Part shown: one piece after another, positions 1 through 64,000 of the stretch
Position numbering within the stretch: position 1 is the first letter of the stretch
Layout: every line of letters starts with the position of its first letter
Source of the DNA: Pontederia crassipes
Lineage: Eukaryota > Streptophyta > Magnoliopsida > Commelinales > Pontederiaceae
Assembly: GCA_030549335.1 (NCBI GenBank)
Contig: CM060193.1
Span: forward strand, 48,007,891-48,071,890
Length of the DNA: 64,000 bases
Direction: 5' to 3'
Made by a program: the position numbers and the translations under genes
The notes under the pieces: model-generated
The model's input: the letters and a program-made list of their open reading frames with translations, nothing else
What the model was told of the DNA's origin: nothing
Databases searched by the model: none

Positions 1-722
1 AGCAGGGTTACTTACTTTCCATCTTATTGCTGCTTTCCCTTTGAGAGCCCACACTTGTACATGATTTTCACTTCACTGTGATATATATAGCTGGATGACA
101 ATCATAACCCTCGTGGTCATCCTTTTTTCTCCTAAAAAAAAAACAAACAGACCTTGATCAAGGGGTCTACATTGGATCGCCCAAGTGGTATGTGCATACT
201 TTGCTTCTCCTCGCCAGGAGATGTTCCATTCTTCCCATGGGTAATCAATGAAAAGGGTTCCACAGCCACTCCTTTACAATAAAAATTGTTATAAAATATT
301 TAAAATATGAAAATAAAGGTCTTTGCAACACTCGAGATGAATATGATCTTTTTGTATTGTAGCTCTTTCAAGGTTTCAGGCACAAATTTTCTAAGCTGTT
401 TTTTTTTTAGAAGAATTTTCTAAGCTGTTATGACCTGTGATATTTTGAATCAGCTGAGGGATCTTCTTGGGTTGAGTCACGACATGCTGTGATGACTTGC
501 TTCATTGTGCAACCAACCGTTATGGCCTGCAACAATGACAAGTTTGCTCAGAATTTGAACTCCAAAACTTTGAATTGATCCACATGCCTCCAGAAACGTG
601 AAATTTGCAAAATAACACTAACAACTGAGTATATGTTCATGTCTCTTATCAAGAACAAGAAGGCTGGCCATCATCCAGTCAGTCTTATCATCTATACCTA
701 TTTTACGACATGTCAGCTTTCA
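1..722. other. No gene recognised (possible intron)
   Basis: No open frame of convincing length or composition is visible on either strand. The stretch is moderately AT-rich and ends in a plausible splice acceptor (TTTCAG) at 717-722. It may be the last intron of a gene that begins upstream of the window. Confidence 0.3.
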
Positions 723-1215
723 GGATGCTGCATGTTGTGATTCAACGAATTGATGCACTCCGCCGAAGCTTTTTATGATGATATTTGGGTCCAGTTAGTT
801 GTGGATCACATCTGGTGGCTTGGAAGGACGTGCATAGACCAGTTACAGTGGGATCCAGGGCCTCAAAGCCCTCCTGACCAAGTGAGTGGTCCAGCTTATG
901 TTGGGCCAATGGGAAGACACGGTAAAATGTGCATGCTAAGGCTGCACCTTTTTATGCTAAGTATCAACACAAAGTCTTCAGTCTGACTTTTGGCGAAGCT
1001 TTAGAACAGGTGGACAGAATCAATGGCGACTGATCCCTTTTGCTTTCCTTTGGTCCATTGGGAACCAATGTAACCGGTGTAACTTTTTTTTGCGGAAGGG
1101 GGTAGATGCTATGTTGAAAATGTACTCGTTCCAGTGTAGCAAGGGTGAACGGGCGAGGTAACTTTGTTTTCATACACAAATATATGTAATATAACCAAAT
1201 TCCACATCAATAAAA
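723..1215 (+). other. Possible terminal exon and 3' UTR of an upstream gene
   Basis: After the acceptor-like TTTCAG, one frame reads a short peptide containing VIQRIDALRRSFL and stops at 773-775. A canonical AATAAA lies at 1209-1214, so this could be a final exon with a 440-nt 3' UTR. A separate ATG frame, 753-986, encodes 77 residues including DDIWVQLVVDHIWWLG; its composition looks protein-like but I do not recognise it, and no splice acceptor gives access to it from upstream. Only one of the two frames can be the real end. Transcript data are needed to choose. Confidence 0.3.
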
Positions 1216-1838
1216 TGGATGGCTACTCAGGGTAGACAACCATTACCTTGTCAAAAAAGAAAAATCTAGTGGTAGGTGAAGAATTTCTATGTTAATCAGA
1301 TTTTTTGTGCACGTATTTGTTCTTTGTGAAATACTTCAGAAAGATCCAACATAGTCAAGGCCTTTTAGAAATATGTAAACTCGTGTGTTAGTCTGTGTTT
1401 TATGAATAGATCATGTTGTACTTTACTTCTATAGTTTGCTACTATGAAATCTGAAAGGACCATTCCTATCTCTCGGTAGAACCTTTTACAGTTTCATTAT
1501 GAATAATGGCTCATGCCTCTAAAAAAAATGAATAATGGTTCATGTTCCTTCCTTCGTTTTTCTTTTGTTTATACTGAATTAACATCTATCTGAAATGTGC
1601 CTTCAAAAAGAAAATCCCTATCTGAAAGGTAGTTTTTCCTTTCCAATGTAACTATGTTTTCTTTCCATTCTGATGCTATCATTCTTAAGTGCAATATTGT
1701 AAATCGTGACAGAAGATGTTCCTCTATCTTCAGGATGTGCTCCTTCAACGTCGATTTTAATTTTAAGCTTATTCAGAGATCCATCAGTGATTTGATTTCA
1801 TGAATTTAAATTTTTCATGTGAAACTTTCTTAATAAAT

Positions 1839-2033
1839 TTAAACTCCGCCTATGTTTTATAGCCGGTCCCAAGCCCGGATAAAGGAGGAGGGTTGTGTTA
1901 GGCCCCGACAGTCAGCGTAAAATGCTGTCGAATCTTATGAACATGAATCAACGAATACTAATAGAGCGAAATGGCGTCGTATGATTCATGTAGCCGACCC
2001 CACCTAGTGGGATAAGGTTTTGTTGTTGTTGTT
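1839..2033 (+). mobile_element. SINE-like retroposon (Au-SINE type 3' end)
   Basis: A 195-bp insertion is bracketed by a perfect 18-bp direct repeat, GAAACTTTCTTAATAAAT, at 1821-1838 and 2034-2051. Its 3' end reads TAGCCGACCCCACCTAGTGG followed by GATAAGG and a TTG repeat. From memory this is the tail of Au-type plant SINEs. A long, perfect target duplication and a simple-repeat tail show LINE-driven retroposition. I see no good tRNA A or B box at the 5' end, so it could be a 5'-truncated copy or a LINE tail. It lies in the presumed intron before the 2474 exon. Confidence 0.7.
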
Positions 2034-2473
2034 GAAACTTTCTTAATAAATAATCACTTTCAGCTCAGTTGTTTTGTATCTGCATGTACTCTAGAGTAGT
2101 TTCTCTGGTTAATGACATTTCACTTATGTGTTTGAATCAATGGGACACCTGAATTAAATTTACAACATATGAACATAGATGTGACTATAGGTCGAAGTGA
2201 TGGTATCTTGTGTTATCCTAGTACCTAAACAAACAGAAATTAAAAAGCGGCTGGTGTAAGCTGAGGGCGCTGCATGTTGATTTCATCCTCCTAGTGTGAT
2301 ATCATACACCATGCCAGAGGAAATGCATTGAGATTTTTGAATGTGCACATGTTTACCTCACATTGTTTATATTGCTTGCTCAAAACATGTATCTTGTGTA
2401 TATTAAAGTTCTTTGAAAAAAATGCTGATCTGGATTTACTTCTGATCATTGACATTGGAATTCCACGATACAG

Positions 2474-2824
2474 TTGTCGGCTCTTCAGACGGAAGTAGAG
2501 GAGGCAAGACAAGCAGTTTTGGAGTCAGAAAGCAAGCTCAAATTCAAAGAGGAGATTGCAGCTGCAGCTATGGCTGCTAGAGAGGCTGCCGAGAAATCAT
2601 TGAAGCTGGCTGATTTGAGATCCACGAGGATGAGGGAGAGACTGGAGGAGCTTACTCGCCAGCTTGAAGAATCTGACAATCGTAATGATCATCTCAGGAA
2701 CCAAAACAGTTATCGATACATGTGCTGGCCATGGGAGTGGCTTGGTTTAAACTTCGTAAGATATCACCAGGCGGAAATACAACAAAGTAACAATGAAATG
2801 GAGCTTTCAGAACCCCTTATGTAA
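2474..2824 (+). CDS. Last exon of a plant coiled-coil protein
   Basis: The exon opens directly after the splice acceptor TACAG at 2469-2473 and stays open for 116 codons to a TAA at 2822-2824. Residues 1-75 are strongly charged and helical, with heptad-like spacing (QTEVEEARQAVLESESKLK, RMRERLEELTRQLEES) and an alanine-rich stretch, which marks a coiled coil. The C-terminus changes to an aromatic patch, YMCWPWEWLGL, and ends in an acidic EMELSEPLM tail. A poly(A) signal AATAAA at 3299-3304 fits a 3' UTR of about 480 nt. Earlier exons must lie further upstream, probably outside the window. I do not recognise the family with certainty; the patch and tail may be a peripheral membrane or partner-binding motif, which is inference. 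Confidence 0.65.
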   Translation: MSALQTEVEEARQAVLESESKLKFKEEIAAAAMAAREAAEKSLKLADLRSTRMRERLEELTRQLEESDNRNDHLRNQNSYRYMCWPWEWLGLNFVRYHQAEIQQSNNEMELSEPLM

Positions 2825-3309
2825 ACAACACCTGTACTGCACAGGCAAAATAGTTGTTGTAATATAGAGGAAAGGTTTTCTCATTCGTTTGTCAAAAGGT
2901 TTGTATCTCGTCCTTCTGTGGAATGATTCAAGTGCTTCTTCATTGACAAAGAGAATTTATAAACGTAGATAAAATATTCATCCCCTCCCCCTCATTCTTC
3001 TGCTTCTTCATTCTCTTGGTGTATGCTCATGAAATTGATTTACTTCTGTGCCAACCTTTATCATATTAGATACATCATGCATCATAATTCTATTGAAATG
3101 CAAATTGTAATATATTTCTGCATCTATATTTTGTTCCGTTATGACATCTGAGCAAAGTTCTGATCCTTTTCAGGTGATAGTTCATGCTGGTTTTACAAAA
3201 TTTTGCATGTGCCTCTCTGCAATCCGATCTCTGCTTTGTAATCTTAAGTATACTTTCGCAATAAGTGATTCTTGGTTATTTGTTTACAGTAGAATATGAA
3301 TAAAGTGAA

Positions 3310-5430
3310 GTTTGTTGACTTTCAGCATCATTTGGCAAGACAATGATGGCGTAGGGAACGAGGTAACCTACTAATTGAAGCTAATGCCATCTCTTGTTCG
3401 AATGTAAAGTTCACACATGCATACTAAACGCATATATTATGTAATCACTTTTTTTTGGGTTAAATGTCTCTATCAAGCATCGAACCCGGAGATTAAATTT
3501 GACACATGTAACTTTATTAAAGACTTATTAGTGATATAATAGTGGGAAAACATACGCTAGAAGTAATCTTAAAACTGCTTCATGAATGAATCAGAATCAC
3601 GAGAGGCATCATGCAATTTGGGGGAATCGCCAGTTGGACTGTACACCTAGTTGGTTATAAAGTTGAGAATCCCTTTCAATTCATGAAATCCACGTGGAAC
3701 GCTTTGCTTCTTGCTTGGGGAGGCATAACATGATGTCATGTCACCTTATAGTATATTATCCAATATCTATTATTTAATAGTGCGATTTTTATCTTATTTA
3801 GTTATTAATTATACTTCAAACCCAATAGCATGATTTTATCCTATTTAATATTCAATTTATTTGCTCTGATCGATGTATAAATATATAATATAACGGTTGG
3901 TGGTTCTTTTCTTTATTTTGATTTCTGAAATGTATAAATGTTAACAACCAATATTAAGACCTTCGAGTTTGGTTTAAGCTTGAAACATTCAATGTCATTT
4001 GTGTAACACTCCGATTTTTTCTAAATAAAATTAATTTTCATAATTAATTAAATGTAAAACTTAATTACTTATCAACAATAATTAAATTAAAATTTGAAAA
4101 GAAATAAAAGTATAGTCAGATAAGGAATAGTAAAAAGAGAAAAGATAAATCATAGTTGGAATAGGAATAGGGTTTTGGATTAAAATTACGGATTTAATTT
4201 TAAATTTGAATATAATCACGAGAGTTAAAATAGGTGTTTTAAATTTAAAATATTCAAACGATAAAATAATATTATTTTATTCTAAAAATCCATGAAAATA
4301 AATGGATATTTAAGTTTTAAGAGCGATAGAATAAATAAAAGATAATTATAAGAGAAATAGGGATCAAGTTGAAGTAAGATTGGACTAGGACTTCTAATGA
4401 GACTTAAATTATGAGTTTATAAGTTTAAAATATTCAAGAATAAAATAATAATAAATTATGATTGATGCATATATGTACACCTAAATATCAAACTGTTATA
4501 TTAACTCATAACTACCTTTAAAAGCTCAAAATTTCTATATGATGAATGCTATATTGAAATTGAAGAAAATAATAATCTAAAAAATAAGAAATCTTGACCT
4601 ATCTTTAATTGATAGGAGATATTGTCCTTGTACCCATAAAAGTATGTGTGCTTCAATTCAAGCAATTGTCTTTAGATCCGCATGGTGTGCACTTAAGGTG
4701 CTCGTTGTGAAGTAATTGATGTGCAAAATAATCATTTAAGTCCTATCTAATCAATTGTGATGTTCATGATATAATTTCTCAATTAACATAAAATAAAAGA
4801 TATATAAGTCAAACATTGTGAAGTATAAAATTTAATTTCTATTGATCATATTGTATTGAAAGTAAATACATCATATAATTTTATGTATCAATTCTTTTTT
4901 AATTTACACCTCCATATGCTTGAACATTTTTTTCTTTTTACTTCTTTGGGTTATTTTTCCATATTCTTTTTTAATTTACTTATTTGGGACAAGGAAGGGA
5001 ATGACATAAAAAAGGAAAATAAAGACAAAGAATATCAAGAACCTAAGAGGTATATAAAGAGATTCAACTCCTCCTTCCCTCTTAATGTTTGTCTGATTGG
5101 ATTGATAGCACCAAAAACAAACTTTTTTCTTAGAGGAGAAATTGATGAAGATGCATATGACAATAATGCATTAGCATCGATGATTATATTATGATAATTT
5201 TTTAATAGTTATGGATGTCCATGAATTGCTTCCCTTTTTTTTGTTATGATTAGGTCATAGGACTAGGAATGTTACTAATGTATAGAACTTTGTCCAAAAT
5301 CTATGCAAGATTTCTATAATCGTATGTAAAACTCTTAACTGCTATCATTTTATGGTTGTGATATATGTGGAGTGGGTCTAGAAAATATTTCAATCTCGCT
5401 CGCGGTCACAAAACAAACTTTCATGAACAT
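3310..5430. other. AT-rich intergenic DNA with an LTR-like start
   Basis: No gene is recognisable. At 4002 the sequence TGTAACACTCCGA resembles the 5' terminus of many Ty3/gypsy LTRs, but I cannot find a matching end, so at most it is an eroded fossil. An open frame at 4856-5194 (112 codons) has a Phe/Lys-rich composition typical of AT-rich noncoding DNA. Confidence 0.4.
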
Positions 5431-5433
5431 GAT

Positions 5434-5454
5434 GGGGGGGGGGGGGGGGGGGGG
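5434..5454 (+). repeat. Poly-G tract
   Basis: An uninterrupted run of about 21 G residues lies directly at the left edge of the MULE-like element. Homopolymers of this length are prone to assembly error, so the exact length is uncertain. Confidence 0.9.
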
Positions 5455-6117
5455 TAAATTACACGATGATATTTATCTTTTTCTCTAACTTTAATTTGTA
5501 ATTTATCCACCTAACAGATGATAATAGATTGTTTAGTTGCGTTATTGATGTGTCATAATGAAAAAATAATAAAATAATATAAACATATAATAAACTAATA
5601 TAAAAAATAAAAAAGGTGGAAGCCACTCCTATCGGAGCCAAAGGAAGGACGATGGTCGCCCAGGGGAGAGGGAAGCTGCCCCCTCCCTTCTCCTCTCTGA
5701 CAGCATAAGAGAGGAGTCCCTTGCGATGTAGAAGGGGAAGAGGCGACCACCCATTCCCCTCTTCTTTGCGTGTTAGAGAGAAGAGGGGAGGGGAATGATC
5801 GCCCCCTCCCCCTCTATGCGTGCGACGTAGATGGGGAGGGAGAGGTGGATGGCCGCTCCCTTCTTTCGATTCGGACAAGGGGCAAAAATCATAAAATTAT
5901 CATCTTTTTTTTTATCAATTTATTATACTATTTTTTATTGCCTCACATGTGCAATGTAATTAATAAATTGACTATCACCAGTTAAGAGGACAATACTCAT
6001 AAAAAATTAAAACTTTGAAAATAATTTAGTTATAAATTAAAGTTAGATGGACGAATAATTATTCCGTCCAAACTTAGAGGACGATTTATAAAATTTATGA
6101 TTTATATAATTTACGGA
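5452..6117. mobile_element. Non-autonomous MULE-like element with long terminal inverted repeats
   Basis: The left end begins GGGGTAAATTACAC, and the right end read on the minus strand begins GTAAATTATATAAATC. Imperfect inversion continues for about 100-150 bp, sharing segments such as TAACTTTAATTT. Long TIRs of this type with a GGTAAATT start are typical of Mutator-like elements. The GC-rich core at 5610-5880 contrasts sharply with the AT-rich arms and may be captured host DNA, but no peptide is recognisable. I see no clean 9-bp target duplication, partly because the poly-G tract obscures the left flank. Confidence 0.5.
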
Positions 6118-6631
6118 GACGATGGTGTCAACTTTGTATCATGTTGTGAGCATATGAGCGAAAGTTTGGAGAAAATTTACTCTCGCTCATCATGAATGAT
6201 CCCTTTTGCAGCCGTGAATTAGAGTTCACCGTCGACGTATATTCGTGAAGAATCTTAATGAGCGTGAAAAATCATAATATCTTATAAAGCATTACGTAAT
6301 TTATTTTATATCAGTTGGCCTACATCAATTTAGGAGTTATGTTACTATATCATAATTACTTTTATGATATTAAGTCGTCTACATATTAAAATAAAGATAT
6401 TTAACTAGATAAATATTATTACTTTATTAATAAAAATCAACTGCCGTCATAAAGTAAAGGGACCTCGTAGGCCTAAATGCCCTTTTCATCTTATAAAGTT
6501 TACTTCTATATTCTATTATAAGTCGCCTCTCTCAATCAACCCCCCAAAAATCTTAGCTCCCTTCCCCCGCTCTCGTGCTCTCTTTCTCTGTTCTCACATC
6601 CGGCTGCAAGAATCTTTCACAGGTTTCCAAG
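6118..6631 (+). promoter_or_regulatory. Promoter and 5' UTR exon of the ELF4-like gene
   Basis: The region between the MULE-like element and the gene has TATA-like boxes (TTATAAAG near 6491, ATTATAAG near 6515), then a pyrimidine-rich leader at 6540-6631 ending in a consensus donor (CAAG|GTACAA). An AATATCT motif at 6276-6282 matches the core of the evening element, the cis-element used by CCA1/LHY on evening-phased clock genes including ELF4. One short match can arise by chance, so circadian regulation is inferred from the family. Confidence 0.45.
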
Positions 6632-6911
6632 GTACAAATTAAGTCGGCGTGATTCTTCTTCTTCTTCTTCTTCTTCTTCTTCTTCCCATAATCTTCACGA
6701 GAGGCATATTTTGCTTCATTTCATGCGTCAATATATGTGTATATATATTGTCAGGACTGCCTTAACACTACACATGCAAGAACACACTAATCCAGCTATG
6801 ATACTCAAAACTATGTTTCGCCACTTACAGAAACAATGTCACATGAACTGTCTCATAACTGTGGATTGGAACACCCCCAGCGTCACTGTGCTCTGTTCCT
6901 TCTTTTTGCAG
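6632..6911 (+). other. Intron in the 5' UTR of the ELF4-like gene
   Basis: The donor GTACAA at 6632 and the acceptor TTTTTGCAG ending at 6911 bound a 280-bp intron before the start codon. It contains a CTT microsatellite at about 6653-6685. The second 5' UTR exon runs 6912-6958 and leads into the ATG at 6959. Confidence 0.6.
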
Positions 6912-6958
6912 GATTCCGTGGAGATCCCAAATACTGAGAAAGATTTGTGAGTTTGCGC

Positions 6959-7285
6959 ATGGAGGAGGACGCCTTCGCGAGCCTCGGGAACGGAACCCGA
7001 GTGGACGGCAAGGTGTTCCAGTCGTTCCAGAAGAACTTCGTCCAGGTTCAGAGCATCCTTGACCAGAACAGGCTGCTGATCAACGAGATCAACCAGAACC
7101 ACGAGTCCAAGATCCCCAACAACCTCACCCGCAACGTCGGCCTGATCAGGGAGCTCAACAACAACATCCGGCGCGTCGTCAGGCTCTACGGCGATCTGTC
7201 CGCCTCCTTCGCCAAGTCCATGGAGGCCTCGTCGGAGGTGGACTCCGAGGGGAGGTCAGGGCAAAAGCGGGTCAGGCCTGGTTAA
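6959..7285 (+). CDS. EFL: EARLY FLOWERING 4-like protein (ELF4 family)
   Basis: This encodes a 108-residue intact protein from the ATG at 6959. Residues about 15-90 form the conserved ELF4 (DUF1313) helical domain, with the diagnostic stretches VQSILDQNRLLINEINQNHE and NVGLIRELNNNIRRV. The tail is Ser/Glu-rich and ends in basic residues (KRVRPG). In Arabidopsis, ELF4 joins ELF3 and LUX in the evening complex, a nuclear repressor of clock and growth genes; ELF4-LIKE paralogues are less well known. The sequence looks closer to the ELF4-LIKE 2-4 type than to ELF4 itself. Length and single coding exon match the family. Third codon positions are strongly G/C, unlike the surroundings, as in many monocot genes. 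Confidence 0.93.
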   Translation: MEEDAFASLGNGTRVDGKVFQSFQKNFVQVQSILDQNRLLINEINQNHESKIPNNLTRNVGLIRELNNNIRRVVRLYGDLSASFAKSMEASSEVDSEGRSGQKRVRPG

Positions 7286-7751
7286 TGTCCCCCCTCCCCC
7301 CCTCTGCGGCATTGCTGCTGCAAGTGAGCTTTTTTTTTTTTCTTGCATTGTGGGATTCTTTTCTAGAGCAAGAAGAGCAGTCCTTGAATCCTTGGAATAA
7401 GTAACATGTCTGTGGTACCTCCTGAGCTTAATTGTAGTTTCTTTAGATTACATTGATTACGGTTTACTTGTGCCTCATGCTCTCTTTTCTCCACGATCAA
7501 AGTCTCTGCCTCTCCTTTCTGCGTGAGTCCAGACGGATGTCTGCCACTTTGATGCACAACTTGTGATGTTCTTTTGTTTGTTCAAGCAACCTTTTGCAGG
7601 GTCGTTTAGTTCTTCCCAATCATACATGGCATTGTGTAGTAGGCTACACAATCTCATGGTACTGTGACCAAGCTTTTCACTTCATGAGCGATGTTTAATT
7701 GTATTGCCTGTGTGTGAATCTTCTTTTTGCTTTCTGGGGCTTTGATTTGTT

Positions 7752-7817
<66 letters not shown>

Positions 7818-8100
7818 TGAGGAGTTGGTGCTGCGGAAGAGGACAAGGGAACATGAAGGATTCCATGTTCTGTCATCGTTCAGATGTCAGGCAAAGGTGG
7901 TTAATTTGGGACCAGTCAGATCTCCTTTTTTCTTCTTCCCTGAAATCTTTGCTTCTTGGCTGCTGCTCGAATGCTCCAGACTCCATAGCGGCCAATGTGA
8001 CTACTGACGGATCGATTGAGCTCTACTTTTCCGAAAGTTGGAACTCGGAAGATAAATCATTAATTCATGCAGGTGTTCATCCAACAAAAATAAAATGATT
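7286..8100 (+). other. 3' UTR and downstream DNA of the ELF4-like gene
   Basis: There is no further reading frame of interest. Open frames crossing 7700-8100 owe their length to a GA microsatellite. An AATAAA at 8089-8094 is the only canonical poly(A) signal noticed; an 800-nt 3' UTR would be long for this family, so an earlier non-canonical site may be used. Confidence 0.45.
7754..7815 (+). repeat. (GA)n microsatellite
   Basis: About 31 uninterrupted GA units lie downstream of the ELF4-like coding region. The tract is long enough to be highly polymorphic. GAGA tracts can bind plant BBR/BPC factors; any such role here is speculation. Confidence 0.95.
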
Positions 8101-8189
8101 CTAACACTTTTAAAATATTTACGTCGGATTTTCGGACGCTTGTTCAAGAACGATGTCTGATATGCTGCATGATTGAAATTCTTTTAAAC

Positions 8190-10171
8190 GTGCGAAAGTG
8201 CAACGAGAAAAAAATAAAAAAATATCAGTTTTAATTCTCTATCCATTACTCCACCATAACACAATGATATGTATCCCATCTTCACCACAAAATTTGGGAT
8301 TTTAAAGATTGAAACTCCCACTTTTTTACTCATTAAGACTCACAAACTCCATTCTTTTTCCCCTCTCTCATTTTCTTCTTCATTTTTGTCTGGTTTCACA
8401 ATTTAGCTCGGCTAGAGAAAGAAGGGGCCAAGGAGAACGAAGGAGAAACAATTGAGACATCATCCCTTGAAGATCCAACCAAAAATCGTCCAAAGAGGTA
8501 TATAATTTGGGATCAAGTCATGGGGTAATTTTCTGAAGATCTTGCATATTTGAAGAACTAGGCTAAGCTTAAGATCCATACTAGAAGGGATAGTAATCAT
8601 GCCTTATCAATTTATGAAGCTTTATGATATGATCTCCCCTTGATATGTGATAATATGCAAATGATTTGCACAGACCATATATTTTACTTGATGATTGATA
8701 GGATTATTGATATATGCTTAGGTAGTAGAAGAAGGATTCTTGTAGGCCATTGATCTGAGAATTTGTTTATGTAAAAGTTATGAAATGCATCCTGAAATTT
8801 GAATCATTTCTATGCATGATTACAAGAAATATGCAAATCTATTTATACAAAAGTGTATGATGAAAATGATCATGATGAGAATTGTATTAATGTCTCCCTC
8901 TAAACCATACCATATGTTAGTAGAATGTTTGTTCAGGATATGGTTGTGTTTGAATTGAAAACTGACTAAAAAGCCTACGACTCTAATGACTGAAACGGAC
9001 GATCGATCCTCTTTTGGGCGTCCGAATATTCTAGCAAGAGTATAATGACTACCATATTGGACATCCAAACTAAAATTGATGAGACATGAATCCGGTAACG
9101 AGTACCAGATCGAATGATGATCCTAGATCGGGCGAGCGATCTAGAATGTCAAAATCGAAATATAATCCTATGGTGATCGGTCACCCACTTTGGTCGATCG
9201 AGGATCACATACTAGTTCTATAGGACAATTTCGAATGTGTGAAACTCTCGACCAAAAGTCCATGAACCTGGCATGTGCGATAACGAACGATCATGGACCT
9301 ATCGTCTGTACACGGCGTTGGAATCGTCAAAAGATGAATCTAGAATGGATGTCTGAATACGTATCGGATGACCAATGAATATAGATAAAATAGACGTCTG
9401 AATCGACATCCGAACACCTATCGGACTGACCCACCATGGTCTAGGTAGATATACACTTATGTATTTACAATGATATTTTCTAAAAGTGAAGAGCCCTTCT
9501 AACTCATGGATAAAATGAAATGAAATGAATGACTAAAGATGAATGAAAAGAATATGAATATGAATATGAAATGGAATGAAATAATGATGCATTTCTAAGT
9601 GAAAGATGGCATGAAATCAATATGAATAAGACATGTACTTTGTTACTATTATTCCCATGATTATATGGTCCTCTTGAACTATACTTCTACCTATTTAATA
9701 TGTTTGCTTCATGCATATACCAATGGATCATCCTTATGATCTATTATGAATTCTTACTTAGCTTTATGCTAATGATTGGGCTACTTACGAGCCAGGTTCA
9801 TGTGATCCTCGTAGGTACATAAGATGCTTACGAGCCAGGTTCATGTGTGTAACAACTTCAGTTCGGGTGGCATGTGTACTTATGATAGAGTTTAATTAGA
9901 TTAAGTCTTTTTATATTATTGAGTTGTATGTGGAGATGATATATGGATATGTATTATGGCATGAAATTTATATGCCTTTGTGATGTTGGATATGATGATG
10001 CACTCTTTTATTTTATTTTATTACTTCCGCATTTTATTAGTTAATTATTGTAATATTTTATTTTAAAGTCTTCCTCTTATGTGTCACCCTTATTGAATAT
10101 TTGGGTCAACAAAAGGGTAAAAGAAGTATCGAACTGAGAGGAGATTTCCCACGTGATGGGTTGGGGCGTTA
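8190..10171 (+). mobile_element. Ty3/gypsy LTR-like fossil (left boundary uncertain)
   Basis: The segment ends in GGGGCGTTATA, close to the usual gypsy LTR terminus, and is followed directly by gag-like sequence. Inside are a direct repeat (CTTACGAGCCAGGTTCATGT at about 9786 and 9830) and a long stretch with no cellular coding. The left end is not sharp; my estimate rests on length and on the end of the ELF4-like gene's flank. It is an old, broken copy. Confidence 0.4.
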
Positions 10172-11215
10172 TAGGACATGGGGCGCGAATGTGGAGGTCG
10201 TCGTGTTGCGGATACCCAAGATATAGTTGCTGATGGACTTGCTTCGAGGAGTCAAGATGGAGAGGATGAGCTCCTTCCCACCTGTCCAGCAGCAAGAGCT
10301 TCCACCACCTTCGCACTAGCAGTCTTACTCCATTATGTTGGACCAGGTCCCACCTCCTCCTCCACCAGCAGGACATTCCACAGGGAAGGACACCGTTCAG
10401 GCCTTCCTGAAGCTGCAACCGCTTCAATTCAAAGGGTCAGTAGATTACGACGAGGTGATCTGCTAGATCAATTCGATGGAGCGCATTTTAGACTTGCACA
10501 ATGCACAGAGGATCGTAAGATCCTCTATGCTATTCATTTGCTGACTGATTGAGCTAGGGTCTGGTGGAAGATGATGTTAGACACCAAATTTAGGAACCAA
10601 GAGGTGGTTCCATGGACAATCTTCAAGGAGGTGTTTTAGGCCCAATATACTCGTGCCTATAAAAGGAAGGAGAGGAAGGATGAGTTGCAGAATTTGCGGC
10701 AAGGTAATATGATTGTGGCTGAGTACTATGCCAGGTTCATCCAACTGGAGAGTTACAATAGGGAGTATATGGATGAGTCTAACCAAGCCGAGCAGTTCCT
10801 CGATGGACCTTACCCCACCATCCGAGAGAGGCTATCCTAGGAGCTAACTTGGACCTGCATGGGATTGTTCGCTTTGCGAACAGGATCGAGCGAGAGATCT
10901 GAGAGCGATAGGAAAAGATGAAGAAGGAATTGACGTGGCCAGCTAATCAAGCCAAACCAAAATGGGAGGATCGTTGCACAATATGGAGAGATGCTCGTTG
11001 TGACCCACCTCCATCACCCATACCAGCAACAACAACGCGAGGCTTCTCGCCAACCTTATCCAGCACCACATGTGAAGTAAAGAAAATATAATAAGGAAAT
11101 TTAAATGAATGAAAACTATATACTAAAGGATGAATATGAATTGCAGCTACAACTACAAAAATAGGCACCAGCTCCACTGCCACCACGTCAGTATCAAAGG
11201 GTTTCGAACTATGCT
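10172..11215 (+). mobile_element. Ty3/gypsy gag fossil
   Basis: Translated pieces match the Retrotrans_gag region of plant gypsy elements, for example LRQGNMIVAEYYARFIQLE, with the surrounding pattern of a capsid domain. The element is clearly broken, with several breaks, and ends where a minus-strand LTR begins. It is a fossil of considerable age. Confidence 0.65.
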
Positions 11216-13555
11216 TGTAACGCTCAGCTACTCGTTTGGCGCCACAAGGGGTGAATCCGTAAAATAAATCGCTTAAATTTAAATTCAAATGTTCAATGAA
11301 AAATCCAACGTTCGAAATAAAGAAAGTCTAAAAATTTTCAAAAATTTTAAGAAGCGAGTGAAATACAAAAAGTAACCAAAAATCATGATCACAGCTCTCA
11401 CCCAAGGTCAATCCCTAGCCCCTTACATTTCGTATTTCATGCCAAGAAAATAAGACTTTCATTCAATACCTGCAAAAAAATTTAAATACGAGGGGTGAGC
11501 ATCAATAAGCTCAATGAGTAATCGAGATCCATAAATCTTAAAACTCAGAAATGAGATCTTTTTGCGTGAAACGATGAAACTTGAATAGAAATGTGCATAT
11601 GTATGTCATGCATGCAAGAAAGGTTGTTTTCATGCTCCACCGTCTTACACGGTCATAATCTATGGGGTCATGCACGCGTACTCACTCCTAATAGTTATGA
11701 TAGTTAATGTCAAGAGCTATGACATTTACTCCTCATGCCCTATTTCATGCCAAGAGTTAAATGTCATTATCTCCCCTCCAAGCCCTATTTCATGCCAAGG
11801 GATATCTTTACTAAGTTGCTTATCGGCTAATAATATCGCTTCCCCGGCCCTATTTCATGCCAAGAGCTATAACATCCGCTCCTCATGCCCTATTTCATGC
11901 CAAGAGATTGCCGCCCTCAAACAGTCATCTCGGTGTTGATCAGGCACCCAGGTAGAACATGAAAAAATCATTTTTGATGTGTAATGCATGAATGCAATGT
12001 AGCGCATATTTAACTTGATCATAATCCAACCGATTTCAAATAATCCAATAAAGTCATACATAAAATCGACATCATACTTCATATCATAGAGAATTCATCA
12101 TTTAGCAAGGCAACATATCGAGCATCGGGGCATATGGAAACATTCATACAATCAAAACTTTATGCTTATCAAGCCAATAAAATTCACTCCATATCAGCAT
12201 GGAAAAGAGACATGTAATTGCCCGAAGGCCATTGTCACTATCTTTATGGATAAATCCACTCACCTTGGATTACGTCGAGTCTCAACTACCTCCCATTCGA
12301 GTCCGATCAAAGAGAGAATTACCTATTACATTTATTTAAACTTTATTTAAAAACACAAGCTTATCATTTACAACATTTATCACTTGTAAGTATAATTTAT
12401 CTTTTAACTCATTAATCACCTCATATAAATCTTTTTAATGTCATCTTGGTACTTAGAATTAGAATTTATAAATATTTCACCTAAGCTCATAATTAATGCA
12501 TTATAACACACCTATAAACTAATTTAATAAATTAATCAACACTATGAGCTTTCAATATGCATACCAATAGGGGAAAAGAAATCGTCACTAATAGCACTCT
12601 ACTCAACCCCTCCCCCCCAACGGACAGCCACCTATCATATCTAGTTAATCATATAATAATTCGAATTAGACATTATAATCCAATTCTTATCAATTATAAA
12701 ATTAAATTTTATAAATAATTTCGGCCACCAATCATTTTTACCACAATAATGAAACCATGCTCTCGAAACCAAAGCCGCATTAATTGAAACGCCGAACACA
12801 ATCGTCGATCGCCTTTTCATCAATAATAAAATATTATTATTTAAAATTAGTTCACATAACTGTAATTAAATATAATATGCACATTTTCCTTTCCCTTACC
12901 GACAAAATCTAAGGACGATCTGTCAATTCGAAAACCAAAAAATCAATGAACCTACAAGTAATTTGTGATTAATTTTCATACGGACAACAACCTAATGCAT
13001 TTCTCTCTCTTGTGAGCACCTACTAGAATGTGGTAGTGAGGTCGGTCGGAGCCCCTATCGGCTCGCCGAAAAAATGTCACCGAAAATCCCCAACTCGGCC
13101 ACCTACAAGATTGGAAGCGAACCCATGTTTAAAGCTCCTCCACGTGAACCTAATCGACCTGAGGATGATACTCAATTCATCGGAAGTAAGATCGGCATGA
13201 ATCTGAGTTGTAACCATCGTCAGCGAACTTTTCCTATTTTTCACATTCGACACTCATCGTGTCATCTACAGTGGACCGATCTTCGTCTAACCTATGTCAA
13301 AATGTTGATCTCGTCATCTTCTTTCCAATCACATGTGAAAAATGATGGCCGGACGGTGGAGAATAGGGCATTAGAATGGTGTTCGCGTGGCATTGTAGCA
13401 CTGGGGGAAGGAAGAAGACAATGCTTTCTTCTCCTTTTTTTTTATATACACGTCACCTTTTTTTACTATCCAGCCCTAGACCAAAATTCCCCCCCCCCCC
13501 CCCCCACCACTTTAAAAGTATTTACAACTTTCTTTTAAAATATCAAGACGTTACA
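11216..13555 (-). mobile_element. Ty3/gypsy LTR, minus orientation, probably solo
   Basis: The segment is bounded by TGTAACG at 11216 and CGTTACA at 13555, giving 2340 bp with TG...CA termini. The sequence around 11480-11530 reads on the minus strand like a plant gypsy LTR promoter-leader. The five bases outside the ends (ATGCT and ATTGC) do not match, so there is no clear target duplication. Tandem copies of CCCTATTTCATGCCAAG occur at 11740-11905. It is a fossil LTR. Confidence 0.55.
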
Positions 13556-14470
13556 ATTGCAATACCCAATAAATATTCATCTTTCATCTTAATTTATTAA
13601 TCACTTTTAAGAACTTGTTATTCTTTGTTCTTCATACAATGGAGGCGATAAGATCAATAGAAAGCAAATCAGTAAAGAGGATTCTTGAAATGATAAGGCA
13701 AACTGACAACATTCAAATCAGGGTTAAGGGAAACTTATGGGTGAAATCAGGACGGTTTTGTGGCTTGGCACGACCGTGATATCATAGTGGCATGGCCGTG
13801 CCAATGAAAACAACACGGTTGGATTCTACACAGGAATTGGCACGGGCGTGCCATAAGAGGGCACGACCGTGACAAAGGGTAAGGGTGGTCGACCAATACA
13901 AAGGGGTCGATCGACCAGTTTTATGCTTAGTCGTGCGGTTGGGTACTTGGTGATGGCATGGCCGTGTTAGAAGGGTGGTACGGCCATGACCGATTGGGCG
14001 CCCAGTCGATCGATACCGACCGACGTTTTACTTAGCGTGCACAAGCGATGGCACGGTCGTGTCCACAGTGTGGCACGACCGTGACAGGGGTGGCACGGGC
14101 ATACTGTAAGGTTAGCACGACCGTGACGGCGAGAATTCCTAGCCGATTTCAATTCGAAGATCACCTAAATAATTAACATACTTTCAATCTGGACTAATTT
14201 CTACATCCTACCAATCGACATAACAAAAAGAATCAAATCCTACAAACAATAATTCAAACAACCATACAATCACGAAAGAAACAGGGCAAAACAGAGACTG
14301 ACTTCTTCGTAACTTTTTTCTTTACGTAATCGACTAGGGCATGATTGAATCTATTCAAAGGTCATACAAGGTGATTTCAATTCGCCCACCTGATTCGTGG
14401 TTGTTCCTTGCTTCGATCCGATGGAACCTACTCTCTCTGCTCTCCCTCTCAATTTCCGCCTGCAACAATC
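13556..14470. mobile_element. LTR-like fossil with CACGACCGTG repeats
   Basis: Between 13755 and 14130 the motif GGCACGACCGTG and close variants, some reverse-complemented, recur about ten times in otherwise unremarkable DNA. From memory such arrays are common inside large plant gypsy LTRs. No end sequences are identifiable and no cellular coding is seen. Confidence 0.35.
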
Positions 14471-14477
14471 CAGTGAA

Positions 14478-14955
14478 GAAACAAACAAAATTAGTAATAT
14501 ATTAGATGTTGACACATGGCTTCTTCAAATTATTCATTAAATCAGTTAATAATAAATTATTTGTTAAAAAGGAAAATAGTTAATCTCAATATACTCAAAT
14601 TGAATATGTTTCTTTAAATTAATTTTTAAATCAGCACACAATACATTTTTTGTAAAAAATAGTTATTAATTTTAATTTACTCAAATTCAATTTATCTTTG
14701 TTTATATATGATTCCATGCTTACTTAAACTTCATTTTTTAGTCCAATGCTTAGAAACAGATAAAATTAATAATACTATAATTTTAGTTAAATGCTTACAC
14801 ATGGCTTATTCAAATTATTTTTTAAAAATAAAAATATATTATTCTGAGAAAAATAGTTGGTTATATTAATTATACTCATATCGAATTCATCGTTTTGAAT
14901 TATTTTCTAACTCCAAACATTATTTTTTTTTAACAAAAGAAAGATTATTTGTTTC
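14478..14955 (+). repeat. Dispersed AT-rich repeat, copy 1
   Basis: This stretch is about 90 percent identical by eye to 35447-35905, in the same orientation, beginning GAAACAAACAAAATTAATAA. The family is unknown; no inverted or TG...CA ends are visible. No gene is present. Confidence 0.75.
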
Positions 14956-16550
14956 AATTATACTTATGAGTTAAATTTACTTTTCTTCAAGTTAAAAAGT
15001 CCTATTATTCTTCATTTATATAGGTCTCCCATTTTTACTTGAAATTCACATTTTAATTTAATACATATTACAAATAGAATAATAATGTTATATATGAATT
15101 CATAGATCTAAAATATTAATTTCTTTATTAGTTGACCATCACGACATTGCACTTGTCATCTCGTATATTTATATATTTTAATTTATTTAGTTAATCCAGA
15201 GTTTCACTCAAATTTACTTTAGATTTTATAAAATAATAATATTTAATTTGCAAAAGTCCTATTTCTACTCGGACTAAAGAATGAAAGTTTTAAAAAATGA
15301 AATAAATTTGTGAACATCCTATTAGTGCTCAAATTAAATTTATTCTTATTTAATCTAATTTTCTTTTTTTCATTAAATATTTTATATCTAACCCTATCCA
15401 AACTCCTATGTCTTACACAAATTAATATTTTTAAAAATATTTAATTAAGATTTAAATATTATTGATGTTGAATATAAGGATAAAAGTAACATATGACTAA
15501 AGTTTTATTTGCCCTAATATATTCTATATAGATATTTTATTAGGATTATGATTATTAAACTAACTTTTTCCTATGTAATAGATTCATTTAAAATTGTATA
15601 AGTTCTTATCTTATTTTTTGGGAATACGTTTTTATTGGTATATATTAGGATTTTGATTAAAATTTGAAATAGATTAAAACTCTTGGTTTGATTTAAATTA
15701 AAAAAATTATGTTTTAAAACATATATTTTAACCAAATACTTTATTATTTTTCTCATAACTTAAATCTTACGTTGGTTTTATCCATGTGTTTAATTTGGAT
15801 CTTATGTGTTTTCTTAGGAATAGAATTTTATATTAATTAGGATATGAATCTTAGCCAATATTATATATAATATGCATTTATGATTAAAATTTTGATTTAA
15901 AATAAATTATTTCCTATGCAATATATACATTTTAAATAGTATAAGTTCTCATCTAATTTTTTGGGACTACGATTTTATTGGGAGTATGGTTCAAATTTGA
16001 AATAAATTAGGACTCTTAGTATGAGTAAACTTATTTTTTTTAGGAAAAAAGCATTTTATCATTTAATATTAAGTTCACAATGTAATCCGAATACCTATAT
16101 ATTGAACTTTTATTCTATCTCTTAGATATGGATATATATCGATATATATGGATATATAACTTAAATTGTATGTTGTTTTTATCCATATATTTAATTTAAT
16201 TAGGATCTTATGCGTTTACTTAGGATTAGTTAATTAGGATATGAATTTTATCCGATGCATGTTTAAAATTTAGAGTTAAAATAAATTTGTACTATTACTG
16301 TTGATTTAAAATTAAATATTTAACTTTTTATAGATGACACATGTCATCGTAATATTTTGCCACTTGTAAACTTTTCGGCCCAATATATATTATCTTATTT
16401 AACAAATCTTGTATGATTAGTTTTTATTTACTACAATTTTATACCTCATAAAAAATAAATTATATCCTTAGTTCTAACTTGTTATCCAAATATTTATTAA
16501 AACTTATCTATATAATTAATTTTTCAAATTTTCATTATTACATTTTTCAT
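14956..16550. repeat. AT-rich DNA with an internal diverged direct repeat
   Basis: No gene is seen. A segment around 15540-15840 recurs in diverged form at about 15860-16250. Shared landmarks include TTCCTATG.AATA, a TTTTTTGGGA.TACG stretch and ATCTTATG.GTTTACTTAGG-like text. This indicates an old tandem duplication of about 340-400 bp. Confidence 0.5.
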
Positions 16551-16760
16551 TCAAACATCAAACCTAAAATTTTTCTATCAAAATAATAGTTTTTGAAAAC
16601 TAAAAGTTCCCATGCCAAACATAACATATGTGGATGTTTGGATGGCAAATTTTGGACAGAACTTGCCCAAGTTCTATCAAACACTCCCCTATGATGAAAA
16701 CTTGAAAGTTCCCATCTCATGACATATTGAAAGAACTTGGGATTTCTTTGTTTTTTTTTA
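16420..16760. repeat. MITE-like repeat, related to 18860-19050
   Basis: The segment containing TATACCTCATAAAA and AGTTCCCATGCC recurs in the same orientation at 18860-19050. The phrase GTTTGGATGG and the paired AGTTCCCAT motifs resemble MITE ends, but no clean target duplication is found. The family is unidentified. Confidence 0.4.
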
Positions 16761-17061
16761 TTTTTTCCCTTTTTCCTTTTAATTATTTTTAATGTATATG
16801 TATTCATTATTTATTAATACATTACTATTCAACTTATAAATTAAATTATTAAATTTCATTAATTAAAAATTATTTAGTTCAAGTAATTTAAAAATATTTT
16901 ATTAATTAGTTAAAATATTTTTCTTAGTATTATAGTATAATAAAAAATTCTTATTAATTCACTAGAATTGATGTAAATATTATCTTAATTATATTTATTG
17001 TATTATAATATTAATTAAATAAAATTAATGTATAATATTATATTTATTATAAAAGAATTTT

Positions 17062-18751
17062 GGGTTTTTTCCGTTGACCTATGAACTATGAACTTTTTTC
17101 GCGTCTACCTACAACTTTCGAATATTGCGCTGATATCTCCTAAACTATGCTCCTTTTTTTTTTACTTAAGTTCATATGTCAACCTCGGTTAATTTAAACT
17201 ATGTTCATTTTTTTACTTAAGTCTGTCAACATCGGTTAACTTTTTCATTAATTTTTATTTTTTAATTTATAAAATAATCAAATTATCCTTCTCTCGTGTC
17301 AATTAATATTGTAAAATATAAAATAATATATTATAAAAATAAAACAATGAGACTGCTGAGGGGGCCCCTCCCTCGCGACCTGTGCTTGGAGTATGCCCTT
17401 GGGGCTCCCTCGCCGACGAAGCAAAGCGGCGCGGCAGGCTCGACGAGGCTACCATCGGATTCCTCCTCTAACGACGCCTGCGACATCAAGGGCCAGATCG
17501 ACGCCGACGGGCGCACGAAGATCGCGACATCAATTGCGCGCGGATCGCCGGGGAGGACGAGGTCTGGGGCAGTTCGGGGGCACGCCAATGTTCGGGGTCA
17601 GTTCGGGGTCGGCGTATCTGCATTCTAGGGGCATCGTCCACTGCGACGTCGTCCTGATTGGCGCCGACGGGTGCGCGAAGGTCATGGACTTCGGCAGCGC
17701 GCGGGTCGTCGATGAGGATGAGGAGAGGGGCAGTTCGGGGCACGCCAATGTTTGTGGCGCCGGAGGTGGCCCGGGGAGAGGAGCAAGGGTGCCCTCTGAC
17801 ATCTCGGTGCTGGGGTGCATGAAGATCGAGATGGCCACCAGGCAGGCGCCATGGCTGCAGGCCATCGACCCCGTCGCCACCCTTCACCAGATCGCCTTTC
17901 TCGATGGATGTGTTCCTGAGCAGGTGCTTGTGCAGCTGGATTGGGGGGTCGACGCCCCTCCCCTCTGCGATCTCGTCGCCGGTGTCCTTTTCCTGTTCCT
18001 GGAGTACGCCCTCGGGGGCTCCCTTGTCGACAAGGCGAAGCAGTGCGGAGGGAGGCTCGATGAGGCCGCCGTTGGATTCTTCTTCTACGATGTCGTCAGG
18101 GGATTGGCGTATCTGCATTCTAGGGGTGTCATCCACTGCGACGTCGTCCTGATCGACGCCGATGGGCGCGCGAAGGTCGTGGAGGCAGTGCGCGGGTCAC
18201 CGAGGAGGACGAGGAGAGGGGCAGTTCGGGGCACGCCAATGTTCGTGGCGCTGGAGGTGGCCCGGGGAGAGGAGCAAGGGCGCCCTCCGACATCTCGGTG
18301 CTGGGGTGCACGAAGATCGAGATGGCCACCGGGCGGGCGCCATGGCTGTAGGCCGCCGACCCCGTCGCCACCCTTCACTGGATCGCCTTCTCAGCGGATG
18401 TGTCGAATTTCTCAGCTGGTTCTCCGACGGAGGCAAGACATCGTGAGCAGGTGCCCGTGCAGCCCCCTGCGATCTCGTCGCCGGAGAGGGGGGAGTCTCA
18501 CATGTCGGCAAAACATATTTTTTTTTGATAATATATTATTTTATATTTTACAATATTAGATGATAGAGGAAAGGGTAGTTTAGTTATTTCATAAATAAAA
18601 AAAATAAAAATTAACCAAAAAATTATTAGAAATTGACGGATGAATTTAAGTGAAAAAAGAAGCATAATTTAGGGGATGTCAGTAGAATATTCGAAAGTCG
18701 CGAATAAATGCGAAAAAAGTTCATAATTCAGAGGAGGTCAGTAGAAAAATA
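17062..18751. mobile_element. Pack-MULE-like element carrying kinase gene fragments
   Basis: The element has long inverted termini: 17062-17340 matches the reverse complement of about 18517-18751, sharing TATGAACTTTTTTCGC, ACTTTCGAATATT and AATATTGTAAAATATAAAAT. The arms are AT-rich; the core at 17345-18510 is very GC-rich and holds protein-kinase fragments. Long TIRs flanking captured host exons without a transposase define Pack-MULEs in plants. I do not see a clean 9-bp target duplication, so a Mutator origin is inferred from TIR length and architecture. Confidence 0.7.
17378..18559 (+). pseudogene. Captured MAPKKK17/18-type kinase fragments, tandemly rearranged
   Basis: The GC-rich core encodes pieces of an NPK1/MAPKKK17/18-type Ser/Thr kinase: LEYALGGSL with GGRLDEAAV (N-lobe to hinge), AYLHSRGIVHCDV (catalytic-loop region), MDFGSARVV (DFG motif), GTPMFV and EVARGEEQG (activation segment) and MATRQAPW. 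The set occurs twice, at about 17378-17985 and 17986-18510. A 388-codon frame (17393-18559) runs through both. The P-loop, the VAIK lysine and the lysine and asparagine after HCD are missing, so it cannot be an active kinase. Small internal deletions and frame changes separate the copies. A transcript or small RNAs against the parent gene are possible, which is inference. Confidence 0.75.
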
Positions 18752-19348
18752 TTAATTAAAACATTCAATTGCTTTATGAAAAAATATATTATATTTGAAT
18801 CTCAATATTTATATAAATTTTAAATAAATAAAAAATATATAATATTTTTATTTATTATAATTGTATACCTCATAAAATAATAAATTATATTCTTAATTAT
18901 TAATTTTAATACAAACTCACACTAAAACATATTTATCAAATCAACGTTTTAAATTTTCATCGTTGCATTTTTCATCCAAATACCAACTAAATTTTTTTCT
19001 ACTAAATAAGAACTTAGAGTTCCCATCCAAATAGTGAATTTCATCTTGAGAGGAAAAGAAATAAGCTTCAGGCGCTAATCATGTTACTGGATGAACTTTT
19101 GCACTAAAAAGATCAGACTCTTTTATTAGTAAAGAAAAGTCAATGGATCTTATGTAAGGAAAGTAAGAAAAAAACTAAAAAAATGGACACTCACCGATAA
19201 ATATATGAAAGACTCGAAATAAACGAGAACAAATGAGTGTACTGCGCTTTGCTCTTATTTCAAAAAATTGAGCTCGGACTTTGCTAGAACATAATTTGCT
19301 TGCTGAGATGGGGTACAACTGCAAATGTTTTTTTCTTACTTCTTGACA
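18752..19348. other. AT-rich intergenic DNA, no gene seen
   Basis: Apart from the MITE-like repeat shared with 16420-16760, nothing recognisable is present. Confidence 0.5.
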
Positions 19349-19492
19349 GGAAATTCTAGTTAAACTTCTATTGTATTCATTACAAGTTTGTCCATTGATG
19401 AGTTTATTTATTATATTACTGGAAATTCTAGTTAAACTTCTATTGTATTCATTACAAGTTTGTCCATTGATGAGTTTATTTATTATATTACT
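19349..19492 (+). repeat. Perfect 72-bp tandem duplication
   Basis: The units 19349-19420 and 19421-19492 are identical by eye, beginning GGAAATTCTAGTTAAAC. Lack of divergence points to a recent local duplication or an assembly artefact. Confidence 0.9.
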
Positions 19493-19994
19493 ACTTTCAT
19501 CATAGAATAACGGAATGAGAAGTTATTTACTACTTTCATCCAAGCCTTCCTTGTTGGTTAATTCTCTAATTTTTCACTTGATATCTAGACCCAAACTCAA
19601 TTTCCCGAGAAGTAGAAAGACTTTTCCGTCCTGAAAAAACTGAGTGACAGCCACTTTTTTAGCTGGCTGGTAACAAAAGGAAAATTGACAGATAATATGC
19701 AAAGCTTCTTTTTCTTCGATAAAAATTTGGGTAGGAATATAATATATGATTATAAGAGTACATAAAACAGCGACCAAAATGTTCTAGGGGACTGATATCA
19801 CCATCGCTTAGGTACCATTCCAAGAATCCGGACTTGATGCTTCAGGCGTCCATGTCTTCCTGTATCTATCAAGGACGCATAACTTTGGATTCAGGGGGTT
19901 TACTGCAACTTGAGCTTGGATTTTGCACGGAGCATGCGTCTCAACAATAGGAATCACCATTGATGGCGGTCCATGGAGAACTGTCTTTGACCTC

Positions 19995-20310
19995 TCACGT
20001 AGCTCCGGAGGAAGATAGAAGAGAATATTCATATGCCTCCTTGTTTGGATTCTTTCTGATGTAGCAGTAATTGTTTAGGAGTCCAATTTTTAAATCAGTT
20101 GAAATATTTATTTATTTATTGTTCTGATTCCTTAGTTTAATTGAGTAGGAGTCACTTTTGATATATGGTTGATGCTTAGTGCTTGGCAGCTCAAGTTCAT
20201 AGTGGATATCAAAATCAGTAAATCACAGACCAGGGAATGACAATTATCAAGAGTGCACTTTACGAAGATCTCTCTTTTGTTGCGTTCGTCTGGATCTTTC
20301 CCAATTTCAA
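19995..20310 (-). CDS. Possible minus-strand exon pair of an unrecognised gene
   Basis: On the minus strand a 47-bp exon candidate (20310-20264) has an acceptor TTACCAG and a good donor TTC|GTAAAG. A second candidate (20055-19995) follows an acceptor ACATCAG. Joined, they stay open and end KNPNKEAYEYSLLSSSGAT before TGA. Another frame across 20032-19808 encodes 74 residues including PPELRERSKTVLHGPPSM, which also looks protein-like but needs a different start. I recognise neither. The exons may belong to the DUF761-like gene upstream on the same strand or be relics. Confidence 0.25.
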
Positions 20311-20399
20311 CTGGTAACAGCGGAGTCGATATGCCAAATGCAAGTGAAAGGAAAGGCTCCATTGTTACAATTAACATCATAATCTATCTCTATTATGTG

Positions 20400-21180
20400 A
20401 TGGACAGAAGAAACCGAATAGTACATATCAACATTATGTGTGTATATATATATATATATATGTATGTATATATATGTATATATATATATATATATATGTA
20501 CATCAAATTGGTCATCGAATATGAGAAGCCTTATGTGATCATTAGAAGAACATTCAACATCAGACGTTAAACTATATGAACACCAAACACTGTGACCAAA
20601 AGTTGAAACTTGAGAGAGAAGAAAAAAAAAAAAAAAACACTCTGAAAGCTACCAGTCATGCCATCCCATCGAGACACTGTCCTCTCCCCTTGACAGGTTA
20701 TTCTGCAACTGCAAATTCCAAATCCATATCCAACGACTCCTTTTAACAGAAATTATAATATGAAACCGAAGAAAGAAAGAAAGAAATTAGAATCAGTCAT
20801 GTGACCTTAGCTCTCTCTCTCTTTCTTTCTTTCTTTGCGACATTCGAATTATATCAGGAGGAAAACTTAAATAGCGAGATCTGTTGTGCCTTAACTGTAA
20901 TGTCATGTTCTACGCAATAGCTGATCTCTGACCAGGTAATGAAATTCATGTGCAGGAATTTCGAAGCTAGTGATGGATACTTTGAGAAAGTTTAACGACG
21001 TGAACAACCACACAATTACCTGAAGCATTGGTGGTAATCTGCATTCGACCCTAATTCTTTTACTATGATTGTTGAGTTCATAAAAATCTTTAAATAATCG
21101 AAAAAAACGAAAATTTTGAGCCAAAAGAGCACCTATGAAGTATAAACTGAAGAAAACTGGAAATTTATATACACTCCCGA
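20400..21180. other. Intergenic or intronic DNA with simple repeats
   Basis: A TA/TG-rich microsatellite lies at about 20439-20500, an A-run near 20620 and a CTCT/CTTT tract at about 20811-20838. No coding sequence is recognisable. Confidence 0.5.
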
Positions 21181-21184
21181 GTAC

Positions 21185-21860
21185 CTACCGCATCCGGTTG
21201 TGATGCTTCATGATGAAGTCATCGTAAAGGCGGTTCGACTCGTCGCGGATCGCCAACGACGAAGGCGCACGCCCTCCGAGCACAGGCAGAGGCCACGCCG
21301 CCATTGCTTCCTGTTGCCTCTGCCCACGCGGCGGTGTCACCTGTCGCGACGTCGTCGCCGTCTGGTCTGACGCGACCTCTTCTCCATGATGGTCTTCCAC
21401 ATGACCTCCATCGGAGGGTTCTCCTCCTCCTCCTCCTCGTCCTCATCCTCCTCCTCCATCTCCATCCCCTTTCGAAGTGTCTTCCAACGCCGGCATTTCC
21501 TCTTCGTCCACCTTCACGTCGTTCTCCGAGACCGCGAACTTCATGCCGAGCTCCGAACAGACAACAGACTTCTCCGACGCCCGCGGAAGCTCGACGTGCT
21601 GTGGCGCCAGCAGCGTTATAGGGACAACGTCGGGTACCACAGGCAAGAAAGGGGACGACGATGCAGGGATTTTTATTCCAGGTATCCGGTGATGGCTTCC
21701 TCAAGAGGGGTTCAGTCCGCGCCAAGATGCCCCCGGAGAGGACCGCCAGGAAGAAAAAAGGGGCTTTTGTGACCAGAGTCGACACAAAATCGACGGTCCT
21801 CTGATCAGTTCGTCGCAGAATCGAATCCATACCCCTCTGCTGCATCTTCGTGTTCGTCAC
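21185..21860 (-). CDS. DUF761-like plant protein, first exon, frame disrupted
   Basis: The minus strand carries DESNRLYDDFIMKHHNRMR at about 21186-21240, matching the short C-terminal DUF761 motif of plant proteins also containing DUF4408 (pattern DELN+.. ++FI.K....++LQ). It stops at a strong donor (ATGCG|GTAGGT at 21186-21181), so the motif would continue in another exon. Upstream residues include MEVMWKTIMEKR and an acidic Glu/Asp run, in a different frame from the flanking segments, although those flanks (21646-21446 and 21400-21185) share one frame. A hydrophobic stretch FFFLAVLSGGIL lies near the N-terminus. Either a small indel pair or a pseudogene explains this. It is divergently oriented to CPR5-like copy A. 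Function is unknown. Confidence 0.45.
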
Positions 21861-21889
21861 AAAATCGAATCAGTTCATCACAAAATCGC

Positions 21890-21960
21890 AATCTTCGTGC
21901 CAAACTCCGAACCGGCAACAGACTTCTCCGACGCTGGCGGGAGTTCGACAGCATGTCGAC
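21890..21960 (+). repeat. Partial duplicate of a DUF761-like coding segment
   Basis: About 68 bp containing ACAGACTTCTCCGACGC repeat 21536-21603 with some changes. The copy lies just upstream of the CPR5-like copy A promoter, showing local duplication at this boundary. Confidence 0.65.
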
Positions 21961-22033
21961 GAATTCGAGTAGGATTAGGCGTTTTTCTCTTGTCCTCGTT
22001 AGATTTCAAGTTGGACTGGAAATCGCAGACCCT

Positions 22034-22040
22034 TATAAAA
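22034..22040 (+). promoter_or_regulatory. TATA box of CPR5-like copy A
   Basis: TATAAAA occurs here, and the aligned position of copy B has TATAAAT at 25912-25918. The flanking sequence is also alignable (GACGAATTCGA upstream of both), so the duplicated unit included the promoter. Confidence 0.5.
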
Positions 22041-22061
22041 AGACAAGGTTAGAGAGAATAA

Positions 22062-24598
22062 TTCTACCAGAGGTACCACCGCATCGCAGATTTTAATTTT
22101 GGCTTCTCGTATTCTCCTGCCAAGCACCGCAATTACCAATGGCACGTCGGCGTTCAATGGGCAAAGGGCGCCTCTAAACACAAAGTCGACATTCTTTCTT
22201 CTTCCTCCGTCGCTCGTGATTCTTCCGACTGCCGCTCACAGACATTAGATTTAGACACGGATACGGCTTGCAGTGCGGTCTCCGTTATCTCAAGTAATTA
22301 TGATGATCTCAGCGACCTCGCACAATCTCTCGGCGTGTCTTTTGCTTCGGTTATGTCTCAGGTTTTTATTTTTCCTTTTTCTCCGCTTTGATTATTTATG
22401 AGATATTGATTCACTGGTTTGTTTAAAACTTGCTTTTCTTTTTGCCTTTAATTAATTATTATTATATCGTGAGATAGATAATATCATAATACTAGTCATA
22501 ATTAATTGCTAATTATATCTATCATAATTATTTAATTCGTGTTAAAAGTGCTTAATATTTAGATGAAAGGACTCGAGATCTAATTACAAGACATATTAAT
22601 ATGTATAACTAAAATTTAATTCTAAATTCCTCGTGTAACTAAATAATTTTATTATTATTATTATGAGACGCTACTTATCACTTTGTCAGTCAGCGATAGT
22701 ATTACAATTTTAACAATCTTTAATATGATCACATAGTAAAAATAAACAAAAGCATTATACATTGACATGCTATTAATTGTTAGACATCATGTAAAAAGAG
22801 TTGGATTCTAATAGAAGACAAGTGGTGACTCATAAATTTAAATGTTTATTTTTGGGTCGGAGAAAAAGTTATACTGCTAAAATTTCTACAAATCTATTTA
22901 GACATAGTTTTTTTCTTTCTTCTTTCTCTCTTTTTGTTGGGACATTGCTTTCTTAGGTAACACAGTTTCTCATTTTGATACTAGAATTATTGATTTCAGG
23001 TTTTGAACGTGAATATTAACTGTCAAGGTCGGATGTCCACATATTACTTTTATTATGTAAGTTACTTTTATTCAACTACATATGTCTCATTTATCATATG
23101 AAAAATGGACATGTATTTTGATTCATATACATGTTTGTGATTGGTTGCAGATGTGCACTTCGGCAATAAAAGAGTATGTTACTAATGTAAGTTCATATTG
23201 AACAAGTCATTTCAACTTATTTGTTGTTTGATTGTCGAATTATTACACATTGTTTTCATCTTATTTGTCTTCAATTATGTTTGTATTCATACATATGCAC
23301 GGGGAGAAGTTTGATTCATTTATTAAATACTTTGAGAAGTCATTTGAAAGTACTTTTAAGACCCCCCAAAAGATTGCTTCTACTTCATCTACATTCAATC
23401 ACTCAGACGAAAGTGCAATTACTAATCATCCAACTAGTGGTGCACCAACACCGAACACCCTTGATCTTGTCAGAATGGATGAAGATGTTCGAGAGAGTGC
23501 TGCAATAAGTGTGATAAACAATGAAATTATACTTCATGATCAAATGAACTATCAATTAGCTCATGTTTCTCATGGCCTTTCTCAATTCGGCCAACTATTT
23601 CTAAATACATATGAGAGGTTTGTTGATGAGCAAACTTTGTCCAATGACTTGAAGGCATATGAAATTAGACTTGACGCAGAAAAATTGAAGTTAAAGCAAT
23701 CACAAGTTGATATTGAATCCAATGCAAATGTGCTTACGGAGACAAAAATAAAATCATGCATGGCAAAGACATTACTTGAAGAAAATAAATTTAGCAATAA
23801 AATACAACACATGAGATATGCAGAACTCCTGAAAATATTTAGTGATATTCTATCCGCTGGATTGATTATCATGTGTGTCACACTTGCATACGGAGCATAT
23901 ACCTTCTCGTACCAACGTGTCATAGATTTGACATCCATCTGCACCCCTCTTGAGGTATGTCTATAATCTCAATCTCTACATTCCAACTTTTTTTACGTGA
24001 GCAAGTTGTTTGCGTGGATATATTTTGGATGATGGATAAGTTGTTTGCTGGATTGATAATATTTTTCTTTCTATTTTAGGTGAAAAAGTATTGGTGGATT
24101 CCAAACAAAATTACATCTTTGGCCTCTAATTTGAAGAGCCTAGTATGCCATGCCATCGCCATACCCCGCATGTCCTTTGGTGTTTTGATGGTTTTAGTTG
24201 TTACTTACTTGCTTAATAGGGTGGTATCAAAATCATCTTTGTCTATAACATTTGTTGTTGTGCTGGGACTTATTTGTGGTTTTGTTGGAAAATGGTGTAT
24301 TAATACATTTGGAGGGAAAGGAGACAAGTGGCTTGTTTTCTGGCAAGTTAAATGCATGATCCACTTATTTCTCACTCTCTTTCCGGAAGCTTACTATCGA
24401 ATCTTATATGGTCATGGGTCTCGAGAAACAACAAAAGTGAAGTTGCCTTATATGTTCATCCGATATATATTCTACGTCATGCTATTGATTTATCCTGCAT
24501 GGATGGGCTTGTCTTCATTTGGTACATTTGAAGTTTGGAGAGAATACTTTTCAAAGGAGTTCCCTGGTTCGAGAGGAGCAAGATATCATGGAGTCTGA
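22062..24598 (+). CDS. CPR5: CPR5-like protein, copy A (nearly complete)
   Basis: Five exons fit CPR5, a plant nuclear-pore membrane protein that restrains effector-triggered immunity, cell death and senescence. Exon 1 (open from 22062, ends 22361) gives AQSLGVSFASVMSQ; exon 2 is 23000-23056; exon 3, 23151-23186, gives MCTSAIKEYVTN; exon 4 runs about 23295-23954 with GEKFDSFIKYFEKSF, a long helical region and a first membrane span SAGLIIMCVTLAYGAY; exon 5, 24080-24598, carries about four more spans (MSFGVLMVLVV, GLICGFVGKWCI). Five C-terminal spans match Arabidopsis CPR5 (564 residues); here about 520 are visible. Two oddities: no in-frame ATG opens exon 1 (copy B has ATG where A has ATT), and the expected exon 4 acceptor reads AT rather than AG. 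A nearby AG at 23304-23305 would keep the frame, losing four residues. Confidence 0.85.
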
Positions 24599-24900
24599 GC
24601 TATGTTGGCGACTTAGCTTCTTTTGTCAATATCAGTCATTTATGACTTCTTTTCCTAATATAAATCAAACAATGTCAAAGCATTAACATTTCTCTTTTTC
24701 ACTCCATATATATATCCTATTTTTTACTTTTCGAGAATGAATGATTTGGAATTGTTTGTTAAAAGATAGTTTGGAATATATATATCATATTATGTTGCAA
24801 TTAAAATTAAGGATCATATTATGTATGAAGTCTATCCTAATAATGGAGACAAGTTAAAACTATGGGGAAGAAAAAGAACATATTAGCACCACTTCCTCTA
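24599..24900 (+). other. 3' flank of CPR5-like copy A, duplicated behind copy C
   Basis: The downstream sequence, including AATCAAACAATGTCAAAGCA and GAGAATGAATGATTTGGAAT, aligns with 33720-34060 behind copy C. The duplicated unit therefore included at least 200-300 bp of 3' flank. Confidence 0.7.
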
Positions 24901-24903
24901 TAA

Positions 24904-25450
24904 TTGACTGAATTTCGATGTCTTACCAATCCTCAAGGTCCTCATGAAGATATTCCAACAGTTGAGAGGCTTGCTCTTGTTAATTTAGTGTACACATTGA
25001 GATGTTGGGGAGCTTTTAAGCTACATTCTATGCTGGATTATTTTGTAATCTCTTCCCTGCACTACACTAGAATTAAGTTTGATGATTCTAGATTTATACA
25101 TTTTGAAAGGTTCTAATGTCTATTTGAAGCAAAATAATGTGATGAAGATTATAATAATGTGAAATCTCATATATTAGTAATGAATCCTTTACGCTCATAT
25201 TCACTTCTTATTGAGGAATTAAGAAAGAGCAAAAACAAACAAGAGGAATTCAAAATGAGGTAGATTAAGTAGCATTATTAGCTCCAAAATATTCATCTAG
25301 TAAAGGAAAATAGAAACGGATTATGGTACTAGTTATGAGTATTGCAAGAAACAAGGACATAAGAGGACTGGATGCTACAAATTCATTGGTTATTCATCAA
25401 AGTATAAATTATGAAATGAAAATCAGTCTGCCGTGAATTCTGAAAATTTT
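24904..25450 (+). mobile_element. Ty1/copia gag fossil
   Basis: Translated pieces resemble the gag/UBN2 region and the CX2CX4HX4C zinc knuckle of copia elements (YEYCKKQGHKRTGCYK near 25335-25385). The fragment lies between CPR5-like copies A and B. It is short and broken, with several breaks. Confidence 0.55.
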
Positions 25451-25860
25451 GTTCTGAAATCTTTCTTTCATATTGGACCAAACAATGTGGGCATATCATT
25501 TTGAGAGTAAGACACACAAATAAACTAGAAACTCATATCCTCAGCAGACCCATATCCGGATAGCCAACCATGCCAGAACACAATAATAGTAATAAAACGG
25601 ACTCAGACCAAAAAGAACAAAGATTACATAAGACTTGACAACTAAAAAAAAGACAACAAGTCTCTTGGGTGGGTGTTGCCAGTGAGGTTGGTGTTCTTCC
25701 CGATTGATAGCAGAAGTTGTTAAGGGGAGATGCGCCGCCAGAAGAGAGGAGGAGAAAATTTTGCTCCAATGGACAATCTGATTGTCCCGATAGCTTCTTT
25801 TTCCTCTCATCATGGAGGAAGAGGAGGGAGACGAATTCGACTAAGATTAGGGAACCGTTG
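25451..25860. other. Spacer between CPR5-like copies
   Basis: No gene is recognised. The last 30 bp (GACGAATTCGACTAAGATTAGG) begin the similarity to the 5' flank of copy A. Two overlapping minus-strand frames (25533-25813) show no conserved motif. Confidence 0.4.
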
Positions 25861-26661
25861 ACTCTTCGTTGTGGAGCTTCTAGTGGGCAATGAATCTGAG
25901 GTTCAGATCCTTATAAATAGAGAAGCTCAAGAGAAAAATCTTACACAACTTCACGATTCTGTGATTCCCGTCCACCCTAATATGCTCGAAGCACTGCAAG
26001 AAAGAAAGAAGAGTCATGCATCTCCATCTTTCCACTCGGCGTTGGGGTCATCGACCATCACTGGGCGTAGCAGTCGCTGCCTCTCAACACAAAGATTCTC
26101 TTTCTTCCTCCTCCGTTGCATCTGCTCCTTATGGGGCCCCACAAATACCAGAGATAAACGTGCACGCTACAAATACGGCGTGGAGTGGGGCCTCTGGCAC
26201 CTCAAGTCGCTGCAACGACGATAACATCCACAACTTGGCATACTCTCTGGGTGTGTCTCTCACTTCGATTATCTCCCAGGTTTTTGTTTTTTGTTTCTCA
26301 TTTGATTAATATTATTCACCCACTTAAAACTTAATTTTATTTTGGTCTTTAACTAATTAATTACTATTATATCTTTAGATTGATAATATCATAATACTAC
26401 TCGTAGTAACTTTATTTCTAACTAAATCTATTTTAAGGAAGTTATGATGTAAGTTGTATTCCTATTAAAATTGCTTAATAATTAAAAGAAAATAGTCTAC
26501 GCATGAATGAAGAAAACATGAGATCTCTAAAATACAAAAGCATAACAAAGTTTGGATTAAATCTTATTATGTAAACCTTTTGCAATGGAATCTACACTTG
26601 AAATAAGACTCGAAAGTTGAAATCTAATTACAACATATTATATATATGAGAATTCAATTCT

Positions 26662-26662
26662 A

Positions 26663-26716
<54 letters not shown>

Positions 26717-26724
26717 AAAAGGTA
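26662..26724 (+). repeat. (TTA)n microsatellite
   Basis: About 20 near-perfect TTA units lie in intron 1 of CPR5-like copy B. Copy A has only a few units in the corresponding place (about 22640-22660). Confidence 0.9.
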
Positions 26725-27128
26725 CTTGATTGTCACTTTGTCAGACAGATTTATGTAATAGTATTACAATTTTAACAATTTCTAAAATAATCCTATAATC
26801 AAATATAAACAAATTTACATGTTATTAATTGTTAAGCAACATGTAAAAAGAGTTGATTAATAATAAAAAAAATTATTATCAGGTATTTGATTCTCACTTC
26901 GTCAGATTTATGTAATAGTATTACAATTTTAACAATTTATAGAATGATCCGATAATAATACAAACAAATTTACATGTTATTAATTGTTAAGCATAATGTA
27001 AAAAGAGTTTATTCTAATAATAGTCTCTTGACCACTAATAAATTTAGGTTTTATTTTTTAACGAAAAAACACTAGAAGAAAATTGAACATGTCTTCTTTA
27101 GTATTTGAAATAATATTACGAATACTTG

Positions 27129-27202
<74 letters not shown>
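27129..27202 (+). repeat. (AT)n(AG)n compound microsatellite
   Basis: An AT run passes directly into an AG run in intron 1 of CPR5-like copy B. Confidence 0.9.
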
Positions 27203-27208
<6 letters not shown>

Positions 27209-27455
27209 ATTCCATATATATAATGTTTGCATTTGGATAGAAAGCAAATAATAAAAGATTAGTACAGTCATGTATAAAAATTGACTAAACTTTCTTTAAA
27301 TCTCTTTACCACATAAATTTTTTTTCTGTTTTTTCTCTTTTTCAAGGACATTTCTTTCTTAGGTAGAATGTAATTTCTCATTTTGATGTTAAAAATTGTT
27401 CATTGAATTCAGGTTTTTGCATATGTACATTTTTGACAATAAAAGAGGATGTTAC

Positions 27456-28672
27456 CAAGATTGTTAAAAAGTAGTTTTAATACTTAAAAACTTTCGAATT
27501 TACGTTTCTAGGGTTAAAAAACGAGTTGAGTCGGGTTAAAAATGTAAAATGGATTAAAATCGGATATACTTACGTTTTAATGCGGTAAAAACGTATGAGT
27601 ACGTTCATATGCACGATTAAGTAGCGAATACTTTTTGTTTGGTAGGCTTGGTGACCCTATTTCAAGAGGTTGCAGGTTCGAATCTCCTTACTACCACAAC
27701 TTTTTGACAACATTTGTTAGTCAACTATGCATAATTTCTATATTTATTATTTTTCCCTTTATTTTATAATCACACTAAATTTATTTATAATAAGTTAAAA
27801 TTAAGATAGAAAATCGGATAAAAATATATAATTTATTATAAATAATTCCAATGAATTATGTTTATTTTTTTATTCATTGGACTATAATACTTAAATAAAA
27901 ATTAATTCATACAATGAAAAATTATATAGTGATTATAATAATAATGACATGAAAATAATACTATTTTAGACAAAAAAAATTTAGACTATATTAATTTTCC
28001 TATACATCTGTTTGTATATAATTTTATTGATTTCATTATACCACAACTTTTTTACAACATTTGTTAGTCAACTATGCATACTTTCTATATATATTATTTT
28101 TTCCCTTTATTTTATAATCGCACTAAATTTATTTATAATAAATTAAAATTAAGATAGAAAATCAGATAAAAATATATAATTTATTATAAATAATTCCAAT
28201 GAATTATGTTTATTTTTTTATTCATTGGACCATAATACTTAAATAAAAATTAATTCATACAATGAAAAATTATATTATAATAATAATGACAAGAAAATAA
28301 TACTATTTTAGACAAAAAAAATTTAGACTATTAATTTTCCTATACATCTGTTTGTATATAATTTTATTAATTTCATTATATGGATTTATGATACTTCAAT
28401 TGAATATATATATATATATATATATATTTATCTTGATAATTTTAAAATAGATTGTTCTACAAGTTTATTATTTGTAAAATTTTATTCTCTAATTATTCAT
28501 GTTATTTTAAATTCTTATGTATTTATTAAAATATTTTTATGTGGTTTAAAAAATAAAAAAAATATTAAATTAATATTATATCTAAATACTACGTATTTAC
28601 GTATCGAATTTACGATACGAGTTCACCCCCCCTAAACCGAACTTAGGTAGAAACTCGAACTTGACAACCTTG
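27456..28672. mobile_element. Non-autonomous hAT-type element inserted in CPR5 copy B exon 3
   Basis: The ends are CAAGATTGTTAA and, inverted, CAAGGTTGTCAA (12 bp, 2 mismatches). The flanks are GATGTTAC (27448-27455) and GACGTTAC (28673-28680), an 8-bp target duplication with one change, as expected for hAT. Copy A supplies the empty site (TATGTTAC within exon 3). The 1217-bp element has no transposase. Internally, 27693-28039 and 28040-28380 are a tandem duplication with a 347-bp period. A short tRNA-like segment with a B-box-like GGTTCGAATC lies at 27640-27696. Confidence 0.85.
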
Positions 28673-29781
28673 GACGTTACTATTATAAGTTCATATCTAA
28701 TATATGTTTTCAATCTCTTTTGTTATTGGATTGTCAAAATACCACACACAATTTTCATCTTATTTGTCTTCAACTTCGTTTGCATTCCAAAAGATGCATG
28801 GGGAGAAGTTTGATTCTTTTATTAAATACTTTGAGAATTCATTCACAAGTACTTTTAAAACCCTTCAAAAGATTAATGATAATGCTTCTATTAAATAGTT
28901 GGGAATACTACTTGCAACGAATCTATGTTCAATAATTATGGAAAAAGAACTATTACTTACATCCGATCATTCAGTTGAAAGTCAAATTATCGACTACCAT
29001 TTAATCTTTCAAGTGGTGTGCCAACCTCGAACACTCTTGACCTTATCAAAATCAATGAAAATGATTGAGAGAGTGCTACAATAAATGTGGTAGACAATCA
29101 AATTATCATGCACTATCAACTAGGTCATGTCTCTCATGGCCTTTCTGAATTCGGTCAATTATTTTTTAAATACATATGAAAGGTCCATTAATAGGCAAAC
29201 TTTGTCCAATGACTTGAAAGCATATGAGATCTTGGCGTAGAAAATTTGAAGTTAAAGTAATCACAACTCAATATTGAATACAATGCCAATATGCTTTGCC
29301 GGACAAAGATAAAAATGGGCATAAGGCATTATTTGAAGAAGAGAAACTAAGCAAGAAAATGCAACACATGAGACATGCAGAGCTCTTGAAAATATTTAGT
29401 GATATTCTATCCGCTGGATTGATCATCATGTGTGTCACGCTTGCATACGGAGCACATACTCTCTCATACCAACTATCATAGATTTGACATCCATTTGCAT
29501 GCCTCTTGATATGTCTACGATCACAATCTCTACATTCCACCTTTTTTTTACGTGAGATGTTCTTCCCATGGATATATTTTGCATGATGGATGATTTTTTT
29601 CCTTTCTATTTTAGGTGAAAAAGTCTTGGTGGATTCCAAATAAAATTGCATCTTTCACCTCTAATTTGAAGAACCTCGGATGCCATGACATGACAATACC
29701 CTGCATGTCATTTGGTGTTCTCATGGTTTTAGTTGTTTACTTGCTTAACAGGGCGGTATCAAGTGCAGCTTCATCTATAAC

Positions 29782-32135
29782 TGTAACGACCCTAATTTTT
29801 GAGAGTTAGAAAAATAATATTTTATTATTTATTTTGAGAAAAATGACCATTAATATTATTATAATAAATAATTCCGAAAATAAAGGAAAATAGGGGAGGA
29901 GTTTAATTAAGGATAAAAATGTATTACGGGATATTTATTTAAATTCGGAATTATTTAATTATTAAAATAAATCAAAATTGTTAAAAGGGATTAATTAAAA
30001 GATTAAATTTGATTAGGATTGTAAGTTATAGATGAATTGGAGATAAAGATTTAAGAGCCCTATAAATAAATTCTTAGAGTCGATCGTCAAAAGAGTTTTC
30101 TTTTCTATGGGTTCTTGGTGTCCGACGGCAAAGGCATGGCAAAGCATGATTCAACGTCGAACGGCTACGAGGTATGTAGGGGGGATTCTGCTTGATTGTT
30201 ATTGTGTCGTGATGTTTTACGACGTAATTTAGTTTTAAATTGGATTTGTTACGGCCGTAATTTTCTGGTCGTAATTATTTGTGGACACGTGATGTTCTCG
30301 GCCGAAACGAGGGAAGAGTTTTACGGGTAAATAGAGAAAGAGCGTTTACGCCCGTAAAAGAAAAAAAAATAATGTTACGGCCGAAGAGTTAGGTTTTCGG
30401 CCGTAATGAAATAGAAAAGGTAGAGAGAAAAGGGGAGATGGATTGGCCATAATGGAATAGAGAGAGAAAAAAAAATGAAAAAAAAAGTGTTTACGGCCGA
30501 AGAGTTACGATTTTTCGGCCGTAACGAAATAGAGATGTGGAGAGAGAAAGGGGTAAAAAAAAAGAAGTATGAAGTTTACGGCCGTAACGGATAGGGGGTA
30601 ATAGTTGATGGTCGTAATAGAATAGGGTGTAAAAGTTGATGGCCGTAACAGAAAGGGGGTAAAAGTTGATGGCCGTAATAGAATAGGGTGTAAAATTTGA
30701 TGGCCGTAACGGAAAGGGGGTAAAAATTGATGGCCATAATAAAATATGGTGTAAAATTTGATGGCCGTAACGGAAAGGGGGTAAAAGTTGATGGCCGTAA
30801 CGGAAAGAGGGTAAAAGTTTATGGCAGTAATAAAATATGGGGTAAAACTTTGGAGAGAGAATTTATAGCCGTAAAAATCAGAGAAGATGGAGAGAGAAAA
30901 AAATGATGTTACGGCTGTAATGAACAGAGAGTACCACCGAGAGTTATTATTTATTTTTGAATAAATTTTAATTACTGATTATTATTGTTGTTATTAATTA
31001 ATTTGATGTATTAATGATATTGTTGGTGATTGATTTGTTTATACTATGATGAACTTTGATTTTGATTGTATTGTTGACCTACTTAGTTTTGAGTTCAGAA
31101 TTTATCTAATCAAATTGATAATTTATTTAAAGATAGACATTTTAGGTAAACAAGATAAAAGCCGAAAGCTGCTGGGCCAATGTTCACTGATTGTCACTAA
31201 GCCGGGACCAATTGAATTGAATTGAATTGAATTGAATGGGGCAGATAGTGTAAAAACTATGGCTGTCCTGTGTATGGCTACTCGTCCCCCATCATACACG
31301 AATCCATTGAATCGTATCGAGCTTGCCGTGGCACTGATCTCCCACTGGCCTGCATGAAAGTGGCATGGTGTCCCTTAATTGACTGAGCGCTCCTCATTGA
31401 ATTGGATAACTCCGAACATTGAAAATCGAATCGAATTGAATTGAATTGAAATTGGAATTGAAGTAAATGGAATTAAATCATGGTCATTTAGATATATTGG
31501 CATGGAGTTGGCAATTATTATTGCCCTATTGAATTGAATCGTTATTGACCAATGACCATTGATTATTGAATTGGAAATTGTTAATTGAATATTGATTTAT
31601 TAATCAGGCAATTGATAATTATTAATTGGAACAATTGTTATTGATTTACATTGGTCTGTTGACCATAGTCTGATATATTGTTCATATCGATAAATTGTTA
31701 ATTGATTATTGTATTGACTGCTCAATCGACTCATTATTGATTTTATCTTATTTTCGATTGAGCATATTGATTGTCTTTTAGACCCTACATACTGAGTATT
31801 TTTATACTCATGGATATTTCCCTGTACCTGGATTCGTGCAGGTGAGAGTACTTCGATAGAGGATGATCCTGCAGGTGGCTATGCTCAGTGATAGACATAT
31901 GTTGCACATGTTCTAGATTGAGTTGTCTAGTTGTTATTATTTTCGCATTTATTAGAATTGTGAACTTATTAATATTTTAATTATTTTGAATATAATGGAT
32001 TATTAGTTGTTATTATTGAAAAAAGTCTTCCGCATTTATTGTTTATATTCTGCAAAAATGTTTTATAAAAAATTGAGTAGCGCCTCTGGGACGACTCTGA
32101 GCACGTGAAATTCACGTGGGTCTCGGGTCGTTACA
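29782..32135 (+). mobile_element. Ty3/gypsy-type solo LTR in CPR5 copy B exon 5
   Basis: The 2354-bp segment begins TGTAACGACC and ends GGTCGTTACA, a perfect 10-bp inverted terminus with TG...CA ends. It is flanked by the 5-bp duplication ATAAC at 29777-29781 and 32136-32140. Copies A and C give the uninterrupted site. No internal coding domain is seen, so it is a solo LTR left by recombination. It contains a GGCCGTAA-rich minisatellite (30576-30850), an AATTG-type repeat and a TATA-like leader near 31790. A perfect target duplication suggests a moderately recent insertion; no age can be computed from one LTR. Confidence 0.9.
30576..30850 (+). repeat. Minisatellite inside the solo LTR
   Basis: About nine imperfect units of some 27-32 bp contain GTAAAAGTTGATGGCCGTAA. 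The self-complementary core TTACGGCCGTAA and relatives also occur around it, at 30240-30930. Confidence 0.85.
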
Positions 32136-32404
32136 ATAACATTTATTGTTATTATGTTGGGAGTTATTTGTGGTTTTATTGGAAAGTTGTGTATTAATGT
32201 ATTGGGAGGAATGAAGGTCGGTGGCTTATTTTCTGGGAAGTTAAATGCATGATTCACTTATTTGCTACTCTTTTTATGGTCGTGGGTCTCGAGAAACAAT
32301 AAGATTTAAGCTATTTTACATGATCAATCGATATGTATTCTACGTCTTGCTGCTGATTTATTCTACATGGATGAACTTGTCATCATTTGCTCCATTTGAT
32401 GTTT

Positions 32405-33706
32405 GGGGAAAAGTTTGATTCTATTATTAAATACTTTGAGAAGTCATTCGCGAGTACTTTTAAAATCCTCCAAAAGATTAATGATAATGCTTCTATTAAA
32501 TAATTGGGAATACTCCTTGCAATGAATCTATGTTCAATAATTATGGAAACATAACTATTACTTGTAGTTCATCTACATTTGATCATTCAGTTGAAAGCCA
32601 AGTTATCGACTACAATTCATCTGCATTCAATCTTTCAAGTGCCAACCTCGAGCACCCTTGACCTTGTCAAAATCAATGAAAATGCCCGAGAGTGCTACAA
32701 TAAATGCGATAGACATTCAAATTATCCATCATGATCAAATGCACTATCAATTAACTCATGTTTCTCGTGGTCTTTCTGAATTCGGTCAATTATTTTTAAA
32801 TACATATGAAAGGTCCGTTAATGGGCAAACTTTGTCCAATGACGTGAAAGCATATGAGATCAAACTTGGTGTAGAAAAATTGAAGTTAAAGCAATCACAA
32901 CTCAATATTGAAAACAATGCAAATACGCTTTACAGGACAAAGATAAAAATGGGCATGCCAAAGGCATTACTTGAAGAAGTGAAACTTAGCAAGAAACTGC
33001 AACATATGAGACATGCAGAGCTCCTGAAAATATTTAGTAATATTCTATCCATTGGATTGATCATTATGTGTGTCACGCTTGCATATGGAGCGTATACCCT
33101 CTCAAGTCAACGTATCACAAATTTGACATCCTTCTGCATGCCTTTGAGGTATGTCTACAATCTCAATCTCTACATTCCACCTTTTTCTTACGTGAGCATA
33201 TTCTTCCCATGGATATATTTTGGATTCGATGATTTTTTTTCTTTCTATTTTAGGTGAAAAAGTCTCGATGGATTCCAAATAAGATTGCATTTTTAACCTC
33301 TAATTTGAAGAAATGGGATGTCATGCCATGACCTTTGGTGTTCTCATGATTTTAGTTGTTGTTTACATGCTTAACATGGTGGTATCAAGTGCAGCTTCGT
33401 CTATAGCATTTATTGTTATTATGTTGGGAGTTATTTGTGATTTTATTAGAAAGTTGTGTATTAATATATTGGGAGGAATGGATGCCGGTGGCTTATTTTT
33501 TGAGAAGTTAAATGCATGATTCATTTATTTGCTACTCTCTTTATGGCTATGGGTCTCGAGAAATGACAAGAGTCAAGCTATTTTACATTATCAATCCATA
33601 TGTATTCTACGCCTTGTTGTTAATTTATTCTGCATGGATGGACTTATCATCATTTGCTCCGTTTGATGCTTGGAGAGAATATTTTTCAAAGAAGTTCCCT
33701 AGCTAG
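32405..33706 (+). pseudogene. CPR5: CPR5-like copy C (exons 4 and 5 only)
   Basis: The copy begins inside exon 4 (GEKFDSIIKYFEKSF), directly after the end of copy B exon 5, with no exons 1-3 or promoter. A 199-codon frame at 32658-33257 preserves most of exon 4 (LSEFGQLFLNTYERS, HAELLKIFSNIL, IGLIIMCVTLAYGAY). The donor at 33149 and the acceptor ending at 33253 are intact. Exon 5 (33254-33706) is split by a frame change between GGLFFEKLNA and the last spans, and ends at a TAG near the position of the copy A stop. Exon 4 has stops near its start, where B and C share about 100 bp of sequence absent from A. B and C are thus closer to each other than to A. Confidence 0.85.
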
Positions 33707-33719
33707 GGAGAGCAGGAGA

Positions 33720-33912
33720 TCATAGAGTCAGATTTATATTGGTGACTCAGATTTTTTTCATCAATATTAATCATGTGTGATTTCATTTTTTGTATAAATC
33801 AAGCAACATCAAAGCATCAATATCTCTCCTTTTTTCTTCCATTTGTGCATGTAGTGTCACAAACATGTTTCCTATGCATATGAATTTCATATTTTTATTT
33901 CTTATTGATTCA

Positions 33913-33948
<36 letters not shown>

Positions 33949-35446
33949 TATTTTCATTTATTTTAATCAATGATTTTACATTTGAGAATGAATGGTTTAG
34001 AATTATTCGTTAAAAAATTGATTTGGAATACCCTAGTAAAACTTCATATTATGTTACAATTAAAATTTGGCATCACTTTGTTTTACATAAATTAGTAATC
34101 ATTCATCAACTTAGTAATAATTAAGCAACCACGTAACTAACACCCCTTAATATGATGATATCATATTGTGACATGCCACGTTTGAAATAAAAGGTGAAGA
34201 GTTAATTTCACAAAAAAAATCATGAAATTTAAAAGAACCACTCAACAAAATGATAAGTATCAGGAAATTTCAATCAACCCATGAAAACACATTAAGAATA
34301 TCCTATGAATTCATGCACTCGTAGTATTGAATATTATCATATTCATGAATTCATGCATCATGTTGGATCAAGTTGAGTAATTGGATTACTCGATTAGCTT
34401 TTTTATTTATAGTATTTAATATTATCATATTCTTCTAAAAGTAACAATTTAAGATTTTACAAAACCTAATTTTTTTATACATGTAAACTATTTTATTTAA
34501 ATATATTTAATTTTTTTAAAAAAATTAACTTTAAATTAAATGTAAGTATTACAACTTTAATAAAGTAATTTATAAGATATCTTTCGGAATTAAGTTGATC
34601 GAGTTTGAAAAATTGAGACCCGACTCGTTGGTGGTCATATTTTATTTTTTTGTCATTTTGGGTCCGACTTAATCAAAGGACTCCAATTGACCTCATTGAG
34701 ATTGGGTTAGTTTAGATTGTCATGTTCAAGTCGAGCCAACTAGGAATACATTATCACTAATACAAATTTCATTTAGATTTATCACGTCATTTCGTATAAG
34801 TTGTAGTTAAAATATTTGTCATATGGAACCATATATCATCATTGTCATGGGCTATGACAATGTCAAAGATTTGAAGTCATGGTCAAAATTTTAAATTATG
34901 ATCATGCTAAATTTAGTGTTGTCATAACTCATGTTGTGGTGTAAAATATAATTCAAAAATTTCATATTAGCTCCAAATTGCAAATGATCCTTGCGTAACT
35001 TTTCCAAATTGCTCTACATCTCAAAAAGTGCATAATTGACAAAATAAACAATGGATCTAGGTAGATCACTCATTTTTAATTATATTTTTTTAGCATAAAA
35101 AATATTTGAAACTTTCTTTTAAAAAATTGATTATGATTCTTAATGTATCTTTTAAATCTAAACTAATATTAGTAAATGTTCATCATCTCATGCATTTATA
35201 CTTACTATCATATAACAATAACAACACCACCATGACAATGATACAAATATAAATATAGAGACGAGCTCTAACTATTTTTTTAAAAATTAACAAATAATTC
35301 ATAATTTATTTTGGAAAAGGAAAAAAAGTTATTTTTCTAATTATACTCAAATTGAATTTATGTTATGCAGACCAATGTTCCCATCATATATTTATGACTC
35401 GCACTTTTACATAAATTTTACTTTTTAATTTAATCATTAGAAACAA
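33720..35446. other. AT-rich intergenic DNA downstream of the CPR5 cluster
   Basis: The first 300 bp align with the copy A 3' flank. A TA microsatellite lies at about 33915-33947. Beyond that nothing recognisable is seen and no long frame occurs. Confidence 0.55.
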
Positions 35447-35905
35447 ACAAAATTAATAATATATTAGATGTTGACACATGGCTTCTTCAAATTATTCATT
35501 AAATCAGTTAATAATAGATTATTCGTTAAAAAAAGGAAAATAGTTAATCTCAATATACTCAAATTGAATATGTTTCTTTAAATTAATTTTTAAATAAGCA
35601 CACAATACAATTTTTTTAAAAAATAGTTATTAATTTTAATTTACTAAAATTCAATTTATCTTTGTTTATATATGATTCCATGTTTACTTAAACTTCATTT
35701 TTTAGTCCAATGCTTAGAAACAGATAAATTAATAATACTATAGTTTTAGTTAAATGATTACACATGGCTTATTCAAATTATTTTTTAAAAATAAAAAATA
35801 TATCATTCTGAGAAAAATAGTTATTTATATTAATTATACTCATATCGAATTCATCATTTTGAATTATTTTCTAATTCCAAACATTAATTTGTTTAACAAA
35901 AGAAA
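35447..35905 (+). repeat. Dispersed AT-rich repeat, copy 2
   Basis: This is the second copy of the repeat at 14478-14955, same orientation, with small indels. Its right end meets the gypsy fossil that follows. Confidence 0.75.
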
Positions 35906-37800
35906 GATTGTAACGACATAGTATGAATGTAACGACACTAATGGGAAACTACACATAGCGAAGTACCTTCCTGAGGTGCCTTAGTTGTAGTGGATTGAAG
36001 AATTTCTTTGCTGACCTTATTATAATTCCCATGGTGAATTACAATTTCATCTTAGGTATAATCGGATTGCGGTATTATGATGTGTCGATCATATACAAAC
36101 AGAAGAATATCCTCATTGGCACCCATAGCAGTCATAAGACCACGATCAAAGGAACGACAACACTGGATAGTAAAATCATAGAGTCTATAATGAAGGCCCA
36201 CAAGGGTACTTGCTAGTGTGACGATAGTCAATGCTCCTACGTCAGCTTTTATCGATGTGGTTCGAGAATTTTTGAATATATTTCTAAAGGACATCTCTGG
36301 AGTATTGTCAAGGAGGGAGATTGACTTAAGGATTAACCTACTACCAAGAACAACACCGATCTCCAAGGCTCCCTATCGCATAGCTCCGACGGAGATGCAT
36401 GGGTTAAAGAAATAGATACAAAAGTTACTCGACAAGGACTTCATCCGATCCAGTGTCTCTCCTAAGGGCTCCAGTTCTGTTTATCAAGAAGAAAGATAGT
36501 TCTCTATGACTGTGCATCGACTACCGCATGCTGAACAAAGTCAGTGTGAAAAATAAGTACCATTGCCCAAGATTGACAAACTCTTCGACTAGCTGTCCAA
36601 AGCTTCCGTGTCCTCGAAGATCTATTTGAGAAGCGACTATCACTACCTGAGGGTCGCTAAAGAAGATGTGTCGAACTGCCTTTTGTTCGCGCTATAGTCA
36701 TTACGAGTTCATTGCCATTCAGACTCACAAATGCCCTAACAACATTCATGAATTTGATAAATATAGTCTTTAAATAATAATTGGATCAGTTTGTGACCAT
36801 CTTTGTGGATGACATACTAATATACTCCTTTAGCCCAAAAAGCATCAGGAACATTTAAGGGTCATCTTAGAGACTTTGCGCTAGTACCGACTTCGTAAAA
36901 TTTTGTAAATGTGAGTTTTGAATGGAGTTGATGATGTTCTTAGGGTACATTGTGTCCAAGAGAGGAATCACATTGAACCCAACGAGGTCGAGGCAGTGAT
37001 CAACTAAGTTAGACCGAAGAATGCGAAGAAGATTCGCAACTTTCTCGATCTGGCAGGCTACTACAAGCATTTCATATGAGATTTCTCGAAGATTGTAGAC
37101 CCGCTCACCAATCTGTCAAAGAAGAATGAAAAGTTCATTTGGATAGATAAGTGTGAGAACAACTTCCAAGAACTAAAGAATCGGCTGACCTCTGTCCGAT
37201 CCTCATCATTCCATCAAAGAGCGAAGGGTATACTATTTACAACGATGCTTGCAGCACTGACCTTGGATGTGTCCTAATGCAGCATGGGAAAGTAGTGGCC
37301 TATGCCTCAAGATAGCTAAAGAAGCGCGAGATCAATTACTCGACACATGATGTGATCACACTCAAGATCTGATGGCACCATCTCTACATTGAAGAATTTC
37401 ATGTGTTCACCAATCATAAGATCCTGAAATATGCCTTCACCCAAAAGGACATGAACATGCAACAACAAAAATGGTGAAGTTCCTCAAGGACTAAGAGTTC
37501 GCGATCAACTACCATCCTAAGAAGGCAAACTTGATAGCTAACATTCTAAGTCAGAAATGGGATGCTTCTCTATCTTTCCTACAGGTCCTCATGTATGAAA
37601 TGATTGTAAAAAATTAGCCAACGGAATCCTAGAGTTGCAAGACAACTGATGATGCAACAACTACATTCGAGCATGATCATTAGGACCATCACCACAGAAA
37701 TGGCTGATGAGAAGTGCTCGAAGATGTTCAAGAATGCCATAAAAAACCAAAGGACTTCAAGGTCAGGATAGGATGGAGGAATCAAGTATCAAAATCGCCT
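35906..37800 (+). mobile_element. Ty3/gypsy pol fossil
   Basis: Scattered matches in gypsy order are visible: protease-to-RT linker (SKAPYRIAPTEMHGLKK), reverse transcriptase (the IFVDDIL-like region near 36800), RNase H (NHKILKYAF near 37420) and the following linker. No complete frame survives; it has many breaks and looks old. TGTAACGAC occurs twice at the left edge (35908, 35930) and may be the remnant of a terminus. Confidence 0.75.
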
Positions 37801-38165
37801 CTGGATTACAAATGATGCTACGGTCAAAACTATTTCGAGCGAGTGTCGAGCGGCTCCCGACGGATCGGGGCAAGATCGAGGAGCGTCGAGCGGCTCGCAT
37901 CAAGCAAGTGGCACCGTGAGATTTGGTGACGAACGGAGGATGGGGAGATCGCGAGTTCCGCTAGGGCAAGACGTGGATGAGAAAAAAGAGATTTCTTTTG
38001 TCAATTTTTTTTACCCAAGTAGTGAGTTTGAGAGTGACCGGTATTTTTTAAGAGAAAACTGACGGTTTGGACAAATGCCAAATATGTTGTTGCGCCTCAA
38101 TCGTATGGATACGAAATTAGACAGGATGCTCCAGACATTTTGGGCAGGCGGGACCAACATTTAAT
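37801..38165. other. GC-richer fragment of unknown origin
   Basis: The segment includes two copies of GTCGAGCGGCTC (near 37837 and 37877) and is more GC-rich than its surroundings. No peptide is recognised. It may be the end of the preceding fossil or a separate inserted fragment. Confidence 0.35.
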
Positions 38166-38179
38166 CCTTTTTTATATAC

Positions 38180-40216
38180 ATATATCTCTATAACTGTATA
38201 TAATATAAAGTCATACATAATGACATTTTTGTAACTATTTTTGAAGATCTCTCATTTCATCTATATTTTTTTTCTAAAATTTTGAATTATTAATTTTTAT
38301 TCATTTAATTAAATAAAATATTTGTGACATAACTCTCTATTTAATTTGTCTTAATGGCATCATGAAGACATTAAATTCCATAATTCATAATTAATAATAT
38401 ATTATTATTATTATTATTATTATTATTAAGGCATTTTAAACTTAATATTTTCATTTGAAGTTATCTCCTTTCTAAACTACACACTATATATAATATAATA
38501 TAAAGCCATGCATCATGGTATTTTCATAATTAGCTTTATAGATGATTCACCATTTAAAGTATAACAAAAATTAAAATATATTACATTTTATGATTTAATT
38601 TTTCATTTTTGTGGAATTCTCAATGCGTCATTTACCATTCAACCATTTGCTTCCGTATTCATTCTTATTTTATTTACTTAGAAACTCTTCATGCTTGATT
38701 ATTATTATGCTATAACAAATCATTAATGGCCAATCTTTTTATTACACATGAATAATCAAAATTACAAGATATTACATTTTGTGAAAGGCCTAATGTATTA
38801 TGTACCATTAATTTTTTTTGAATTTTTATTATTTCTTATTTGATATGTTTTAAAACTTTTTAACTATTATTATGTTATAAAAAATCATTAATAGTCAATT
38901 TTTTTAAAAGATAAGAAAAAACATATTATCTTTATTTTTTCCTTTACAAATGATGAGATATTTAAAATTTTCTGAATTTTTTTTATTATATATTTAAAAG
39001 TAATGTTTAATCATGAACATTTTAGTGTCTACTAGAATTAGAATATAATAACTGAAATTCTAATTGATGAAGGAGTTACTATTGTTATTATACCATATTT
39101 ATTTCTTTTATTTGTACCTTCCTCACAACTTGTAGTCATTATAATTAGGCCACTAAATATGCTATTAATATTATTTTATTACTTTTGTTATTATAATCAG
39201 CCCACTAACTTATTAATTTCAAAATTAATTCTCCCACAATCTTTGTCTATTTCTTTCCCAATATTGAACGTCATCAATTATATATTTTGAATATACAAAA
39301 TAAAAAAATAATCTCTGCATTAAAGATTATTAATGCATGAGGTGGGGGTAACATATTAGTCACCAAAGTTTATTATATTATTAATTATTGCATGAGAACC
39401 AACGGCAATGTAATAATACATTTTTAATTATTTGTTTAATTTTATGCTAATAAAATTATAACATAACGATTAAAACATATTTTTTTGGGACTTAACTCTA
39501 ATTTATTTCGACTTTTTGTACCACACTCATATTTTTTGTGATTATAATTAACCCATTAAGTTATTATTATTTCATTATTACTTATCATAATCTGCCCACT
39601 AACACTAACTCATTAATTTTTCCACAACCTTTGTTCGTTCCTCTTCTCAGTAACTTATGTGAATAATGAAAGCCTTCTCTATTTCCTCCCTATAAATAGA
39701 GAAGAGTTTTCATTCATGGTATGTGCAAAAAATTCTACTTTATTTATTAAAATGTCATATGCACTTATTAATGAATTGAGCAATGCTAAAGGTGATTGGG
39801 TTTTTACGATTATGATATGTCGAGATGGAAGGCCACTCATTTTTTTAAAAGAAGTGAGGAGCTAACTAGTTTGGATATGATTTTTCATAAATGAGAAGGC
39901 ATATTATTAACTTTTACTTAAAGTTTTCTTATTTTGAAGTTGTATGTGTTTTATCACTTACCTATGTATTTTATTTTATTTTTCAGGAAGATGTCGATCA
40001 TATGAAGGCTCTATTTTCAAAATTCAAAAATTTAAACTTATTTCAGGATTAGCTGATTACCATTCGACTTTTAGTAGTTAAAAGATTATTTTCTTGCCAA
40101 TTACTTCTATACGAAAACTTGAAGATAATAATATCTTTATCCCTCTTAACAGTTTGCACTTCATAATTGAATAAATGGTTGAAGAATAAGTTAATGACAA
40201 TAATTATCCATTTTCT
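38180..40216 (+). mobile_element. Helitron-like region with RPA-type OB-fold fragments
   Basis: Two segments resembling Helitron 5' starts occur: TCTCTATAACTGTATATAAT near 38186 and a related TATATAATATAATATAAAGC near 38485, both followed by ATAAAG.CAT text. From 39659 on, peptides fit RPA1-like single-strand DNA-binding proteins of plant Helitrons: MSYALINELSNAKGDW (39751-39798) and RKLEDNNIFIPLN (40111-40149). Stops lie between them, so the gene is decayed. No Rep/helicase domain and no CTRR hairpin end were found, so the assignment is tentative. A host-derived RPA1 pseudogene is the alternative. Confidence 0.45.
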
Positions 40217-42465
40217 TTATTATTTTAATATTTTACATTTAAATACTAGCATGGAATAATATTTTATTACCTTTCATCTGTGCAATTTGTAGATATTATT
40301 GGTTGTCTATTGATGAAGTAGAAAACTTTGAAATGAGACACAAGAAATGATATACTAAATTAGTAATCAATTAGTGATTAGTTGAGTTATATTTATATTA
40401 TTCATGCTTATTCAATTTTGTAGATAAATATTTTTTAATTATTCATGCTTATTCAGTAACATTTATATTAATTTTTTGTGCAACTCATTTTCTAGGAGGA
40501 TCACTTTGTGGGGAGATATAGCCGATAAATTTTCAAAGGATCGAAAAGAAAAATGAGCCTTTCATTGTAATAGTCACTTATGTTATTGTGGACAAAATAG
40601 AGGAAATAATTAAAAGATATGTCACCTGAAAAGCTTACACAACACTAAAAGAAAAAGTGAAGCAGAACAAGAAATAAAAATTCTCAAAGTAGCTTATACG
40701 AGGTAGACTAAGAATTGTGAATAATAGTTCCTCGGCAATTTGACGCCAAAAACTTGATGCACAAAAATTAATAATATTAAAAATTATTATTTTAATATTT
40801 TACATTTTAAATACTAGCATGGAATAATATTTTATTACCTTTCATCTGTGCAATTTGTAGATATTATTGGTTGTCTATTGATGAAGTAGAAAACTTTGAA
40901 ATGAGACACAAGAAATGATATACTAAATTAGTAATCAATTAGTGATTAGTTGAGTTATATTTATATTATTCATGCTTATTCAATTTTGTAGATAAATATT
41001 TTTTAATTATTCATGCTTATTCAGTAACATTTATATTAATTTTTTGTGCAACTCATTTTCTAGGAGGATCACTTTGTGGGGAGATATAGCCGATAAATTT
41101 TCAAAGGATCGAAAAGAAAAATGAGCCTTTCATTGTAATAGTCACTTATGTTATTGTGGACAAAATAGAGGAAATAATTAAAAGATATGTCACCTGAAAA
41201 GCTTACACAACACTAAAAGAAAAAGTGAAGCAGAACAAGAAATAAAAATTCTCAAAGTAGCTTATACGAGGTAGACTAAGAATTGTGAATAATAGTTCCT
41301 CGGCAATTTGACGCCAAAAACTTGATGCACAAAAATTAATAATATTAAAAATTATTATTTTAATATTTTACATTTTAAATACTAGCATGGAATAATATTT
41401 TATTACCTTTCATCTGTGCAATTTGTAGATATTATTGGTTGTCTATTGATGAAGTAGAAAACTTTGAAATGAGACACAAGAAATGATATACTAAATTAGT
41501 AATCAATTAGTGATTAGTTGAGTTATATTTATATTATTCATGCTTATTCAATTTTGTAGATAAATATTTTTTAATTATTCATGCTTATTCAGTAACATTT
41601 ATATTAATTTTTTGTGCAACTCATTTTCTAGGAGGATCACTTTGTGGGGAGATATAGCCGATAAATTTTCAAAGGATCGAAAAGAAAAATGAGCCTTTCA
41701 TTGTAATAGTCACTTATGTTATTGTGGACAAAATAGAGGAAATAATTAAAAGATATGTCACCTGAAAAGCTTACACAACACTAAAAGAAAAAGTGAAGCA
41801 GAACAAGAAATAAAAATTCTCAAAGTAGCTTATACGAGGTAGACTAAGAATTGTGAATAATAGTTCCTCGGCAATTTGACGCCAAAAACTTGATGCACAA
41901 AAATTAATAATATTAAAAATTATTATTTTAATATTTTACATTTTAAATACTAGCATGGAATAATATTTTATTACCTTTCATCTGTGCAATTTGTAGATAT
42001 TATTGGTTGTCTATTGATGAAGTAGAAAACTTTGAAATGAGACACAAGAAATGATATACTAAATTAGTAATCAATTAGTGATTAGTTGAGTTATATTTAT
42101 ATTATTCATGCTTATTCAATTTTGTAGATAAATATTTTTTAATTATTCATGCTTATTCAGTAACATTTATATTAATTTTTTGTGCAACTCATTTTCTAGG
42201 AGGATCACTTTGTGGGGAGATATAGCCGATAAATTTTCAAAGGATCGAAAAGAAAAATGAGCCTTTCATTGTAATAGTCACTTATGTTATTGTGGACAAA
42301 ATAGAGGAAATAATTAAAAGATATGTCACCTGAAAAGCTTACACAACACTAAAAGAAAAAGTGAAGCAGAACAAGAAATAAAAATTCTCAAAGTAGCTTA
42401 TACGAGGTAGACTAAGAATTGTGAATAATAGTTCCTCGGCAATTTGACGCCAAAAACTTGATGCA
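40217..42465 (+). repeat. 568-bp tandem array, about four near-identical copies
   Basis: The landmark ATACTAGCATGG occurs at 40243, 40811, 41379 and 41947, an exact 568-bp period. Units are about 40217-40783, 40784-41351, 41352-41919 and 41920-42465 (partial). By eye the copies are identical apart from one T in the first. Each carries fragments of the RPA-like gene: the DIIGCL stretch, a TTTTCTAG acceptor and then TLWGDIADKFSKDRKEK and FIVIVTYVIVD, the second OB-fold strand pattern. The array is therefore an exon-plus-intron segment of the Helitron-like gene amplified in place. Identity suggests recent expansion or an assembly artefact. Confidence 0.9.
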
Positions 42466-44154
42466 TTGAATTTGTAACAAATAAATTTGCTAGCAAGTGC
42501 ATTAGTCGTATTAAGTAGAGAATAGAATGTCGAAATCAAGATGAACTAGTTAAATCTAATCTATCCTAATAATCTACTAAGAGAAAAAAAAGAGTGTTGT
42601 CATATGAAAATAAAAAATAAATGTGCAGAAAATTAAATAATAGAAAATAAAATAAGTTGGAGTGAGCCTAAGGATTATGTATGATTAAAGATAATGATTA
42701 ACTAGCATGAACAACTATGAAGATTGAATTATAACAATGATTGAAATATAAGAATTATAACAAGATTGAACATATTAGGATTACCTAAAATAATGACCTC
42801 TACGTTGAGTAAGTCATACAATCTTAACGTTGAGTTAATCTTCAGTCAAGAAAGATATTAAGATGTATTAAGTTGTACATCCTAAACTAACAGTCCTCCA
42901 ACGCTGGGTAAAAGCTGATAGTCCGCACAAAATTAAGCACAAACGATGAGTTACAATATTTGTGTTACGATTGCTTCAACTCTCAAGTTAAAGAACAATT
43001 TGTGAAAATTATTAAATACTAAAACTAACCACCCCAAATCTAGTTTATAGTCTTATATCAGAGTATAATAATTTTAGCAAAAAGCATTAAGCACAATAAT
43101 CATAATTGAAAAAATTGAAATAACTATAGTAATACAAATCTAACAATCGAGTTCATGCAGTTTTCTCGTAAATAATAAAAAACTCTACATAAAAGGTAAT
43201 AATGAAATTTGAGTAAAGAGCATCCAAACAACGATTAGAAGATAAAATTCTTCTCCTTCGATGATCTCTGGATTGCGATAGAGTACGCGCTGAGTTGCTC
43301 CACAGTTTTTCCCGAGCAAACACCAAAAAACTCCAAAATTTATCATCTGCAATGTAGCACGGCTCTTAGGTCTCAAGCACCACAACACATATTTTTCTGT
43401 CTCCTAGGGCCTATATTTATAGCATCTAAGTGTCCCAAAGGTTTTGGTAAAGTTTCAATTTGATTGGGAGTCTTTTTATGTCAAAATAATAAAAATTCAT
43501 AATAGACTTTGATTGTCTTTAAAACCATCCAAAACTTTTACAAATCTGAGTAAATATGTTTCCTAATAACCCCTTGGACTTATGATACGAGTTGATTTGC
43601 AATTGAAATCCCCAAAAAAAGTAGAAGAAATATCGAAATCCAGCTTCGTAACTGCTCATAGGAGCTTCGTAATGGCCCAAAATACAGATTTCATGGCCCG
43701 TAATACTGATTTCATGGCTCTCTTATAGTATCCAAATCGAAGTAAAAGTTGTATTTTCACGACCCGTAACATAGCTTTCACGGCATGTGACTCGGACAGA
43801 TTTTTAGCACAAAACTAGCATTTTTTTTTCACGGGTCGTTACAAGCCTATAACACCCCTACCATTACGGCCGTTACAAATTCATTGTGGCAGATTATATT
43901 TAATTTCAACCTTGGCAGCCTCTACAAATTTTTACTTTTGGCTTCGTTTTAACTCCGATTTGAGTGTCATTTTCTCCGGTGGCTTCATAATGCAATTCTC
44001 TTGCTTTTTCTGTAATAAAACATATAATTGAGGTATATTTCTATTTTAATAATATTAAAGAAAATAAAGTCATAAAATGATGCATGCTATATGAAAATTA
44101 ATCGAAATATAAATAAATGCATGACTAATTATATGTTATATTTTGCATGTATCA
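42459..44154 (+). repeat. 1.7-kb repeat family R, copy R1
   Basis: Begins TGATGCATTGAATTTG and ends TGCATGTATCA, so it has TG...CA-like, weakly inverted termini. It aligns along its length with R2 (44851-46407) and R3 (58590-60895), starting from a shared head with CAAGTGCA.TAGTCGTAT.AA. No coding potential is evident. It could be an LTR of a non-autonomous element, with R1 and R2 as the two LTRs, or a dispersed solo repeat; R1 and R2 look too diverged to be young LTR partners. No target duplication is seen. Confidence 0.7.
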
Positions 44155-44850
44155 GCAAAGGCCAGCTAGCCGCGCCTCGAGCACCTTGGACTTCTACAGG
44201 TTGTGGAGCTTGCTTCTGGGAGAGCCCAACTTCGTCCTCTCCTAGGGGTGGGTCACAACATCTTCTACTGTCGACGAGAGGGATGTGATCAACCTTGATA
44301 GAGACAACACCTATCATTGAGATGGGGCCACAGATGACCTCATAGATTTTGAAATATGTCTTAATCAAAAGCGTCACTGATCTTCGTTCATTCTCTCTCC
44401 CTTCCCCTCCTCATCACTCCTTCGGATTCCTCTAATATCAATGTAGTATTGACCATCAAAGATGGAGCTTTATAAATGCTCCCCACCGAGAATAAGAACT
44501 TGGCTCCGAACCTGAGATCGATATGCAAATGTTGGCACATAGAAGAAGACTCTGTCACATGAACATCCACGATATAAAAAAATCCTATTGTCATCATCTT
44601 TTGGTGAAAAGGTCCTGCCTTTCCACTGTCTCTGCCGATGGTGCCCTGGAAGAGCTCCAAAACAATGTCGATCTTTAGGAATGACACAGTGGCAAGCCCA
44701 AGAACTTGGTGGTCATGCTCATGAGAGGTGGTATGCATAGTGTCCCCATGTCAAAAGAGACAACCACATTACTCTCCATCCTATTCTCTCCCCATTCTTG
44801 TGCTATTGCAACCTTTAGCATTGTACTCAAAATTCGGATACCTGGATATT
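44155..44850 (-). other. Unidentified coding-like segment between repeats R1 and R2
   Basis: The minus strand carries a 116-codon frame (44738-44388) with a start MHTTSHEHDHQVLGLATV and protein-like composition, plus a neighbouring frame with SFDMGTLCIPPLMSM. I do not recognise either. GC content is higher than in the flanking repeats. It may be a captured host fragment, or the internal region of a non-autonomous element whose ends are R1 and R2. Confidence 0.35.
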
Positions 44851-46407
44851 TGATGCTTTGAATTTGTAGCAATTGAAATGTTAGCAAGTGCACTAGTCGT
44901 ATCAAGTAATAAAGCCTGTAGTAGAGTTGTCGATCCCACAATGAGTTAATTAAATCTAATCTATCTCAATAATCTAAGAGAAGAAAAGGTGTTGTGATGT
45001 GAAGATATAAAATAAATGTGCAGAAAATTAAATAACATAAAATAAAACAAATGGGTGTTGAGCTAAGGATGATGGATGATCAAATATAAGGATTAAGTAG
45101 CATGAACAACTTTGTTGATTGAATTATAACAATTATAAGTAGGTTCAATTATTAAGATAGATTAGGATCACTTAAACTATTGACCTCTACGCTGAATAAA
45201 TCAAACTACTTTAATTCTTGCTAACTTAGGACCACAAACGTGCTGAGTTAATCTTTAGTTTGGCAAGATGTTAAGATGCATTAAACTATAATTCCTAAAC
45301 TAACAGTCATCCAACGGTGGGTATAAACCACACAAACTTCAAGTTAAAAATTGATTCTCTAAGAATTATTAAATCCTAAAATTAATCATTCCACACCTAG
45401 TTTGTGGTCTTATCTCATAATATAATAATCTTAGTAAAAAGTATTAAGCATAGAAACCATAATCAAAAGAAACTAAAATAGTTATATTAATTAAAATTTA
45501 ATCAATGGGTTCATGCAATTCTTTCGATAAAATAAATATCTCTATTACAAAATAAATTGGAAATAAAAGTATAAGTAAAGAGCATCCAAACAATAGGTAG
45601 TAGACATAATTCTTCACCTTCGACGATCTCTGAATAGTTGCAGAGTACACACGCTGAGTTGTTTCGCACTTTCTCCCAAACAAATATCGAAAAACTTTAA
45701 AATTCGTCCTCTACAATATACAATGGCTCCCAGGTTTCAAGCACTATGTTTTCTATCTCCTATGGCATCTATTTATATTCTCCAAGTGTTCCAAACATTT
45801 TCATAGAGCTTCGAGTTGTTTGGTAGTCTTTCCATGTTAAAATAAAGAAAATTTGAATTAAACTTCAATTAGACTTTAAAAATAATCAAAACTCCTCTAA
45901 TTCTGAATAAATATGTTTCTTAATAATCTCTCGGACTTATGATAAAGTTTGGAGTCGATATGCACTTAAAATTCAAAGAAAAGCAAAAGAAATATTGAAA
46001 TTTAGCTTCATAACGACTCATAATAACTTCACAACGGTCTGAAAATGGCTTCTCACGGCCCACAACATGGATTTCATACCTTTCACATTGTCCAAATCAA
46101 AGTAGAAGTTTGTGTTTCACGGTCCGTAATATTCTCGTCACGGCCCATTACTCGAGCAAGATTTTAGCACAATTCTAAGCATTTAACAGGCCGTTACAGG
46201 TCTGTATTATGATCATTATATGTCTATCATGACTCGTTATATTCAATTTTTAATTTTGAAAGCTTTCACTAATTTGTACCTTTTTCTCTGTTTTAAGTTC
46301 GATTTTCTCTAGTAGCTTGGCGACTCTTGTCTCTTGTATAGTAAAATTTGGATAGATTTTTATTTTTATAAAATTAAAGTAAATAAGATCATAAATTGAT
46401 ACATGCT
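44851..46407 (+). repeat. 1.7-kb repeat family R, copy R2 (3' end lost)
   Basis: Starts TGATGCTTTGAATTTG and parallels R1 up to TACATGCT at 46400-46407, where the hAT terminus begins. The remaining 90 bp of the family are not found on the other side of the hAT, so the right end was lost. Confidence 0.7.
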
Positions 46408-47288
46408 AGGGCTCAGCACAGACTGGGTCAACCCGATCGACTCAGTCCGCACCGGCCCAGTAAACCGGGTAAAAGACCCGACCTGGGTTAATATGGAAAC
46501 TCGATAGATTTTAGGTCAGGACCGGGTCTGCCACCCAATTTCCCGACCCGTGACCCAGCTCGGGTATTATTAAATATATTTTTATATTGATATAAACGTT
46601 AAACCCGTAACCCAGTTACTCAAAGGTTCCAACTCATGCGAATGTGATGTCGAATGTGATGTCGGATGCCCTAGCCCGGAGTAGCTGCAACCTGTCATCG
46701 CTCTTGCTGCCGCACATTTCTGAGGTGCCATTTTGTGTTGTTGTTGTCGCTTGCCTTGCCGTGAGTTGCTGCTGGCTATCGCTTACGCGCTACGGCTTTC
46801 GTCACTCACCGATACTATCTTTCTCCTCTCTTCCTATGTTTCTTTCTCTCCCTTCCTCCCTTCGACCCAGTGACCCCCACCACCCCGACTCTTGGTGAAT
46901 GTGTGACCAATACATGCTTGTAAGAGATGGGTTCTTGTTTATTTCCTATAAGATGTTCATATATTGTTCCTCTGTAGTCTGTTGTGCTTACTACTTCGTG
47001 TGCACATTTTCGTTTCAAGCTTTCAAAAATGGTTTGTTGGTGGCCTCGCTCTAGATGAGTACATGTTGACATTGTTGGCTTGTTGCTGTTCTCTGCTGCA
47101 CTTTGGTATCAATTACCACTGTAAGTTAGTATGATGTTTCATTTTCATGCCAAATTGTTACATATTTATCAATTACTATTGTTCCTCTTGTGCTTCGTGT
47201 GCATATTTTGGTTATATATGTTTTGATTTATTTACTTATAAGACTAAAGCCTTCAGTAGTTATTATTTTTTTTTTTTTGTAAATTGTA

Positions 47289-48460
47289 GGCTTCTGATCC
47301 TCTGGATCCGGATGTAGAAATCTCTGGATCACTTTTGATTGGCAGCTATATTTTGCAGCTTATATTAGACCTTCCTGCCCAAATATCCTTCCATATTCGT
47401 GAGCTCATTACTGTTGTTGTAAGGCATTTCTTGATTGTCATTCTTGCTAGACTAGTAAGGTTTTCCATTTTATGGACATTCATGTGCAGCTCTTCGCTTG
47501 CTTCATTGTTGTTTAAAATATGATATGCGACTCAAAACTTGAATCCATATAACCAAACCCAGCTAGCTTGCGATACATTTCTTATATTGTTACAATTGAT
47601 TTTTCTAAAATATATTTTTTCACTACTATCTATGTTCTCAGTTCTTTCATTTTAGTTTCTAGGATTTATTTAAAATTCATGGCATTCCAAAAAAAACTGA
47701 AAAGATATGGGTTACAACTTGTTAGGTTAAAAATCCTTAGTATGATTAAATGATTTTAGTTCTTATGTCTTGATTGAAATTTCATATTTTTTGTGTATTT
47801 TATTTGTTAAAACTAGCATACATATTTTGTCCTTTATGAATGGAAGATAATACAATGACTGACATCGGGTCTAATCCTACCTCTGGATCCGGATGTAGAA
47901 AGCTCTGGATCACTTTTGGTTGGAGGCTATATTTTGCAGCTTATATTAGACCTTCCTGCCCAAATATCCTTGCATATTCGTGAGCTCATTGCTGTTGTTG
48001 TAAGGCATTTCTTGATTGTCATTCTTGCTAGACCGGTAAGGTTTCCCATTTTATGGACATTCATGTGCAGCTCTTCGCTTACTTGTTTAAAATATGATAT
48101 ACGACCGAAAACTTGAATCCATATAACCAAACCCAGCAAGCTTGCGGTACATTTCCTATATTGTTACAATTGATTTTTCTAAAATATATTTTTTTCACTA
48201 CTATCCATGTTCTAAGTTCTTTCATTTTAGTTTCTAGGATTTATTTAAAATTCATGGCATTCCAAAAAAATTGAAAAGATTTGGGTTACAACTTGTTAGG
48301 TTAAACATCATTAGTATGATTAAATGATTTTAGTTTTTATGTATTGATTGAAATTTCATATTTTTGTGTATTTTATTTGTCAAAACTAGCATACATATTT
48401 TGTCCTTTATGAATGGAAGATAATGCAATGACTGACATCGGGTCTAGTCCTACCTCGAGT
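47289..48460 (+). pseudogene. Importin-9-like exon fragment, duplicated inside the hAT
   Basis: After an acceptor-like ATTGTAG at 47283-47289 the frame reads ASDPLDPDVEISGS and GSYILQLILDLPAQI, then HIRELI and ARLV. From memory this matches a HEAT-repeat segment of plant importin-9, a nuclear import receptor (usually GSYILQLILHLPSQM). A central piece of the helical repeat is missing. The block and its downstream DNA are repeated in tandem with a 581-bp period (47300 and 47881), and both copies keep the peptide frame (47335-47523; 47916-48116). It is a captured fragment, not a functional gene. Confidence 0.6.
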
Positions 48461-50300
48461 GATATCATCATTGAGTCCGCACAATCAAATCTAAACCTAC
48501 ACAAGGAACTAACAATGCTTCCAATGAAATAGAACTTGTTAAGAGGAAGCCTAGTAAGAACAAATATGAAGCTTGGAATTATTTTGAAAAAAAAATTACT
48601 TTGGATCATGAAGCTAGAGCAAAGTGCAAATATTGTAAAAGTGACTTTGCTACGGACCCTAATAAGTATGGAATTACTAGTTTATTTAAACACTTAAAAA
48701 GATGGAAGAAGTTCCCACATAAAAGTGAAGTGAAGGGTCAAAAAACGTTGACACAAAGCTTACAAGGAGTATCCACTTCAACAAAACCATTAGTTCCTCA
48801 TTCATACAATTATGAAGATTGTAGAAGAGCCTTGGTTGAGTTTGTTATATGTGGTGAGCAAGCTTTCAGAGTTGTAGAAGGTGATGAATTTCGTAAGTAT
48901 TCAAAATGCTTGGAACCTAGATTCATGAATTCTTTCAAGATTTACTATTGCTAGAAATTGCTATCACTTATATATCGATGGAATGGATAAACTCAAAGCA
49001 CTTTTTAAGAAGTCTTCTTCACGTATTTGCCTTACTACTGATACTTGGACATCTTGTTAAAAAATATGTTATTTGTGTCTCACAGCACACTTTATTGATG
49101 AAGTTTGGGTGCTACATAAAAGGATTCTTAATTTTTGCCCTATTGAAGGATATAAGGGAGAGGATATTGCTAAAGTTGTTGAAAAGTGTTTACTAGCATG
49201 GGAGATTGAAAAGGTATTCACCATTACTATTGATAATGCTACGGCCAATGATAAAGTTATTGGTCATTTGAAATAAAGATTGCATGGTTAGAAAGGTTTG
49301 ATTTTTAATGGTAATTTTATTCACATCAGATGTTGTTCACATACACTAAATCTTGTGGTCAAAGATGGGTTACATGATATGAAATCAACAATTGTGTCAA
49401 TTCGTGAAGTTGTTCATTACGTGGGATCATCTCTGGCACGTTTTGAAAAATTCAAAAGATTTATACATGAGGAGAAAATCACTAGCCAATATAGTGTTAT
49501 TATGGATGTGCCAACTCGATGAAATTCGACCTATTTATTGTTGGAAAAAGCTGAACAATTTCAAAACGTATTTGAAAGGTTGGATGATGAAGATGGGGGA
49601 TACAAATTACATTTCAAAGAAAATGATTGTGTGCCACCTACAACTGAAGATTGGGAAAATACTCAAAATTTTGTGATGTTTCTTAAATTTTTTTATGATG
49701 CAACATGCAGTTTATCTTACTCATCATTTGTGACATCTTCTGCTTGCTTTCATGAGATTGTATTTGTTCAATCTCAAACTACAAAATGGAGTGATAGTCA
49801 TGATGTGCACTTGCAAAAAATGGCTTGTGACATGAGGTTTAAATATGATAAGTATTGGGGAAAACCTAAAAATATTAATCCATTGATACTTACTGTTGTT
49901 GTATTAGATCCTAGATATAAACTTGGATATGTTGAATGGAATTATACATATCTTTATGACCCAAACACGGCTACTTGGATAGTTATAAAAATTCAAGATA
50001 GTATGCATCGTATGTATGAATTTTATGCACAGGAACTCAATCAAGGCTCAAATTCTCAAGTAGAGAATACAAGTTCTATAACTGGGGTTGAAAAGGTAAA
50101 TGTTGATGAGAAGACAACTAGGATTCATCGGTGGAGTAGACTACCGAAGGAAAAAAGAAGCACTGATAATAAATATGAAATTGAGAGATATTTGATGGAA
50201 CCTTGTGAGGGTGAAAGGGATTTTAATATCATAAATTGGTGGAAGGCCAATTAAATAAAGTATATTATTCTTTCTCTAATGGCACGTGATGTTTTGACCA
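48430..50300 (+). pseudogene. hAT transposase, N-terminal and catalytic part, with frame breaks
   Basis: A BED-type zinc finger appears as AKCKYCKSDFATD with a later HLKRWKKFPHK (48600-48725). Catalytic-domain text follows: FTITIDNATANDKVIGHLK (about 49217-49275), HIRCCSHTLNLVVKDGL (49321-49373) and a long open segment of 238 codons (49538-50254) ending EIERYLMEP and INWWKAN. The order and motifs match DAYSLEEPER/Ac-type hAT transposases. Stops and frame shifts near 48952, 49053, 49275 and 49520 make it inactive as read. The C-terminal dimerisation part continues beyond the CACTA insertion at 55101. Confidence 0.85.
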
Positions 50301-51929
50301 TTCCAGACTCACTACAAGAAAATGGGTGATTAGCGACGCGGATTAGCGTTGCATATCTTAGTGGCGCTACATAGACGTCACTAGCGCCTTGATGGCGTCA
50401 AGTTTGTGTCCCAATAATGAGACGCTATTTGCCTCTCAATAGCGTCTCATTAGCGTGTTCTTAGCTATTAATGTAATAAACGCTAACGAAGGCGCTTTGG
50501 AGACGCTATTCTTGCACGCCACGGAGCGAAAATGCGCGGGAGAACCTAGCGTCGTTCTAGCGTCGACACTTCTCGACGCTGACTTCGCGTCGCACACATA
50601 AGGCTCTAAAGAGACGTTAACTGGCGTCACATGTTTAAACGATGTAGATACCCATGTGATTACTTGGCAACTATATATAAGTTATCTATATTTATATCGC
50701 TATTTGTTTTATATTTAAACCCTAAACCCTATATATTATATATACTATATGTTAATCAATAAATAAATTAAATATTATATTAGTATTATCAACATATATA
50801 TGTATTCCTGCATGATTACCTATATTATATATATGTACTACATGATTACATATATATGTATTTTTACATCATATGAGTGTTCCTAAATATATAATTTGTT
50901 ACCTATATTGTATATGTTATTTATACATACAATATATATCACATATTAATTATGCATATATTATTTTTATATTCTTAATCATGAAATTATGGTAGTTGAA
51001 TTAAGAGAGTGATTTGTTATAAATTATCTCATTTTAGCGTCACCTTGGAGACTCAATAGCGTCAACTTCGCATCTAACTAGAGCCGCCGAAATTGTCGAA
51101 TCTATGGTGACACTATTGGCGTCTCTGTAGCATCGCCCTCTTGAGACGCGAATAAGTTTAGATGCTAATTTGACGCTATAGTGTCGCTAATCTCCTCTAG
51201 CGACTCAATAGTGTCTGTATTGCATCGCTGTAGCCGACTCTTAAACACTCGTTTACTCGGGCACGTATACGCATATATACTTATACTTATATATAATAAG
51301 TAGACATATACATATTATTATCACTTAATCTCACACATATACATACATATATACACTTAGAATACATATACATATACACATTATCTATATATGTCTCGCA
51401 CATGTATAGATATATACATACACGTATATATTTATAATACATATAGATAAACATATTGTTGTGACTTAATCTCCCACACGTAGACATATAATACGCATAT
51501 ATTACACACACACACACATATATATATATATACAATTTTGTTATAGACATATATACATATAGACTTATAATTTTATATACATACATGATAGATTGTCGGA
51601 AGGGAATAAAACAACTGGAACGGGGCACAATGCGATGAGATGCTATATTGATAAATAAAATTATATACTTAATAGAAAATTAGAAATAGATAAAAAAATT
51701 AGTGTCTTTGTGGCGTCACAATGTTGAGATGCTAAGTCTTGGTCGACGCCAATGCGACGCTATTATGTCGCTATAGGCTTAGCGACACAATAGGGCGCCT
51801 ATATAGCGTCTACGTAGCGTCGCGAAAGAATGAGACGCTAAAGAATTTATTTAAATTCCTAACCCCTCTTCTTCGTTTTCACTCTTTACTATTTACCCCT
51901 TTGACGCCCGACGATGCCCGACGACGCTC

Positions 51930-52500
51930 GACGCCCGATGCCGATGATCGACTCCTCCACCGCCTCTGCCTCCGCCGTCTCCGCCTCCTCTGCCGCCCTG
52001 CGCTGACCTCCGCCGCCTCCGCCGCCCTCCGCCTCCTCCTCCGTGCGCCTCCGCCGCCCTCCGCCTCCTCCATCGCCGACGTCTGTCTCCTCCGCCTTCT
52101 CGTCCTCCACCGGCCTTCCACTGTCTCCTCCTCCTCCTCCACCCTCCTCCTTCGCGTGTCTCCGCCGCCCTCCACTGCCGCCTCCGTCTCCTCCACTGCC
52201 CTCCGCCTCCTCCACCACCCTCCGCGCGAACCTCCGCCTCCACCGCCGCCTCCACCGGCCTCCTCCACAGCGCCAACCTCTGCCTCCGCCGTCGCCTCAA
52301 CCGCCCTCCGCCTCCACCGCCCTCCGCCTCAACTGCCCTCCACCTCCACCGCCCCCTGCACCGCCCTCCTCCACCGCGCTGACCTCGGCCTCCGCCGCCC
52401 CCTACCTCCACCGCGCTCCTCTGTCGGGCATCGCCCGCCACCTTCCTCCACCGCTGCCTGTCACCCGCCGCCATCCCTCTCCAATTAAGAAGGTACGAGC
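51930..52500 (+). repeat. Pyrimidine-rich CCG/CTC low-complexity block in the CACTA
   Basis: The top strand consists almost entirely of CTC, CCG and CCT triplets, giving Pro/Ser/Leu/Arg-rich open frames on + and Gly/Arg-rich frames on -. It follows a subterminal motif cluster and precedes a donor-like AAG|GTACGA at 52488-52495. It may be the low-complexity N-terminal part of the CACTA protein or a 5' UTR. All long frames through it reflect composition. Confidence 0.6.
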
Positions 52501-52509
52501 CCGCCACCA

Positions 52510-52765
52510 TGTTAAGTTAATTAATAATGCATGGAAGTTAAATACTACTTAATTACTTGGAACTAATGTTGTTAAGTTAATTACCAATGCATGGAAGTTA
52601 AATACTACTTAATTACTTGGAACTATTGTTGTTAAGTTAATTACTAATACATGTTCAGTTAAATACCACTTAATTACTTGAAACTATTGTTGTTAAGTTA
52701 GTTACTAATGCATGTTAAGTTAAATATTACTTAATTATGAGAAACTATTGCTGTTAAGTTAGTTA
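52510..52765 (+). repeat. About 60-bp tandem repeat in a CACTA intron
   Basis: Four imperfect units carry TTGTTAAGTTA, TGCATG and TACTTAATTACTTG in the same order, increasingly diverged to the right. Confidence 0.85.
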
Positions 52766-53271
52766 CTATTGACATAGAACCTCTTGCTGATAAAATACTA
52801 CTTAATTACTAGAACCTCTTGGTGATAAAATGATATTATGATTCGACGATGAAGTACTTGAAACATGTGACTTTGGACTTCGTAAGTTCAAAATCACAGG
52901 TTTCAAGTACACGAATTTATTGACATATGGCTTAATATTGTTCGTTACAAAAATGATTAAGCTAGATCGTAGTTGGATTTGTCGTTGGAAGGATAAATAA
53001 GTTGTACAAATTTTGTTATAGTTTTCTTATCGTTGAGAATTAATTCTTCTTTGTAATTGGCAGGACCACTTTCATACTCGCTAGTACCATGCAGGATGTC
53101 AGTGCTCTTGTTCTTTCCCACTTGTCAGAAGGGCAGGATCCTGAAAAGATGTCACAATTCAAGTGCGGGATGACATCTTTTGAGCCTTTACGATACGATC
53201 TTTTATTTGTGTTACATAATTAAATTTATATTATTTTAAAAGTACTAAGTTTTAACGTATTTTGTAGGAGA

Positions 53272-54357
53272 CAAATCAATTTCATCCGGATCTTAGTTTA
53301 GGGACGATTCGGAGAGCTTTTGAGGAGGTCACTACGAAACGCCTTCGAAATCGATTATACAAGTTTTGCAAGATCGTCACCTCCGCCGGCCTCACTTTGG
53401 AGCAGGGCATACAAGGATGCCCAAGGCATATTATGCGCTCGGTTTGAGAGTCCTTATGTAGGAAGTGGTAAGTATGTTTATTTATAAATTATTTTTATTA
53501 AATTTAAAGTTTTTGAAAGTGTAAGTATTTGATGTTCACAAAGGACGGATGAACGATGGCAAAGGAAGTCGGAAAAAGCAAGAGTTAACCGTCTTTCGAA
53601 GTCCGAGGCTCACATCCACACAGGGGGGTCGATGCGATTTGACGAGCATCGACGGCGCATGGTAATTTACATATAAATTCAATTTATCAAACTTTTGATT
53701 TATACTTATGTTATCAAATTTGAAACTTTATTGTATGAGGAGAAAGAAGGCGGTCTCGTAGGCTTTCGTGTGGTCTATGAGGCCACGCATAAGAGCCGAA
53801 AGACAAACGACTTAGTCACGCCCACTGCTCGTAGGCTTCTGGTAAGTCTCATGACACGGTCATTTGGTTGTTGACGTTAGTGCACTATTTTTTAAATACA
53901 CAATATTTAATTTTTTTAGGATGAGTATAATGCGAAAATGGCTGAAAAATATGGAGATGATAGAGTACTCAGCCACCAGGTAATGTTTCTTCGTTTGTTT
54001 TGTCATGTTTTTAATTTATGTGTTTCTTGATATATAATTTATATATTATATGATTGTCTAATTTTTCTATTTCGTAGAGGTCCTTGCTGTTTAAAAGGAG
54101 GTGGCCGGCACGACACGCGGGGATACTTGCGTGGCCTCGGCACAGCCGCTCAGATACCTAGGAGAATCGGAGGATATGCAGAAGGTGCATCTGCTCTGAG
54201 CTCATCCGTTGCACCTGATATGACAGTAGTTATCGACGCAGATATCACAGCAAGTGTCGCAATAGGTGTCGCAGAAGTTGGCTCCGCTATTGCAGGCGAT
54301 TCAGGGATTGATCCCGACGCAGAATTCATCCTCGCGAGGCCGTGGACCGAGCACTAG
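53272..54357 (+). CDS. Transposase_24-like CACTA protein, multi-exon
   Basis: A chain of exons with good splice sites fits the plant Ptta/En/Spm (Transposase_24) family. An exon near 53272-53470 is followed by 53544-53661 (KSEKARVNRLSKSE, then HTGGSMRFDEHRRRM), about 53742-53841 (VVYEATHKSRKTND), 53920-53980 (YNAKMAEKYGDD) and 54078-54357 (LRGLGTAAQIPRRIG, then an acidic/Ala-rich tail to TAG). The HTGGS and VYEATH motifs and exon order are as in the family. The first exon's frame and the start are not settled; the GC-rich block upstream may encode the N-terminus. These proteins bind CACTA subterminal repeats or assist transposition. The last four exons look free of stops. Confidence 0.65.
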
Positions 54358-55100
54358 GTCGAACGTCTGGAATGATAATAATAACTCACAAACCTATGAT
54401 AGAAACAAACCATGAATACAAACTATGCTTTTGTTACTTATAAACTTAGATATACATATAATTTGTTAATTCGGTTTATCACTTTTCGTATTCTTATGTT
54501 AAATATTATGCCTGTGATGCTTTTATAGTGCCTGTGATGCTTTTATAATTCTTGTGATGAATATCAATGCATTTTTATATGCATTATAAATTGTATGGTG
54601 CGGAAAGGAGAAAAAATGAGGCTGGTATGGGTAAAAAAATCTTTAAGTAGCGCCGCCATAGCATCACAGTAGCGTCGCAAATGTTGTCGACGCTGAGTTA
54701 AATATATCATTCTTAGCGCCATATTCGCGTCTCATTAGCGACGCGTATACCATCATATTTGCATCCCTGTAGCGCCTAAATAGCGCCTACATTAGCGACT
54801 CGTGGGCGTTGAGATAGCGCCTCAAACGTAGCGCCATCTGCGCATCGAAGTAGCGACTCATTATTCTGCGCCCAGCCGGACACCGCGCATCTTAATAACG
54901 TCGAGATAGCGTCAACACGTGGCACTAGTCGCGTCTCATTTTTGTTGACTCTATTGTGATGCCAGTAGCCACCGATTTTCAGCGCCGCACTTATGCGGCA
55001 TTAGGTAGACGCCAATGAGACGCTCTTCGTCACCGAGACGTAATAGCGCCTCCGTAGAGTCACAAATGGTGGGTCGCTATTTTTCAATTTTCTTGTAATG

Positions 55101-55442
55101 TCTCTACAGTTCCTTTAGAGTCCATTTTTAGCACTGGAAGATGCATTCTTGATTTCTTTAGGAGTTCTCTATCACCAAAAGTGGCAGAAGCTCTTGTTTG
55201 CACACAAAGTTGGCTATCATTATCAAAATTTAAAGTTGAAGAAGATTTTGATCAATTCGAGGACACAAACAATATAATTAAAGGTTAAAATTATTTAGTA
55301 TGTTCGAATATTATGTAATTTTATACTTATATTGTTAGCCATGTTATTAATTACGACATTTTGGACATTTATGTAGAGCTTACTGGAACTACTCAAGTTG
55401 GACCCTCAAGTTCAACGTTGGATCATATGATGGTAGACAATT
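55101..55442 (+). pseudogene. hAT transposase C-terminal dimerisation domain
   Basis: Immediately after the CACTA end the frame reads STVPLESIFSTGRCILD, RSSLSPKVAEALVCTQ and SWLS, the conserved hAT dimerisation domain. A further small exon after an acceptor at 55369-55376 ends at TAA, 55440-55442. It continues the transposase interrupted at 50309. Confidence 0.85.
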
Positions 55443-58400
55443 AACTCTTTGAATTGTGAGTATGTGAACATTGACCTTTTTTTACAATATTATTATACAT
55501 TTCTCATATGTCATATACTACTTATTTCGTCATTTTTTTGTGAAATGTAGCCATCATTTGAGTGCATTGGATGCTCATGTTGATCGACAGGTAATTGGAA
55601 AATGGCAATGTAGTTGATTCTTCTATGATAGTTATCGATTTGCTATATTTTCTCACATAACTCTTGACGATGCATTGATGATCTTAATGTTCCCTAAGAT
55701 AATTTAGATGATTATTTTATGATAAAAAAATGATCCTATGATGACGATTGTCCATCTTGGTCATCATACAACACTTTTTCTTTATTTTCCTATGATGTCC
55801 CATGTTTAGGTAATTGACCATACCATATGCTACTATGATGTTCCTAATATTATGATTGTCTATGACCATGCCATAATTTTTTTTATGATTTTGATGATTA
55901 TGATCACTCCCATGAAATCAATCATGAGATGATGTTCTATCTTGCATCTAACAATACTTATTGATTCTATTTGTGCACCATAATGATTGTCAAAAGTTAA
56001 GAATGATTACGAAGCATGCTCAATATCCTCTTTGAGGTCTTGTATAGGATATCATACCAGTTACCTACACGTAGGAATAAAATATGTGAAAGAAAATTTT
56101 TAAATGCCTAAGAGCTTAAATGGATAAAGGGCTATGAAAAAAAAGGCTCAACTCAAAATACATAAGTTCATTTGAGGTGTTGAAGTTGGTTGATAAGGGT
56201 GCTTGCATATTAGCATTACCTTCATCTTACAAATGAGTTCACAATACCTCCACATTTTGATGCTCCAAAAGTTGGACATAGATGATCCTTGATCTAATTA
56301 CTGATTGATAGCAACAAAAATTTGTCCATATGACTGCAAGACATTCTCATATGTTTACTTAGGATGTATGGAGCTGAACTTGCTCCCAAGAGACTTAAGT
56401 GATTCCCTTGGGATCAAAAGATAGGATGGTAGGTTAAGGAAGATGCACGATAAAAAGAAGATTGCTAGTACATTGGCATTGATTCTTCATTAACATATTG
56501 ATGAAAGAAAATGCTATACGATGAAAGGGCTTTTGCCTTAATGTATATGATGATGGAAGGACTCTATCGTCAAGATGATGAACCAAATGAAAGATGATTG
56601 GAGCTTTGGGAGCTCTATGTGAGGGTTAATGGTGGTGGTGGAGGGCAGTAGAGCCTTTGGCCGCGCCGGGTCAAATACTTATCTCTTGACGGCTTTTGAT
56701 TAGCAGCGAGGTGGATTTTGCAAGTTGTAGATTTTGAAAAGCCAAATGATCTTTTAAAACTTTCACTTTAGTATTTGTAAGTTGTAGAATTTGAAAAGTC
56801 AAATGGTAAAGAAAATATATCAAAACATTATTCTACATAGAAAATTTAGAGAACCAAGAAAAAAAATTAATACGAATATTAAATATTGATATACTTAAAA
56901 GTATTTATAAAAAGTTGATACATGGTAAGCTCAAATGGTCCTTCTTTATTTCTTCTTCTCATCATCTTTGATCTTAATGAAACACTTTTTTTGAAAAAAT
57001 CAACCATCAGCATGTGGATTCAAAGGAGCTCGAATAGTTCGAATCTTTGGACTGCACGACATGAAGAAATTTTGATCACAAACAATTTTACCTGCATGAT
57101 ACAATAAATTCTTCAACCTTCTTCAAAGAGATGAGATTTTTAATTTTTTTTTCAATCATGAAGTTGACCTTTTTTTATTCAATATGGAATAAGAAGTCAA
57201 ATTGTTTTAATTACTTGTCCTATTCATTTTCCTATCTAGGACCTCTTTCTCTAATTAAACTTTTTAACTCATTTGTTAAATTATGTAAAGATTCTTTATA
57301 ACTTAAGAATAACAAATATTAAAGCAATAAATATATTTTAAGAAATAATAATTGTGAATAAATATATTTTAATAAATTATAATTGTATTTAATTATAAAT
57401 ATTTGTGAAGCACAAGGTATTGCACCCCTTTCTCACAACCTTACTTAATTGATTTTAATTAATTGTATTCTTATTTTTTAATTAAATATTTAATGGAACA
57501 AAGGGATATATCGTATATAATACAATATATCCATTTAATATTTAGGTAAAAAATCAAGAACTATAAAACGGCATTAAATTTGTACTACTAGAAATAAATT
57601 GTGGTATTTTTTCTCATCATGTTTAGGAGCATTGCATCTTAATTATGCTTTTCCTTATTATTCTTATACTTTTTTTTTCTTTGCACCCTCTACTAAAATT
57701 ACATGTGAATGTTAAAGAAAGTTTATATGATATGAAAATAAATTTCTGTGTACCATAATGTTTGAGCCTTTTTTAACTTCTCGCAAATAATTAATATTAT
57801 AGCACTTTTATCAATTGGGCGAAATGCGAGGGATTTTCCTAATTCAGATCATCCTCAAAGTTTCATTACTATTTATCTATTTATTATGGTTTTTGATATT
57901 TTTATTATTTTATAATTATTTTCTTATTGGAACTAAATAGTATTCATTATAATTATAATTGTAATATATGAATATTATATTAATACTAAAAATATTAAAA
58001 TTTATCTTAAATATATGAATATTGTACTATTTTTATTTATTAAAAATTTTAATAATGGTAAATAATAATTTTCTACCTATAAATATTAATAGGTTGTCAT
58101 TGATTTTTTTATGGTTCAATGAGTTTATAGATTAATATATTTTATCTTAAATTACCCTTATTTCTTTTATTTTTATTTTCCCTTTAACACTTTCCTTTCT
58201 TTGTTTCCACTTTTTCTGCCCTTTAATAGTTTCCTTATTATTATTATTTAATTTTTAACACTTGCCTTCTTATTTCTATTTTATTTTTTACCCCTAATTT
58301 TCCCTCCTTATTAACTTACATTTTAATAATTCATTTCTCCTCTTTGTTAGTTTTCTTATTTTACTGATTTTCTCAATTTTTAATATTTGAATGTTAACTA

Positions 58401-58589
58401 GGTTGAACCGATTTGTCGATTTTCCTAATTCGATCGGATTTTAGGTTCGATAAGAAAAATAGTTTTGAGATTGACCACTGGTTCATGATTGAATCGATTG
58501 AAGTGATTGGTTCGGCCCAATCCAATTTTTAAAACATTGATAAATGGAACTCATCCTAATTTATGATGATTTTCTTTCTATTAAAATTT
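55443..58589. other. Intergenic DNA without recognised genes
   Basis: AT-rich, with no convincing frame. At about 58400-58550 a segment with GGTTGAACCGATTTG and, near its end, CAATTTTTAAAACATTG resembles the subterminal and terminal sequence of plant hAT-type MITEs. I could not find its other end. Confidence 0.4.
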
Positions 58590-60895
58590 GTAATGCATTA
58601 AATTTGTAACAAATATTTTCTAGCAAGTGCATAGTTGTATCAAGTAATAAACTAAAGAGTAAAGTGTCGAATCCACAATGAACTAATTAAATTTAATCTA
58701 TTTTAATAATATACTAAGAGAAGAAAATGATGGTGTGATGTGAATATAAAAAATAAATGTGCAGAAAATTAAATAGAATAATAATTTGGTGTTAAACCTT
58801 AGGGGGTTTTTGTTTGCGGAACCAGGGCAAAATCGTGCCATTTGTTCTACCCTGTTCCGCCAAACACCCACCCAGAACCAAGTTCCGAGGTGGAAACGAA
58901 ATAGGTGAAACCAAGGTCACGTGGTTCCACCCATTCCGGTTTCATCTTTTTTGTGGAACCATGAGTTGTTCCCTTTTTTGTATGATGCAACATGTTACTT
59001 TTTTTTAAATTCTTTTTTTTTCTTTTTCTTTTCTCTCGCACCATATCATTCATAAAATAAATTATTTAATTAATATAAAATAATTTTAATAAAGGATTAA
59101 TATAATATTATTTATTACTTATTATTTCATTAAAAATTTTTAATATTGCATTAAATACAATTAATTTGTATATTTAAATAACATATTTTTTAACAAAATT
59201 TTTTCCACAAAATTTTTTATTTTATAATTAAATTTTAATTAATAATAACATTATAATTTATAATTATAATAATTATTTTTAATTCAAAACTCACAAAAAA
59301 TTCATCAATCACATCAACTTTTTCCTATCACATCAATTCTCTAGTTCTTTATTATTATATTTCACTCCATCCAAACACACCTCGAACTAATCTATCAATT
59401 CAATTATGCACTGTGAACTTAGAAGGAATCACAGTTCTGTTTCCAAACACATCCTTAGCATTATGGATTATTAATGATGATGATTACCTAATATGAATCA
59501 CGATGATGATTGAATTATAACAATGATAAATATGTTCATTTCTTGAGACGGATTAGGATTACTTAAAATAATGAATTTTACATTAAGTGAATCAAACTAT
59601 CTTAAATCTCACAAAACTTAGGATCACAAACACTGAGTTAATATTTACTTAAGAAAGATATTAAGATGCATTAAGTTGTAAGCCCTAAGCTAACAGTCAT
59701 CCACACTGGGTAAAAACTGATAGACCAAAAAAAATTTAGTGCAAACGATGACTTACTAATTTCGTGTTATGATTGCTTCAATTCTCAAGTTAAAGAACAA
59801 TTGTTGAAAATGATTAAATGTTAAAACTAACCACCTAGATCTGGTTATAGTCTTATATCAGAATATGATAATTTCAATAAAAAGCACTAAGCACAATAAT
59901 CATAATAAAAAATGGAATAACTATATTAATCCAAATCTAACAACCGAGTTTATACATTTTTCTCGTAAAAAATATAAATTTCTATTACATAAAAAAGGTA
60001 GAAATAATAAAATCTGAGTAAAGAGCATCCAAACAATTATCAGAAGATAGAATTCATAGCCTCCGATGATCTCTAGATTGCTGTAGAGTTCACATAGTGA
60101 GTTGCTCCATAGTTTCTCCCGAACAAATACCGAAACACTCTAAAATTCTTCCTTTACAATGTAGTGCGACTCCTAGATCTCAGAGCCTCTATTTATAGCT
60201 TTTAGGTGTCCCAAAGATTTTTGTAAAGTTTCTATTTGATTGTAAGTCTTTTCATATCAAAATAATAACAATTCAGAAGAGACTTTGATTGGACTTTGAA
60301 ATCATTCAAAACTTCTTCAAATTTGAATAAATATGTTTTCTAATGAGCCCTGAGATTATGGTATGATTTGGTGTTGATTTCGAATTGGAATTCCCAAGAA
60401 AAGTGAAAGAAATATCGAAATTAGTCTTCGTAACAAACCAATAAGAGCTTCGTAATAGTCTGAATATGACTTCTCACGGCTCGCAACACTGATTTCACGG
60501 TCCTCATAGTATCCAAATCAGAGTAAAAGTGTATTTTTAATGGACTGTAATATTCTAATCACGGTCCGTACTTCGAACAAATTTTTTTGTGCAAAATTGG
60601 ACATTTTAACGAGCCGTTACATTTGTTTCACCCTCTTCCCCCGTGAAAGTGACGTTACAATCGTTGTCAGCTTTAGTATTTTCCACTTTTTGACTCCGTT
60701 TTAACTCCGTGAAAGTGACGTTTTCTTCGGTGGCTTCACAATTTAATTTTCTTCCGTTTTTTTGTAGTAAAACATAGAAGTTGGATAGATTTCTATTTTT
60801 ATAAAATTAAAGTAAATAAGGTTGCATGCTTTATGAAAATGAATTAAAATATGATTATATACATGGCTAATTATATGTTGTATTTTGTATGCATC
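58590..60895 (+). repeat. 1.7-kb repeat family R, copy R3 (interrupted)
   Basis: Starts TAATGCATTAAATTTGTAAC and ends TATGCATCA. It aligns with R1 and R2 throughout except for the MITE at 58802-59454. With that removed its length is close to 1.65 kb. No gene is present. Confidence 0.75.
58802..59454. mobile_element. Tourist-like (PIF/Harbinger) MITE in repeat R3
   Basis: The 653-bp insertion has termini GGGGGTTTTTGTTTGCGG and, inverted, GGATGTGTTTGGAAACAG, and is flanked by TTA at 58799-58801 and 59455-59457. The TTA duplication and GG...GTTTGG ends are the hallmark of Tourist-like MITEs. Repeats R1 and R2 give the empty site (CCTAAGGATTATG and the R2 equivalent). It has no transposase. Confidence 0.88.
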
Positions 60896-62236
60896 AAATT
60901 TGAACCTTTTTTTTTCTAATAAAGTTTTTAAGCTTCAATCCTTTCTCCATGAATATTATTATATCTTTGTAATAATATTTTAATTTCGTTGAAAGTGTTA
61001 AGAGATTGCTTAAAATATCTCACAACTTTCGTATACATTATTAAGTTGTAGTCAGGCAGAGCGCCGGTATGAAAAGTCAATAATAAAAGTATTAAAAGTT
61101 GTGAGAATAAAAGAAGTCACGCAGAAAAAGAAAGAGTTAAAAGTAATAAATAATAATAAATGGGAACAAATTATTATTTGAGAGCGAAGCTCCCATATCG
61201 CGTTGTCCCTTCGCCTTGCCTTTTCCATTATTTGGTGCATGTGATGTGGCCATGCGCATTGTTACTTAACATTGCTTTCTATTTTGTTTTGACTGTTTGA
61301 TACATATTCTGCCTTTTTCTGTTGAATATTCTTTGAGTTGGTGTTAGTCGTTAATTTTTTATATCTATTATCTATAGTTTTAAAATGATTTTTTGAATAA
61401 CATCTATATTTCGAAGTATATATATTTCATTTCATTTTACTTACCAAAATTCAGAAGACTAATTCAGAAGTTACTTTAATTAATTTTGTTTAACAATTAC
61501 CTTATATATACTTTGAATTTTTTCGATTGAGTAGAACAATTATACGTATTAATCACGTATTAAAATCTCAATTCGTCTGATTAATTTAGTGACGAACGAG
61601 ACTTTTGTTTTAACCGCACACGTGCCCAATTAACTTTGTTCGGTGGCCAACTTTTCATTCACAATCCTAATTTGACTTGTTTTCGGTCTTCTCCCACCGA
61701 AAAAGGAAACATCCGGTCTTCATATCAAAATCAGGCAACCTACGTTTTTTGACGGCTAAAATGAATCTATCATAGAAATTATTGCTTACTAATATATTGA
61801 AATTTTTGTAGTGCTTTGACGGTTTGACTTCCACCGGGTTGCTTCATTTGACTTTTCACCTTTGGTACGTAATAAACTGGATGAATGATCCCAAGTAATA
61901 CTTCGAACGGATGCAAACATAAAATCGACCCGTGCAAATTTAGATTTTTGTTTTTTTTAAATGGCCAGTCCCGATGCTCGAAAAATGATGCTCGAACTCG
62001 AAACATTAGTTAAGTGAAAATGAATCCCTTACCACTCCACTGCTTTTAGTTCTATTTGCATAATTTTAAACTTCTACATTTCTTTTATAATCACATGGTC
62101 CCAATATTTTGGGATAATAGTATTTGATTAATTTAGATTCTAGACAAAGAACAAAATAATATTTTACTACATAGTGGTCTCAAAAATTAAATATGAGAGT
62201 GAAGACGGTCCTACTAATCACTTATGTCGATCAAAC
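60896..62236. other. Intergenic DNA, no gene seen
   Basis: Short frames at 61052-61240 and 61779-62006 (minus) show no conserved motif. No repeat ends are recognised. Confidence 0.5.
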
Positions 62237-62837
62237 TATTGGAAATTTAATCTCTTTTCTTATGTGTGAATTAAATAATATAAGCCAAGTACGATGCACA
62301 AGAAAATAATAATATGCACATCAAATTTATTTGGAAAAACTCTTCAATGAGAAGAAAAAAACCACAGGACAATCACAGAGCAATATCACTAATTCAAGAA
62401 TAAAATACAACGTCTTTCAAGTTTTGCCCAAACCCGAATAATAATAATTCACTGGGATAAATAATTCTTCTCTGAAAAATACTGAAATAATAGTAGAAAT
62501 AATATCACATGATTACTACAATTCTCTATGATTGTAATATCAGCAAAATCTCAAAGATCCTCCTAATCTGACTCTATTCTTGATTCTTTGATTCTTTGAT
62601 TCTTCTATTTTAACCCTCTTTTCTTCTCTAACTCTTCTTTTTTTTTTCTTTTTCAATCAACTCTAGAACTAGAAAGTCCAAGAACTCGGCCGTGCAAGCA
62701 CAAAGAAGAAATTCACTTTTTCTTCTTCGTGGCCGTCGCACCATCCAAAGAGAAAAGTTATATTAAATTAATTATGTCTAATTAATTTAAATAAGTTTAC
62801 CTTTTTAATGGGCTGGATTAACTCCAAAGGCCCAACA
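62237..62837 (-). mobile_element. 3' LTR of a Ty1/copia fossil, minus orientation
   Basis: Read on the minus strand the segment starts TGTTGGGCCTTTGG at 62837, directly after a polypurine tract (GGGCTGGAGGGGAAGAT, 62854-62838), which fixes it as the 3' LTR. The far end is placed near 62237, where the sequence reads TTTCCAATA, close to an expected inverted end. The partner LTR lies outside the window, so age cannot be estimated. Confidence 0.65.
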
Positions 62838-64000
62838 ATCTTCCCCTCCAGCCCATGAGAAGGAGATCTTCCATCAAGAATCATCGCTTGATCTTCATGC
62901 CGACCAATCCGGCACATCGTTCTGACTTTCTCCTTGAATTTGTCTTTGGCTCTCCATCTTCAGTAATCACTAAATACTCAGAAATATCTAGTGGAAGCAC
63001 AACGCTCTATTGTAGATCTATGAGATGGAATAGCATCTTGCTCCCCCTGCACAAAATCCTCTATATCTACATCATCTATAGCCACATCTGACTCATTGTT
63101 TCCAAGTACATCTTGTACATAATCATTGCTCTGCTTCTTTGATTTCCTAAAGTCTGTCAAAATTTCTAATTCATGAAAAATCACATCTTTACTTCTGATG
63201 ATTTTCTTCTTCTTTGGATCTCACAACTTATATTCAGAATCTACATCTCTATAACCCAGAAATATGCACTCTTGAACCCTTTCATTCAATTTCTATCCAT
63301 GTTCCTTTCCCACCTGTGCAAAAACTCTACAACTAAAAAATTTCAAGTGAGAGTAAGACACATTTTTATCAGTCCACACTTTCTCGGAGTATTTAAATTC
63401 AAAAGAACTGATGGAGATCTGTTAATCAGGTAACACGAAGTATTCACAGCTTCACTCCAAAAGATATTCGGTAGATTAACCATCCTCAGCATACACCTAA
63501 CTCTATCCAAAATTGTTTTATACATTCTTTCAGCAACACCATTGTGTTGTGGAGTCTTAGGTACTGACTTTTCATGTCTGATGTCATGCTCTGCGCAATA
63601 ATTTTTGAATTTCTGAGACATATATTTACCATCATTGTTTGTGCGGAGACACTTGAGATAATTGCCTGTCTCCTTTTCCACTATGAAATGAAACTTCTGG
63701 AAAATTTGAAATACTTGATCTTTTGTCTTCATAAAATAAATTCATAATTTTCGTGAAACATCATCAATAAATGTAACAAAATATTTATTGACACCTAAAG
63801 AATTTACCTCAATGAGATCACATACATCAGAATGCACTAAATCCAACTTATTTTCCTTCTTCTTAGAATTGGACACAAATGACACCCTGCACTGTTTACC
63901 AAATAAACAGTCATCACAAGTATTTAGAAATTTACCTTTGGTAACAGTGATGTAAGAATTTCTCGCCAGAACCTGTATTTCTTTCTCACTCATGTGTCCT
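62838..64000 (-). mobile_element. Ty1/copia pol fossil, continuing past the window
   Basis: On the minus strand, in order, are a GAG-pre-integrase region (63993-63742, with CDDCLFGKQ), an integrase core (63732-63343, with TPQHNGVAER and SEAVNTSCYLINRSP) and the linker after integrase (VIFHELEILTDF near 63180). The polypurine tract and LTR follow. The lineage resembles Tork/TNT1-type copia elements. The element is broken; several domains expected of the family are not visible in this part. Confidence 0.85.

Follow-up and report, generated by a model that had tools for sequence, protein, structure and literature searches.

CPR5-like exons in tandem in Pontederia crassipes, probably a cluster of decaying paralogues

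CPR5 restrains immunity, and the presence of CPR5-related exons side by side in one stretch of the Pontederia crassipes genome raises the question of how many genes they amount to, how they arose and whether any of them can still work. A preliminary description of the locus had taken CPR5 to be a low-copy gene, which is borne out by the accessible part of a survey with one or two genes per species, namely one in Arabidopsis, grape, cacao and ten diploid cottons, and two in rice and in tetraploid cottons with splice variants filtered (PMC9213653). We analyzed a window of 64,000 nucleotides, the whole stretch of DNA at issue, and conclude that it probably carries a decaying tandem cluster of CPR5-like paralogues.

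CPR5 ancestry and the number of copies

The window was searched by tblastn with an approximate sequence of the Arabidopsis CPR5 protein, which we take to be the product of locus At5g64930, and the same approximate protein served as the reference for residue comparisons. Checked against residue labels taken or derived from the available portions of PMC11798864 and PMC7322872, it agreed at 9 of 12 positions (all four early positions and, with a shift of +10, five of the eight later ones). Matches fell in three places, here called copies A, B and C in the order in which they lie: copy A (E 4e-27 and 8e-25), C (E 5e-22, 1e-8 and 1e-4) and fragments of B (E 6e-7, 0.002 and 0.84). No match at E<=1 was found in the window outside these three, and none of three shuffled versions of the protein gave any match in the window at that threshold. 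Pfam returned no family at cut-off for the frames of exons 4 and 5 in A or for the open frame of C, so that the assignment to the family is based on the approximate Arabidopsis protein and on residue landmarks from the literature. A comparison of exon 5 with solved structures gave nothing at E<=1; when viral contigs were searched for sequences related to this exon, two pattern matches came up, neither of which was confirmed. The CPR5 ancestry proposed in the preliminary description is supported by the strongest of these matches, by the empty shuffled controls and by the exon, membrane-span, heptad and G420 landmarks of copy A.

CPR5-related exons extend across 22.1-33.7 kb in one shared orientation. 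A blastn search of the window with copy A (22062-24620) retrieved, besides the query itself, 12 pieces at E<=1e-3, which lie at 26.08-27.46, 28.68-29.78 and 32.14-33.75 kb; nothing else in the window reached this threshold. The two main pieces, in C and B, are 77.4% and 79.3% identical to A (E 0.0), and the remaining pieces are 68-88% identical. All 12 lie on the + strand, as expected from the direct orientation first described. The accompanying count of three copies has to be revised, as C carries exons 4-5 only and begins inside exon 5 of B, to whose cut end it is joined; three independent gene-length copies were dropped as a reading, and there are two gene-length copies, A and B. The window looks like plant DNA, judging from its introns, a hAT transposase and CPR5 itself; a tRNA scan and an Rfam scan (gathering threshold) of the window returned nothing.

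Structure and lesions of the copies

Copy A was read from the sequence as five exons with GT/AG borders, the AG for exon 4 lying 12 nt inside its place in B. Its parts are as follows.

22034..22042, + strand: TATA-box-like element, TATAAAAAG, from alignment of the 5' flank with that of B; putative promoter role
22139..22361, + strand: exon 1, its end reading CAG followed by GTTTTT
23000..23056, + strand: exon 2, 57 nt, phase 0, with AG..GTAAGT borders
23151..23186, + strand: exon 3, 36 nt, with AG..GTAAGT borders
23307..23954, + strand: exon 4, 648 nt, start uncertain, with the heptad repeat domain and the first membrane span
24080..24598, + strand: exon 5, 519 nt, with four membrane spans and the stop TGA

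Exons 2-5 of copy A can be read through as one frame of 419 codons, free of stops and of any net frame shift. Kyte-Doolittle analysis (19-residue windows above 1.3) gave 10 peak windows, which we read as one putative membrane span in exon 4 and four in exon 5. At the places of the Arabidopsis heptad positions 284, 291, 298, 305, 312, 319 and 326 of the dimerisation domain, read by eye from an alignment, copy A has L, L, L, I, L, S and L, six of the seven being apolar; this placing is least sure at 298, 319 and 326, where the approximate reference disagrees with the published labels. The glycine equivalent to G420 (FGVLM) is present in A, B and C, again as read by eye.

The 5' part of copy A is damaged. 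Its first ATG, at 22139, lies 105 nt below the TATA-like element, much as the ATG of B lies 104 nt below its own, and leads to a stop after 12 codons. A different frame of exon 1, out of register with this ATG, aligns with B; it is open and contains no ATG before 22353, at the end of the exon. The basic block RVVHRLRNP..MARRS of the approximate Arabidopsis CPR5 was not seen by eye in the exon-1 frame of either A or B, and neither copy shows the basic/NLS and RRM-SR region at the N-terminus together with a start codon. The out-of-frame first codons of A, MARRRSMGKG, resemble the MARRSVGE block of the approximate Arabidopsis CPR5, which comes later in that protein; no counterpart was seen in the reading frame of B. 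Before exon 4, where B reads AAAAG, A has no AG, the next one lying 12 nt inside and in frame. Exon 4 of A is also shorter, by a net 77 nt relative to B and 93 nt relative to C. The deleted stretch begins where KINDNASI of C aligns with LINESTAI of the approximate Arabidopsis CPR5, which argues that the approximately 100 bp present in B and C are ancestral and were lost from A. The preliminary description was right that B and C have this sequence and A lacks it, although it is retained ancestral sequence, not an extra; a derived insertion common to B and C was rejected on the same alignment. 'Near-complete' holds for copy A with respect to its five exon-equivalents and five membrane spans, but not with respect to the early stop after its first ATG and the missing exon-4 AG.

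Copy B has no exon 2 and is interrupted twice. Its parts are as follows.

25912..25920, + strand: TATA-box-like element, TATAAATAG, from the 5'-flank alignment; putative promoter role
26016..26279, + strand: exon 1, with in-frame ATG at 26016 and 88 codons up to the donor, from flank and frame alignment with A
27456..28672, strand not assigned: 1.2-kb insertion with terminal inverted repeats (TIR) in exon 3, its ends read by eye
28794..29510 (end approximate), + strand: exon 4 relic, with a TAG stop, private indels and loss of the donor GT
29615..32412, + strand: exon 5 relic, split by an LTR-like insertion and with its 3' end cut off where C starts
29782..32135, strand not assigned: LTR-like insertion of 2354 bp, TGTAACGACCC...GGGTCGTTACA, absent from A and C

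The insertion in exon 3 has the TIR CAAG[A/G]TTGT[T/C]A, an 8-bp flanking repeat, GA[T/C]GTTAC, with one mismatch, and an inner direct repeat of approximately 360 bp that is 94% alike; the length of the flanking repeat suggests a hAT-like element. The insertion in exon 5 has TG..CA ends and the 5-bp target duplication ATAAC on both sides, a site that is single in A and reads ATAGC in C. No second copy of it was found in the window at E<=1e-4, and we read it as a putative solo LTR. Inside it are two stop-to-stop frames on the minus strand, of 123 and 157 aa.

What had been described as copy C consists of two parts.

32405..33149 (end approximate), + strand: exon 4, a partial duplicate of exon 4 of B, fused to exon 5 of B
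33254..33706, + strand: exon 5 relic, with 1-nt and 25-nt losses common to B

The junction between exon 5 of B and exon 4 of C lies near 32405-32412, where GATGCTTGGAGAGAA, from exon 5 of C, resembles GATGCATGGGGAGAA, from exon 4 of B, over about 15 bp. The 3' flank of C matches that of A in two pieces, up to 34075. B and C have a stop codon at the same position in exon 4 (TAG in B, TAA in C) and common losses of 1 nt near A 24308 and of 25 nt at A 24382; the approximate Arabidopsis CPR5 continues through the 25-nt stretch, like A. Each also carries two further in-register stops of its own. The fusion to exon 5 of B, together with the lesions common to B and C, points to a doubling inside a gene that was broken beforehand, and C is best read as an intragenic duplication of exons 4-5 of B.

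Divergence, constraint and the status of copy A

B and C are the closest pair (K2P distance 0.112, compared with 0.194 for A-B and 0.217 for A-C). The later duplication that had been proposed for these two is in keeping with this distance; the shared 'extra' sequence brought forward in its favour is ancestral and carries no weight, and the event in question was intragenic. Between the copies 10-18% of sites differ, and private indels and private insertions with target duplications set them apart. An assembly duplication of one locus, which had been named as grounds for refuting the cluster, is very unlikely in view of these differences; nothing was found in its favour, and its probability is in our judgement close to nil.

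Does copy A bear the marks of a gene under selection? Coding sites at which A differs from an agreeing B and C, that is, changes on the branch of A or on the B/C stem, number 51, 34 and 47 on codon positions 1, 2 and 3, with no third-position excess. The dN/dS ratios (bootstrap 95% intervals) are 0.53 (0.39-0.74) for A-B, 0.50 (0.37-0.70) for A-C and 0.49 (0.33-0.75) for B-C, which are similar in all pairs, so that constraint on A does not exceed that on the broken pair. The relaxed constraint suggested earlier agrees with both patterns. In neutral simulation dN/dS had a median of 0.70-0.73 and came to 0.5 or less in 1-5% of the 300 runs made for each setting, which places the observed values near the low edge of the simulation, and some constraint may have acted. 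Since the broken pair B-C stands at the same ratio, the actual spectrum of mutations may yield this value under neutrality; if it does not, there was some constraint on every branch. Among 67 aligned residues at which A differs from an agreeing B and C, the residue of the approximate Arabidopsis protein goes with B/C at 21, with A at 10 and with neither at 36.

The open frame of A is less readily expected by chance. Under neutrality and 88 substitutions, a 419-codon frame would remain without a stop with a probability of 0.06 (simulation) and without a frame shift with a probability of 0.0003; for 44 substitutions the values are 0.20 and 0.017. The figure of approximately 88 is two thirds of 132, an assumption from the 21:10 split of residues, and the indel rate was taken from B and C (10 private frame-shifting indels, counted by eye, to 108 private substitutions). 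Exon 1 shows signs, at the sequence level, of having been coding after the A/B split: between about 22160 and 22361 all gaps between A and B are multiples of 3 (five of five in a longer alignment, three of three in a shorter one), and in the shorter alignment, whose first few columns are misaligned, differences fall on 23, 13 and 27 of 61 codon positions 1, 2 and 3 each. We read the frame of A as kept for much of its history, with weak constraint on its residues.

If copy A were the sole CPR5 gene of the genome and functional, its membrane spans, most of its heptads and its exon order would be accounted for, but its start is broken, the basic N-terminal block was not seen and there is no excess of silent change, even though mutation of CPR5 causes dwarfism and lesions in Arabidopsis, according to the accessible part of PMC11798864; we consider this highly improbable. 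An unlikely reading, but the least so among the alternatives, is that A is expressed as an N-terminally shortened CPR5-like protein that mixes into the dimers of true CPR5 and lowers or retunes their activity, as a natural decoy. From the ATG at 22353 such a product would have 422 residues, with the heptad repeat and five membrane spans. Exons 2-5 are open against neutral expectation, six of the seven apolar heptad positions and the G420 glycine are kept, as is the TATA-like element, and in Arabidopsis expression of the CPR5 heptad domain by itself breaks CPR5 dimers and gives cpr5-like immunity (PMC11798864, accessible part), which makes a decoy role for A testable. There is also a report of putative internal start codons in CPR5, nucleotides of which affect growth and resistance (PMC7322872, accessible part). 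Set against this, the ATG at 22353 sits at the end of exon 1, behind the ATG that opens the 12-codon frame, and the residues of A drift like those of the broken pair. The stronger version is a naturally evolved short CPR5 that retains dimerisation heptads and membrane anchors, competes with the true protein at the nuclear pore and was kept open for this interference and not for CPR5's own activity. Such a copy would be a counterpart inside a genome of the engineered heptad-domain decoy; it is more doubtful still, about as improbable as a sole functional gene or marginally less so. For the dosage change and decoys that the preliminary description had envisaged, nothing positive emerged; the decoy survives as a possibility for A, which has heptads and membrane spans in an open frame.

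Proposed history and comparison with known systems

Under the favoured reading of a decaying cluster, a divergent CPR5-like paralogue with its 5' flank, five exons and 3' flank would have undergone tandem duplication, with A as one product and the forerunner of B and C as the other. The B/C gene would have been disabled first, by the exon-4 stop and the 1-nt and 25-nt losses in exon 5, and would then have doubled its exons 4-5 by unequal exchange, probably where the exon-4 start and the exon-5 end resemble each other over about 15 bp, giving rise to C. B would also have gained the TIR element in exon 3 and lost exon 2, and the LTR element would have entered its exon 5 after the doubling. Exons 2-5 of A would have stayed open for much of its history, with no usable N-terminus found; the exon-4 acceptor seen in B was probably lost from it, and its residues appear to drift at a pseudogene-like rate. 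The copies presumably lack function, and an intact CPR5 with its normal role would lie elsewhere in the genome. A tandem paralogue decayed in steps would mean that extra copies of this restraint on immunity can arise. If A is expressed, it offers a test of shortened copies as natural brakes on CPR5 dimers; if it is not, gene-family surveys should take the locus as a caution, since they could count up to three CPR5 genes here where likely none works.

Like Arabidopsis CPR5, copy A has five exons, a heptad domain and one plus four membrane spans, and the blocks GEKFD..F...FE.SF..T and SNDLKA.EI.L..KLKLK are shared with it, as is the FGVLM glycine of all three copies. It differs from the approximate Arabidopsis protein in sequence (30.4% and 34.6% identity over the two main matches, the first of which extends into intron 4) and in its broken start, while B/C are disabled and the basic N-terminal block is unseen in A and B. 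The exon number is also that of cotton CPR5 genes, which have five exons and four introns, splice variants apart (PMC9213653, accessible part). In the literature on CPR5 duplication, pseudogenes and homologs, no tandem or pseudogene CPR5 cluster appeared among the matches listed, judged mostly by title and start of the abstract. To our knowledge, rice CPR5-1 and CPR5-2 do not form a tandem cluster. In this pair too (RYMV2 locus) there is an additional CPR5 homologue for which natural null alleles are tolerated; in the accessible part of the report, African rice with null or truncated CPR5-1 alleles is resistant to virus and shows no obvious deleterious phenotype (PMC7236528). The difference is that intact CPR5-1 affects virus susceptibility, whereas the copies described here lie in tandem and have decayed. 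Tandem duplicated pseudogene clusters in plants are marked by unequal exchange, transposon insertions and shared early lesions. The same traits recur here, and the locus is ordinary in kind, with one modestly interesting question in copy A; what sets it apart from such clusters in general is that the gene concerned is CPR5, a nucleoporin reported as single- or low-copy.

Repeats within the insertions of copy B

The 1.2-kb terminal-inverted-repeat (TIR) element that interrupts exon 3 of B, the broken CPR5-related copy, contains a direct repeat of ~360 bp (27682-28040 versus 28030-28380; 94% alike), with which a B-box-like motif, GGTTCGAATC, was spotted by eye at ~27675. An ARAGORN scan of the window, including this motif, found no tRNA. 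The LTR-like insertion in exon 5 of B carries a tandem repeat (30572-30850) in which self-matches occur at offsets of 122 and 183 bp, multiples of 61, and in which GGCCGTAA is abundant.

An open frame in the partial duplicate

Despite its broken exons, C, the duplicate of exons 4-5 of B, retains a forward-strand open frame of 220 codons (32595-33254) spanning the heptad domain and the first membrane span. The survival of this frame is probably due to chance.

Surroundings of the cluster

Upstream of copy A, the first gene-length copy, lies a 63-bp direct repeat (21533-21595 versus 21887-21949; 82.5% identity). Near the CPR5 cluster, a forward-strand open frame at 17360-18556 includes two incomplete segments of a protein kinase (Pfam Pkinase, E 1.6e-18), both with the motif YLHSRG(I/V)(V/I)HCDV, and has the appearance of a degenerate kinase gene with an internal duplication. 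The forward-strand region 48475-50251 is a hAT transposon, its two adjacent open frames matching a BED zinc finger and a hAT RNase-H transposase in Pfam.
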